From: Otis tarda
Taxonomy: Eukaryota > Chordata > Aves > Otidiformes > Otididae
NCBI GenBank assembly: GCA_026413225.1
Contig: CM048591.1
Coordinates: forward strand, 38,037,803-38,101,802
Length of the DNA: 64,000 bases
Direction of reading: 5' to 3'
The position numbers and the translations under genes are program-made. A model generated the notes under the pieces. It saw only the letters and a list, made by a program, of their open reading frames with translations, was not told where the DNA came from and did no database searches. Of the stretch, positions 1-64,000 are shown piece by piece. How positions within the stretch are numbered: the first letter of the stretch is position 1; every line of letters starts with the position of its first letter.

Positions 1-985
1 GTCCATTTTTTCATCAGGCAACACCCTCAAGTCGTTCTCCACAGGTCTGCTCTCAGTCCACTCATGACACAGCCCGTCTCTGTGTTTGGGATTGGCCCGA
101 CCCATGTGCAGGACCTTACACTTGGCCTTGTTGAACTTCATTAATTTTACATGGGCCCATCTCTCCAGCTGGTCAAGGTCCCTCTGGATGGCATCCCTTC
201 CCTCTAGAGTATTAGCCACGCTACTCGACTTCGTGTCATCTGCAGACTTCGTGAGGGTGCACTCAATCCCACTGTCCATGTCGCTAACAAAGATGTTAAA
301 TAATCCTGGTCCCAATACTGACCCTTGAGGAATGCCACTCATCACCCATCTCCACCAGGCTGTTAAGCCGTTGATCACAAGTCTCTGAGTGTGACCGTCC
401 AACCAATTCCTTATCCAACAAGTGGTCCTGTCCTGGTTCTGACTAGCATAGAGTTAACATTCACCTCAGCTGGGAGGGGAGCTGGAGCTGGTGGTCCCTA
501 TGGCTTCTACCAGCCATACTCCCCCTTACTAAATAAAACCAGGACAGGTCCATTCATCAAGTCCATGTCTCTCCATTTTAGAGACAAGGATGTTTTGTGG
601 GACAGGGTCAGATGCTTTGCATAAGTCCAGGTAGATGACGTCAGTTGCTCTTGCCTTATCCACCGATGCTGCAACCCTGTCACAGAAGGCCACCAAATTT
701 GTCAGGGTGCTTAGTGAAGCCATGTTGGTTGTCATCAGTCACCTCTCTGTTTTCCACGTGCCTTAGCATGGTTTCCAGGAGGATCTGCTCCATGATCTTG
801 CCAGGCACAGAGATGAGACTGACTGGCCTGTAGTTCCCCAGGTCTCCCTTTTTAGACTTTTTAAAAATGAAGATTATGTTTCTCCTTTTCTGGTCAACGG
901 GAACATCACCATTCTGCCATGACTTTTCAAGTATGATGGAGTAGCAAGTATTTGCTATGGGAGTAATTATGATTGTAGCAATGAC
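1..985 (-). mobile_element. CR1 LINE fragment, reverse transcriptase region
   Basis: Read on the minus strand, this gives a CR1 ORF2 fragment. Residues coded at about 988-680 include [19 protein letters not shown], a typical CR1 reverse-transcriptase motif, and 735-529 continues with [12 protein letters not shown]. Frames are broken, so it is a dead copy. The 3' part runs off the left edge of the window. It sits in TRPM6 intron 9 and is split by the LTR-like insertion at 429-546. The rest of the intron, 986-1343, shows nothing I recognise. Confidence 0.9.
429..546. mobile_element. 118-bp LTR-like element inserted in CR1, with 5-bp target duplication
   Basis: The element starts TGTCCTGGTT and ends AACCAGGACA, so it has TG...CA ends and a 10-bp perfect terminal inverted repeat. 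It is bracketed by GGTCC at 424-428 and 547-551, and the CR1 reading resumes on both sides. The TGTCCTGGTT start is shared by common avian endogenous-retrovirus LTRs, and the 3' end (CTAAATAAAACCA) resembles the outer edge of the LTRs in intron 37. At 118 bp it is far shorter than a normal LTR, so it is either an internally deleted solo LTR or a small non-autonomous relative. Confidence 0.7.
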
Positions 986-1343
986 CACTAAAATGAAAAC
1001 TACCTAATATGTTTTACTTTATTTGAGTGTTTGTTTTCTAGTTGAAAAGTGAGTAGATATCAACCTTGTTGCATTTTTACATTTCTCAACTTTAAAGGCT
1101 AATCAAAAGGGAATAGATTCATGTTCTTATGTAGTAGGTTGATGTCAGTTTGCCTGAGATGCCAGTGCATTAAAAAGCTAAATGATACATTTTCTGTCTG
1201 AAAAGAAGGAAAATGTTGTCTTGGCTTTTGCCATTGTTTGTGTTGAAATGTGTATAATTTAATCTACACAGCATTTACCAAGAAGAAATAACTAGAGACT
1301 TCTTTACCTCACCTCAAATAGTGTACTTCTGCAATTCTAACAG

Positions 1344-1416
1344 ATAACCATATTTGATGCGGAGTCAGAAGATCAGCAGGACATTGATTTGGCAATTCTG
1401 ACTGCACTCTTGAAAG
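1344..1416 (+). CDS. TRPM6: TRPM6 exon 10 (MHR)
   Basis: First exon of the gene in the window. The acceptor is the AG at 1342-1343 and the donor GT is at 1417. Phase 0 in, phase 1 out. It codes window residues 1-24 ([13 protein letters not shown]...), part of the cytosolic melastatin homology region. The intron that follows is only 120 bp. Confidence 0.93.
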
Positions 1417-1536
1417 GTACTTGTCTGAAAATATGACCTATTTTCATCTGACATACAGTCCCAATGGCTTACCTTTTCAAAGCAAAGGAGTAACATCAGT
1501 GTATGAGAACTGGTAGGTCCTTTGCTTGTTTTCTAG

Positions 1537-1637
1537 GTACAAATATGTCCGCTTCAGATCAGCTAGATTTGGCATTGGCCTGGAACCAGCTAGACATTGC
1601 CAAGAAACACATATTGGTTTATGGACAACACTGGAAG
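1537..1637 (+). CDS. TRPM6: TRPM6 exon 11 (MHR)
   Basis: Acceptor TTTTCTAG, donor GT at 1638; phase 1 in, 0 out. It codes window residues 25-58, including [13 protein letters not shown], a helical repeat of the melastatin homology region that is nearly identical in mammals. The next intron (1638-8050, 6.4 kb) holds two CR1 copies in opposite orientation, an old CR1/L3 relic and a 39-bp tandem duplication, all listed separately. Nothing else was recognised there. Confidence 0.96.
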
Positions 1638-3590
1638 GTATTATTATCTTTTAATTTTCACAGTGTCTTTACACTTTAGTATGATGACTAATTTTCTGTG
1701 ATTTGCATTTGTCAGGCTTTAATAAGGAATAGTTTGATGCTTGGGGTCAGTCTTCTGGACTTTGATTTTGGACTGACAGTCTTTGATTTTGGAGGGGCAT
1801 TATTCTCAAAATTGTGAAGTATTCAACTACAGAGTGCATGAGATGAAAAATCAAACACATTTATTTCCCCAGAGAAGCAGTGGTATCTAAAATTCCTGTA
1901 GTTTTTGCTGCTAGCTTTTCCAAATAATTTCAGTGATCCCCCCTGGATATGTATATCTCAAGCCTGTGTTGACAGTCATTGTGATCAAGGATATGTCATT
2001 GTAGGCCAGAGTACTTTCTCCAAAGGAGTAAACTCCAGAGGAGTGTTGCCTCTATTTTCCTGGCTCTAGACAGAAACACAGAAATCATGGACCTTTATGA
2101 TGTTATCAGGTAAAAAAAAAAAGGTAGAATTAACTATGGTAACATGGTATCATGACATTATTTCAGATACTGTTTCTTAGGAATAGCTGCAATGAAGGCA
2201 AGCTGTGATTTAGACCTACATTACCTATCTGTGTGTGAAAGGACATACAGTAGCAAACTGAATCAGTCATTTAAATTGTGTTTTTCAAATTTTCAGGTGT
2301 TATCCAGTATTTAAGTGTAACCCTCCTTAAGTGAGTGTTTATATGCATAGTACAATTTTTATAGATGCTAAACATAAAATTGTATGTACCTCAACACATT
2401 CTATTCACATTTGTTATAAAAGTGAATATTTTATTCAAGAGTTGATATCTGATCCTTCCAGAATTGCTTTTTAAGTTTTCCCTTCCATGTATTAAAAGGT
2501 TGATTTTTCCAGTCAAGAGTGCCTTTTCTTCTTTACAACATAAATTTTGGAAAATTAAAAGTGGGTATTTGTTTTTCGAGTTATGGTAGCTGGTTGTTTA
2601 ACACAAGAGAGTTTAAGTTATTGATCAAGAGTTTGTATTTTCCTGCGGTGTATAAGGCTGAGTACATGGAGGACTAAGCCTGAGATGTCTACAACTGGGC
2701 ATCCATGAATGAAAGGATTTGTTGTTATTGTTGTTACCTCTTTGGGCTCAGTTCACTGTATGTGAAGTGGAGATGATCACGTCATGTTCTTGCACAAAAA
2801 TAAATGGTATCGAGTGCCCACTGAAGGGCAAAGAAGGAAATTGCTGGTTTCATTTTCAGGATTTGAATGGTGTGTGAATAATAAGGGATGTGCCAAGCCT
2901 GGATGAATAAAGTTAGAAAAAAGTGTTGAATAGCTCCCTGCTAAGAGAGCATCATTTACTGTGTGAGCTAAATAAGACTAAACCCTCTGGGAAAACACAG
3001 TGTATGATTGAGCATTCAATAATTGTACCAATATTCACAAAGATGAATTTTCTGATAACTTGTGACTGCTTGACTGCTAACCTTAACAGTGTTTTCTGTC
3101 CAACAGAAATTTGGACAGATTTCTGTTTTTATGAAATATGGAAAAGGTTTGTGTATATACAATGACATGTATATTTTTACCTTTATGATTTTTTTTTACA
3201 ATACCTTGTTATGTTTTGACTCTATGAAGAAAATGTGTTGTCCCCAATGTCTTCTTTCATTTTTTATAGCACGTACATTTTTAAACTTGTGTTTATTTAG
3301 TTTTTTTCCTTCTGCAACTCTGCTATGAACTGTGGATAAGCTTTATTGAAGCGTATTTGTGTAAGGTATTAAAGAAAGAGGAACATCATCAATCTTACTG
3401 CTTGAAGTTCTGTACTATAGGAGTAAGAGAGAAGCATTATGCTTTTGCAGTTTTTATCACTGAAGATATATGTTGGCAAGGCCTGTGAGTCTGCATCATT
3501 CCTTTGTGGCAAGGAATGACAAATGTGGCAGGTGAAACTTACTTTGACTAGTGAATTAGTATAAATTATATAATAATGGGATAATAGAGC

Positions 3591-4669
3591 CACAGAATAG
3601 AATCATAGAATTGGTTAGGTTGGAAAAGACTTTTAAGATCGTCAAGTCCAACTGTAGACCTGACACTGACAAGTCCACCACTAAACCATGTCCACATCTG
3701 CACATCCTTTAACTACCTCCAGGGATGGTGACTCAACCAGTTCCCGGAGCAGCCTGTTCCAGTGCTTGATAACCTTTTCAGTGAATAAATTTTTCCTAAT
3801 ATCCAATCTAAACCTCATCTGGCACAACTTGAGGCTGTTTCCTCTTGTCCTATCTCTTGTTGCTTGGGAGAAGAGACAGACACCCACCTCGTTACAATCT
3901 GCTTTCAGGTGGTTGTAGAGAGCAATAAGGTCTCCCTCCAGCCTCTTTTTTTTTCTCCAGACTAAACAACCCCAGTTCCCTCAGCTGCTCCTCATCAGAC
4001 TTGTTCTCTAGACCCTTCACCAGCTTTGTTCTTCTTCTTTTGATGCGCTCTTGTAGTGAGGGGCCCAAAACTGAACACAGTATTCAAGGTGCAGTCTCAT
4101 CAGTGCTGGGTACAGGAGGAGGATCACTTTCCTGCTGGCCACACTGTTTCTGATATAGGCCAGGATGCTGTTGGCCTTTTTGGCCACCTAGGCGCACTGC
4201 CTGCACGTAATCAGGTGACTGTCGACCAGCACCCAGACAGACAGCTTTCTAGCCACTCTTCCCTGTGACTGTAGCGTTGCGTGGGGTCGTTGTGATCCAA
4301 GTGCAGGATGCGGCACTTAGCCTTTTTGAACATCATGCAATTGACCTCAGCCCATTGATCCAGCCTGTCCAGATCCCTTTATAGAGCCTTTCTATCCTTA
4401 AGCAGATCAACTCTCCTGTCCAACTTAGTGTCATCTGCAAACTTACTGAGGCAGCACTCGATCTCCTCATCCGGATCTGACCCCAATACTGAGCCCTGGG
4501 GAACACCACTTGTGACCAGCTGCCAACTGAATTTGACTCCATTAACCACTACTCTTTGAGCCCAGCCGTCCAGCCATTTTTTTTACCCAGAGAAGACACC
4601 TGTCCAAACCACGAGCAGCAGGTTTTTCCAGGAGAATGCTGTGGGAAATGGAATCAAACACTTTACTAA
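3591..4669 (-). mobile_element. CR1 LINE, 3' part
   Basis: It begins with the diagnostic CR1 3' tail in reverse (AATCATAGAATTGGTTAGGTTGG) and continues through CR1 3' UTR into the end of ORF2. On the minus strand the stretches [12 protein letters not shown] and related pieces are typical CR1-end reading. It is broken by stops. The end near 4669 is approximate. Confidence 0.9.
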
Positions 4670-4756
4670 ATAAAGAGATCTTAAACTGAGAATGTTAAAT
4701 TTTAGTGGCAGTTTACTGCCTGATATTTTCACTTGATGCCTTCTGTTTCTTGGTGA

Positions 4757-5125
4757 AAAGGAGGCTGAAAGGGAGACCTTATTGCTCTCTACAGCTAGCT
4801 GAAAGGAGGTTGTAGCAAGGTGCGTGTTGATTGCTTTTCCCAAGTAGCAAGAGACAGGAGGAGAGAAAACAGCCTCAAGTTGCAGCAAGGGAAATTTAGA
4901 TGGGATATTAGGAAAAATTTATTCACTGAAAGGATTGCCAAGCATTGGAACAGGCTACCCCAGGGAGTGGTTGAGTCACCATCCCTGGAGGTATTTAAAA
5001 GACGTGCAGATGTGGCACTTAGGGACATGGTTTAGTGGCGGACTTGTCAGTGTTAGGTTAATGGTTGGACTTGACGATCTTAAAGGTCTTTTCCGACCTA
5101 GCCGATTATATGATTCTATGTGTGT
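4757..5125 (+). mobile_element. CR1 LINE 3' end, + orientation
   Basis: The plus-strand reading gives the usual CR1 3' end (FTERIAKHWNRLPQGVVESPS) and the tail GATTATATGATTCTATG near 5103-5119. It lies about 90 bp from the preceding, oppositely oriented CR1, so the two 3' regions form an imperfect inverted repeat. Confidence 0.9.
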
Positions 5126-5224
5126 GGGAAATAACAAATAACAGTTTACTAGTTCCCAGTGCTTTGACACAGAAGATTTTAGAGAACTATTGCATAGTCC
5201 CTCCTCTTCATTTCTGGCCGATTA

Positions 5225-6480
5225 TCTATTCAGTTTTTCCATATTTCTGAACAAACTTTTCTGCTCTTCTGTGCACTTCTTTTCAGGTCTTAAAGTCATC
5301 TTTTGGGATAGGCAGACCAGCACTGTACCCAGTATTCAAGATATGGGGTTCTTCATTGAGATTAGTGAACAACTAATATTTTATACAGTATTCTGTATTC
5401 ATCTAAGTATAAATCCTAGTAGTCTGCATGCCTTTTTTACTTGTTTCCAACTTACATTCAGTTCACATTCATGCTTTCAGAAGATATATGCACTAACATT
5501 TTTTCTGAGTTAATTTCAAGAGTGATGTGCAGGTAGGGTTGTTTCCCAAATGCACATTGTTTCACATTTACCAGTATTTAATATCACCTGTTTTTTTTTT
5601 TTTTTTGCTGGTTAGCCTATGTTATAAGATTTTTCTGTACCTCTTCTCAACCAGTTTTATTATACTGAGTATTTTCGTATCATCAGCAGTATTGTCAAGT
5701 CAGTATTCATTTGTGGCATTTTCTTGGTCTCACACCACTATTAATAATCTTTTTCCCTGCCGCTTGATCAGTTATTAAGCAATTGGAGGAAGTTTTGCCT
5801 TGTGACAGCTTAATGTGTTTAGAAGTCCTTCAAGAAAGCCATCATCACTAGCTTTTGTGGAGATACAGACATACTGTATCAATTGGACAGCCTTATCCTC
5901 ATTGTCCCTGCCAAAATTCTTGTAGAGTTCTGATTTCATTCTACAAAATGACTACCTTGTTTCCTCTTACTCTGTTGTATTTACCTATGTTGCTTTTATT
6001 GCTGTTCTTTATTGTAGTTTAATTATACTTGTCCTTACAAAGTTCTAACTGTATTGATATGCCATATGTTGACAACTTTATACTCCTTTGTTTCTTTTAA
6101 CAATTGGCATATTTTCTACTATCTTCCGTTATGCTGTTAAAGGGGCTGATTTCAGCTATACATCAGTTTCGTGGGAACTCTTAGGTGAATACCACCTGGT
6201 CCTGACAATTTGCTACCGCTTTACGGATGACTTCTATAATCTTTTCTACTGACACTTCTATTTGACACAGTTCCTCAGATTTGTCTGCCATAAATAACAG
6301 CTTTGATGTAGGACTTTTCCTAACATGTTCTGTAGTGAGCAGTGAGGCAATGAATTAATTTGCCATTTCTGCAATAGCCTTGTCTCCTTGTGTGTTTCTT
6401 TTATACCTTGATCATCCTCTGGCCTTACAGATTCACTGGCAGTCCCCCTACTAATGCTCCTCTGCTCCTGATAAGTTGTT
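5225..6480 (-). mobile_element. Ancient CR1/L3-type LINE relic
   Basis: It is degraded but still resembles old amniote CR1/L3 LINEs read backwards. Examples are CTGTACCCAGTATTCAAGAT near 5322, the CACATTTACCAGTATTTAATATCA segment near 5563-5586, TATCATCAGCAGTATT near 5680, and ACCACCTGGTCCTGACAATTTG near 6190. Many indels are present and there is no coding potential. Subfamily and ends are uncertain. Confidence 0.65.
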
Positions 6481-7754
6481 CATATCCATTTCAGTGCAAT
6501 TGTTCAGCATCATTTTGAATGAAAAGTCATTGTCAAATAATGAGTATGTTCTCCCCTTCAAGTAAGATGTGAAGAGCTCATAATAAACAAGCCTTACATC
6601 TCTTGCTGCCTTTCCAAGCAAAAATTAGAATGACATATATTCTTGAAAGTTTTTCTTTTGACTAAGCAGGAAAAAAATCTTAAATAACAATATTTTCTTC
6701 ATTCATTGTAAAGAAGAAAGAAAAAAGAAAATGCACAATAATAGTTTTAAAGTTTGCTTTTGACTTAGTTGCTTTCTTAATTGAAGAGGTATACATCTCT
6801 GACTGTCAGGATCTACAGTTTTTGCATGGTTATTGTGGTTATGTGTTTAAATTTTGAATTCAATGTTTAAGCAAAAATTTTTAGGTGATTGTACATGCGG
6901 TCTTAGTATTTTTCTGTTTAAGTGTTTTAAGGAAACATGCAGATTGTGACCATTTCCTTTTAAAACAGTGGTTCTAAAAGTTCAGAAGGTAAAGATTGTA
7001 ACCAGCTGTAACTATGTTTCTGCATAAATGTCAGCTCAGTCTCAAATGGACTTTAAAACAAAGTATGTCATTCTAATAGTTACCAGACGGCTGTCTAAAC
7101 CTCTTTAGACACACTGCCAGCGCAAGGAATGACTGCTCTAGGAAATTTAGTACAAGAATGGTTACTTTGAGATATTTCCACAAGAAACACCAATTACTTG
7201 GGAACAGTGCACAAATTTTCTTTTTACACGTGACAATTTTGAAAAATAAATTGGTCATGCTTTAATATAACTTCTGCAAAACGTAAATACATGTGTAGAA
7301 AGGATTAATTCCACTTGCCAAGTCAGCAATAGCACCTGCCGCACTTGTGTGCCAGCGCCTTCATTCTGCTCACCCCACTGCGTTTTCTGTGCATACATGT
7401 TCTGTAGAAATTCTTTATATGCATTTATATGAACCTCATATGTCCAACTCCTTTGCTATTTTACATGTAGAAATCCTACTGAGCTCTGTGCAAGTGCCAT
7501 GAGTAGAGCGCTTTCACCATTTGGACACTGTTGTAGGCAGAGCTCTGCTTCGTGGTTTCTTTGAGAAAGTTTGTCCTAACACACATTGTCTCTCATATTT
7601 GAAAAGAAGTCTACTTTAAAGAATCTCAAGTTCTATAGAGAGATCTTGAAATACAGTACCTTGAAGTGGCTTTTGTTATATGTCAAAAAAGAAAGTCTTC
7701 CCTCCACCCCCTGTATTATCATATATTAGCTTCTGAAGTGAATTAAAGAGTAAG

Positions 7755-7829
7755 GAATGTATCAGAGTCTGGTTGTAAAGTTAGATTTAGTTAGAATGTA
7801 TCAGAGTCTGGTTGTGAAGTTAGATTTGT
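7755..7829. repeat. Tandem duplication, two 39-bp copies
   Basis: GAATGTATCAGAGTCTGGTT occurs at 7755 and again at 7794, with the following bases also shared (TGTAAAGTTAGATTT versus TGTGAAGTTAGATTT). The copies differ at about one position, so the duplication is recent. Confidence 0.9.
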
Positions 7830-8005
7830 AGAAGTCTCTACAGAGTTTGAGTTTATGGAGACTCTGTTTTAGAGCCCCTCTCTGTTGGATTTTTTTATGC
7901 AGATGCTTCCTCCAGCATATTTTTCTTTTGTGCTGTGCTCTTTAAATATACATAAAGACAAATCATTGTGATAAAGAGATCCCTAGCTGTTCAGGAATGT
8001 TTTAG

Positions 8006-8194
<189 letters not shown>

Positions 8195-8713
8195 TGAAGT
8201 CCAAGTGTACAACTTTAGGTAAAAATGCCTAGAAAGAATACTGTTTTGCTTAAGAGATTTGATAATCAGGCAATGTTTTTAGGAAGGATTTCTGAAAATA
8301 ATTGGAAATTAATGGATTTTTATAGCTTTTGATTGTAATGTTGGATTAGTGTCCCAGCTTTTTATTTTTGATTCATTTGACATGAACTAGACGTTCATGT
8401 GAGTACACCACCTGAAGCTCATGAGAAATATTTTCTGATTTTAATCTGGTATGCTTATATTTCTGAAAAGTATATGTTGTTTAACCAAAGTGATACCAAC
8501 TTCTTTCCAGAATATGTAAAGATTTGAGATAGTAGAGATGTTGCAGATTCATACTGAAATGTTTTTGAAGAGTTTTGTGGGGAGAGTTTCAGTGAGGAGA
8601 GTTTGAATTGCAGTAGCTTATCCCAAAGGTCTTTTAGCTGCTTTCTTTTATTGTATTGATTTTCTAATGTAAAGTGACATGTTTGTTTACTGTATTTTCT
8701 TTTTACACCACAG

Positions 8714-8767
8714 AAGCAAGGACCATCAAATCTACTGTTGCATCACCTAATTCGAGATGTGAAACAG
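8714..8767 (+). CDS. TRPM6: TRPM6 exon 13 (MHR)
   Basis: A short 18-codon exon, phase 0-0, window residues 104-121 (KQGPSNLLLHHLIRDVKQ). Acceptor CACCACAG, donor GTAATA. The intron that follows (8768-10856) is about 2.1 kb of unremarkable unique sequence. Confidence 0.96.
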
Positions 8768-10856
8768 GTAATAGACACAGGAAAAGCTGCAGAGCAAAAA
8801 TGGTAGCTTAGAACTTCAGTGTCCACTGGCACAATGCTATTAGGTAATACAGGGGAATTTTAGGAATAGAAGTGATGGGTTCATTACTGCGCTCCTGTAT
8901 CTACTTAATGGTTTTATCTTTATCCCACTGTTCCCCCTAAGCAATTAACTAGCATTCTACTACTGGATGCTCCCAAGAGTCCTGTACCTTAATTTCAAAG
9001 CTAAGCAGTTCATGTGGATCAGACTCTCTTTCTCAAGTTACCAAAGTGACATTATGAAGTGATTGTACAAAAGACCTAGAGAATTAGTGCAGTAATTATG
9101 CTCGTTGCTTTAAGGTTTTCTTTTTTTTTCCCCCAAAGCTAAGAAGGTCTTTCCTTGTTGAGCAGTAACAAAAAGATACTGTGACAAGATATAGTATTAT
9201 TTTAATATGCTGCATTGCCTAGGAGAACAGAAGGTGGCAGTGGATGACTACTGCATGGAGCACTGGCTCTGTTAGTAGTTTAGTGGCAGCCTTGCTATTT
9301 AGCTGCGCGGTTAATTTGTGTTTCTGTTATCTGTTGTACCTCACAGCACTGCTTAGCCAGGAAGGGATGAGCTGATCTTTCTGTATCTAGTCTCCACTGC
9401 AGGAGATGCTTAGATCCAAAACTAGTTTAATTGGTTAATTCTTTCCAGGATATGAATACTAAGATAAAATAAAATACTAAGTCTAGCTGTTTGCAGAGCT
9501 CTGTGGTCTCAAATAGTGCTTTTGGCACTGCAGATGGAATAGTGGAATTTAGGTGGAAAGTGGGTGCACAGTTTCAAAACTTTCTGTGCTGTTGGGTAAG
9601 CTAAACTCACTTGGGACCTGCAAACAGGTCTAAGCACTGAAAAGCCTTTTTCACCTGAGTTTTTGTAAGTATGTGTAAGTGTTCTGTGAATGGGTTGTGC
9701 AGCTGCAGTCTTATTAGATATGGTAATATAGGAGCTGTGGCAGTCACCAGAGTGATGTGACCATGGATTTCAGAATATTTTCTCGATTAGTATAACCAGC
9801 TTTACTGCTGCTATATTTGAATACAGATGCATTGCAGTCTGTCCTGATCGCATAAAATGTGCTTTTTAGTGCAGAAAAGTACCTACAGGTATAGATAGTC
9901 AAAAATACTTGCCTAACTGTCAATGACAGAGCTGGGAAGCTCTGTCTTGTGAGAGGTGCTTTTGCCCCAGAGGCCTCAGCATGTTGATGCCTTGTGTTCC
10001 CCAGGGCTGAGTGGCCTTAGCTGGCTGTACTGAGTCTTGCCTCTAAAGTCCATTGAAAAAAACCCTCAGTCTAGTTAAGAAAATTACATTTCACAGTCTG
10101 AAGGGCATACACCACTAGGAATACGTAACGCCTCTGATGCCATCTATGTACAGGCCCATTTTTTACTTCCAAGAGTTGTGTTTAAAGGTTCTACCAGTAA
10201 TTTTTAAAATCTGCATGGAAGATAATCTGTTCTTCAGATAATTTGTCACAAACCCTGTGTCTTGGAAGGACAGTGGAGGTAAACTGGGAAGCAGTGGTGC
10301 TTTAAAGAGAGGTGGTGAGAGATTCAGAAGGTACAGCTAATGCACGTGCAGCTGCTGTCCTAGTTGTCGTGACAGTCTTGAGCCTCTACAAGAGATTACC
10401 AGTCTCGAGGAATTACTCTACAATGTTAAATACATGCTTCATCCACTTCTTAATTTTTAATTAATAATCTAGTTCAATAAGAAAATCATACCATGCTAGT
10501 TTTCTCTTGTTATGAGATTAAGCAGATTTTTATCAGTCTCTCTGGCTGTTGGTGATTAACCTGAAGAGCCGTTACTCTCACTGTTGAATGCAGCTGGTCT
10601 TGCGAACACTGCAATATATGTGCCTATGCAATGTGGGTACAGTGGACTGTAGATGTCACACTTTTCAGGCTGAAAATGTGGATGTGCCTGCATTCTCCCT
10701 TCTAGAGGAGTTTCATATGCCTAATGAATGTGTACACTTTCCTGACAGATGCAGGAGCTCTCAGTTGGACCTTCTTCCAGACTCCCCTCATAGTAGTAGG
10801 ATTCTGACATGGTTGAATGTTGCATCATGAAATGCTTGTGACATTTGGTGTTTCAG

Positions 10857-10997
10857 AATACCCTTTCCTTGGATTACAAGATATCACTGATTGATATTGG
10901 GCTGGTGATAGAGTACCTCCTTGGTGGAGCTTATCGGAGCAGCTACACAAGGAAGCATTTCCGAATTCTCTACAATGATCTCTACAGAAAACACAAG
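10857..10997 (+). CDS. TRPM6: TRPM6 exon 14 (MHR)
   Basis: 47 codons, phase 0-0, window residues 122-168. Acceptor GTTTCAG, donor GTAACT. It codes [20 protein letters not shown] and [17 protein letters not shown], strongly conserved in TRPM6 and TRPM7. The next intron (10998-11587) has nothing notable. Confidence 0.97.
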
Positions 10998-11587
10998 GTA
11001 ACTTCTATGAAATGGCTACCACTGGTCACCAAGAAAAGCCAAAATGTGACACCTGAAAATAGCTCACGTTATCATTTTGGTTTGGCTGAAAAGCATCAGC
11101 TAAATGTATACCGTGCTTGTCTGTTTTACGAATCTCTTCACCAACTGTGGAGCTCAAAATCCCTCCCCAAACTATTCTCTGCCCCACAAAACTATCAGTG
11201 ATTGTTAGATTAACTGTTAGTTCAGTAAATTTACGTTTGTGTCTGGTAGCCAGGTTGTGTTCTTTGTCTGTCATCCATCAATAAAGATGCTATTGGGGAT
11301 ATCAGTATTTTGAATTTGGAGATTCAGAAAAAAATGTATTTTTAAAATCAGATATGAAACAGACTCTTTTTTCCTTGGTGGTGTTGGCTCCAGTGGTAGT
11401 TATAGTGATTGCTGACTCAGTAGTCTTTGAATAACATCAGTTTCTGCAGGCACCATTGCAATCAGAGATAAGTACAGCCAAACTTAATCTCTAATTTGCA
11501 TTTCTCTGCTTATGTTTTATGGTATGCCTTTGGACCTAGAGAGTGCTCTCCAGCTTTTCTCAGAGCCTGTCTCATTCCCTTCATCAG

Positions 11588-11674
11588 AGTAATCAGACCG
11601 GTAGCAGAATGGGTTCTGCTGAAAGTACTTTGCATTCTCAGTTCTTCAGAACAGCACAGCCTTACAAATACAAG
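11588..11674 (+). CDS. TRPM6: TRPM6 exon 15 (MHR linker)
   Basis: A 29-codon exon, phase 0-0, window residues 169-197. Acceptor CCCTTCATCAG, donor GTAATA at 11675. The translation starts SNQTGSRMG and ends [19 protein letters not shown], matching the equivalent mammalian linker ([14 protein letters not shown]). Without it, the mammalian-like linker between exons 14 and 16 would be missing, and it restores the count to 39 exons. The next intron (11675-12736) is unremarkable apart from a T-rich tract before the next acceptor. Confidence 0.92.
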
Positions 11675-12736
11675 GTAATATAATTGCTTATTCTAGACAT
11701 TGCTTAGGACATATTAGGCTGCTAATCATTTTATTGACAGGTTTTAGATGTTTGTTGGTAAGGCTGTTGTCATAATTCTACTTAAATTCCAATGGAAGCG
11801 ACGTTTTACTGCTCACTATTCATGAAGTGCAGGTCTTGTAGTTTTAATATTGAAATCAAGCTCAGACAACTCCTGTGATGCTTTTTAACTGCCATCCATT
11901 TGTTGCCAAGGGCTTTTGTTCACTGAAATGCAGCATCACCAAATTTCTGAACATCAAGCATGGGTGAAAACTCTTCTTATTTGGACGCAACAGTAGGAAT
12001 TCACTGATTTTCCTGATGTTTTCTTGTGATTGCTTATTAAAATAACTACGGTAAGCCTGCTAAGAAGAGATACAGTTCTGTCCTCTGGAAAATGATGATA
12101 GAGTATTTTATTTCAAAGAAAGAATGAGAAAAGAGCAAAGATTGCCACATACTTATATCTGACAGATGAGACATAAAGTACAATGGATTTAAATGGCTTT
12201 ATTGGAATTAGTCTAAGCCAAAATGAACCCATTATAGAACTGAGACAACCTCACTTATACCAGTAAGACTTTTTCTTTGCCTTTAATGGAGAAATATTCA
12301 GACATGAAAGTATAGCAAGTTTTCATTACAAGTGTGACAGACAGTTAAAATCTTTGTTAAGTATCACAGGTCAATAGTGTGTTTTTCAGTCTACTGATTG
12401 CTTTTTCTCCTATCATGTCATAAGTACAAGAAAAGAGTGAAAGTAGGATCTTGGTGTCACGGGGTTTGTAGACTGCCCAACACTGTGGAGAGGGAGGCTA
12501 TAAATGGCATGAGTACAGAGCAAGGAGTGTTTTTCCTCCACTGATGTTACCAGCTTCTTAGCATTGGAAATCTCAATGTGATCTTAGCTGTTGTTTATGA
12601 CTTAAATGTATATAAAGATCAAATAGTTTGCTACTTGCAGTTTTGTGTGCAGTTTTATTTACATTAATCTGAACCTCAGCTGTTTATTGAGATTTTCTTT
12701 TTTTTTTTTCTTTTTTTTTGAAAAACAATTTTATAG

Positions 12737-13017
12737 GAAAGATCTACTGCTTTTCATAAGTCTAAGAAGAAATCAAAAGAGGATATAAACTTTGCAGAGA
12801 ACTATGAGTCATCTGGCTTTATCTACCCCTATAACGACCTCCTGGTTTGGGCAGTACTAATGAAAAGGCAGAAGATGGCAATGTTCTTCTGGCAGCATGG
12901 AGAGGAAGCCATGGTCAAAGCTGTTGTGGCTTGTAAACTCTACAGGGCAATGGCGCGTGAAGCTAAACAGAGCAACATGGTGGATGACACTTCAGAAGAA
13001 CTCAAGAAGTACTCAAA
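12737..13017 (+). CDS. TRPM6: TRPM6 exon 16 (MHR)
   Basis: Phase 0 in, 2 out; window residues 198-290. The acceptor is TTTTATAG, downstream of long T runs; the donor is GTATGA at 13018. It starts with a Lys-rich linker ([10 protein letters not shown]), followed by [20 protein letters not shown] and [20 protein letters not shown], hallmark MHR helices. The next intron (13018-14042) shows nothing notable. Confidence 0.97.
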
Positions 13018-14042
13018 GTATGAGTTCTCCCTTCGCTTTTGTTAATAAAGTTCTGCAGTCCTTAGAATGGTTAGATATTTCCCTAATCCACTAAGAGCTG
13101 TTACGGTTAGCAATGCCATGGACTACAGAGTATAAAAGAAATACTTTAAGCTGCCTACTTTTCATATTATATAATGGAGCTATGTATGGGGTGCAGTCTG
13201 GTCGAGAGTTAAAGGAAAGCTATTAGCATGTTATCTACCTGCATATTTGAAAATTAAAATAGAGGAGAGTAATGTGTGGCTCACTGTCTGCTAAACGATC
13301 ATGTGGAAGATTGAAATTTCCCTTACAGCTTCCCTTCCAGTTCAACCTCTTAAAAAGTTGAAGGCGCATATGTGTGGGACTTTTCAAATCTGTAACGTGT
13401 GGTAATGAACAAACTAAAATCAGTACTTAAATCCTGCTCTGTGTAAGACCTAAAGAAAAATGTATGCTGAAATAACTGAATAAAAAGTGAAATAGACCAA
13501 GAATTTTCTTCAGGTTTGTAGTTTCATGTTAGTGTTTTCTGGTAGTTTTTCTTGTTAATGACATATTGTATGCTTTGTAGACATCATGCCTCAGATTCAG
13601 AGTATAATAAAATGTCCTGTCTTGTTTTGCATGCATCTCCAAAGCTTAATTTAAAGGAAAGTGTATCTTTCTTAAGGAGTCTTCCCTACAGAGAGGATTA
13701 AGAGCCAGTGTAAAAGAACAGACTTTTGCAGCTGTCTGCAACGCTTACCCACCGTGGTGAGTCTGTTGTTGACAGAAATACACAGACCTTTGTAGGGTCC
13801 ATTTTGATTGCTCAGTGAGATTAAAAACAAAACACATAAAAAAAAGAAAACAAGATGACCCTAAACCTTGTGATTAGGACTAAAATTAGGACTCCAAATT
13901 ATTTTGCACTAGATATAATGATAAAGCAACTGCAAAAAAAAAAAAAGATATACTTACAGAGATTGTTAGCTGAATTTTAGTTAATGGAGTTTTCAAACCA
14001 ACCTCCCTTGTTACATTAACTGTTAATTCCTTTGTGCTCTAG

Positions 14043-14271
14043 GGAATTTGGGCAGCTTGCCTTAGATGTGCTGGAGAAGGCATTCAAACAAAATGAGCAG
14101 ATGGCCATGAAGTTGCTGACCTATGAACTGAAAAACTGGAGCAACTCAACTTGCTTAAAACTAGCAGTGTCTGTGGGGCTGCGGCCCTTTGTATCCCATA
14201 CTTGCACGCAGATGCTGCTGACTGATATGTGGATGGGACGCCTGAAGATGCGGAAGAACTCCTGGTTTAAG
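14043..14271 (+). CDS. TRPM6: TRPM6 exon 17 (MHR)
   Basis: Phase 2 in, 0 out; window residues 291-367. Acceptor TGTGCTCTAG, donor GTAGTG. It codes [38 protein letters not shown] and [20 protein letters not shown], the most conserved part of the TRPM pre-membrane region. The next intron is 588 bp with nothing notable. Confidence 0.98.
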
Positions 14272-14859
14272 GTAGTGTCACTTTAGCTTTTTTTTGGGTG
14301 TTTAGATGCTGTTTAGATGCTTTATACATGTCTTTGTGATTATGAATGTGTCTAATGCAGCTTCAGACAGATGTACTTAAGCATGGATTGGAATGTGCAC
14401 ATCTGGGAGAGGAAAGGTGGGAGGGAAGACAACACTTGCTTCTGTTTTATGTCTTTGCAAAAGCAACTGAAGGATGACGCTAGGAGAATGCATTTTGTGA
14501 GGTTTTTTTGCTGTTCCCATTCTCTCAGCACCCTTCAGTCTCTCTCCACCTGCTCTTGCTGCTCCGCATTGCTGGTTCTCCGACAGAGCTGATGATGTGA
14601 GAAATGCCCTCCAGACATAGGGAGCAGTATCTAAAGTATCCACAGATACCATGACACTCTTCAAAGCCACTAAACAGTCAAGAGCAGCAACTTTGGAGGC
14701 TATAGGAGTATGATACAGAGATTCCCTGCACCAGTGGCTCCCTCCCAGGCCAGTGGAATTGCACTGGGCTTGTGCTGGCACCATGCATGGCTGACTGTGA
14801 CTTCAGGGCTATGCTGTCACTGCTGAGTTTATTTCCTTAATTTTGTGTCTCTCTTTTAG

Positions 14860-15015
14860 GTCATTATGAGTATTCTTCTGCCTCCCACCATCTTGATGCT
14901 GGAGTTCAAAAGCAAGGCAGAAATGTCTCATGTGCCTCAGTCACAAGACTTCCACCAGTTCACATGGTATCATGGGGATCAGTACCCAACCAGCTCTAGA
15001 GATGCCTTGTCTTTG
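14860..15015 (+). CDS. TRPM6: TRPM6 exon 18 (pre-S1)
   Basis: 52 codons, phase 0-0, window residues 368-419. Acceptor CTCTTTTAG, donor GTTAGT. It codes [20 protein letters not shown], a hydrophobic pre-S1 segment, then [11 protein letters not shown] and a variable tail. The next intron (15016-18411, 3.4 kb) holds two MIR relics, one CR1 and simple repeats, listed separately. Confidence 0.97.
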
Positions 15016-15109
15016 GTTAGTCTGTAATAATCAGTCATTTTCGTGTCAAGGTCTATCTGTATACCACAGTATAATCCTGAGAAGTGAAGAGAAGGTGGTC
15101 AGGTGGAAG

Positions 15110-15335
15110 TGTTGGGGCCCAGTTGTAAAGAAGTAGGGGTTTGATCCTTGGTTTTGATACAGACTGAAGTGACCTTCAGTCAAGTCACTTCATCTGTCCT
15201 GGGTATCACTTCTGTACTGGTCATAATGAGAAAATTCTTCTGAACCTCACAGAAGTGTAATGAGATTATAATTATCTGTCAGTTACAGAGGTATTTCAGA
15301 GCACAAAGTCTATTCAAGCTGCAGATAAATACCTT
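15110..15335 (+). repeat. MIR SINE relic
   Basis: It resembles the MIR core and 3' part: the CTTCAGTCAAGTCACTTCATCTGTCCTGGG stretch near 15174-15203, then CATAATGAGAAAATTCTTC..., AGTGTAATGAGATTATAATTA and AGAGCACAAAG, in the order of the MIR consensus. It is heavily diverged, as expected for a pre-amniote SINE. Ends are approximate. Confidence 0.65.
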
Positions 15336-16225
15336 AGTAATCTTGTATACCAGATAATCTAAGAATGGTTTCATATCATAGACAAAATCACATGTGTGAA
15401 ACTCAATTCTGGTTGCCCAGTCGAGCTGTCTAAAGCAGGGAAACAGCAGAACTGAGGCAGTCTACGTCCCATCCTCTCCAACTCACTTCTTCCTCCCACT
15501 GTCCCTGGCCAGCGGCCTCTGCCCCACATCTCAGCTGCAGCCTCTACCTCAGTCCATGGCCATCCTTTGCTTAGTGTCTCCTTGAGATTTTGTTTCCTGA
15601 ATTACATCATAACCCTTCCAGAGACCTAGCTCCTGCCCTCCTTCTTGAAAAACAGGGTATCTCTACTTCTGCATCGCTTGAGCCTAGCAGAGATGCCATT
15701 TAAAGCACAAGAGAAACACTGTACTTTTGGTTTAGTCACCTGAACTGAGTCCTGAAACACTCTGAATGGACCTGTAGTTGCACAAAAGTCCTTATTCAGC
15801 CTATCTGTGGAGAGCCTCCAGTACAGGTGAAGTCTTTGCCTTTTAATTTCTGAATTCCCCCAGACTTCTGCTAAGCAGAATTGCCTGTCCTTTCTTTTTC
15901 TCATTCTCCACAAAGATTCCTTGGACTGAAAAGTTCCAAAAGTTTTCAGACTGAGGTAGACAGGAGACATGGCGAATTTCTATGCAACAGGATAAAGGTT
16001 GGTGAGGTGTTAACCAATGACAACAGAATTGTCAAGTGAGAGCTGTCAGGCAATCTTTTTTTTTACTCTGTTCTGCTTATCATACAGCAGATAAGCATTG
16101 TAGATTGTGTGGGACCTTCTCAGGTAACTTTCAATTTGTGTAAAATAAAAGAGAGTGGATTGTTGTTGAGGGCTTTTGCAGCAGCATGGTAGGCCTGTCA
16201 ATACCATGCTTGTGTTTTCTCTCTC

Positions 16226-16825
16226 TGATGCAGAAAATCATAGAATCATAGAATGGTTTGGGTTGGAAGGGACCTTTAAAGGTTATCTAGTCCAATCCCC
16301 CTGCAAGGAGCAGGGAGATCTTCAACTACATCAGGTTGGTCAGAGCTTCATCCAACCTGGCCTTGAATGTTTCCAGGGATGGGGCATCTACCACCTCTCT
16401 GGGCAACCTGCTCCACTCACTCCATCACAATCATTGTAAATAATTTCTTCTGTATATCCAGTCTGAATCTACCTCCATTTAGTTTAAAACCATTACCCCT
16501 TGTCCTATCACAACAGGCTCTGCTGAAGATTTTCTCCATGTCTTTGCTGTAAGCCCCCTTTAGGTACTGGTAGGCTGCAATAAGGTCTCTGCAGAGCCTC
16601 CCTTCTCCAGGCTGAACTGCCTTAACTCTCTCAGCCTGTCCTCACAGGAGAGGTGCTCCAGCCCTCTGATCATCTTTGTGGCCCTGTTCTGGACCTGCTC
16701 AAGCAGGTCCACATCGTTCTTATGTTGAGGGCTCCAGAGCTGGACGCAGTACTGCAGGTAGGGTCTCACAAGAGTGGAATGGAGGGGCAAAATCACCTCC
16801 CTCGACCTGCTTGCCATGCTTTGAA
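16226..16825 (-). mobile_element. CR1 LINE 3' fragment
   Basis: It starts with the reversed CR1 tail (AATCATAGAATCATAGAATG) followed by GGTTTGGGTTGGAAGGGACC, the canonical CR1 3' end. The minus-strand reading from 16817 contains [20 protein letters not shown], the end of CR1 ORF2. It is 5' truncated at about 16825, which is normal for CR1. Intron 18. Confidence 0.95.
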
Positions 16826-17743
16826 AAGACTCGAAGCTGTTATCTCCTGCAGTGTCTGTCTAATATAGTCAGTTTAAAAGTGCTTTTTGTGGAGCTAGGT
16901 AACAGATACGATACAGAGGACAGGCCAATTGTAGTTATTTGCAGCAGGACCACCCCTGCAGTCTGGTAGAAGGCAACGCAGCAATATGCATAAGCACTTT
17001 TCTGACCTGCAGACAGGGCTGCCTCCTTACTGCGTTAGTAGTAAGCTTAAGTTCTTATTTTGTCTAATACAGAGGGATGTTTAAAACAAAAGGTCAAGTT
17101 ACCACTTTTTCTTAAATACTCAGATATGAAATATTATAGAAAAATTTACAGAAAATTTCAGCAGTGTACTTGTACCATATAAAGCATCTTTCTCACACAG
17201 GCATAAATTCCAGTGACCTGCTGCAGCTGGAAACTGCAGTCTTTCATGGGACAAATTCTCTCCTTCACCTTGGAGGATCTGACGTTAACAAATTGGGATG
17301 ATTCTGTTCATCAAATTCTCTGGTGTAGCACTTTTCTGAGTCTAATGTGATGGAAAAAAAAAAAAATCAGTTTTCCCCTGATAACCCAAGGAAATATTGT
17401 GTAGTAGGGATAAATATATCACACAAAAAGTGCTATACTGCAGATGTCGTGTAGTAGTAAGTTTTATCATTGATATTAGCCAAGGCAATTGGCCAGCATT
17501 GAAACAAAACTGAACAAGGTAGTTTGATTCCCTCAGCCTTGTCCAACTGTTAGCTATTTATAGTTCCTCCAGGCCTCTCTCTTACATCTCTGAAAACCTC
17601 TTTCAGCACCTTCTAGTTTTGTCAGTTGCCCACTGCTGTGTGTCTGCAGCTTTTCTTAGGCTTCAGCGGCAATCAGGTATTTGTACTTTCAGAGGGGTAC
17701 TCAGACAAGTGTCAAATTTTGGATATAGAATCAAATGTGTTAG

Positions 17744-17783
17744 CTTTTTTTTGTGGTTTTTGTTTTGTTTTGTTTTGGTTTGA
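17744..17783. repeat. T-rich simple repeat (TTTTG)n
   Basis: Imperfect TTTTG units in intron 18. A second, A-rich CAAAA-type tract lies at about 18735-18772 in intron 19. Confidence 0.8.
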
Positions 17784-18039
17784 TTTCACTGAAGATAAAG
17801 AAAGAAGTGGTTTTTTTTGCAGGCAGATCTTTGTAAGAGAGTACTTATGTCATCCTCATTTTCTAATCAGGTGTACAGTACATCAAAAATGGCAATTAGA
17901 TTCTGTATTTAGCATTTCACTGTCTTAACATTTTCTGTGTAACTGTATATATGAGCAGAAATGTGATGCTTATTTCCTTATTTCAGAATGTGCCACAGTT
18001 GTCAGTGGAGTTCTAGCTAACAGTTAGGTCGTACTGGGA

Positions 18040-18190
18040 GTTTCTATTTATCTGTATTTCACAGATGGAGAAAGGGAGGCACAGAGTGATTAAGTGACTT
18101 TGCTTAAAGACTTAAAGAAATGTGTGGTAGAAACAGGAGTAGATTCAGGTCTGCTCGTGTCCAGTTCACTGCCTAAGGTCATAAGAGCAA
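18040..18190 (-). repeat. MIR SINE relic, reversed
   Basis: ATTTCACAGATGGAGAAAGG, GAGGCACAGAGTGATTAAGT, GACTTTGCTTAAAG and the later GATTCAGGTCTGCTCG follow the order of the MIR SINE core read in reverse. It lies in intron 18, about 3 kb from a MIR in the opposite orientation. Confidence 0.75.
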
Positions 18191-18411
18191 ATGCTAAGTG
18201 AGTATTTCCAGTAGAAAAATGTGCATGTTAATAATTGCAAATGAGATTGTTGTAACCAGACAAAATCAAGCTACAGTAATGGTTTGACAGAACAAAAAGC
18301 CATTACAGAACAAAGCTTAAACATCTGTGCCTGTCTTCTCTCAAACATGACACATCCTTTGCAATCATAGACCATGGTTTCTTACTTTTAAAATACTCTT
18401 TCCTTTCAAAG

Positions 18412-18546
18412 AAGGATTGTGATGTGGAGAAGGTTGCTCAGAAGTCTGATGAAAGCCAAGTAGACGGTGGACAAGGAAACCTTCCGAGCACTAGAAAAAT
18501 CTATGAGTTCTACAATGCACCAATTGTCAAGTTCTGGTTTCACACG
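18412..18546 (+). CDS. TRPM6: TRPM6 exon 19 (pre-S1 and start of S1)
   Basis: 45 codons, phase 0-0, window residues 420-464. The acceptor is CCTTTCAAAG. The donor is the unusual GTTGGT at 18547, a weak match to the consensus, but the phase and the protein join (KFWFHT to MAYMAFL) fit only there. It codes a variable acidic linker, then IYEFYNAPIVKFWFHT, the beginning of S1. The next intron (18547-19603) holds only A-rich sequence. Confidence 0.95.
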
Positions 18547-19603
18547 GTTGGTCATCACTCTAGAACTTGGTTTGCTAAAACCCTCCTTTGATCCTTCAAA
18601 TACCACTTGGTGCTGCTTTTACTTTGCCTAGCGTGGATTTTCAGCCACTTAGTGGTGGGGGTGTATGGGAAGACATTTGAATATTTCTCTCACAATTAAG
18701 TGAAAAGTGTTGCTGTTACAATCATGCAGCTATATTAAAAACAAAAAAACAACACAAAAACAAACAAAAAACCAATTATAAGAAACTAAAGAAAAACCCA
18801 AGCACAGCCTTTTTGCGGTGGTTAATTGCCCATGTAGAGATAGTTTTGAAGATGGCCTGAAATACCTCCCAGATATTCATATCCCTTTCTTTAGAAACTG
18901 TTTCTGAAGGAGTTAATATTAATCTGTAGGAGATCATTTGGTATAGAGAAATATACATTTATTAAATAAATTTTAGTACCTTGTCTTCTGTCAGAATAGC
19001 TTAGAATGTTTAAGATCAAGCTCCCTGTTAGGTCAAACCACCATATACATAAACTGTTACTCCTTTAACAGGTGTGGTTAACATCTTTTTAGGTTGTTAA
19101 TCTATTATCTCATATACATTTATAATGTATTCTGGTACCTTTAAAAATATGTGCTTTCCACCTGATTGTTCTTCATGTGTTTTGGAAGGCAGTGATTAAG
19201 CAGCAGTGATTCACGTAGCTTTGAGAATGGTTACTTGCTTCTACAGGAGGTGAGGATAAAAGCACAGCACTGCCTTTACATTCAGGTAACAGTGTGCAGA
19301 TGAAATAATCTGCCTCATATATGAGTTCTGGGCCTGGGTGAACATACACTGCAGTAGTTCGTCGTCTGCTTCCATTTTTCAGCACTAAAGCACTAATTCC
19401 CAAATTATATTTATAGATATTCCTGTAAAAAATACTTTGGAGAACTGGAGGAAAGGTTTTGGGCTAAAAAATCTGACAGTGCCCCAGTAGTTTGAATACA
19501 TATAGTCAAGATAATAATCTGTTTATATACTTCTGGATTTTTTTTTTGAGATTTTTTTTTTGAGATTTTTTTGTGTATGGATCATATACCCTGTGTTTTG
19601 TAG

Positions 19604-19732
19604 ATGGCGTACATGGCATTTCTCATGCTCTTCACTTACACTGTGTTGGTGAAGATGGAACCAAGACCAAGTGTGCAAGAGTGGCTTGTTATCATTTATA
19701 TTTTCAGCACTGCTATTGAAAAAGTCAGGGAG
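19604..19732 (+). CDS. TRPM6: TRPM6 exon 20 (S1-S2)
   Basis: 43 codons, phase 0-0, window residues 465-507. Acceptor TTTTGTAG, donor GTAAGC. It codes the rest of S1 ([16 protein letters not shown]) and S2 ([18 protein letters not shown]). The next intron (19733-21811, 2.1 kb) shows nothing notable. Confidence 0.98.
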
Positions 19733-21811
19733 GTAAGCTTTTCCATTCACACTTCTCATCTATAGAAGATATATTGTAAGCCAGAGAATACTGTAAATTG
19801 AAGAATGCCAAATCCTACGTTATTTTTGTAGAGAATTTAGCAGAGGAAGGAATCATACAAGGCATTTGTTTCTGAGTAGTCTTTTGTTTGAAGACCAGTA
19901 CTTGAGCTTTGAAACTGCATCTTAAAGTTTTTCCTTAAATCTCTGTTTTTCTGGGTAAAGCTAGTAGTAATTGCAGGTTACTTGAGAGTAATTGTGCTGA
20001 ATTGAGATTTGGAACCCCGATGTAGGCACCTGTTTCTTAATTTTTTGAGTGGACCATTAGATTTCTTATGACAAATATAGAATTTGTCTTTATATATTTA
20101 CCTTGGATGTGGACATTGTTATCAATTAGTAGATGTTATGTGTAGAATAATCTATGTCTCTCTATCAAGTCTGACCCTCTATAAACAATACTGGGAAAAA
20201 AAACACCATCAACTTTTAATGCTGGATTCATTGAGCATGGTAAAATGATGTTCCAATCAAAATTAATTGCAATTATTTGCAGTTGTTGAGATCTGAGCTT
20301 CTGAACATGACTTGCCCTCCAAACTTGAGGTTGAGAGCAAATGTAGCTATGGATTTCCCAGGTTATCGTATGTGACTGGACATATCTTCACTTTAGAATC
20401 TGCACATAGTGAACAGCAGTAGTGTGAATTGTCGTTTATTTGACATTTGAAATGCTGTACTTTTAGAGGAATGAAACTGCAAAAAAGCAGTGACTGTTCT
20501 GAGTCAAGGATGCTGTTACAACAGGTCACTGAGAAGACTGTGACATCAGTACGAGAGAGGTGAAGGATTTCAAGGGGCAGCAGAAATGTTGGGAATATAT
20601 TGAAACTTGGATTAACATAGAAGTTATGTGGCTGCATGAGATAAAATTGAAAAAGAAAAAAAACTACACAAGGATTGTCTAATTGAGAAAAAAAAATGTG
20701 AAATAGCAAGCACTTTGGAAATCACTGTTGTTGCTGTTGCGTCATATTGATGGTGGGACAGTAGAAACATCAGCTCTTCTTTCTAGCATTAACATTAATT
20801 GGAGACTTTGAAATGCATGTCTTCTACTTGATTTTGTTTGTCCATGTGCTAGTTCTGGTCTGCTGGAAAAGACTTTGTAGGACACTGTGTCTTACAAGTG
20901 CAGCTAATTAACTGCTGAGGGCCTTGTTATACATAACGGCAAACCTCTATTTCTCTAGATTGTATCAACTAATGGTTAAAGCCTTAGGCTCTGATCCTGC
21001 AGCTAGTTCCTCATGTGAGTTAGTCCAGCTGAATTGAGTAGGATCACTTGTTTACATTAATGTGTTCGTATGCCTAAATTCTTACAGGATGAGGGAGTAA
21101 CATTTCAAAGTCTCTCCTTTGCTTGGTGCTTATCAGTGTGATCTTACACAGCTTGGCGTAATTGGCCTCACTTGCACAATATGCAAAGGTTTTATTTATG
21201 GCCTCCCAAACATTCCAGTTCACACATTTGCTCAGTGAAGCTTAAAATCCCTTTGGGGCACCTCACAGTTCAAGGAGTGAACATTTCATTCTTTACCTTA
21301 CTCCTTTTTTTAGCATGTCCTTGGTGGAATACAAGGATCTTTCTTTATTTTTTTCAATCTGAAATAAAAGGCATTAGTTATTTTTCCACCAGCAAGATTA
21401 GATTGGTACTTTCCATGACTTAGAGGCTTTTGAAAGGGCTGTTGCAGGTCATGACTGTTCCTCTAGAAAATGCTTGTTAATTTACAATGATACATATGCA
21501 TAACAGTTCTGTACTGGATGCTCTTTTCTGCTGAGGAATGTGCTCTTCAGTGAATGTGTTCAGGCTCAGAATTCGTTTTTCCTTAAGAAGAGCCATCCTG
21601 TTTGGTGTGGCGTATTTGAGCAAAACGACACTGTAAAGTATAAACCTCAATTAATGGTGAATGGCAATATGCAGTACATAGGCCTAAAAAAAAAAAAAGA
21701 TACATTCACAAATATCATGAAACAGTTCACACAGAAAAGGTTAAAGAATGTGTCTGGAATTTTAATGGAGTTTTGTTGTTGTTTTGGTTTTTTTTTCCAT
21801 ATTCTACTCAG

Positions 21812-22063
21812 GTATTTATCTCAGAACCGGGAAAATTCCGCCAAAAAGTGAAAGTATGGATTTATGAATACTGGAATTTTACTGATTCAATAGCTATCAT
21901 CCTGTTTATAATTGGTTTTGGCTTGCGCTGGTCTGACCCCCCTGTTCAAACTGCAGGGAGGCTACTTTACTGCTTGGATATAATATTTTGGTATACTCGG
22001 CTCCTTGATCTTTTTGCTGTGAATCAGCATGCTGGGCCATACCTGACAATGATTGGGAAAATG
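21812..22063 (+). CDS. TRPM6: TRPM6 exon 21 (S3-S4)
   Basis: 84 codons, phase 0-0, window residues 508-591. Acceptor TCTACTCAG, donor GTAAGC. It codes [20 protein letters not shown]3 ([14 protein letters not shown]), S4 ([20 protein letters not shown]) and the S4-S5 linker ([15 protein letters not shown]). The next intron (22064-23023) contains an old two-copy tandem duplication, listed separately. Confidence 0.98.
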
Positions 22064-22383
22064 GTAAGCATTATGCTTTGGAGAAATATTTTTGTAGCTA
22101 AGGTGTGTACTGAGAAATGTGGAAGGGTCAGAAGTGACAGAAAAGAATGATGGTCAAATGGGAGGTCACCTAATAATTCACAGTGAATGTATTACCTGAA
22201 AATATCATGTCTTTTTCTGTTTGGGAGTTCACCATAATCAGATTTCAGTTCTCTCTAATTTATTCATTATTTGAATTTATTCACAAAAGCCATTTTTGCT
22301 TCATTCCTTAGAGAAGGGTTGCATTTGAGTTGAGTTTCTGATCCAGCTTGATAATAGGAGAAAGGAAAATCACTGTCTCTTGC

Positions 22384-22715
22384 AGACGGGCTCAGTACTA
22401 TAGATAATTCCCCTAGCTCTTGGAAACTGTCTCATTATTATTTTACATTTTGATTCAAATAATTATATCCCATTTTAGCAGGCAAAATTTCTCTGAGATC
22501 AAAGTTAATTTTTTTCTCTTTTGGTATAAGAACTGCTACTGAACCTCTGCCTAGTCTTGAGGGACATCTGCAGATTCCCACTGTAATTTCCCTCAGTTAT
22601 TGGGAACTATCTTATTAATACTTTTATATTCTGTCTTGCATGGTAATTCCAATTCAGTGTTAGAAGGCAAAGTCATTTTCACTGCTATTTCTTGCTCTCA
22701 GTTTGGAAGAAATAC
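22384..22715. repeat. Old tandem duplication, two copies of about 165 bp
   Basis: Two adjacent segments share the same order of short matches. First copy: TTCCC near 22409, CTTGGAAACTGTCTCATTA, TTTTACATT, AGCAGGCAAAATTT, AACTGCTACTGA. Second copy: TTCCC near 22587, ATTGGGAACTATCTTATTA, TTTTATATT, AGAAGGCAAAGTCA, AATACCACTGA. Divergence is high, so this may also be two old copies of an unrecognised repeat. In intron 21. Confidence 0.55.
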
Positions 22716-23023
22716 CACTGAGGAAAAGTGACGTCATAAGGTCTCTACATTTTTCAAATCTGGCTTAAGATCTTAAGAGGGATTAGAGAAGCAAGTAGGA
22801 CTTGTGGCCTTTTTGGTCTAGGATGACTTTAACCTCTATAAAATACTTGGGTGGTCCAGATCATAGAAACAAAATATTTTTATTTCCTCCAGCCTATTAG
22901 ATTACTAGCCGTGTTTTTATATTCTGATTTGTAAAAGCAGTGATTGATATTCTTCCCTAAAATGTACATCTCCTTTACATACAATTAACACAGCTAATTC
23001 TTTCATGAAAACCTGTCTTCCAG

Positions 23024-23198
23024 ACAGCAAACATGTTCTATATTGTGGTCATGATGGCCATAGTCCTGTTGAGTTTTGGAGTGTCACGAAAAGCAATCCT
23101 TTCACCAGAGGAGCCTCCATCTTGGACTTTGGCACGAGATATTGTATTTCAACCCTACTGGATGATGTTTGGTGAGGTCTATGCTGGAGAAATAGATG
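23024..23198 (+). CDS. TRPM6: TRPM6 exon 22 (S5 and pore)
   Basis: Phase 0 in, 1 out; window residues 592-649. Acceptor TCTTCCAG, donor GTAGGT. It codes S5 ([19 protein letters not shown]), then [20 protein letters not shown] and VYAGEID. The GEVYAGE segment is the selectivity filter; in the family the glutamates here set divalent permeation, and both are intact. The next intron (23199-24755) is unremarkable. Confidence 0.98.
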
Positions 23199-24755
23199 GT
23201 AGGTAGTTTTCACAGTACAGCTCAACTGTTTATATGTAATATGTGCAGAAACACGTCCACTTTGGGCTACTAGAGTTTTGACCACATATTGAGTCTATTC
23301 TTTCTCAAACAGTTTTGATTCCAGTATATATATGTCCGTAATGAGTCATACAGTGAATAAAGGTGAGAATATTAGTTTATTTGTAAAAAATAAAGATTAA
23401 GCTTTAAAACCTTCATATTTAGCTTTTCAGATGAAATATACCGCAAAGCTCAGAGCAAAATACATAGGAACTACTAAGTTAGTTCATGGTCAGGGGATCT
23501 GGCATGAAATGAATTTCCAATTAGATGAATCTGAAACTGCTGATCTCTTGGAGAAAAGACGACTTAAAGGAAGGAAGAATAAAGAGAAAACAAAAAAGGA
23601 AAAATAAGAAAGAAAAAAATATTTTTCACCCTAGTAAGGGTTACTTGTCGTCATTCTTAAAACAGTTGTACGTAGGAAAAATAGAACCAATCAATGTAAA
23701 TAGGGAAAATGTTATATGTATACTGGCTTTGACCTTGTCTTAGTAAGAAGGAAGAACCAGGCACTCCAGGAACTATTTCAGCATTACAGGTGGAAGGCAC
23801 TCTCATGCTGCTAAGTGATGGGTACAAGTAAAACAGTTCCTAAAATAGAAAAGTAGGTGTGCAAAAGGTATGATATTTAAGGTACATAGTTCAGCATAGA
23901 CCTGATTCATTAAAATAATTTAAGATGTTACACCCTTTATTATAGCTGAAACAGTCACATGATGGCTATGTATTTTGGTTATATAAGTCAAAATTCTTTT
24001 AATGAAGCACACTGTTAAGTTTCACAGTTTAATCCATTTCATCACTTATTAATGCTAATTAATGATTCCTTTAATGACTTTTTATGCTGCAGAATATGTC
24101 CTGAATTTAGGGCTGCTGCCTTATAAATATGTTTAAAAAGGTCTTCAAAGGTGTAAAATTTTATTGAAAATTATAAAGACTGAAAAGTATTTATTCTGAT
24201 GATTTAAAAACATTAAAAGGGATCCCTTAATTTCTGTGACTTGTTCCTTTATCTCACAAATATTCATAGCCATATATCCTTTGCACATGAGTTAGTATGA
24301 TCTTACTGAAGCTCTAAACGAATAACACTCCCATACTGATAAAGCAGCCTTTGCTCTGTATCCTTCCCACAGTGGAGCCGGTGAAAGCTTTGCTTTAAGG
24401 ATCAAAGATTTGGATTTCAGTTTACTTGGGTGTGTGCCATCTCCCAAATACATTTCAGCTGTATAAGTTTTCCCCTTAACAAAACGTCAAGATGACTGGC
24501 ATAAGAACTGATATGTATGAAATGGTGTCTACAGCTTCTGAGTTGCAATTGAAACTATGGGACTAGTATCATGAAGAGGTCTCACATCTCCTTTACACAG
24601 AGGTAGACTTTTTAGTTGGAAATTTAGTAATGTATCTCTGTCAAAGTAGTGAAGACTATTCTGAGTCTTGCTGGGGCAAATGAGGAGGATGTGCCATTGC
24701 TGTGCTCTGCTCTGGTTTCCATGCTAACCATGCTCTGTATGTCCTTCACTTTCAG

Positions 24756-24870
24756 TCTGTGAAACCAAAGAAGACTGTCCTCCGGGCTCCTTCCTCACAC
24801 CGTTCCTCCAAGCTGTCTACCTCTTTGTGCAGTACATCATCATGGTCAACTTGCTTATTGCTTTCTTTAA
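24756..24870 (+). CDS. TRPM6: TRPM6 exon 23 (pore exit and S6)
   Basis: Phase 1 in, 2 out; window residues 650-687. Acceptor CACTTTCAG, donor GTAGGT. It codes [18 protein letters not shown], with a cysteine pair in the outer pore turret, and S6 ([18 protein letters not shown]). The next intron (24871-26703) holds a CR1 tail and a possible old repeat near 26420. Confidence 0.98.
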
Positions 24871-24985
24871 GTAGGTTCCATAGTATATTGCTGCAAATGC
24901 AACTACTAGATATTCTGCCAACACTTTCACAAAAGCCTTTCACCAAAAATACCCCAGCTCAGGCTCTGAGCAACCTGCTTTAGTC

Positions 24986-25070
24986 AAAGATGTCCCTGCT
25001 CCTTGCAGGGGTGTTGGACTAGATGACCTTTGAAGGCCTCTTCCAACCCTAACCATTCTATGATTCTGTG
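24986..25070 (+). mobile_element. CR1 LINE 3' tail
   Basis: A short 5'-truncated CR1 end: TTGGACTAGATGACCTTTGA, CCTCTTCCAACCCTAACC, then ATTCTATGATTCTGTG. Intron 23. Confidence 0.93.
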
Positions 25071-26414
25071 TTGATGGTGGTTGTTACCCCATCTTCTGTG
25101 GAGGTCTAGTGAATAAAAAAAGAACAGTGGAAGCAAGAGCATGGAAGGAAGGGGATTGTGAGCAGACATGTAAACTGTTTTGCCATTTAAACAGAATCTG
25201 ATTCTGTGAAAGTGGACAACTCTAATTGGCAAACAAGCAATATTAATTCAACTCTGAAGTAATTTTTCCTTTGTCCCTAAAAGTTGTATTTGTTGTGCTG
25301 AAAGCTCATATAATGTTCATCATAGGGCAGCCCAAGATTTAGATTGGCAGGTAAGTGGAGAAGATATTCAAGGGAAGAGGAGAATTACTTTGTAGGATCA
25401 TATTCTTCCTTTAGGAAATAATTTGAAAATTCATGTTGTTTGGTGCAATTTGATATATTCTAGACTGAAATCTAACTGTAGTGGTTTTAACTATCTGCTT
25501 TTTAATGTCTGCTACCAGAGTAGGGAGGATCTTTAGAATAACTCTATAGTAATTAATAATAATCCTATAGTAATGCAAAGTAATTCTATACTAATTAATC
25601 AATGTCTTTATAGTAATTTTAACCTTTCAAGTTTTAACAGAGAAACCGTTGTAGTGGATCAAGTTCTGTAAAATATTTGTAAAGAGTTCTAACTCAAGTA
25701 GTTCATTATTTTTTCCTAGAGTTCTAGTATTTCTGGGGAAGAAAAAGTCAGCTGTAGGTTAAAAAAAATTCAGATAAAAAAATGTAGTGATTAATATTCA
25801 AGAAAACTGAATGATCAAAACTCATTCTATTCCCACTTCCAATTAGAAATCCCTTTCCTGAAATTGTGGCAAGGCATAATTTTTTTTTTTAATACACAGC
25901 TGTGAAATTGTAATTTGAATTATTTCTAGATTTAAACCTTCAGCAATGATGATATGTTACATTTTCTGCCTAGTGATTTGATTGTTCCAGAAGTGGGACC
26001 AAAAATGGGTATGAGCAATGTATTTCATTATGCTCCCAGAAGCAAAGCTGATGTTTTTGTGATTATATGCTGCATGTGTAGTATGGTGGTGCAACTGAAG
26101 TTACAGAGATGGAAAACACAAAGTTACTTTCCTGTACTTGGGTCTATGATAGTAGATACCGGAAGTTATTCAGTACAGCAACAGTCATATTTAGTAACAT
26201 CACGGCTCCAAAGAAGATCCTGCAGAGGAATCACTCACGTTGCTGCCTCTTGCAGCTAGTATTTTGTTTAGAGGGAGTGCGCTGAAGAGCAACAGAACCA
26301 TTTTGTTAAAACTCTTCCCTTAGCCTGGCTCCTACATTTAATCCAGTCCAAAGAGGCAGACAATGTTGAATTCTCAGTTAGGCTATGTATTAAAGTTTAA
26401 ATAATCTGGCTGAG

Positions 26415-26530
26415 ATTTCAAAGCCACTTCAGGGATAATTTTTGCCCAGTTCCCATTAATGTGAATGTGAATGGGAATTGGATCTCCAAATCCGTTAGGC
26501 AGCTTTGAAGATCTCATTCTCAGTGCACTA
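26415..26530. repeat. Possible ancient amniote repeat
   Basis: GAGATTTCAAAGCCACTTCA, CCCAGTTCCCATTAATGTGA and CCGTTAGGCAGCTTTGAAG, in this order, resemble an old dispersed repeat common in reptile and bird genomes. I cannot name the family. Intron 23. Confidence 0.3.
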
Positions 26531-26703
26531 GCTGCAGGCACATGCTGCTGCTTTGTTAAATTAAAGTTGCTAAGCAGATTTACCTCACTGGAGGGATGGG
26601 ACTTTTCTTCAGTGTCAAATTAGATCTGTAGACAAGCATCGTGTGCTATACTGGGAGTATTCCTCACAGGAGTGTTTTACTCTCCTTCCCCCTCTCTTCT
26701 CAG

Positions 26704-26903
26704 TAATGTTTATTATGATTTGAAATCCATATCAAACAAGCTCTGGAAGTACAACCGGTACCGCTACATTATGACCTACCATGAGAAGCCATGGTTGCCT
26801 CCACCTTTCATCCTTCTGAGCCACATTGGACTTCTGATAAACTGCATCTTCCGCCGTCAGCCCCCAAATGAGTTGGATCAAGAGGAAGGTGACGTTGGAT
26901 TAA
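26704..26903 (+). CDS. TRPM6: TRPM6 exon 24 (TRP helix)
   Basis: Phase 2 in, 1 out; window residues 688-754. Acceptor TCTTCTCAG, donor GTAAGC. It codes [20 protein letters not shown], then [20 protein letters not shown], i.e. the end of S6, the TRP helix and the TRP re-entrant segment, followed by a hydrophobic stretch and an acidic EEGDVGL. The next intron (26904-29065) contains no recognised element; 27290-27700 is somewhat GC-richer than its surroundings. Confidence 0.98.
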
Positions 26904-29065
26904 GTAAGCAGAGCTAGGCTGGAGACCAAAAGAAATAGCTGATGAGGAATGCTTTGCCAGCCTCTCATCACTTTGTAGCTCAGTTCCTCTGGAAAAAAAA
27001 TAAGAGATTCTCTGAGTAGGAAACTGTTTTTATTTGCAAAACTGAATTTAACCCACCTGTCTGAGAACTCTTGTAGGAAAAAGTGACTAAGGGAAAGCTT
27101 TGCTTTGTATTTGGCTTTTTCTTTGCTACATACTGTGGATCAGTCAAGATATGTCACAACTCTGAGCTGAAATAATGTGGCAACTTTTCTGTAGGATAGA
27201 ATAGCCTTATTTTGAGAGAAAGTAAACTATACTGGAGGTATACATTTTTGTACATCTGTCCTGAAAAGACCAACAATTCCTTTTTAATTGCCCAGAAAAA
27301 GTAGCAGCAGAGCCCGAGGACAGATGGCAGATGCAGAGTGAGAGCATGGGGCCTTCCACCTCCTCACTGCATCCCTCCCTTTGTGCACTGGCTCATCACT
27401 GCACCTTGACCCCACCTCCTTCACCTTCCCAGCCTGGACTTCTCCATCCCAGGATCCTTCCTAATGCCTCTTCAAGGCAATGCCAGTTTCTTGTCCCACT
27501 GTTGCCAGCTCCTGCAGCTCTACCAGGAGCAGCTCTAGCCATTGCAGGGAGGGGACCACAAGATGTTGGGATGGGAATGAACACTCAATAGTGGGGCTTG
27601 GTAATTGGTGGGGTGAGGCAGGGGAGTGGGGAGGAGAGGCTGGTGGCTGTAACTTTATCTAAGAAAACAATGGGGAGAGTAACAGAGGTGAGCAGCCCCT
27701 GCCTAGGCTATGCTTCGCGTAGGATTTTCCCTGCAGAACATGAATCCCCGAAGATAACGTGGCACACTTACAAGTGGTTACAGAGTTAAAAATGGTCTTA
27801 ACTAATCAACGCTGAGCAGCTTTACTGCTGCTCCCCGGCTCAGCTCCTCCATCATGACTGGATACCTCAGCCTGGCTTTGAGGTATTACTGCTTATCTTG
27901 TATGCATGCGTAGTGAAAGTCACTGGCGTAGCATATAGAATGTCTTACCTGTAAGGTGCATTGGGCACAAGAAAACTGAAATACTGCTTAGCATATCTAA
28001 AAGTCCTTGGACAGAAGAATGCTCGTGCCTTGCCTACACTTCTCTCAGCAAAAGACTTTTTTTCCTGTTTATGTACCTTTGTGTCCCTTCTCTCTATGCC
28101 TGTAGAGTGCTTGGTAAGTCTCTTAAATTCCGGTGTGGTTCTAATTAACTGGTTTTAGCAATGAGGATCCAGTGCCACCCTGTGGAAAATCCGTGAAAGC
28201 AACAAGATACAGAGAGTAAAATCTTTGAGGCAGGAACACAGATGGGTTAAGGGGAAGAAGAACCTGGAAGGTGGTCAGGTCTCATTCGGAGTGAGAGGTG
28301 ACCCCGAAGCACTGTGAGGGGCTTCGCTGCTGAGCTGTGCGCTGCAGCGGAGCACTGCGTGCCTGTAGCAGACACTGCCATGTTGCTTGGCACAGATTTG
28401 GCCCTAGCAAGTAGAGTGAGGACACTGGCATGTAAGAAAGGAAAGAAAAAAGGAGATTGGAAGATGTGGGGTGCTGGGGGTATGGATCAGAGAAGCAGCT
28501 TTCTGCTGTATACATGTCTTCATACTGACTTATAATCGATCTGTTCTCTCAGCAGTCTCAGTGTCCTAGAAGAATAGCATCATGAGTAGCCCAAGCTGTG
28601 GTGTTTTAAACTTTTGAGTGTGTTCTTCTTGCCCATTTAGTGTTATATACATATGAACATGTGAAGCAATTAGGTGAAAGAAAAAGCTTTGTAGTTTTCA
28701 GTAGTTGGGACTGTAGTTGCTACAGGTGACTAGTATAAATGAATGCCTGGACCAAATTGTAGTGACATCTTTTTAAGTCTTACATTTGGGTATGTACCTT
28801 TGAGGCTTTAAAAGGGACTGCACTGGATTCTTGTCAGTGTGGTTTTGCTCCCGGTATAAGGAAAGATGAGAAACATATTTACATCTATTTAGCATGTTGA
28901 GCCTTTGTACATAAGCCCAAATTCATGGAGTTAGGTCTGATTCATTCTTGTCAAGGGTGGAGGAGGTAACCTGTTCTGACAGTATTCTTTTTTTTTCTTA
29001 TGGATGCTTAAAAACAATTGCATTTGTCAGCATGCTTCATACCAACTCCTACCTCCTTTGTTCAG

Positions 29066-29198
29066 AGCTGTACCTGAGTGATGAGGAGTTAAAGAAACTC
29101 CATGACTTCGAAGAGCAGTGTGTGGAGAAATATTTTCATGAGAAGAATGAAAGCCTGAGTTCCAGTGACAGTGAAAGGATCCGTCTGACAACAGAAAG
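29066..29198 (+). CDS. TRPM6: TRPM6 exon 25 (connecting helix)
   Basis: Phase 1 in, 2 out; window residues 755-798. Acceptor TTTGTTCAG, donor GTGTGT. It codes [20 protein letters not shown] and KYFHEKNES, the cytosolic connecting helix that precedes the coiled coil. The next intron (29199-30933, 1.7 kb) shows nothing notable. Confidence 0.97.
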
Positions 29199-30933
29199 GT
29201 GTGTTTGTGCTCTTTGTATATATCTGTCATATAAAAAGACTTTGATAAGCTAATGCTTTTGAAGCATGTTATGGCCACTGTGAACATGAGGAGCAATAAC
29301 ATGCATAGGCCTTGCTAAGTGTATCATCTGAACTGCCTGGCAGGCCTGGCTGGGAAGCCTTGCTGGCAGCATTGCATCGCCAGCTGTGTGCAGTGTATAG
29401 CTGGTTAAAGGGTTACCATCAGGTGTTGCTCAGTTTCACTTTTGCAAACCAGGTAGCACCACGAAATCATACCCGAGTACTGCATATGATACATATTCTT
29501 ATTTAAAGGCTTAGCAGTATAGGAACACTGTGAGAGTACTGCTTCTGAGTGAGTATAACTGCTGTTTACAGAGATAACCATATAACCATTGTAGCATTGT
29601 CTGCAAAGTAGTGTCTTGGTTTGCAAAATGTCAATACACAACTGTTAAAAGGGTTTTAAAACTCTCAGTATTGGTCTAATTTAGCTTTCTATTGAAATAA
29701 ATGGCAAAGCTGCCATTAAGTTTAATGGGAAGAGTTAAAGAAAGTGAGCACTATAAAAAGTCTTGCTGAATGCCAATACTGATTTCATCTAATAAATTTG
29801 TTTTGCCTAGAGAAAGATAGACTCTTTATCTTTGCTTGTTCATAATCTTATTTTCTGCATACTAAAACAAAACTGATAAGCAAAATGAATGTCCCCTGTA
29901 AAATAAAGAAAATAAGGAGCTTTGTTTAAAAGCTGCAGAATTGATTACAGCAAGATTTCTTTATTTAGTGGGTAAATACAAATCTGGAAAGGAACCTTTT
30001 TATGAGTGCAAAGGTAAAACAACTTCACAGCATTGCATAACATTAATACAAGAAATTAATTTAGATGAATAAAATATTTTTAAACATTGCTCTTTGATTT
30101 TATTCAGCTATTGGTTAAATACTACATCTTTTAGTTACTCAGTGACAAAGGAAAGGAGCATCTTTTGCATATTGCCTGCACCTAGTTTATCATTGTCTTA
30201 GTGACAGAGCACCAGAGAGAGTATCTTTAGGAAATGTGAAGATAGTGATTTGGTTAAAATTATATAATTCTAGCCCAAAAAGTCTTTGCATTGTTCCCTG
30301 GGGATTTGAAGACCATAAAAAAAAGCTTTGCTTTTTGGGCAGTTCATTTTACCTGAAGATAACTGATCGTATCAGACATATAGAATCTATTCCTGGAGGC
30401 CACATAGTTTGTTGGGAAGACCCTTTTCCCGGTGTCTCCAGTATTTAAGAAATGCAAGAGTATCTGTAGGTTTGTGTGAGCCTTGTGCTTCTCGTGCTTG
30501 CACAAGAAATGTAGAAATGCAGGATGACTGGCTGACAAGAAGTACAGTTCACAGCATTTTACATTTACAACAACAGCCAATACAGCATTTCCAAAGCTGT
30601 GTCCTGCTGTCCATAGTTTAATAGTTCTATGGCAAGGAATGGCCATTAGTAGGAAAATAGCAGTTTTTAAAGTAGATACTCCTTGAGCAAAAAGCCTGTT
30701 TCCTTAAAAGTCACTGGCTGTTGGCCCAGTAATCTGAATGACATGCTGTAAGTCTGGATGGGTTTTGTCAAATACAGATATTAGTGGGAATGGAAGTCAC
30801 TATTAAAAAAAAATAAAAACCTGTTTGAAACATTGACTTTTTGAAATGTGTTAGTGGCTTCCTTCATCATCTGCCAAACAGAAATAAAGATCTGTGTTTT
30901 GGTATTTTAATTTATTTTTTTTTTCCCACCTAG

Positions 30934-32075
30934 AGTGGAGGAGATGTTTCTGCAGCTTAAAGAAGTGCATGAGAAGGTATTTTATATCAAGGAGTCTTTA
31001 CTTTCCCTGGACAGCCAGCTAGGACATTTGCAAGACCTGTCTGCCTTGACAGTGGACATCCTGAAAGTGCTTTCAGCTGTAGACACCTTGCAAGTGGAAG
31101 AAGCCTTACTGTCTGACACAAAACATCGAACGTGTAGGAAGCTGCCCCATAGCTGGAGCAATGCACTCTATTCCAAGACCTTGAGCAGCCTGGAATGTTT
31201 ATATGACAAGAAGTACCACTACTACAGTGTACCACCCTCCCTCTTGCGAAGCTTGGTGAGGAGTCAGTGGCCATCAGAGTGCAAAGACCACATATTGAGG
31301 ACTGAGAGTAACAAAGTGGTAGAAGACAGCTCTCGAAAGATAGAAATAGAAAGTGACACACTCACTTCGGGGGTATCCTCTGAGACTAAGTCAACCCCTA
31401 GATATGGACAATTTTTGCTGGTGCCCCCTGACCACCAGGGAGGGTCTTTCTCTGAGGATGTCACCTTAAATTTGTCCTTTTTGAGCACTCCTGCCAAATA
31501 CAGGGACAGTGCATTCAGAGATGAACTGCAAAGTAGCATTGTGGTGCAGCAAAACTTGCGGAGTGTCAGCCTCATTGGAAAAGAGCCAGAAGATTATCAA
31601 TGGAGCCAGAGGGACTTTGTTATTCATTTACCATCAGAAAAGACTAATGCCATAGAGGCTCGTCATCCTCTTAGTCTCCAGCCATCACTGGATATTGGAG
31701 AGAGTGCAGCATCCGCCTGTGGTGACAGGGAAGAAACTGAAGGTGGTTATGTGAACTGGGGATTCTCTGAAGGTGATGAAAAAGGAGTTTTCAGCTCAGC
31801 AAAGAAACAAAAGAAGGCCCTGTGCATACACTCCACCTATAACAGTGACTGCAATTGCACGGATAGTCCTCCCAGGCATGTCCAGATAAGAGAATCGAAG
31901 TCATTCTCCTATAACTCCAACAGGTCACGTCACAGCAGCATCATCTCTCAAAAGAAGCTAAAACACAGCACCTCCCTCTGGATCAGCCCACTCTGGAGGG
32001 ACTGGAGTTTCTGCAGGAGCAACAGCTTACAGTGGCCAAAGAAAGAGAAAAGAGGGAAAACCTGCAAGGCCATAG
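30934..32075 (+). CDS. TRPM6: TRPM6 exon 26 (coiled coil and Ser-rich linker)
   Basis: The largest exon, 1142 bp, phase 2 in, 1 out; window residues 799-1179. The acceptor is TTTCCCACCTAG. It begins with the tetramer coiled coil (EEMFLQLKEVHEKVFYIKES then LLSLDSQLGHLQDLSALTVD) and continues into a long Ser/Thr-rich linker, the autophosphorylation-rich part of the family, with a conserved island YVNWGFSEGDEKGVFS. The donor at 32076 is GTGGTA, a weak site, chosen because it alone gives phase 1 and the join to exon 27. If it is not used, the frame stays open to a TAG at 32219-32221. The next intron is 32076-32791. Confidence 0.95.
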
Positions 32076-32418
32076 GTGGTAATTATAGAACACTACACCT
32101 GTGCGGTATCTTTTACTGGGGAACCCAAGACGTTATTAAAATGTTTCCTTTGAACCCAGAAGGTACAATTGAGGGTGGTAGCGGAGAGTCCAGGGTTACT
32201 CCTTCACTTTCTTTGTGCTAGATCTGACTGCTTTAGGGAATTTCTCAAGTGTGCCTGGTATCCAAGCTGCACCGCACCTCTGTGTCAGACACCCTGATTC
32301 TCCCCATCTCCTGGGATCCCTGTGGCTGTGGCTACACAGCCGGGGTAACAGAGGGACTGTGCTCATTCTAGGAAAGTCTCCTGCCCTGGAGATGGAATGC
32401 AAGAGTTGCAGGTGCCAA

Positions 32419-32424
32419 AATAAA
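32419..32424 (+). promoter_or_regulatory. Candidate intronic poly(A) signal (AATAAA)
   Basis: It lies about 200 bp after the read-through stop (32219-32221) of exon 26. A GT-rich stretch (ATATATGTGTGGAG, 32468-32481) follows about 45 bp further on. Together these could end a truncated TRPM6 transcript lacking exons 27-39. Speculative. Confidence 0.35.
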
Positions 32425-32791
32425 TCACACAATCCCTAAGAGAGACATTAGCAGTATTACGGGTCAGATATATGTGTGGAGAATGAAGAGGTATACATTT
32501 TTATAGCCAGTTCAAAACCATGCCTATCCACCACCAAATTTACTTACTGACCGCTAAAGTACAGCAGATTCCAGTTCTAAACATGAATAGTATAAGATGA
32601 TGTATAACATTTGTTGTTTTATATCTTGTGATGGTGCACACTTTGCACTGAACTGCGTGAGTACAAGCTTTGGGTGTCACAAGTCTTTCTCAGCTTGCCT
32701 TGGAGATCTGCCAGCTCTCCGTTTTACCAGATCTTCCCTTAGTAAACAAAAGCTCTGTAGCTTAATGGTGTTTTTTGACTCTTTCCCACAG

Positions 32792-32904
32792 AGTCTTTAC
32801 AATCCAGTGAGCTACACCATAGTGAGACAACAAAAGCAAAACAACAAGACAGAGACAGAAGGTCTGAGAGAGGAAAGAAGAATCAAAAACCCCTTCAGGT
32901 GCCG
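32792..32904 (+). CDS. TRPM6: TRPM6 exon 27
   Basis: Phase 1 in, 0 out; window residues 1180-1217. Acceptor CTCTTTCCCACAG. Of two GT sites near the end, the second (GTATGT at 32905) is preferred: it is a strong donor and yields LQVP, matching the mammalian join. It codes SLQSSELHHSETTKAKQQ and a basic stretch ending in KPLQVP, a poorly conserved linker. The next intron (32905-33845) shows nothing notable. Confidence 0.9.
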
Positions 32905-33845
32905 GTATGTGCAGATGCAAGAGAACCACATATCCCACAGCTGTCTTTTTCATTCGTTAAGAGCAATTCTGCAATGTGACTTAGTTGAAAATGTGTACGT
33001 TTAGATGCTGGACACAACTTGGGCCATCTTTTTTTTGTGTATCTGGCTTTGGTTTCATTTCCTTTTTGTTTGAATGTGTGGGTTTTCAGCTTTGAATGTC
33101 TTGAAATCTATGGACTTTACTGTACAGTATACCAGGAGTGTTATTGATTTTGGGCAGAAGGGCATCAGTCCTTGCACTTTAGCTGGCAGGAGGACATGGG
33201 GAGGCTTCATATGATCTAAGATAGGCTGAAGGAGTGGTGAGCCACATCCAGGCAGTCTACATCCGTAAGCAAGCAAGCCAGGTGTCATAATGTTGTCTCC
33301 TGCCTGCAGGAGTCCCACAGCATTTTTTGTAAGTCTATCAAACATTGAGCACAATGCAAATAGCATATTGATTGTGTCATGTGTATGGGGCAACTCTCAT
33401 AACTGTATGTATGTTTACGTAAGTAAAAGTCTGTTTATAAACTTACAAAGAGGTTCTCAGGATCTTTGTCAGCTGGAAAGGGTTATCTCTGTTTAATGAG
33501 GTGAAAGCTGAAGAGTGATTTGTTTACATAAGATGCTCAGGTTAGCAACAGGTCTTAGACTTGAACTTGCAGATCGCACATCTCTGAAGGCGTTCTGAGG
33601 GACTTAAAACTTTGTTTTGAAAAGCTGTAGTGCTAGATCTTTCATCACTAGTATTTACTAGACAAAAGCAATCTGTCTTCTGCAACTCATAACAAAAATG
33701 GGAAAATCTGTTTCTCAGCTGGAAGCAAGTTCAGTCATTGGCATTTCAGTGATTCTCTGAAAGGCCGTGTCATAGGCTGTCAGAGGAATTGTAGAGGTGC
33801 TAGTCATCCTATAAATCACATGTTGTTTTGTCTGTGTCTTGCCAG

Positions 33846-33972
33846 GTGATTAGAGTGGATGATTGTCCCCAGAACACCCAAGTGAGCTCAGAGCCTGCAG
33901 ATATCAATGTCTGGGATGAGCAAGAGAAACACAGCAAGAACTGGCTCACTGTGTCTAATTTCAGTCAGCTAA
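33846..33972 (+). CDS. TRPM6: TRPM6 exon 28
   Basis: Phase 0 in, 1 out; window residues 1218-1259. Acceptor GTCTTGCCAG, donor GTATGT. It codes VIRVDDCPQNTQVSSEPA and EKHSKNWLTVSNFSQ; the SKNW.TVS.FS pattern is shared with mammalian TRPM6. The next intron (33973-34890) shows nothing notable. Confidence 0.93.
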
Positions 33973-34890
33973 GTATGTGATATTTTCCAAACAATGAAAT
34001 TCATAACAGCTTTTAAAAAGAAGTAAATAAAAATTCAAAAATTCAGTGTCATCCACCACTTTCACCTAATGGCTTAATTTTTTACAGAATTAGAATTAGG
34101 TTGCAGGCACACAGGACTTGGTTATTTGCTGTGTCCTTGCAGAGGCAAAAGGAGCATAGGTTGAATGGAAGGTCAGTTAAATCTTTCCAGGAGTGCTGCC
34201 TGCCTCCTGTAGAGATAGTAAAGGGAGATAGTAAAGTACTAATCCTCAGGAATAAATGGGAAGAAAGGAGGATGATATCCTTGTCTCCTCTCTTGAGGTG
34301 TCTTCTAAAGTGGCATCCTGGCTAATTGCAAAAATAAACTCTCTTGTGAATTTCTCAGTGCATTTGCACTCACAGGCAGTGCTGGATACTGTATCTGCTG
34401 GCAGATCCTCTGCATGCATTATTCATTACTCATTGCTCAGAAACACATCCTCCAAAGGGAAGAAATGAATTCTGTGTTGGCTCTGTTGGAATGAAAAGGG
34501 AATGGCATTCTTACTCTTCTTTTAGTAATTCTTCAGCTCTTTCATTCTCAGAAAACTTTTGCATAATTCATCTTATCTTTCATCTTTGCCGTGATGCAGC
34601 TCACTGGCTTCATCCTGCGAGCTGCTTGGAGAAGCACCAGGGAATGCTGTGACTCAGCACAGCCTGGTCTGAGAAGGGCTGCACTCCTCTGAAATCTGCT
34701 GACAGAGAATGGAAATAGTCTGTTTTAACCCTATGAAATTATGTTATTGCTTTTACAGCCCATTACACGTTTGCTGGGGCAATATGGTATATAGGTGTTT
34801 ATTTTATAGCACTGCATAGGTGTTCAGTTTGTAGCAGTTGAGCTGCTCATTTGCACTCTGGAAATAGTTGACACCTGCTCTTTTGGCTAG

Positions 34891-34988
34891 GTTTGGAACG
34901 TCTCTGTTACATGCACCAGAAAATGAAAAATCAAGACATCAGTAGGCATACCATACCATTCTGTGATTACCTGAGGCATTCTCAAGAG
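34891..34988 (+). CDS. TRPM6: TRPM6 exon 29
   Basis: Phase 1 in, 0 out; window residues 1260-1292. Acceptor TTTTGGCTAG, donor GTAAGA. It codes CYMHQKMKNQDISRHTI and DYLRHSQE, recognisable by MHQKMK and DYL..SQE. The next intron (34989-37650, 2.7 kb) contains the GC-rich, LTR-like island at about 36.04-36.35 kb. Confidence 0.94.
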
Positions 34989-36040
34989 GTAAGACCTAAT
35001 ATTATACATCCTAGTCCATAGTTTTGACTGGAATGAGCCCAGGATCACTCTGCTGATGTCCCTGGGCTTGCTATTATAGGTTCTGTGTTCTGAAATACCT
35101 CTTGAGAGATGACAAGGTTTATTGTCTGCTGGCAGACTTTGTGTGCGAGTAAATGAATAATTTAACAGCTGTTAACACTCCATTAAGATTATTGAAGTGA
35201 AATATTAAATTATTGACTCATGGAGTGGCTCTGAGTATGAAGAAGCTGGTCAGAAAGGATGTGTGTGTTGATGTTTCATCAGGCAATGAGTGAACAAACA
35301 GAGTGGTCTTGAACCTGTGGGCAGTTGGTTAGCAGAGTGAAGTAAATTTTGGAAAGTTAGCAACATAGCTAATCTGTCACACAGAGATAATTATTTCTTG
35401 CAAAGTGGGAGTTAAATATAGATAATAATTGCAAAGCTTAGATTTCTTAACCACTGGATTATAAAAAGCATATCTTATTATTTCAGAATTAATTTGCAGC
35501 TCCATAATGTAAAGGTCCTCTGCCTATGTAAATCATATAAGTTTATTGACTTTAGTGGAGCTAGACCAATTTATCTTCCCTGAAGACTAGGGGCACCAGT
35601 CTGGACTATAGAAACTTCTATATGTTTTACAGTGGTGTAGCTAATGGAAGAAAATGTATCTTTCACTGTATTGCATAGGGGTATCTCAGAGGTATGAAAG
35701 GAAATTAACAAAGAATAAATTAAGAAAAGGAACTGTGAAATAATACTTTCCTCTTCCTTTTTCAACAGCTCCCTCCCTTGCCTGTTTTACTTATAGCACT
35801 TGATTATTTAAACGGTGATCTCTAAAAGCCTAGCTTATTTTTTCACTGTAAATGCTATGAGTTGCCATTTTTTTCTTTTAAGGAATAAAAATTAACTAGG
35901 TAGTTTCAGATCTGCTGTTCTGAGTGCTATAGAATTTGAATCCCAAATACGAAGGAAGAGAGCTTGAAGTGAAATTTTTAAAACGGCAGGTTTTTATATG
36001 AAAGAGTGGTGAAATGTGGGGTAACGTTAGCAGGGCTGCA

Positions 36041-36347
36041 TGTATGCAGGAGGGGCAGTCTGCAGTGATTCGCGCGCTAGGCGCGGATAGGTCCATGGGC
36101 GCAGGGGGCAGGTGCGTCCACGTACGTGGTGGGCACGGATAAGTCCATGGGTGCAGGTGCAGGTGCGTGGCGGGCATGGATGGGTCCATGGGTGCAGGGG
36201 GGCGGGTGTGTTCGTGTGCGCAGCGTGTACGGGTATTTAACCCTTTGTTGCGCAGCATTAAATTGAAGGCTTGGCTTGACGGTATCCGTGTGATGCCCTG
36301 CTTTCCCCGGAGCGGGGCTCCGGTGCGTGCGGGGTAGGTTAGCTGGC
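36041..36347 (+). mobile_element. GC-rich LTR-like island (probable solo LTR)
   Basis: In an AT-rich intron, this block is GC- and CpG-rich. It contains TATTTAA (36234-36240) and, 16 bases later, ATTAAA (36257-36262), followed by GGCTTGGCTTGACGG and a GC-rich end. A TATA box closely followed by a poly(A) signal is the plan of LTRs with a very short R region, as in avian alpharetroviruses. The upstream half is a G-rich minisatellite. Exact ends and a target duplication could not be fixed. The alternative reading is a CpG-rich intronic promoter. Confidence 0.5.
36083..36212 (+). repeat. GC-rich minisatellite
   Basis: Three imperfect units of about 50 bp, each with GGTCCATGGGYGCAGG or a close variant (around 36089, 36140 and 36182) followed by GGTGCGTGG-like sequence. 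It explains the proline- and histidine-rich reading on the minus strand, which is not a gene. Confidence 0.75.
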
Positions 36348-37650
36348 AAGAGAAGCCTGCAGTGAAAGAGAGATAAATAGAAATAAATTTGCTAATTTTG
36401 TGTTCTGTAAAACCTGAGCTTGGAATCTGAATCAATAAATCTTCAAAATGTGAAACACAAGGTCAGACAAGCAAAATAAAGGTACAGTCAGGGAAACTGT
36501 GTGAAGGGACCAAGTAATCTGGTGCTTCAAAACTAATATTAATATATCTTGGGTAAAACTCAAGGGTGAGATTTTTGAAGTTCTCAGAAGAATTCCACTG
36601 ATTACAGCAGGATTTGAGTTAGGCTGAAGCTAGTCATTTCCAGAACATCAACTTCAAATTATTTATTCTTTCAAGGTACAGCCTCCAATCCTGACTGAGT
36701 TGCTATGCCTCTCCTTAGGTCCTGCCTGGGTTATGAGAGTTTATATAAGTTGCTGAGATGTAACAATGTTGCTGCATCCAACCTTTCCACTTGGCGTATG
36801 ACATGTTTAAAAGAAATGTGTTTTTCCTAAAGTGGTGCTTCTCAGATTTACCCATTGAACATCAGTGGTTCAGAAATCTCTCCTGATGGGTAGCAATTCA
36901 AGGGTGTACATAGCAAGGTTTTGGTTTTGATAAAGATTTTTTCATGTGCAAAGCAAGCTACAAGGTGAAAATAGAGTGAAATTAAAAAATTGTGAGTTAA
37001 GTTTCAGATAATATTCAAAACTGATAACTTTGTTATCTTTGAACTTTTTTGGAGGGCTGTATTTATTTTGAGGATTAAAATCTTCCAGACTACTACTCAG
37101 AAGAGTAATCCCATTTCTGACTAGCGCTTTAGGAGGACTTGGCTGGCTGAATTTTCCCTAATATGTTTAGAAGTTTAAAAGACTATTTGAGCAACTATAA
37201 GACTTGGAAAATATGTGATCTAAATATCACTGGAAAGCTACTCAATCTATTACCTTCTTCTGTTATAGAGGTTTAGGGTACAATTATTTTCAGCAACTAT
37301 AAAGCCTGCCTCTAAATCGGAATTTTCCAATATAAAGAGAGTTCTCTAATACTGTCCATATTACAAGACCTCTAATATGCTTTTGTAAGTGTATTGAGAT
37401 ATAGGTGGGTAGCTGAGTATTTTATTTGAATGTATGGAGACAGCATGTAAAACTGTAATGTGAGCAAATGAGTTCCATTTTAGTGTAGGTGTGGCAATGC
37501 TGTGATTCACCTACCTGTCAGTGACATTATTCATGCTAACAATAAGCATGACAATAAGTACTTTTAAGATTGTACCTTTTTGAGTTCCACAATGTGTCTA
37601 TAACAGTGATGTACAGGTTTTACCAGTAAAAGTATCTCTCTTATTTACAG

Positions 37651-37709
37651 GATTTGAGTAACAACATCTTTGGAACCACCAAGAAAAGTAAGCTGAACAG
37701 GAACTCCTC
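37651..37709 (+). CDS. TRPM6: TRPM6 exon 30
   Basis: Phase 0 in, 2 out; window residues 1293-1311. Acceptor TTATTTACAG, donor GTACGT. It codes DLSNNIFGTTKKSKLNRNS; EDLS and LNRNS are shared with mammalian TRPM6. The next intron (37710-39022) shows nothing notable. Confidence 0.9.
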
Positions 37710-39022
37710 GTACGTATTATTAATATATTAAGATATTGATCACATGCTTTTAGAAAGAGATGTCTATTTTTTCTGCAGGTTTCCACTTCAGTTCTGCAAT
37801 ATACTTAGGACGAGAAGTTTGTCTGAAATGAAGAGTTAAGGCAATTCAGTGCATTTATGTTTCTTTAAATGAAGCCTTATTAATGGAGATAAAGGAGATC
37901 CGTTTAAACAAAGTGTATCATTTTAGGTGGAATAGACACCCCTTTTAATTCTAGCAATAATCCAATTTTCCGTTTCAATCACTAAGATCACCATAGTATT
38001 TTTAACTAGTCATTATTCCAATCTAGTAAGCATGAAAAGTTGCATTTGCTTTTGCTGTGCAAATTGCATGTTTCCTTTCTGAATAATTAAAATGCTAGCA
38101 GCTCCTGAAAGCTTTTCTCACTCTCTCATTAATCTATTTCGTACTGAGTCTGCACATTTGCAAAATATTTAGCTTGGTTTTCTTAGTAGGTTTTCAGTAG
38201 TTATTAAACTGTGATTATACTTAGCGAAAGTATACTTTCGAAAGTTTTTGATTTTTTTTTTCCAGCTTGATAGATCATTATCTTAGCACTGTACATGTAG
38301 TAAATAAAAGACACTAGAAAGCTGTCATAGCTTGTGTGATTTCACCATAGGAAGAGGAAAAAAAGATATTGTGTGTTGTTTTGTGGGTTTTTTTTCACCC
38401 AGTCGCTTATAGGCAGTAGGCAAACTGTATACTTACCAGCAGGACTTACAGGCCATTGAGTGGCCGGATTCTGTCACCTAGTCTGTTGTCTTCAGTGGGA
38501 TCTTTCTGGTCGGTGAGGTGAATCATAGCCACTGTCTTCTGTAACAAAAACTGTTTTAAAGTTAATGCCAGTGATGTAGTCTCTCTGGAGTCTTGCTAAT
38601 CCAAAGGACCATCAGTTTAAAAAGTCCATTTTTGTGCAAGCAATGTTAATGGTGTGTGTAGCTCTGAATACATCTCAGCATTGATTGAAAAATGAACAAT
38701 TGCATATGTGATTGACGTGGTCTTTAACGATACTGTTATCGCAGTGTAAACAACATGAACAGTGGTACAGCATTGTAAGAACAGCTCAACATAAAGCAGA
38801 GAAAGAAACATGCAGAAAAATGTGGCTGTTTTTCAGTAACTGAAGATTACTTGATGATGGTTGCAATGAACAAAGTTGCACTGAGAGTTGTTTTATTTTG
38901 TGATTGCTGATCAAACCTGTGTGAATTTTACCTTCACATAGATGATATTGCTTTATATATATTAGTGTTATCTTAATGACAGATATTCTGGAGTAAAATA
39001 TCAAATATTTGCTTTTAAACAG

Positions 39023-39048
39023 GTTGAGAACTTCAGAGGAAACTGACA
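39023..39048 (+). CDS. TRPM6: TRPM6 exon 31 (26-bp microexon)
   Basis: Acceptor TTTTAAACAG, strong donor GTAAGT. Phase 2 in, 1 out, exactly what is needed to connect exons 30 and 32; window residues 1312-1320 (LRTSEETD core). Skipping it alone would shift the frame before the kinase. Its sequence is poorly conserved, so the call rests on splice sites, phase and position. The next intron (39049-40751) is unremarkable. Confidence 0.8.
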
Positions 39049-40751
39049 GTAAGTTTTTGGTCGCTTGTCACTCATTTTAATTTCTCTCTGCAAATCTCAC
39101 TCTGACAAGTCTGAAGCACAAAACAAAAAAAAGTTAACTTTCTGTAATTGGAGGGTTACAGGAAAATTCTCAAGTATTGTTTCATATCTTAGCTACTAAT
39201 TTATACTTTAAAATGAAATATTTTTTTAATGAGGACATGTTTTTCTCATGATAAATGCAAAATCTTAAAAGAAAAAAAAATCTAGTTTTACTTTAATCTG
39301 CCCAGTAATGTTGTCCTTTTCATCAGGAAGAAACTCTTTAAGATGATGGTGCTGCTTTCATCCCTGGCACTCTAAGATACCTCCTGAGTTAAAGCAGGGT
39401 GTATACCTGGGGATAGATTGAGATATCAACTTTTTTATGTATACTTGGTTTTTCAAGTTGCAGTTTGGTGTAATTAATCTGTTTGCGTGGTTTCACAGAA
39501 ATTATTAAATCAGTGAAGGACTGAATTTATTATGAAATGGCCAGTGAAGAAATTCAAGGTTATAATGAGGAACGACTTTGTTCCACACAAAGAGAGTGCT
39601 AGTTAACTTCACTTGTATTTGTTGTCTTTTAGTTGATCTTCCAGTTTTCCTGACATGCCGCTTAGCTGTAAGAGGCTGAGCAGCTGGGCATCTGTCTCTT
39701 TTTGAGGCTAGCTGTGATGCAGAAATGAGTCACTCTGAGACTTACCTCCCCTTCAAGCGCTGCTCTTTCTGCATCTGGCTGTGCACAAAACGCTGTGGTA
39801 CTGAAGCATGCTACTGCAAGCGTAGTGAGCTGTCGGGCTGCTCTCTCGAGCCAAAACTAGTTGGGTCCAGCAAGAAAGAGAGAAAAAGGGACCATGAATC
39901 ACCAAGGGCACTCAGTGGAAATGCTGTCCCTTCCCCCAACATCTATTTGTATTTTCTATTTAAGATCTTTTTCACTAGAAAAGGGAATATAAGCAAATAA
40001 TATACACCAAGAAGAAAAGTGTAATATTCAAATATTTTGATGAAGATTCAGTTTTGATTATCTCATTTTTCAGAATTAAAAGTAGTACACTATACGTATT
40101 TTCTGAAATCTGGCATTTTGAAGGATTGTTTTACAATAGAACAAAGTGATTTCATCTAATTAATGGAAAGATGCTCATTAATCTTGGTTTTATTAAAAAG
40201 ACTTTTTATAAAACAAATATTTTTGTACCAATTTTGATATGGCTTTGCCTGTTAAATATGTAACCACAGAAACTGTTTGTCTCTTTATGTTTTAACAGCA
40301 TTTTAGATGTTGTGAGTTAATGGGACAGTATTATTATAACTTTGATGTAATAGTATAGTTAATGGAATGCTTAATGACTGAGGATGGAGTTGGAAAAATC
40401 ATGCCTTTGGGACTCTGTGAAGCATGATGGGCAGGAAAGTGCTTTTAATATCCCAGAGGTGTAATTGGCTTAGAGAAGCTACATGTCCTTGAGGTTAATA
40501 TCACAAGTTTCTCACCATTTCCCTGAATAAAAAAGTCATCTGGCTATATTACACTGATGAGTGAAATCTGCCAATATACTGTACATTATAATGTAGTTAA
40601 AGCTTATTAGTAATTCTCCTCTTTAGAATGCTGAGACAGTAATTCTGATTAATCTGTTTCATGACAAACTCTGGGATGCCAGGAGTTCAAAAATCATGCA
40701 TTTATATCTGCTATAATAATTAACGTAACGATCCTTTAAACATTATTTCAG

Positions 40752-40802
40752 GTATCTTCGCCTGCTTGAAAACATCACAAGATCTGCATCATCACTACTC
40801 AG
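40752..40802 (+). CDS. TRPM6: TRPM6 exon 32
   Basis: 51 bp, phase 1-1, window residues 1321-1337. Acceptor TTATTTCAG, donor GTAAGC. It codes IFACLKTSQDLHHHYS, close to the mammalian SLK..Q.PHHHYS. Its symmetrical phase means it could be skipped in frame. The next intron (40803-43070, 2.3 kb) shows no repeat I recognise. Confidence 0.92.
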
Positions 40803-43070
40803 GTAAGCAGGAGGCACCAGAATGATAGCAGAGTAATTTAACAAATTAAAAAGAACATTGGTTCTTCCCTTGTCATTCTCTGTGATTTTCACTTTGAAGA
40901 GCTGCACAATTGCCCACTGCTAAGAAGATTCTGTATTAATTCATGACTAACACTCCAATGAGGAAATTATGAATTATTTTCTTGTTGCTAATTGCTCCAT
41001 TCTGAGTATTTCTGGCAAATCCAGAGCAGAATGTAGATAATCACTTTCAAAATATCACTGGAAACAATGAATAGAGCTCTGATTCCTCGGGGGGCTGAAG
41101 AGGCACTCATTTGTTTATCGCTGTCACTTCCCCTCACACCTCCCACGTCCTCCTTTGTACTTTCTGGAATTGGTTTCTTCAGTTAATTGGTCCTCTACTG
41201 CTTAATCTGTGTTTATATACCTATGAACTCCTGGAAATCTGGCAGGGAATAAATCATTTGGATGCTAATTGCCTGCAGTCTTGTCTTTTCCTGAACTGAG
41301 TGTGCACAGATTTTCCCACAAGGCTTGGATTTCAGTTTTTCTCGGGGAAGAACTGTGGAGAGCTTGCCAGTAGATGTCTCTGTTGCCTACAGGACTTGGC
41401 CTCCTTCAAGGGGAAGCCTACGGTAAACCAGAAGCATTAGCAGCCTGCTGAAGTTCAAAAAACTACACGATTTTCACTAGGAATAGCACCTTCTGGTTTG
41501 TAATCAGTGTACAGGAGTAATTCCTCTGGCATCCTGGCATCGTGGCAGTGATTAATTTGGCTCTCATCAGGCATATCATTTGAGATTAGGTAGGACTTTT
41601 TAGCACAGCTGAGAGTGATTTCCATTATGAGTTGACAAACGTGTGGAGGGGTTTCCAGAGTAGATTTTCTTTCCTTGGGAAGATTTAGCCAGCTAAGCCT
41701 AGAAGTTTGATACTAAAATCCTGCACCACATACTACTTATGCATTATTTTTTGCTATCATGTTGTGCAGACAAATACAGTTCTGCCTCTCTACACACCCC
41801 AAAGAACTAGAGTTTTGACCTAACTTCAGCAGCTGGTGCAAGTCCACTTCACATTGCTTCTGGAGGCTCCAGAGTGAGTGTTGTCAGGGTCTGACAGATG
41901 ACACAGGTCTGGCAGCTCCTCTGTTCACATCCTTGTCCCTGGTATGCACATATTTCATGACTAGAGCATGTTCCTAGTGAGGCATCACGGGAGGACCTTA
42001 ATTTTCAGTCCATGCTCTAAAACTATGCAGGCATGTTAACCAATGCTTATTGAATTTGGAATGTGTGAACAAGCCTTGAAGTGGAGTCTGAAATGCAGAT
42101 CTTCTCAAATGAGGACCCTAATTCATGGGTGGCATGTCATGGGTGCCCTTTACTCTGTCCTTCTGGGCTAAATAATTAATTTCTGCTCAAAGAAGTAATC
42201 TTAAAAAGAAGGACAGACAGTGTCTAAGCCCTGGAACAGTCTGCCATCAGGGCTTTTTGGTTACTCTGCAGAGAAACACGGCTCTGCTGTGGTTCACTCT
42301 CTGCTTTGGATGCTAGTTTTGTCTTCAGCCATTGAATAGGGAAATTAGGCAGTCAGCATTGCAGCATCCGAGTTGCCTCCTTGTTCTAGTCTTACTCTCT
42401 TTGCAGGTTACTTCATACCTCTCTTCCCTTTCCTGATAACTGAATCATTGTGAGGACAAATCCATAAATATTTAGTTGGTGCTCTGAAGTTTTGAAGGTG
42501 TCTGCCTGAGAAATAAGCCACCAGTTAGGGAGATACAATAACGTTACTGATGTTGTTTGGCGAGGAGCCCAGATGAAGAAACAGTGCTCTGTGCAGGGCA
42601 AGCTTGGATTTTCCTGCGATGCCTTGCTAAATCCCCAGGTGCTTCTGAGCCTGACAGAGACAAGCAGTGAGGGCAGCTGGGGCCATGTATCTCGTTGACA
42701 CAGCGTGAATGTTGCTGCACTGGAGCTGGCAGGAGGAGAAAGTAGCAGTAGCCCTTGGTGGAAGGAGGAGGATGAGCAGTTAGCAGAAGCAGTTCTTCTA
42801 GGCAGGGTGCAAGGGGCTTATCCCAGAGAGCCTGTTTCCTCAGAAGAAGGGAATCAACAAACAGGGGAAAGAGTGACAGCTGATGCTTGTGAGATACCAT
42901 GGGTGTGCCAAGGGGTGTTGATAGCTGGGTAGAACGGTGATCACATCTGACACAGATTCACACTGCACCCTCCTTGGCTTTGTACACTACAGTAAAGCAC
43001 TGCCAGATCTGCTTGAAACTTGAATCTTGTTGTTTATCCAGTATAGCACTGAAATCTATGTTGTTTGCAG

Positions 43071-43136
43071 CTGTTGAAAGAAATAACTTAATGAGGCTTG
43101 CTCAGACCATACCATTTACACCAGTCCAGCTCTTTG
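43071..43136 (+). CDS. TRPM6: TRPM6 exon 33
   Basis: 66 bp, phase 1-1, window residues 1338-1359. Acceptor GTTTGCAG, donor GTGAGT. It codes [20 protein letters not shown], the strongly conserved segment that leads into the kinase and helps it dimerise in the family. The next intron (43137-45471) holds an old CR1 and a tRNA-Lys-like piece, listed separately. Confidence 0.97.
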
Positions 43137-43292
43137 GTGAGTACCAACTTCCTGGTTATGCTTTTTTTTTGCTTTATAAATAGTTCATGTATTATCGTTT
43201 TAAAAAATCTGTTTGAGAAATTTCCTTGGATTAATTTCAGCAATTCTTTTCTAAAAGAGATGAACCAGCATAGAATTGTACTCATGCAGTAA

Positions 43293-43545
43293 TTTAGGGA
43301 CTTTTGGAGGTCGTGTGGCCCAGCTCCTTCTGCAGGCGAGTCAGATCAGGTTGCTGAGGGCCTATCCAATAGCATTTTGAATATGTCTATAAATGGAGAT
43401 TCCTCAGCTTCACCGGACAACCTCTTCAGTGTTTGACTGACTTCATTGTGAACCTAGTATTTTTCCCAGTATTTGTTGGGGTTTCCCTTGCTGTAGCATG
43501 TGTCTATTGCAATTCAGGATTTCAGTTCAGCCTCAGAGATTAATC
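43293..43545 (-). mobile_element. Old CR1 LINE 3' fragment
   Basis: Diverged but ordered matches to the CR1 3' region in reverse: GTCGTGTGGCCCAGCTCC, AGATCAGGTTGCTGAGGGCC, then a TTTGAATATGTCTATAAATG-like stretch. Intron 33. Confidence 0.75.
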
Positions 43546-43585
43546 TAACTTGCTGAAGACAGCAAAAAGATTCCCTTTAACCATG

Positions 43586-43790
43586 TGTCCTGGTTTCAGC
43601 TGGGGTGGAGGTAACTTTCCTCTTTGTGCTCAACACGGGGCTCGAACTCATGAGCCTGAAGATAAGAATCTCATGGAAACCTGTGTTCTCTCTCTGTTTC
43701 TCTCTCTGTTCCTCACACATGTGTATACATGTAGATATATGTACAGGATATTCCATGGAGAAGAAAACCACCTATTGCCTGACAGGACAG
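43586..43790. mobile_element. LTR-like start fused to a tRNA-Lys-like segment
   Basis: It starts TGTCCTGGTTTCAGCTGGGG, the usual beginning of a widespread avian LTR family. Only about 40 bp later comes a stretch complementary to tRNA-Lys (43628-43676). A possible end is AGGACA at 43784-43789, but no target duplication is visible. It could be a scrambled retroviral remnant carrying its primer-binding region. Confidence 0.4.
43628..43676 (-). pseudogene. tRNA-Lys(CTT)-like partial sequence
   Basis: On the minus strand it reads like the 3' two-thirds of tRNA-Lys: an anticodon arm with CTT, then GAGTTCGAGCCCC (T-arm and B box) and GTTGAGC. The D arm is missing, so it cannot be a working tRNA. 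Roughly four-fifths of the bases agree with the vertebrate tRNA as I remember it. Confidence 0.55.
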
Positions 43791-45471
43791 TACTCCTGTA
43801 CCTGGTACAGAAGACTAGTAGTGTACCAAGAAAAAAAGAACTGTGCTGTAACTGAAGAGTGGTAGAGAATAAGATATAAATAATTTGGAAGAGTTCTGAA
43901 ATTAGTGTGCAGTATTGGCTTACAGCAGCAGAAGCTCTTCCTCAAGGCACTTGAGATCTAGGTGCCTTCTTTTCAACGGGTAGAATATTTTGTCTCACAG
44001 CAGCTAATTGCTTATTCTTGCAGCATCATAGGATTTCTTGGGACCAGATTGCTGTAGATAATTAATATAGCTATGAGCATATTGAACATTCTAATCTTTG
44101 AAGCTCCCAGGAGACACCTTTCTAGGTATTAAATTGTCAAAAGATAATAAGATGAAGAATTAATGTAAGATTAAAAAATTTTGTTCAAGTGTCTGTCTTT
44201 TATGTAAGACACTGGCTTTTCTGTTGCTTTATTTCAAAATAAATGTGCGTAAATTGTGGCATTCAACAGTGTTCTACGTTTGTGCTAACTGGTGAAGGTA
44301 GGCTTGGGAGCAGGAGGAAATCTACTAAACTAAATTAGTAGATTTCCAGTTTATCCTTCCTTATGCCATTCTTTGCCATTTTGCAGATGTAGTTACCTCA
44401 TCACATTTGCCAATGAAAACCTTTTTCTTACGAATTAACATTGCAAATAATGTGACATGCAAGAAGGAAAGCCAGGTTTAAAAAAATCAGTCCACTTTTC
44501 TGTTACTTTAGAAATGGTGGCAACAGAAAGGTGTCTCATGCTGCAAGAGAGGACTACTGTACAGGGAAGCAGAACGGGACTGAGTTAAAGCTCACCATTT
44601 TTTCCTTTCAGAAAAATATTATTAGCAGGAGCAGACCATCTGAAATTTTGTACAGTACAAATAACATTGGAATTTCTTGGAAAAAGACAAATCTTAGTTT
44701 AAAACACCAAAACAGTAAACTTCCTGTTAGTTTGCTTTAGCTTGTTCTCTAAGGAAAGTCATGTCCTTTTCAATCTAATTTCCCTGGCTCATTGTGGCCA
44801 AGTCACCACTTTTGAAATAACTCAGCTGTCTCTTTGTGTCAAAAGGTGGCACTCTCCAGCCCTTTTATTTTGTGGTTGATAACTATAACAAGCTGTATGT
44901 GTTTGTTTACCTTGTTTGTTTTTTAATTTTTTTTTTTTTGTTAAGCACAATTACAAGGAAAATACTGTGAGTGTCCCATGGATCTCGATTAGCATAAAAC
45001 ATAATAGCATAAGCAGAGGGAATCACACTCAGGGTGTTTAAAGTTCTTACACTGGAGATAAAATGGCAACCCTTTAAAAATACATACTTTTAAAGCTCAG
45101 CCATCTTTAAGTACTTAAAAAGCTGTGACAAATGAGATTGATTTATATAGACCAGAATATTGATTTTTTTTTGTGTGGGAGTGTGCAGGAGGTCTTAAAT
45201 TTATCTCTGTTTAGATGTTTAATACAAGCTCCTTGGACCACTAATGTTATCACGGTAGATTTTAAGTGGAACATATGTAGTAAGTAGTGTAAATTTAAGC
45301 TGGGGAAGTTTTCACAGAGACGAACAGTAATGATAAAAAAGCTCTCTTTAAAAGTGTAGCTTACAAAGGTATGTAAAGTGGTACGTTATTTTAAGAAACC
45401 AAATCAAAATGCAGTTCTCTCTTGTTTCTGCAATGTGTGACTCCTGCTAACAAAACTTCCTTTTATTTAAG

Positions 45472-45758
45472 CTGGAGAGGAAGTGACGGTCTATCGGCTA
45501 GAAGAAAGTTCACCTATGAACCTTGATAAAAGCATGTCTTCCTGGTCCCAGCGTGGTATGGCTGCAATGATCCAAGTCCTGTCACAGGAGGAGATGGATG
45601 GGGGTCTGCGGAGGGCCATGAAGGTCATTTGTACTTGGTCTGAGAATGATATATTGAAGTTGGGACAAGTGTTTATTGTGAAGTCTTTTCTGCCAGAGGT
45701 GGTTCAGAGTTGGCAAAAGATCTTTCATGATGGCACAGTGTTACATCTCTGCCTGAGG
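45472..45758 (+). CDS. TRPM6: TRPM6 exon 34 (alpha-kinase N-lobe)
   Basis: 287 bp, phase 1 in, 0 out; window residues 1360-1455. Acceptor TTTTATTTAAG, donor GTGAGT. It codes [20 protein letters not shown], then [24 protein letters not shown] and [14 protein letters not shown]. The lysine in IVKSF (about residue 1430) corresponds to the ATP-binding Lys1646 of TRPM7. The [14 protein letters not shown] stretch separates TRPM6 from TRPM7. The next intron is 264 bp. Confidence 0.99.
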
Positions 45759-46022
45759 GTGAGTTCAGACTTGAAGGCACACTGGCTGGTCTAGCCTGAT
45801 GTGCCTTAAATGTTGTACTGCTTACACGTGAATGTCTTCAGCATGGTTGACATGTGGTTTGACATTATCTTTTGGAAAAGAAAAAGGTTTTGAGGAAGAT
45901 ATATCTCCCATTTTTAAACAGTATACAATCAGATATTTGTTTGTTTGTTTGTTTTGACAAATCCATGGCAAAAAAATTCTTCATGAAAATGAAAGTAATG
46001 TTTATAACATTGTTTTCTTCAG

Positions 46023-46105
46023 GAGATCCAACAGCAAAGGGCTGCCCAGAAGTTAATCTATACCTTCAATCAAGTGAAGCCTCATACTATTCCCTATACT
46101 CCAAG
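46023..46105 (+). CDS. TRPM6: TRPM6 exon 35 (alpha-kinase)
   Basis: Phase 0 in, 2 out; window residues 1456-1482. Acceptor TTTTCTTCAG, donor GTAAAA. It codes [18 protein letters not shown] and KPHTIPYTP, almost unchanged from mammals. The glutamate of EIQQQ lies in the helix that pairs with the ATP-binding lysine. The next intron (46106-46638) shows nothing notable. Confidence 0.98.
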
Positions 46106-46588
46106 GTAAAACCACTGTCTTTAAGCATTAGGTGCCAAAAGTTTCTGTTCTCAGCTGTTTCCCAGGTCTAGTGCAGCCTTCTTTTCTGTAGTGGGTTGAA
46201 ATAGCTACTGCTTAGACAGTTTAATGGCAGTTAATCAACTTTTAAAGAGGAAAGGTAGGCAGCTTTGACCTTTATAGCTACATGTGATGGCAAAATAAGC
46301 TTCTTCATAATACTATTCCTTAGACTTAAGCAAAACCTGCCTTTTATACAATAAGCATAAGGCGATTTGATACAGCTCATTTACAGTGGGCTGGAGTAAG
46401 TCAGATTGTTGTTTGTCCATAAACTATACTTTCTGATCAAGTACTTTGTTTTGAGAGTTTACCAGCTGAGAAAGCCTTTGTGCTGTCTACCATTTCCTAC
46501 TTCCAGCTGTTCAAAATGCTCCAGCTAGGGAAGACATGTCCTCCTTTTTGGTATATTTGCTTTGCATCATGCTGTGTGCTGACTGTGA

Positions 46589-46852
<264 letters not shown>

Positions 46853-48780
46853 TAGCATGGGAGTGCTATTTGAAACCCAGTGGAAAGCAATTCTATCAAA
46901 AGGGAATTTAATACTGGGGAATGGACCAAATTCTACTGTTATTTACATACTGAAAAAGCTCAAGAAACTCCTGCATATTTGTTGTGCAGCTCGGACAAAT
47001 GAGTATCCACACAAACACTCTGCATTAATGTAGGGGTAATGGGAAAATAATTTGGCTTCAAATACATCTAGGCTGAATCAGCAGATAGATAAAGGGTGCA
47101 GGAACATTTCAGCTAGCTCCAAAAAAACCTCCACAGTTAAAATATTTTTGGTTTTATTAAGATACATAAATAATACACAGATTAAGGCATACCTATGTAT
47201 ATATGCACACTTAATGTATGTGTATATCTATCAGAAAAATATGAACTGCTATCTGCATTTTTTTATTTTTTATATTAATAAATCTGTAAGCAGTTTACAT
47301 AAGCTGCAAGCCTGAATACTATTCACAAAGTCTGGTGACTCCTTCAAAGAGCATGTGATCACTTTACTGTACATGTGTAAGTGGGAACATGGCATATTTT
47401 AAAGAGATAAAACAGTTGACAATGTTCAAAAGATGAACAGCACCCATCAAACAGTATAAACACTATTGTTTGTCATTTCTGTCAAGGGAAATGTGTATGA
47501 GTAGACGGAGACTTAACATATTTACATTTTACAGCATCCAAAAGCTGTGAATTACAAAAAGACATGCTTATTATGCAAAGTAAAACTCTAATTCCATCCT
47601 TGCCTTCATTTGGTTTTAGTTGCACATGAAAAAATATACAGAAAGAGTAAGTGCCTCTTCACCATAGCCTACTAGAATTTGTCTGAAGTTTGCTTGGGTT
47701 TATTATACAATTCTCGACCGTTCCAGACCAACTGTGTTGGCTCAAACATGGAGAATTTAAACATCTATGTAAATCTCATCAAGACTGGAGCTTCAGTTTC
47801 CATCTCAAACAAACTGAAATCTGCTTTAGTTTTGGCCTCATGTTTATCTTGTCGTTCTCTAATCCAGAGTTTACGAAAAGTGCAAGGGCTGCTCCTTTTG
47901 GAGTTCTAATAGGATTAATCTCTATTACCGTTTACTGTGTAATACCAGGGCCATCTCTGCATACATATACACCACATTTTGTCTAATTTACATCAACTGA
48001 AATGACCCTTATTGAAGAGTATTGCAATTTAGGGGTATTTCAATCGCAATATGCTATTTCTGTAATCTTTACTGGCATTCATTGCAGAATATAAAACTAC
48101 CATCAGTGGCCTTTCGAAATAAAAATAATTACATATCATATGATCATGGACTTTTTTCATTAATGTAAAAGCACAATGATTTCCTCAGATATACGAGAAG
48201 AGCTTTTTAGTAAAACGGTTTTATGTCATCAGTTTGGGGAAAACTGCAATGCATGTACCAGTATTCAGGTATCATAATGAAATTATTTATTTCATACAAT
48301 TTCATGGCCACCCAGAAGAAAAAAAGGTATAATAGACTCAAGCATTTGCATATCATGAAGTTGTAGCTTGTTGGGTTTGTTACCTTGAAGAGAACATGTA
48401 CCTGAGAGTAGATCTATTGGTATCAGTAAGATCCACATCCAATTAATACCTTTACTCCAACTGAAATAGCAGTCTTACAATTGGTTACATTTTGCTTAGG
48501 TGAGCTTCAGCATAATATATAGTGCATTTGCATAAGCCTTCCGTCTACATATAAATAAAGCTCAAAGCAGCTAAAGTCAGGACTGTAATAAGATCTCTGT
48601 ATGCTTGCCAATACTTAACAAATTTTTATACTCATAACATTTTCTTTTTAACTCATAGTCACTTTAACTATGACATTTTATGATCTACAAAACAAATGGA
48701 TAATTAAATTTTTGTTAAGTACCAGATTATGGAATTGTGACTACCTTCCTTTGTAACATACACTGTTGATTTTGTTATAG

Positions 48781-48832
48781 GTGTTGGAGAAAACCTTACA
48801 GATCCATCTGTGATTAAACCTGAAGACAAAAA
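48781..48832 (+). CDS. TRPM6: TRPM6 exon 37 (alpha-kinase)
   Basis: 52 bp, phase 1 in, 2 out; window residues 1552-1568. Acceptor TTGTTATAG, donor GTAGGT. It codes VGENLTDPSVIKPEDK, the loop after the catalytic Asp. The next intron (48833-55822, 7 kb) contains two LTRs in opposite orientation and an old CR1. Confidence 0.98.
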
Positions 48833-50265
48833 GTAGGTTTCTTTCTGATGAAAATATCACTCACTTCAGATGTTCTGCCAACAGTCTGTATATTTAAGAT
48901 GTTTTTTATGTTTTATGTGAGAGATTTGATTTTTTTTTTGTCATGATGTTTGGGTTAAGTGAAGATATGATGGCAGTGGACTTGGGGGCCTATAAGTGTC
49001 CCAGCTCCCAGTATGTGGTGAGCAGTGTATGAAAGGTGAGCAGAGTCTGTATTGCTGTACTAGGAGCAGAAGAGTTTTCCAGGGCTGTGCAGGAGGAGCA
49101 TGAATGGGTAACGCAAGACCCTATGAGCTTGTGCACAGATTTGCACCACAGGAGGTCATCTGCAACTTAAATGTGGCAGTGCAGTTTCTGCTACCTGTTG
49201 GGGCACTGTTTCCTGGAGTATATGGGGCCACAGTGCCTTAAAAGGATGAGGAGAGTGCCTCTGGATCTCTGATCTTTCCAAAGGTCCTAGCGGTGCATTT
49301 AATATTTATTTTGGGACCAACATAAAAAATATGCTGAGGACCTCACAGTGACAAAGTCTTTGCCGTAAGTAGGTCATAGGACCATGACAAAAGCATAAGA
49401 TAGCTTTAGATAGAAAGGCAGAGAAGTCAATAATGTAGACGTTCACTAGATTTTAGCAAATGTTTTTAAGGTATTGCTACAGATGAATTAAAGTCTAGTT
49501 TGCTGCTGTTCAAGTGGATTTTTTTATATTAGTGGTAGCATAAACTGTGATAGTTATTACTGAAGACCGTTGCCCGTCATTGACCACAGTAGTTCATATG
49601 GTAACTCAGCTTGTCCTTTTTAAAATGGGGATAATATTTATTTACATTGTCTTGAAGCTTATGTTTATTAGTGTCCTTCTGGATTATTTTTGTCATTAAA
49701 TAATTTTGTCATGCTTACTAATATTTGATCACACAGCTCTTATTTTCAGAACTTTTTGTTGTTTTGTTTTTTTATCATCTGCAAAACTGTCAAATCCTAG
49801 TTAAAGAGCACATCTTGATTAATTAATCAAAACGAGCTTGATTTCTTAGTTCAGGGAAATCCTCAGAACAGCAAGTTGTGAAACTATATTGTTTTGATAC
49901 AGGGATCTAAAGGAATACGACAGTGAAACTGTGGATGGATGCTGTAAGCAGCTAGAGGATACTCAGTTCTAATAAACACTTTCTAAAATAATAACAACAA
50001 TAACAATGTAAAAGCACTGCCTTTGCTCTAAACTTCACTTGCTTACAGAAAAAACAGTAGCAAGATCTGTTTTAAGTTTTCAATTGTAGGTAAGATACTT
50101 AATCAAAACCTGTGCACTGCCTCAAAAGTTGCTTTGACCTCACATGCGCTTAAAAGCCTGGGAGAAAATAGATGTCACCTGACTAACTGGGCTGATTCGA
50201 ATTTTAGCACTACTCATAGTTAAATTATTTATGTTTTGCTTCTTTAATTCCATTGATTTAGTGGC

Positions 50266-51418
50266 TGTCATAATTTAGCCCCACTCGGGACCAGACTATG
50301 CAGTCTCTCACTGCCTGCACCCTCCCAGAGAATAGGGAGAGATAGTATAACAAATAGGCTCGAGGTTTGAGATAAGGACAGGGAGAGATCCTTAAAGTTA
50401 CTGTTACAGGCAAAACAGACTCGACTTGGGGAAAACTATTTATTTATTATTAAAAGCAAAGCAGGATAATGAGAAAGAGAACAAGACAACTTCCCCTCAA
50501 CCCCTGCCTCTTCCCAGGTGCAGCATTATCTCTACCTCCTCCCTCCCTGAGTGGCACAGGAGGGAAGAGGGAATGGGGGTTATGGTCAGTTCATCACTTG
50601 TTGCTTTATGCTGCTCCTTCCTCCTCGGTGAAGAACTCCTCACATTCCTCCCCTGCTCCAGCCCCACCCAAGGGCTACAGTCCTTCATGAACTGCTCCAG
50701 CGTGCATTGTTTTTCCCACAGGGTGCAGTCCCTCCGGAATGGCTGCCCAGCGAAGGCCCTCCACAGGCCACAGCCTCCTCCAGGCATCCATTTGCCCCGG
50801 CATGGGGTCCTCCATGGGCTGCAGGTGGATCTCTGCTCCTCTATGGGCCTCCATGGGCTGCAGGGGCACAGCCGGCCTCACCATGGTCATCACCACAGGC
50901 TGCAGGGGAATCTCGGCCAGGAGCTGCATTACTGCTCCCCCTCCTTCTTCACTGACCTTGGTGTCTGCAGCCGTTCCTGTCACCAGAAATTCTTTGCAAT
51001 CATGCTCAGGCAGATGCCTCTTAGGTTCTCTTCACGTCTCATTCACATCTCATCTCCTCTCCACTTCTTGCAGCCGGGTTGGGCTGAGTTGGGCCCAGGT
51101 GGCCTCCTGGCAGGAGGCCAGAGGGTGAGGGCTGCAAGGGCTTGTGCCTCCCCCTCTCTGCCCCTGCTCAGCATCTTCACATCTTCACTTCTTTTTTTTT
51201 TTTTTTTTCCTGGTTTCTTTTTTTTCCCTGTTTTTCCCCTTCTTAAATAGGTTATCACAGAGGTGTTATCACAGAACATTCTGCTACCAATTGGCTCAGC
51301 CCTGGCCAGCAGTGGATCCACCCTAGGCCCAGCCAAGTCCACTGAACAAAGGGGAGACTTCTAGAAGCTTCTTAGGGAAACTGCCACCGTAGCCCCCTCA
51401 CTAAACAAAACCAATACA
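50266..51418 (-). mobile_element. Solo LTR of an avian endogenous retrovirus, left copy
   Basis: It runs from TGTCATAATTTAGCC to CCAATACA (TG...CA) and is flanked by the 5-bp duplication GTGGC at 50261-50265 and 51419-51423. In the minus orientation it has a TATTTAA box (reverse of 51243-51249) and an AATAAA signal (reverse, near 50440), hence the strand. The GC-rich middle gives long open frames on both strands, but they are present in both LTR copies and are not genes. No internal viral genes are present. Intron 37. Confidence 0.85.
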
Positions 51419-52219
51419 GTGGCTCATGTCATTATGTTATAATTAATCTTTTCTTTCATGCATCCTGTAATGCTATCTTGAAATGAACATTGTAATGGCA
51501 GAGTGTGACCTCTAGCTCTCTGATAGAGTATTGTGTCTTGATTTTATATTCAGTACCAAGACAAAAATAACAGACCTGTTTGGAAAGTATGCCTGATACT
51601 GTGGTATTTCCTGATATAAATCGATGTAGGTTCATGGTTATTTAACATCGACTGAAGACTTGGCCATGTGCACTGCACTGCATAGGATGTATGAAGTGAT
51701 AAAATTATGCAGGTATAATATTCACAAAAAGATTTTATTTAAAAGCAGAAGTAATTGAGGCACCACAGCAAGGTCGTGGCACAGTGCATTCCCTGCAGAC
51801 TCCTGTACCGCCCAAGCATTGGGAAGAATTGCACTTCTGGGTGCTCTTTTTAGCATGTACTGCTTGCCAGATCCACAACAAAATCCACGTGGGTAAAGCT
51901 TTCACAGACACTAGGTGCAGAGTGTCTGTAGAGCAGATTCAGAGATGAGGAAAATAATGGACTGAGTTTCAAATTGGAAAGAGCTAATGTATTAGGCGTG
52001 CTGGGAGAGGTGAGAAAAAGGGTGCTGGCAGTCAAAAATCTCATTACAAACATGTAAAAAAGAAGGAGTCAGAGGTGCTAGGTCTCTTGCTCTGCTTTTT
52101 GAAAGCTCTCAAGCAGATATGATGAGCTGAAGGGTTTAGTAACGAGTAGAGACCATCTTCTCTGAGGTCACTTGTTAGCGTGTGTTTTGAAGAACAAAAC
52201 TATTGAATATTTACCGAGG

Positions 52220-53317
52220 TGTTATTCTGGTTTTATTTAGTGAGGGGGGGCTATGGTGGCAGCTTCTGTAAGAAGCTGCTACAAGTTTCCCCTTTGTTCA
52301 GTGAACTCAGCCGGGCCTAGGGCAGACCCGCTGCTGGCCAGGGCCGAGCCAATTGGTAGCAGAATGTTCTGTGATAATGCCTCTGCGATAACGTATTTAA
52401 GAAGGAGGGGAAAAAAAAAAAAAAAAAAAAGGAGAGAAGAAGATGTGAAGACACTGAAGCCTTGCCCTCTGGCCTCCCACTGGGTGGCCATCTGGGCCTG
52501 ACCTGGCCCAGCTGCAAGAAGTGGAGAGGAGATGAGATGTGAAGAGAACCTGAGAGGCGTTTGCCTGCCTGTTGTGAAGAATTTCTTGTGAGAGGAACAG
52601 CTGCAGACACCAAGGTCAGTGAAGAAGGAAGGGGAGCAGTAATGCAGCTCCTGGGTGAGACTCCCCTGCAGCCTGTGGTGATGATCGTGGTGAGGCCGGC
52701 TGTGCCCCTGCAGCCCATGGAGGTCCATGGAGGAGCAGAGATCCACCTGCAGCCCATGGAGGACCCCATGCCGGGGCAAATGGATGCCTGGAGGAGGCTG
52801 TGGCCTGTGGAGGGCCTTCGCTGGGCAGCCATTCCGGAGGGACTGCACCCTGTGGGAAAAACAACGCACGCTGGAGCAGTTCATGAAGGACTGTAGCCCT
52901 GTGGGTGGGACTCCATGCTGGAGCAGGGGAGGAATGTGGGTTCTCCACCTGACGACGAAGCAGCAGCGTAAAACAATGTATGATGAACTGACCAGAACCC
53001 CAGTTCCCTTTTCCTCCCTGTGCCGCTCAGTGGGGGAAGGTGGTAGAGGTAATGTGAAGCCTCGGAAGAGGAAGGGATGAGGGGAGGTTGTCTCATTCTC
53101 TGTCTCATTGTCCTGCTTTGTTTTCAGTAATAAATGAATAGTTTTCCTCAAGTCGAATCTATTTTGCCCATAACGGTAACTTTTTAAGGATCTCTCCCTG
53201 TCCTTATCTCAAATATCGAGCCTTTTTTTCTTATATTATTTCTCCCTATTCTCTTGGAGGGTGGCGGGAGTGAGAGAGACTGCATAGTCTGGTCCCAGTT
53301 GGGGCTAAACTATGACA
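52220..53317 (+). mobile_element. Solo LTR of the same family, right copy, opposite orientation
   Basis: It starts TGTTATTCTGG and ends ACTATGACA. TATTTAA at 52394-52400 and AATAAA at 53129-53134 give the orientation. A poly-A tract lies at 52410-52430. Over about 250 bp in the middle it agrees with the left copy at roughly 97%. I see no target duplication (CGAGG before, GGTCC after), so one edge may be altered. The 800 bp between the two LTRs is ordinary intron. Confidence 0.85.
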
Positions 53318-53859
53318 GGTCCAGCCAAACAATTTACAGTTGAATTTTTGTCTGTAAACGAAATATCTGTATGAACTGAACCTCTACTGTAGAAACCTGC
53401 ACAACTGAAACAGGTAGACTGGAAGTTGAATCTATGAAAACGCACCAAATACATACAAAAACTACTGAATAAATGACTTGGGCACCTCCCTGGAAAGATG
53501 ATACTTGCCATGAAGCTTCCCACAGTCCTTTACCTTCCCTCAGTATAAGCCCTGTGAATGTCTTATTGTCTGCTTTGAGCATTTGTAGCTCTGGACTATA
53601 AGGAACACTATTTGCATCAGCACAGTCTGTCTTACCTGCCTGCTGGCCAGGACTGCTCTGATACAATCTAGTAGGTGTTTGTGGAGCATAACTATTAGGT
53701 AAGTTTCTGCACAAATGGAGGAACATGTTTTGTTGTTTTAAGCCCGTTAGCTCACATTAATGTTCCTGCTTGGGATGTAAGAAGGCTAGGCTCAGTGTTT
53801 TTCTCCTGTTGGAGACAAAATCAGACCTTGAGTAACTGGAAGAGTTATCTTGTTTATAA

Positions 53860-54560
53860 AACATTTGTAGAGTTAGAGGGGACCCAAAGAGTTCAGCTGG
53901 TTCTTCTTCTGCACCAGGTCATTCCTCGCTTTACAGGTCTTGTACAGACAAGTCTTAAGGTCTTCCAAGGATGACGTTAAAAACTTCCAAGAGCATCTGT
54001 TCTCAATAGTTTGCTGTCTTTACTGTCTGAAAGATTTTCCCTGATTTCCTTCTTGCAGCATTTCTTTCTGGTTCGGTCTACTGTAGGCATAGAGAAAAAG
54101 ATTTCAACGAGTTTGAAGACAGTCACCATCTTCTTCAATTTTTTTTTTCCGCTTTTAAGCTATTCCCTAATCTTTTCTTGTGTGTCGTGATTTCTAGACT
54201 TCTGGTAATTCTTGTTATTTTCACAATTTATCCCTGTATTTCTTGAAACAGTTTTCCAAATTTAATGCAATATTCCTCTTGAATCATTGCTAGTGCTGGG
54301 TGGAGAGGAAAGATTACTTCACATACATTGCAGACAGTATCCCTGTTTATCTCACAACACTGTGAGAAAATTATCAGTCTGTCTTGTGCTGTTTGCTGCA
54401 CTTTGTATGGAGCAACAGTTAGATCAGAGGAAGTATCAAAGTCATTCTGTAGCCGTGGAGTTAGTGAAGTCTTCTCAATTTCCTATCCTGCCCCAGCAAA
54501 TACTTAAGTATGTTCTGTTCTTACTGGCATTTTACCAGATTATACCAAGGGTTAGAAATG
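53860..54560 (-). mobile_element. Old CR1 LINE relic
   Basis: Degraded sequence in the order of a reversed CR1 end: GTAGAGTTAGAGGGGACCCA, AAGAGCATCTGTTCTCAATA, AAGATTTTCCCTGATTTCC, then GTGCTGGGTGGAGAGGAAAG. Frames are fully broken. Intron 37. Confidence 0.6.
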
Positions 54561-55822
54561 GCTATATAGCATCATGTCATTTAAAGTGTATATATGGCAC
54601 CTAAATAATATTTCATTTCTTGCCTTGTTTGATGTGCTAATTTGCAGTAAAGGCTGATTAGATACGTCCTTCAGATGGTCCAGAAGACAGATAGTCTTTA
54701 GTGTCTGCCAGAAATTAGGGAGATACTAAGCTTTCTGTAGTAGTTTTGGCTAATCATTGCTTTTCTCCTGTGTGAAAGGGGAGAGTGTCATATTTGAAAA
54801 CTACTTTCTCTAGAGAGAATGTATTTTGTGAGTGTGGATTACAGATAGATTTGAGAGAGTTAAAATCTTTTTCTATAGCTTCTCAGAGCCGTAATTTCTC
54901 AGATTTTAGAATGTGTTGTTTCCACTCTGCATATCATTAAAATAAAATAGTAGCATTCATAAAGTTTCTTTGGAAGTGTTTCTTGTGTGCTGTGTTCCGT
55001 GATGTCTAGAATGTCAATTAAATTCTTGAGAATAATGGTGGAGCAATATTAAAATTAATGAACAGTGATCTTTCAGACTACATTAAGAATATGTTATAAT
55101 TATGTGGTATTTCTAATACATGTGTGGATATAGCTTCCTTCTGTTTGTAATTGTGTCAGCTTTATTCAGCATATGCAATATACTTCCACAAATGGATCTC
55201 GTAGTAACGTTGCTGAATTGGCCTGAGTGTAGACACATGGAAATGAGCGTAGGAAGAAGCCAATAAATTTTAAAGCCTTACTTGTCAGCAGTGTACTGTG
55301 TGGTTTTTTTTTTTTTTTTCTTTCCTGCATATTGATGTGACTAGGGCTATGCTTGCTTTTGTCTTTCAGTTCTTAGATAAGGTAAAAGTAAATCCTTCCT
55401 AGCTCTGGTTTGTTCCCGGGTGCCTACCCTCAAAACCAGAACCAAACTGTTGGCTTGATGAGAATGAGTGGTGGCTGCAACAGTCACTTAGATTCTGACA
55501 TATGTTGTGTCAATGTCACTGTGCCTAGATTTTCTCTGAGTCTTTTAGTAGGCAGTGCTAGGTCTGTCCTGTCTCCCTTTAGAGCATCTTTGAGATGCAG
55601 CAGGAGGGAAAAGTAGTATGGGGTATACGTAGGATAATACTTTACCAGAATTGGCAGTTTTCTTGTCCCGGAGCTAAGAAAATTGTGATGTATGCTAATC
55701 TTTGATTGTCTTTAAACAAAGGGCTAATACCTCTGGTTTAAAAAGTAGAAAACATCATCATCTTCCTCCCCTACCGTTGCTTTATTTTGAGTTCATTGAT
55801 TGTTTAATGATATTTCTTTTAG

Positions 55823-55929
55823 GTCTGGAAAGATGGTATTTGGACCGGCAAACCTAGGAGAAGGTGCAATGAGAAACTTCATCACAAAGCATCGTTGTAA
55901 CTCTTGCTGCAGGAGGCTGAAACTTCCTG
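55823..55929 (+). CDS. TRPM6: TRPM6 exon 38 (alpha-kinase zinc module)
   Basis: 107 bp, phase 2 in, 1 out; window residues 1569-1604. Acceptor ATTTCTTTTAG, donor GTATGC. It codes [17 protein letters not shown], containing the Gly-rich GPANLG motif of alpha-kinases, and [14 protein letters not shown], whose H-x-C-x3-C residues bind structural zinc. All are intact. The next intron is 406 bp. Confidence 0.99.
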
Positions 55930-56335
55930 GTATGCAAAATAAAAAAAAAAAAGTTCTACCCTCTTGTTTTCTTTTTCTGGGGGAAAGCTCCTTCCTTTCA
56001 GCACCTACTTGGAGTAGTAGTTGCTGTTTGATTATGAAACAGAAATTGCAGTGTTACTGTTTATTATTCTTTGTGTTTGTGGCAGCTAGAGGTAATAGAG
56101 GGGAAAATCAGCTGAACTGATACAGTCAGGGAAGATTCATTCATATCAGCCCACACCATTTTAGGTCCCCCCAGGGCTCTCATCCCCCTGGCTCTGATTT
56201 GCCCTACTGCAGATTTTCTTCCTCCTGGAAACAGCTAACAGGCTGTCACCAGTCACTGGTTGGACACTGCCTGGGGTGTACATACCTTTCAGACATTTAC
56301 TTGGCTGCATCATTGAATTTATTTTCTTGCCATAG

Positions 56336-56457
56336 ATTTGAGAAGAAGTGACTACACACTGGAAAGGGTCAGTCCAGCCTTCCAAATAGAAGTGGAGACA
56401 AGCACCAGAGGAGCTGATGATGCAGATGAGCCTTTGGAGTATGATACACGGCTGTGA
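56336..56457 (+). CDS. TRPM6: TRPM6 exon 39 (C-terminus)
   Basis: Last coding exon, phase 1 in, ending with TGA at 56455-56457; window residues 1605-1644. Acceptor CTTGCCATAG. It codes DLRRSDYTLERVSPAFQIE and an acidic, variable tail that ends in DTRL. Confidence 0.97.
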
Positions 56458-58964
56458 AGCAGTGGCTGTGAGCAGAGCCCATGTGTTTGCGTGCTGAGAA
56501 ACCTGCCCCTTATCACTGCCATGGGTCAGTCCAAGAGAACAAAATGCAGGTGTCTGAGTGCAGCATCTGTCTGCCCTCAACAGATCCTGTAGGCAAGGAA
56601 TAATAATTAAAAAAATTACTCCCCTTCTGTGCTCTTGTGCTGGGCTTTCTCGTATGGTTCAGTGAATTGCCAGGAGCGGGTCACCCCTTAGCTGAATGAA
56701 CTGTCTCATTAGTGCCTTTTTTAAAAATTTTTTTAATGTGGATTATGATTCCAAACTGTTCTTTCTTAGGAAAATGACTGTGACAAGCATATTTCCAAGT
56801 CAGAATGATTTGATGTTTCTCTCTCTGCTCTTTAGTAATTAAGTAATTGTATACCCACGTGCAAATGCTTCGTTTTCAGAGGCAGAGCCCACTCAGCCCC
56901 ATGCTCACTTTTCCCTGGGCATAGGAGGCTCTCCAGGAAGTTGCAGAAGTATTACTCTCTTTATTGTTGATTTTGATGCAGATACAAACCAAGAATGTGT
57001 GAATAATGAATTAGTGATTTAAACAATAGTCACTGATATAGCAGGTAGACTAAAGAATTTTTGGGAGCTTCATCTTGAATTCTTTTCATATATCAAGAAC
57101 AAGTTCAACAACGAAGGGTTAGATTATTAGACACACATTTTGAATTGGTGAAGTTGATACACCTGTGATCTTTAATACAAACATAAAGAATAACCTTGAA
57201 CGTGAATGAACTTTTAACTAGGACCTGCCTTTCTTTATAATATTTTAGCTTCAGAATGTTTTAAAGTTGTAATTGGCAACAAAGATTTTAGAAGTCATAA
57301 ATGATAATATGTTCCATTTGGTATTTAACTTCCTGTTGTCAATATGAAGCTATATGTGACCTTTTTTTTAATGGTGGTGTGATTACATGTATGCTTTTGC
57401 ACCATATGCATCTGTTTCTGTTGATGTCATCTGGTTTCAGTAGATGTTCGCAAAATACAAAAATCAATTATGTGCAATATGATTTTTCTACAATAAAGAT
57501 TGAAATGAAATGCTCAGCAGAAATATCTCTAATACAACTAGTGTTGTATTGCAGATCACACCTGTCATTAGAGCAGCTGTGTACTTTTGTGTTGAGTAGA
57601 AATACCTAATGTTGAAATGTAAGTCAACAGAAAACCTTATACTTGAATAAGAAACAAAATCATATTTCCACCACAACTGATAGTAGATTTTGATGCATAA
57701 GGGGGCTATTTGTTATGATCTATCATTCATTTGGTATATTTAGAAAATGTCTATGTACACTAGGAATTAGAAGTTATATATTCCCAGTTTTTGTATTATG
57801 GTATTGATGATGGCATTGAAGCAATCACCTATACTATGTTCAGCTGAGATGTCTTCGGTTCCTGAGAGTATCCTGAAGAGATTCTGCTTGCTTTTTGTCT
57901 TTTTAAAAATAGCTTTATAAGATTATTTTTGTGGAAAGCCCCCGCCTTTCTCCCTATTAGACTATTTTGCAAAAATAATCTGTTCATTTTGAAAAAAAAG
58001 TACTTCCATTGGGTTTTTTTTTGGAAGCAATTCAATGTATTAGAAAGCTTAACTTGTCTGTGAAAGAGATTGTTTAATTACATCTCTACAGAATGATGGT
58101 GAGTTTTGATCCATTTGCTGGTAAGGTACTAGTTTTACTTCCACCGATTATCTTCTTAAAATCTGGCTTTAGGGAGCTATGTGCTTGCCTGCATACATGT
58201 ATACTTTAAAGACAGAACTTTCTTTAAAGGATTTCTAACTGTTAGTATGCCTTTAAACTCTGTTAAGTTAAATGGCACATAAACAGGTCTTTAAAGCCAA
58301 GGACAATTTCAATCCTGCCCTGATAGTGTTGTTTTCCTCTATCATTGCCATAAATTCTGAACACATACATATTAGATGTAAAAATTAAAGTCTACATTAG
58401 GCTGGGCCTGAGTACATTTGTTTCTTTTTAAGTTTTGAAGATATGCACAAATCATACTTCAGATAGTTTTTTCTTGACAACCCTCCTGTTGCCTTCAAGA
58501 GTGAGTGGCTTCTGCTTTCATGGCAGTACTTGTGAGAATTCTTACAGTATATAGCTCAATATAGATTTGTCTTACTCCTCCTTATTATGTACTCATCAGG
58601 GTACATACTACCTTCCCTTCAGATTCAGATTGGGGATCCTGGCAAGATAATTGTGTTAAAATATAGTTGATATAAACACATTTGATATTTAATTTTGCTC
58701 TGTGTGAAGTATTAATGTGATGAAACAAGCAAAGGGGGCATTTTAAATTGTTCCATTATATACTTGTATCCTAGCACTAGTTTTTCCATGCGTGGAGAGA
58801 CTCTAAGTTGAAAAAATCCAGTGATTCTGCTGGTTAATTAATTTTGCATCATTTTTCTTTTTTTGCACTTTTTTGGGAGGGCTGATTCATATTTCACTAA
58901 ACTGTAAATTTGGGTATTTGGGTGGAGACCTTCTCCCCCACCCCCAGCTTTGTTGTAGTTCAGT

Positions 58965-58970
58965 AATAAA
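58965..58970 (+). promoter_or_regulatory. TRPM6: Candidate poly(A) signal for TRPM6
   Basis: AATAAA followed after about 30 bp by a T- and GT-rich stretch (TTTATTTCTTTTGACTCCTT, then GGTGTCTTT). This would give a 3' UTR of about 2.5 kb. Confidence 0.45.
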
Positions 58971-59733
58971 TTATAATGAAAATAATTTGTAAAAAAAAAT
59001 TTATTTCTTTTGACTCCTTGGTGTCTTTCTTACTACAAATGCTGTACATTCTTAAAATTGTCTTTAGAGGTCTAAATTCTGACCTCAGATTGAAGCTCAT
59101 GCCTGCTGAAAACATGAAAAAAGCCCAGCAGTCTTTAACAGGAACAGCAGTAGCCCCATACTAAAACTATGGTGCATGTGGAATGAAAGATACGCAGGAT
59201 GGGGTTCTTTCTCTAGCTGCTTGACAACTAGTGTGGAAGAGGAAATCTTGCATGTCAAACTGCAGGGTTTTCTGATTATTAGTTTCAATGTTTGTTTTTG
59301 CTTAAAAGCACATTTAGGAATTTTTCTGATGGGTTCAGGAAGCAAAGTCCTGCTTACTTTGCTCAAATAAGTCAGGCAGTAAAGTTCTGAAAAAAAAATT
59401 GAAACCAAAGTGTTTATAAACTCACATTTTAATATGAGCTTAAAATAAGTTTATTTAGGAATTCAGTTGAGATTACTCAAAGCAAAATGTATTTCTGGCA
59501 GCTACTGCATGGGAGATGTGGCTAAAACATATGAAAAATATTCAGAAATTGCAGACCTCATTCTCAGGAAGGCTTTTTTTTCCATTTTTTTTTTATTCAT
59601 AGTTGGGGTGTATTTGGGGTTATTCAGTTATTGTTAGTGCAATAAAGACAGAAGGGATATTACATCTATATTTTCTAGAAATTGACTTGTTTTTGTTGTG
59701 ATTTTGTCAATCTATTTCATACTGTTTCAAAAG

Positions 59734-59739
59734 AATAAA
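59734..59739 (+). promoter_or_regulatory. TRPM6: Alternative distal poly(A) signal for TRPM6
   Basis: AATAAA followed within 20-40 bp by TGTTTCTGTTCTTCGTGGGT, a good GT-rich downstream element. This would give a 3' UTR of about 3.3 kb. Confidence 0.4.
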
Positions 59740-59755
59740 AACACGTTTTCAAAAT

Positions 59756-61239
59756 GTTTCTGTTCTTCGTGGGTGTAGAAAGAAATAATATGTTTCCAAG
59801 CACTAATGGAAACAGGTGAAAGTAACATACAGAAAATAAAGCAGTTATTTTTATTTGTAATCTCAAGGTAGTAAACAGGCATTGAGTCTATATTTATTAG
59901 ATTTCCAGATTTCCTTTATTTTAATGGTATAGTAGCATTAGTTTCTATTCTTGAAGTCAATACGCTTGCAGCAAGAATTTCTACACCTGTCCCATAAGTA
60001 AAAATTATTTTTACAGAAACAGAAAGTAGGTATTTTATTAGATGTTCTGTTGATTTATTAGATTATCATTTATCAGATGTTAAATAAACTTTGAGGGTTT
60101 TTTGAGTTGAGAGGCATGCCCAGTTCTTAGAAAACTCGGTAAATCAAATCACTGTCGCAGATTTAAGAAAAATAAATATAATGACTTTAATGTGACAGTC
60201 CTGTTTTTTACTGTAATGCTAGGTCTGTGATGTAAAAAGCCTGTATAGCCACTAATATAAACAAGGAGCTGATACAAATGAATGGTGTTCCACTGACTTG
60301 TCAAACGTGTTATTTTATATCAGCTACATTTTGCATCTACTCTCCGTTCCTAGGATGTTGATACCAGTCCTGCAAATAAAGAAATCCTATCTGGAGTGAC
60401 CCAGGCCTTCATATCAACTGTTATCACAGCAGAGTTGTCAGCCCTTTCCTTGTTGCTAGATCTTTTGCAAGATCTCTTACTGCTTTTCAGCTTTTATTTG
60501 CTGTATTTGTTATATCTTGAATTATTCCGGAAAACAGTTTGATCTCCTAATTTGTAGTAACTATTACTAGGGAAGAAAAATTTCAAACTAAAACCAAACA
60601 AAAGCTGTTTTCCTCTCTGATATTGAAGAGTGTGTAAACAGCTGCAGTGCTCTGTTCATTTGCCTATCTGGCATTAGTTCTGTTTGAGAGAGAGCAAATA
60701 AACTAGTGTTTTAAAATAACTTGTGTCCATTTAGATGTTGGTGTTCAATGGTGATAAAGTGCTGAAGAGTAAAGAAGAAAAATCAGAGAAAAGTCTGTGA
60801 CTTTGTTGCCTAAAGAAAGCCTGGCTGTGTTCGTGTCAGGGATTTAAGTAGATGGCTAAAACCTTCCATTTCTCGGGTTGTCATTGAACAAACATGATTT
60901 GGGTTTTGACACTGTGCAGGCAGTCCAGCATACCCACGGCTGGCAGAATGGAGCAGAAGGCGAAAGAGGAGGAGGAGGGAGAGGAGGAAGAGGAGAGGAG
61001 GTTGAGGCACAAAGAGCAGTTTCTGACTTCTGAGCCTGTTTCCTGTTTTTCCTGACTGAGCTCTCATCCCGCAGTGATCCTGCCAATGTCACCTTGTTTC
61101 TGTGGTCTGTAGTGTGAGGCAGGCTCTTCTAAAACATAGAGGGTTTGTGTGTACCATGCATCCCAGGTGGCTTGGATTCACAAGGAACCTGTCTCACCTG
61201 ATGAGGAAAAAAAAAGAGATGTTTCTCCTCAGTTGACCT
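59756..61239. other. Intergenic sequence after TRPM6
   Basis: No gene is seen. The one feature of note is an uninterrupted 40-bp polypurine run at 60962-61001 (GAGGAGGAGGGAGAGGAGG-type). Confidence 0.6.
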
Positions 61240-63021
61240 CTGCTATGAAATTTGAAGTATTGCCTGACCTCTGAAAATGTCTGAGCAGCAAACTCGTGTC
61301 AGATGAACTTGGACAAACTGCTCCATTAAATCAACACTGACCTTTAACCTCTCAGGTTAGTCAGACTCTGAGATCCTGGAAAATGAGAAGAATATACAAT
61401 TTCAGATAGCCTGAGCAGCTCAGATTGGTAGCTAGCCATGTATAACCATCTTCCACAATACAGGGGATGGATTTCAGCTGAGGTGACCAGTAAGCAGCAT
61501 ATAAATGCTGAGATTAAACTCAAACTATATACGTTGCCTCAAATCAAACCAGGAGCTGACCTCATCTGAACTTGCAGCAAAGTGAAAGTGTTGGATCTGA
61601 CTGAGCTCAGCTGACTGTTGGACAAAATAAAAGTAGAATTAGATTATCCCAGCCTGCACCCACCTAGGGAAGGAAATTTGAACTCTTGTGGCAACTCCCT
61701 TAAATGAGGCCTGTAGCTGAGATTAAATAGCCGTAACACACAGAAGAAGAAGAATTGACTGTGACAAGTCTCAATCTTTGAGAAGCACAAAAGGGCTGGG
61801 GTTGATCTGTGAGGAACCTTAGCAGAGTATAAAGCCAGAATATGGCCACAAAATACTGAAGAGAAAAGGGGCCTAAGACGAATCTCAGATATCTTCTGTG
61901 CATCAAATTAAGGGATTAGGGACAGGGGACATAAGCTTAGAGGTTCCCATTGTAGAGCAACAGACTAAGGAGAGCAAGGGAGGTCCAGAGTGGTCTTCAA
62001 AGATCCCATGACAGCAAATAAAAGCTGGTGATGGCCACAAATTACCCCTGTGCTACTAAGTGGATTTAAAGTTGGCCTCAAGTGACCCTATGGAAATGTG
62101 GTCTGGATTAACTTCAGATGACCTCTAGGCACCAAAGGAGGCCAAACTGACCTCAAATGATCAGTTGAGGTAACTAATTGGGATTAAGTTTGCTCTCAGA
62201 TGACTCCCATGCAGGTTAATTTGTTCTGAATTTGACTTCAGATAACCTGTGTAATGAAAAAATGGGTCAGGATGACCCTGGACAATTTATTGGGTTTTAA
62301 GCTGACCTTCAATAACCCCAGGCATCAAATGCGAGGAGCATTGACCTCAGATGACCCTCAATCAGATCATTGGATATAATTTTGTCCTCAGGCGACTCCT
62401 TTTAGCTCATGTGCTAGCCATGTTGACCTCAATTGAGCCTAGGGGCACAAGCAAGGTCCAATTGGACCTCAAGTGACCCCAATAAGTCATTAGAACTCAT
62501 GTTTACCTGAACTGACCTGTGCCACAACCATGAATGTTGACCTCATATGACCCTGCAGTGAGAGTTTAATCTCAGGTTGAACTCAGATGACCTCAGCCAG
62601 GAAACAAAGACTGTGATTGACATCTAATGACCCCTTGGCACAAAATAAGGGTCAGGTTGACCTCAAATAACAAACCAAGCAATTAATTGGGCCTCAGGTT
62701 TACCTTACATGACCTCTAGGCACTGAACAAAGGCTGCCCTGACCTCACATGAACCCTAACATGCTCTCTTGTTGACCTCAAATGAACTCTAGCTGCTTAA
62801 TTGGATCTCAAGCTGACCTCAAATAATTGCCCCTCCTCCAAATGAGAACAGTGTTGACCTTAAAGGACCTCTGTGGAGATAACTAGATGTTAAGGTGACC
62901 TTATGTGATCCTGGGCTCCAAACAAGAGCCTAGTTGACCTCAAACAACACCTTGAGTATAGCTGGGTCTCATGATGATGTCAGATGACCCCCACCACACA
63001 CAGGTTATTTTACCCTCAAGT

Positions 63022-63037
63022 TGACCTCAGATGACCT
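63022..63037 (-). promoter_or_regulatory. Perfect DR4 nuclear-receptor-type element
   Basis: TGACCTCAGATGACCT: two perfect AGGTCA half-sites on the minus strand separated by 4 bp. DR4 is the classic spacing for thyroid hormone receptor, LXR and CAR/PXR dimers with RXR. It lies within the tandem array. Binding is not shown by the sequence. Confidence 0.4.
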
Positions 63038-63634
63038 TCCTGAGTAGCTATGGTGACCTCCAGTGATCACTGTCAGGTTAACTGACTTTCATGTTAACCT
63101 CAAAAGACCCCAGGCAGGTGCTAGGATCTCATGTTCACCTCAGATAACACTTAGAGCCTCTAACTATATCTCAGGTTGATTTCAAATGACCTCTAAGAAG
63201 CAAATGCAGGCTGATGATTGACCTTAAGTGACCCCCAAATAGGTAAGTGGATCTTACTTGGTGTCAAATTATTCCAGATTGCAAAAAGCAGGCCCATTTG
63301 GCCTGAAATTACTTTTAGGTAGCTAAATGGATCTCAGGTTTACTTCAAATGACTCCTAGGCAGCACACAAGGACTTGATCCCCTTGTCAACAGGTTGCAT
63401 CTCAAGTTAACCTCAGATGACCCCTGGACAAAATATAAGGGCTGTTTTCACCTTGAGTTGATACTAAGGTAGATGTCAGATTACTCCTGTGATATCCACT
63501 GGATTTAAATTAGACTTTAAACGACCTGCTAAGCACGAAATAAAGGCTGTGATTGACCTCACATGACTCCTTGCATAGATAATTGGCTCTGAGGTTGACT
63601 TGACATGACCTCAGGTCAGGCAATGAGAGCTGAT

Positions 63635-63650
63635 TGACCTTCAATGACCT
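63635..63650 (-). promoter_or_regulatory. Second perfect DR4 element
   Basis: TGACCTTCAATGACCT: again two perfect half-sites with a 4-bp spacer. Just upstream, TGACCTCAGGTCA at about 63606-63618 is an everted pair of half-sites with a 1-bp spacer. Confidence 0.4.
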
Positions 63651-63744
63651 CTGTGCAGCTAATTGCATCTCACACTGACCTCAGATAATCTCTGTACAGC
63701 AAATGATAGTCAGGACTGTCCTCAACTCATATAAACGTAGGTTA

Positions 63745-64000
63745 GCTCGGTTTGTAAGTAGCCTCTGAAGTTCATCTAGTCCATTCTCTGCACAAAGCAG
63801 TTAAAATTAGTTGTAATCATGTTGTTCATGCCCTTTCCCAAGTGACTTTTGGGTTTTTTTCCAACAAAGTAGATTCCAGAACTTTTCTTGGCTACCTGTT
63901 CCAGTTTTGATTACTCTTGCTTCTTCCTTTAAAAAGGTTTCCATGTATCTAATTGCAATTTCCTTTGTTTCAACCTGTGTTCAGTGCACCTCTTGCACTG
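63745..64000 (-). mobile_element. Old CR1 LINE relic at the window edge
   Basis: GTTCATCTAGTCCATTCTCT near 63772, TACCTGTTCCAGTTTTGATT near 63893 and TTTAAAAAGGTTTCCATGT follow the order of a reversed, diverged CR1 3' end. It continues beyond the window. Confidence 0.6.

Follow-up and report, generated by a model that had tools for sequence, protein, structure and literature searches.

Degenerate interspersed minisatellites are built of units of 10-100 bp with hierarchical sub-repeats, and whereas active VNTRs are recognized by recent turnover or by polymorphism in length, neither need be present in old ones. The tandem array analyzed here, found in a 64,000-nucleotide stretch of Otis tarda DNA (the window; contig C40, 38037803-38101802), resembles such minisatellites in its ~41-bp unit, ~10-bp sub-repeat, two linker types, decayed ends and an insertion inside it. 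It differs from them in being strongly diverged (30%), in having been missed by Tandem Repeats Finder, and in a unit that contains a DR4, i.e., two nuclear-receptor half-sites in direct repeat with a 4-bp spacer.

Several described repeats carry nuclear-receptor sites or dense clusters of one motif, and each was compared with the array. Alu elements bear DR2 and DR4 hormone response elements and are reported to hold about half of the human consensus DR4s (PMC1785376); as in Alu, repeat amplification has spread DR-type receptor sites in the array, but Alu is dispersed, whereas the array lies head-to-tail at a single locus with no genome-wide DR4 excess. Telomere variant repeats of the type (TCAGGG)n are reported to be bound by the orphan receptors NR2F2/NR2C2 (PMC7691514), and the array is like them a tandem array resembling a recruiter of nuclear receptors, although their repeat is telomeric and 6 bp long, and the DR4 unit of the array is interstitial and ~41 bp long. 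Repeats in tandem that carry dozens of motifs for one factor are reported to be able to serve as repressed enhancers, those with up to 61 homotypic motifs being restricted by MORC3 and repression being seen above 15 motifs in the case of SPI (PMC13373173). The array shares with these enhancers the tandem repeat and the tens of homotypic transcription-factor motifs, but the motif class is another one, and function was demonstrated experimentally there, whereas the array is read from its sequence. Closest in unit length are the avian 41-bp repeats CNM and PO41, described as forming long arrays that are pericentromeric or mainly subtelomeric (PMC3091757); compared by description and not by sequence, the array shares with them a 41-bp unit in a bird and differs in position and, from PO41, in GC content (63% in PO41 vs 43% in the array). 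Among the matches listed in literature searches, none described a bird sequence in which DR4 elements form a tandem array.

The array lies downstream of a gene for a TRPM6/TRPM7-type alpha-kinase, one exon of which (46700..46840, + strand) matched structure 1ia9 (E 6.5e-23), and which we take to be the paralogue TRPM6. The probable last coding exon of this gene (56336..56457, + strand) was located by its likeness to a short C-terminal word, with 2 mismatches, and ends in a stop codon at 56455-56457, 4769 bp before the array. The recognizable array (62040..63725, + strand) comprises 43 units of ~40 bp, the first and the last of them partial, with a mean spacing of 39.9 bp, a GC content of 43%, the unit consensus TTGACCTCAAATGACCCCTAGGCAGCTAATTGGATCTCAGG and two linker types that tend to alternate. 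The units diverge from this consensus by 30%, i.e., 0.39 substitutions per site (Jukes-Cantor). To the left, a cyclic profile detected strongly decayed units from ~61226 (61226..62039, + strand). To the right, the array is split by an old insertion on the - strand (63729..64000, and on to ~780 bases past the window end, the far boundary being set by eye), which we take to be CR1-like, and part of which (63738-63903) matches another copy at 16249-16415 with 61% identity (E 8e-7). Decayed array units resume beyond it, ~848-2376 bases past the window end (to ~66400), and there the autocorrelation peaks again at 41 and 82. As the array continues past it, the insertion is probably the younger of the two. 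The most decayed units are those at the two ends of the array. The array consists of head-to-tail units within the 10-100 bp range at one locus, as a minisatellite does, and an Rfam search gave no match at gathering scores. The ~60 degenerate units of ~40 bp counted in the initial annotation are partly borne out: the array is real and has units of that length, of which 43 are recognizable and further ones decayed. Elsewhere in the window we observed an inverted pair of sequences (50304-51397 and 52246-53277, ~1.1 kb each, 82% identical), which may be a single repeat element present twice, once in each orientation.

We quantified the receptor sites of the array and found 9 exact RGKTCA-N4-RGKTCA elements, where 0.005 were expected from 200 Markov shuffles, so that RGKTCA direct repeats with 4-bp spacing occur in it above chance. 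These start at 61557, 62342 (62342..62357, - strand), 62538, 62578, 62740, 62773, 63022, 63219 and 63635, and when spacings of 0-8 were scanned, all nine exact RGKTCA direct repeats (9/9) turned out to have the 4-bp spacer. Two are perfect AGGTCA-N4-AGGTCA elements on the minus strand (63022..63037 and 63635..63650), exactly as the initial annotation had it. Single RGKTCA half-sites number 46 in one orientation vs 3 in the other, and the remaining 61 kb of the window hold no DR4.

The internal structure of the units bears on how this arrangement arose. A ~10-bp sub-repeat was found inside the unit, and the DR4 spacing fits it. Blind clustering separated the two linker types (gain 77.1 vs a maximum of 61.4 in 30 column shuffles), and these alternate above chance (28 runs vs 21.3, P 0.02, in 42 of the 43 units), though a two-linker model lifts linker identity only to 64-69%. 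A dimer model with A and B linkers in fixed alternation was rejected, its gain of 60.8 falling within that of unit-permuted arrays (mean 66.9, maximum 95.6, n=20). No two units are near-identical, the highest pairwise identity being 79%, and the recent turnover of active VNTRs was not seen; moreover, unit similarity is flat with distance, at 0.52-0.57 between units 1 to 12 apart. The absence of near-identical units together with this flatness indicates a frozen array, and the failure of similarity to drop with distance lends no support to gene conversion, which the initial annotation had offered, beside selection, as what would keep the core.

Taken together, we regard the array, with a probability of roughly two in three, as a minisatellite of ancient origin that is frozen and now eroding and that bears a DR4 in its unit. 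The initial annotation had left the choice between a binding platform and a minisatellite that resembles one by chance, and it is the anatomy that favors the minisatellite: the decayed ends, the old insertion, the ~10-bp sub-repeat, the lack of local homogenization and the ordinary GC-to-AT decay of half-site G/C bases (see below). An ancestral ~10-bp element like GACCTCAaaT would have been duplicated into the ~41-bp unit, which slippage or unequal exchange would then have amplified to ~4 kb of tandem copies. Judging from the consensus, the half-sites, which lie 10 bp apart, are probably neighboring sub-repeats, and their DR4 arrangement would be due to this adjacency and not to selection for a receptor dimer. 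Homogenization ended long ago, the units have drifted independently since then, with most decay at the ends, and the old element found inside the array is presumably CR1-like. Those DR4s and half-sites that survive may be receptor-bound in open chromatin, but such binding would not be the reason for the array's persistence; the DR4s are perhaps bound incidentally, and the array has more in common with a fossil repeat than with a switch that is maintained.

The minisatellite account has to be set against the way in which the units were preserved. Half-sites are 80% identical to the consensus vs 63% for the linker, a gap of 0.171, which exceeds the maximum (0.100) of 120 uniform-rate simulations based on a star tree, a single spectrum and two linkers. 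A gap beyond all 120 simulations calls for constraint or for ancestral linker diversity, and a neutral process could yield as large a gap if linker diversity was already higher at the time of freezing. The initial description of the core as the best-kept part of the unit therefore stands with respect to the linker; with respect to the N4 spacer, where equal divergence had been named in advance as refuting a receptor role, the values are nearly equal (half-site 1 84%, half-site 2 76%, spacer 74%). The simulations lean the other way, as the half-sites exceed the spacer by 0.057 and 120 simulations reached at most 0.043, while the bootstrap interval of that difference (80% vs 74%) runs from -0.014 to 0.138 and includes zero, and a rank test gave P 0.31. 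Preservation of a contiguous 16-bp block, spacer included, exceeds what column permutation gives (P 0.001). Indels are likewise rarer in the core (19 vs 74 elsewhere), with a per-column ratio of 0.36, compared to at least 0.64 in 60 simulations, which had fewer indels overall.

The kind of change differs too between the bases of the half-sites. Their A/T bases underwent AT>GC change at 0.058 per cell vs 0.208 elsewhere, and preservation peaks in their A/T columns (90-92% vs 69-78% for GC columns), whereas a GC base was lost to AT about as often in half-sites (0.254) as elsewhere (0.288), implying that the G/C bases needed by receptors decay unhindered. Within half-site 1, preservation is lowest at the first G and highest at the first A, where receptors tolerate change; within half-site 2, it is lowest at the first position, where change is likewise tolerated and which is 92% pyrimidine on the strand read here. 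Preservation of half-site 1 as a whole site was considered and not upheld: the initial excess (18 perfect vs 11.65 expected, reached in 0 of 2000 shuffles) was caused in large part by gapped rows, shrinking to 18 vs 13.7 (P 0.015) in the 40 gap-free rows of 42, and to 17 vs 16.4 (P 0.46) once the 7 rows below 60% identity were also dropped, leaving 33. The evidence for selection on the core is thus mixed. Half-site keeping, the indel-poor core and A/T stability count against the minisatellite account, whose neutral version must invoke linker diversity from before the freeze, and the better-kept 16-bp block is the sole feature that it leaves unexplained by itself.

These features are what other explanations would draw on. 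A maintained receptor platform, with RXR heterodimers (LXR, TR, CAR/PXR) on the DR4s or ROR/ERR-type monomers on the half-sites, is not favored; we consider it unlikely that the array is such a platform, which would enhance or silence TRPM6 or its neighbor or serve them as a receptor sink. It would account for the one-sided orientation of the half-sites, the nine exact DR4s, the low number of core indels and a core kept above linker and spacer beyond the simulations, and type II receptors are reported to have high affinity for half-sites and DR4s alike (PMC6555819). A platform would hardly be expected, however, to lose half-site G/C bases as fast as any others, or to keep its N4 spacer nearly as well as half-site 2. 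Nor are the half-sites kept jointly as whole DR4 sites: the two in a unit are uncorrelated (r 0.02), units with both perfect number 5 vs 3.1 expected (P 0.16), and in the right third of the array half-site identity falls to 72% vs 74% for the spacer. The contiguity of the best-kept block across that spacer and the stability of the half-site A/T columns would be consistent with another DNA-binding protein, or a mutation-rate effect, that keeps the 16-bp block TTGACCTCAAATGACC, its likeness to receptor sites being incidental. In keeping with this, TGACCTCA occurs 15 times in the array and exact TGACGTCA 0 times; TGACCTCA is also one base from a CRE, but this likeness is weak and the protein purely hypothetical, and we hold the explanation to be improbable.

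A chromatin-repressed cluster of homotypic motifs, in which a MORC3-like repressor would close the array and its loss would turn it into an enhancer, could be proposed by analogy, given that the 46 half-sites exceed the 15-motif threshold, by count only and in another motif class. The known cases, however, involve ETS/SPI, AP-1 or SP/KLF motifs in mammals and not receptor half-sites, and the majority of restricted repeats did not regulate genes, which makes this the least probable of the alternatives and in our view a very unlikely one.

Across the 1.198-Gb genome, the perfect DR4 word occurs 257 times vs 589 for one control, the reversed word, and hence shows no genome-wide enrichment relative to that control. 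The exact core TTGACCTCARATGACC is found at 4 genomic places, 2 in the TRPM6 array and 2 as single sites. Sixteen of the other 255 perfect DR4 places were inspected and gave at most single weak matches to the model or cyclic profile, with no array, and the same inspection of six further loci gave no array. Separately, TGACCTCCCTTGACCT was seen at at least 14 perfect DR4 places on C1-C3 among the matches listed, a recurrence suggesting that some of the genome's perfect DR4s come from a single dispersed repeat.

A pattern of two units matched the genome once, on contig C6 near 8.049 Mb, which is not above chance since the reversed control gave 15 matches. The match proved to be the edge of a young tandem array (C6:8049091-8051061; 27.7 copies of 71 bp, 94% matches), made up of 27 units of ~71 bp with two DR4s per unit. 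Genome-wide scattering of the repeat, which the initial annotation had named as telling against a receptor role if without a link to open chromatin, was not found in a few pattern searches; these yielded one other DR4 array. The C6 unit carries GGGTTACTtsAGGTCA and GGGTTACTAGAGGTCA; the extracted stretch contains 14 copies each of GGGTTACTTGAGGTCA and GGGTTACTTCAGGTCA and 25 of GGGTTACTAGAGGTCA, and the older left edge of the array holds GGGTCATCTGAGGTCA. GGGTTACTAGAGGTCA equals RGGTTACTANAGGTCA, which we take to be an LXR element and which occurs 31 times in the genome, 26 of them within the C6 array and its left edge (reversed control 6). The spacer starts with CT both in this array and in a reported LXR DR4 matrix (PMC3295715). 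The profile of the TRPM6 array scored 29 bits against the C6 array, and similarity outside the DR4s is only marginal, with P 0.043 for the C6 unit against 300 versions of it whose linkers were shuffled.

With an old array at TRPM6 and a young one on C6, this genome might repeatedly make DR4 tandem arrays, platforms or sinks that would be born, used and left to decay, the better-kept core of the TRPM6 array being a trace of past use; reading the two arrays in this way, we think such a cycle improbable. The structure of the TRPM6 array suggests that a short 10-bp sub-repeat period can give correctly spaced receptor sites by accident, and accidental DR4 spacing is a caution for motif-based enhancer calls. 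If core preservation does reflect selection, or if the C6 array is bound by LXR/RXR, the arrays would offer a naturally occurring dose series of one homotypic receptor element and would make it possible to test whether tandem repeats build motif clusters that behave like switches. The two-unit pattern also matched 15 viral contigs, once each, and 14 of these 15 share a 45-base match, perhaps one phage gene that is unrelated to the array.
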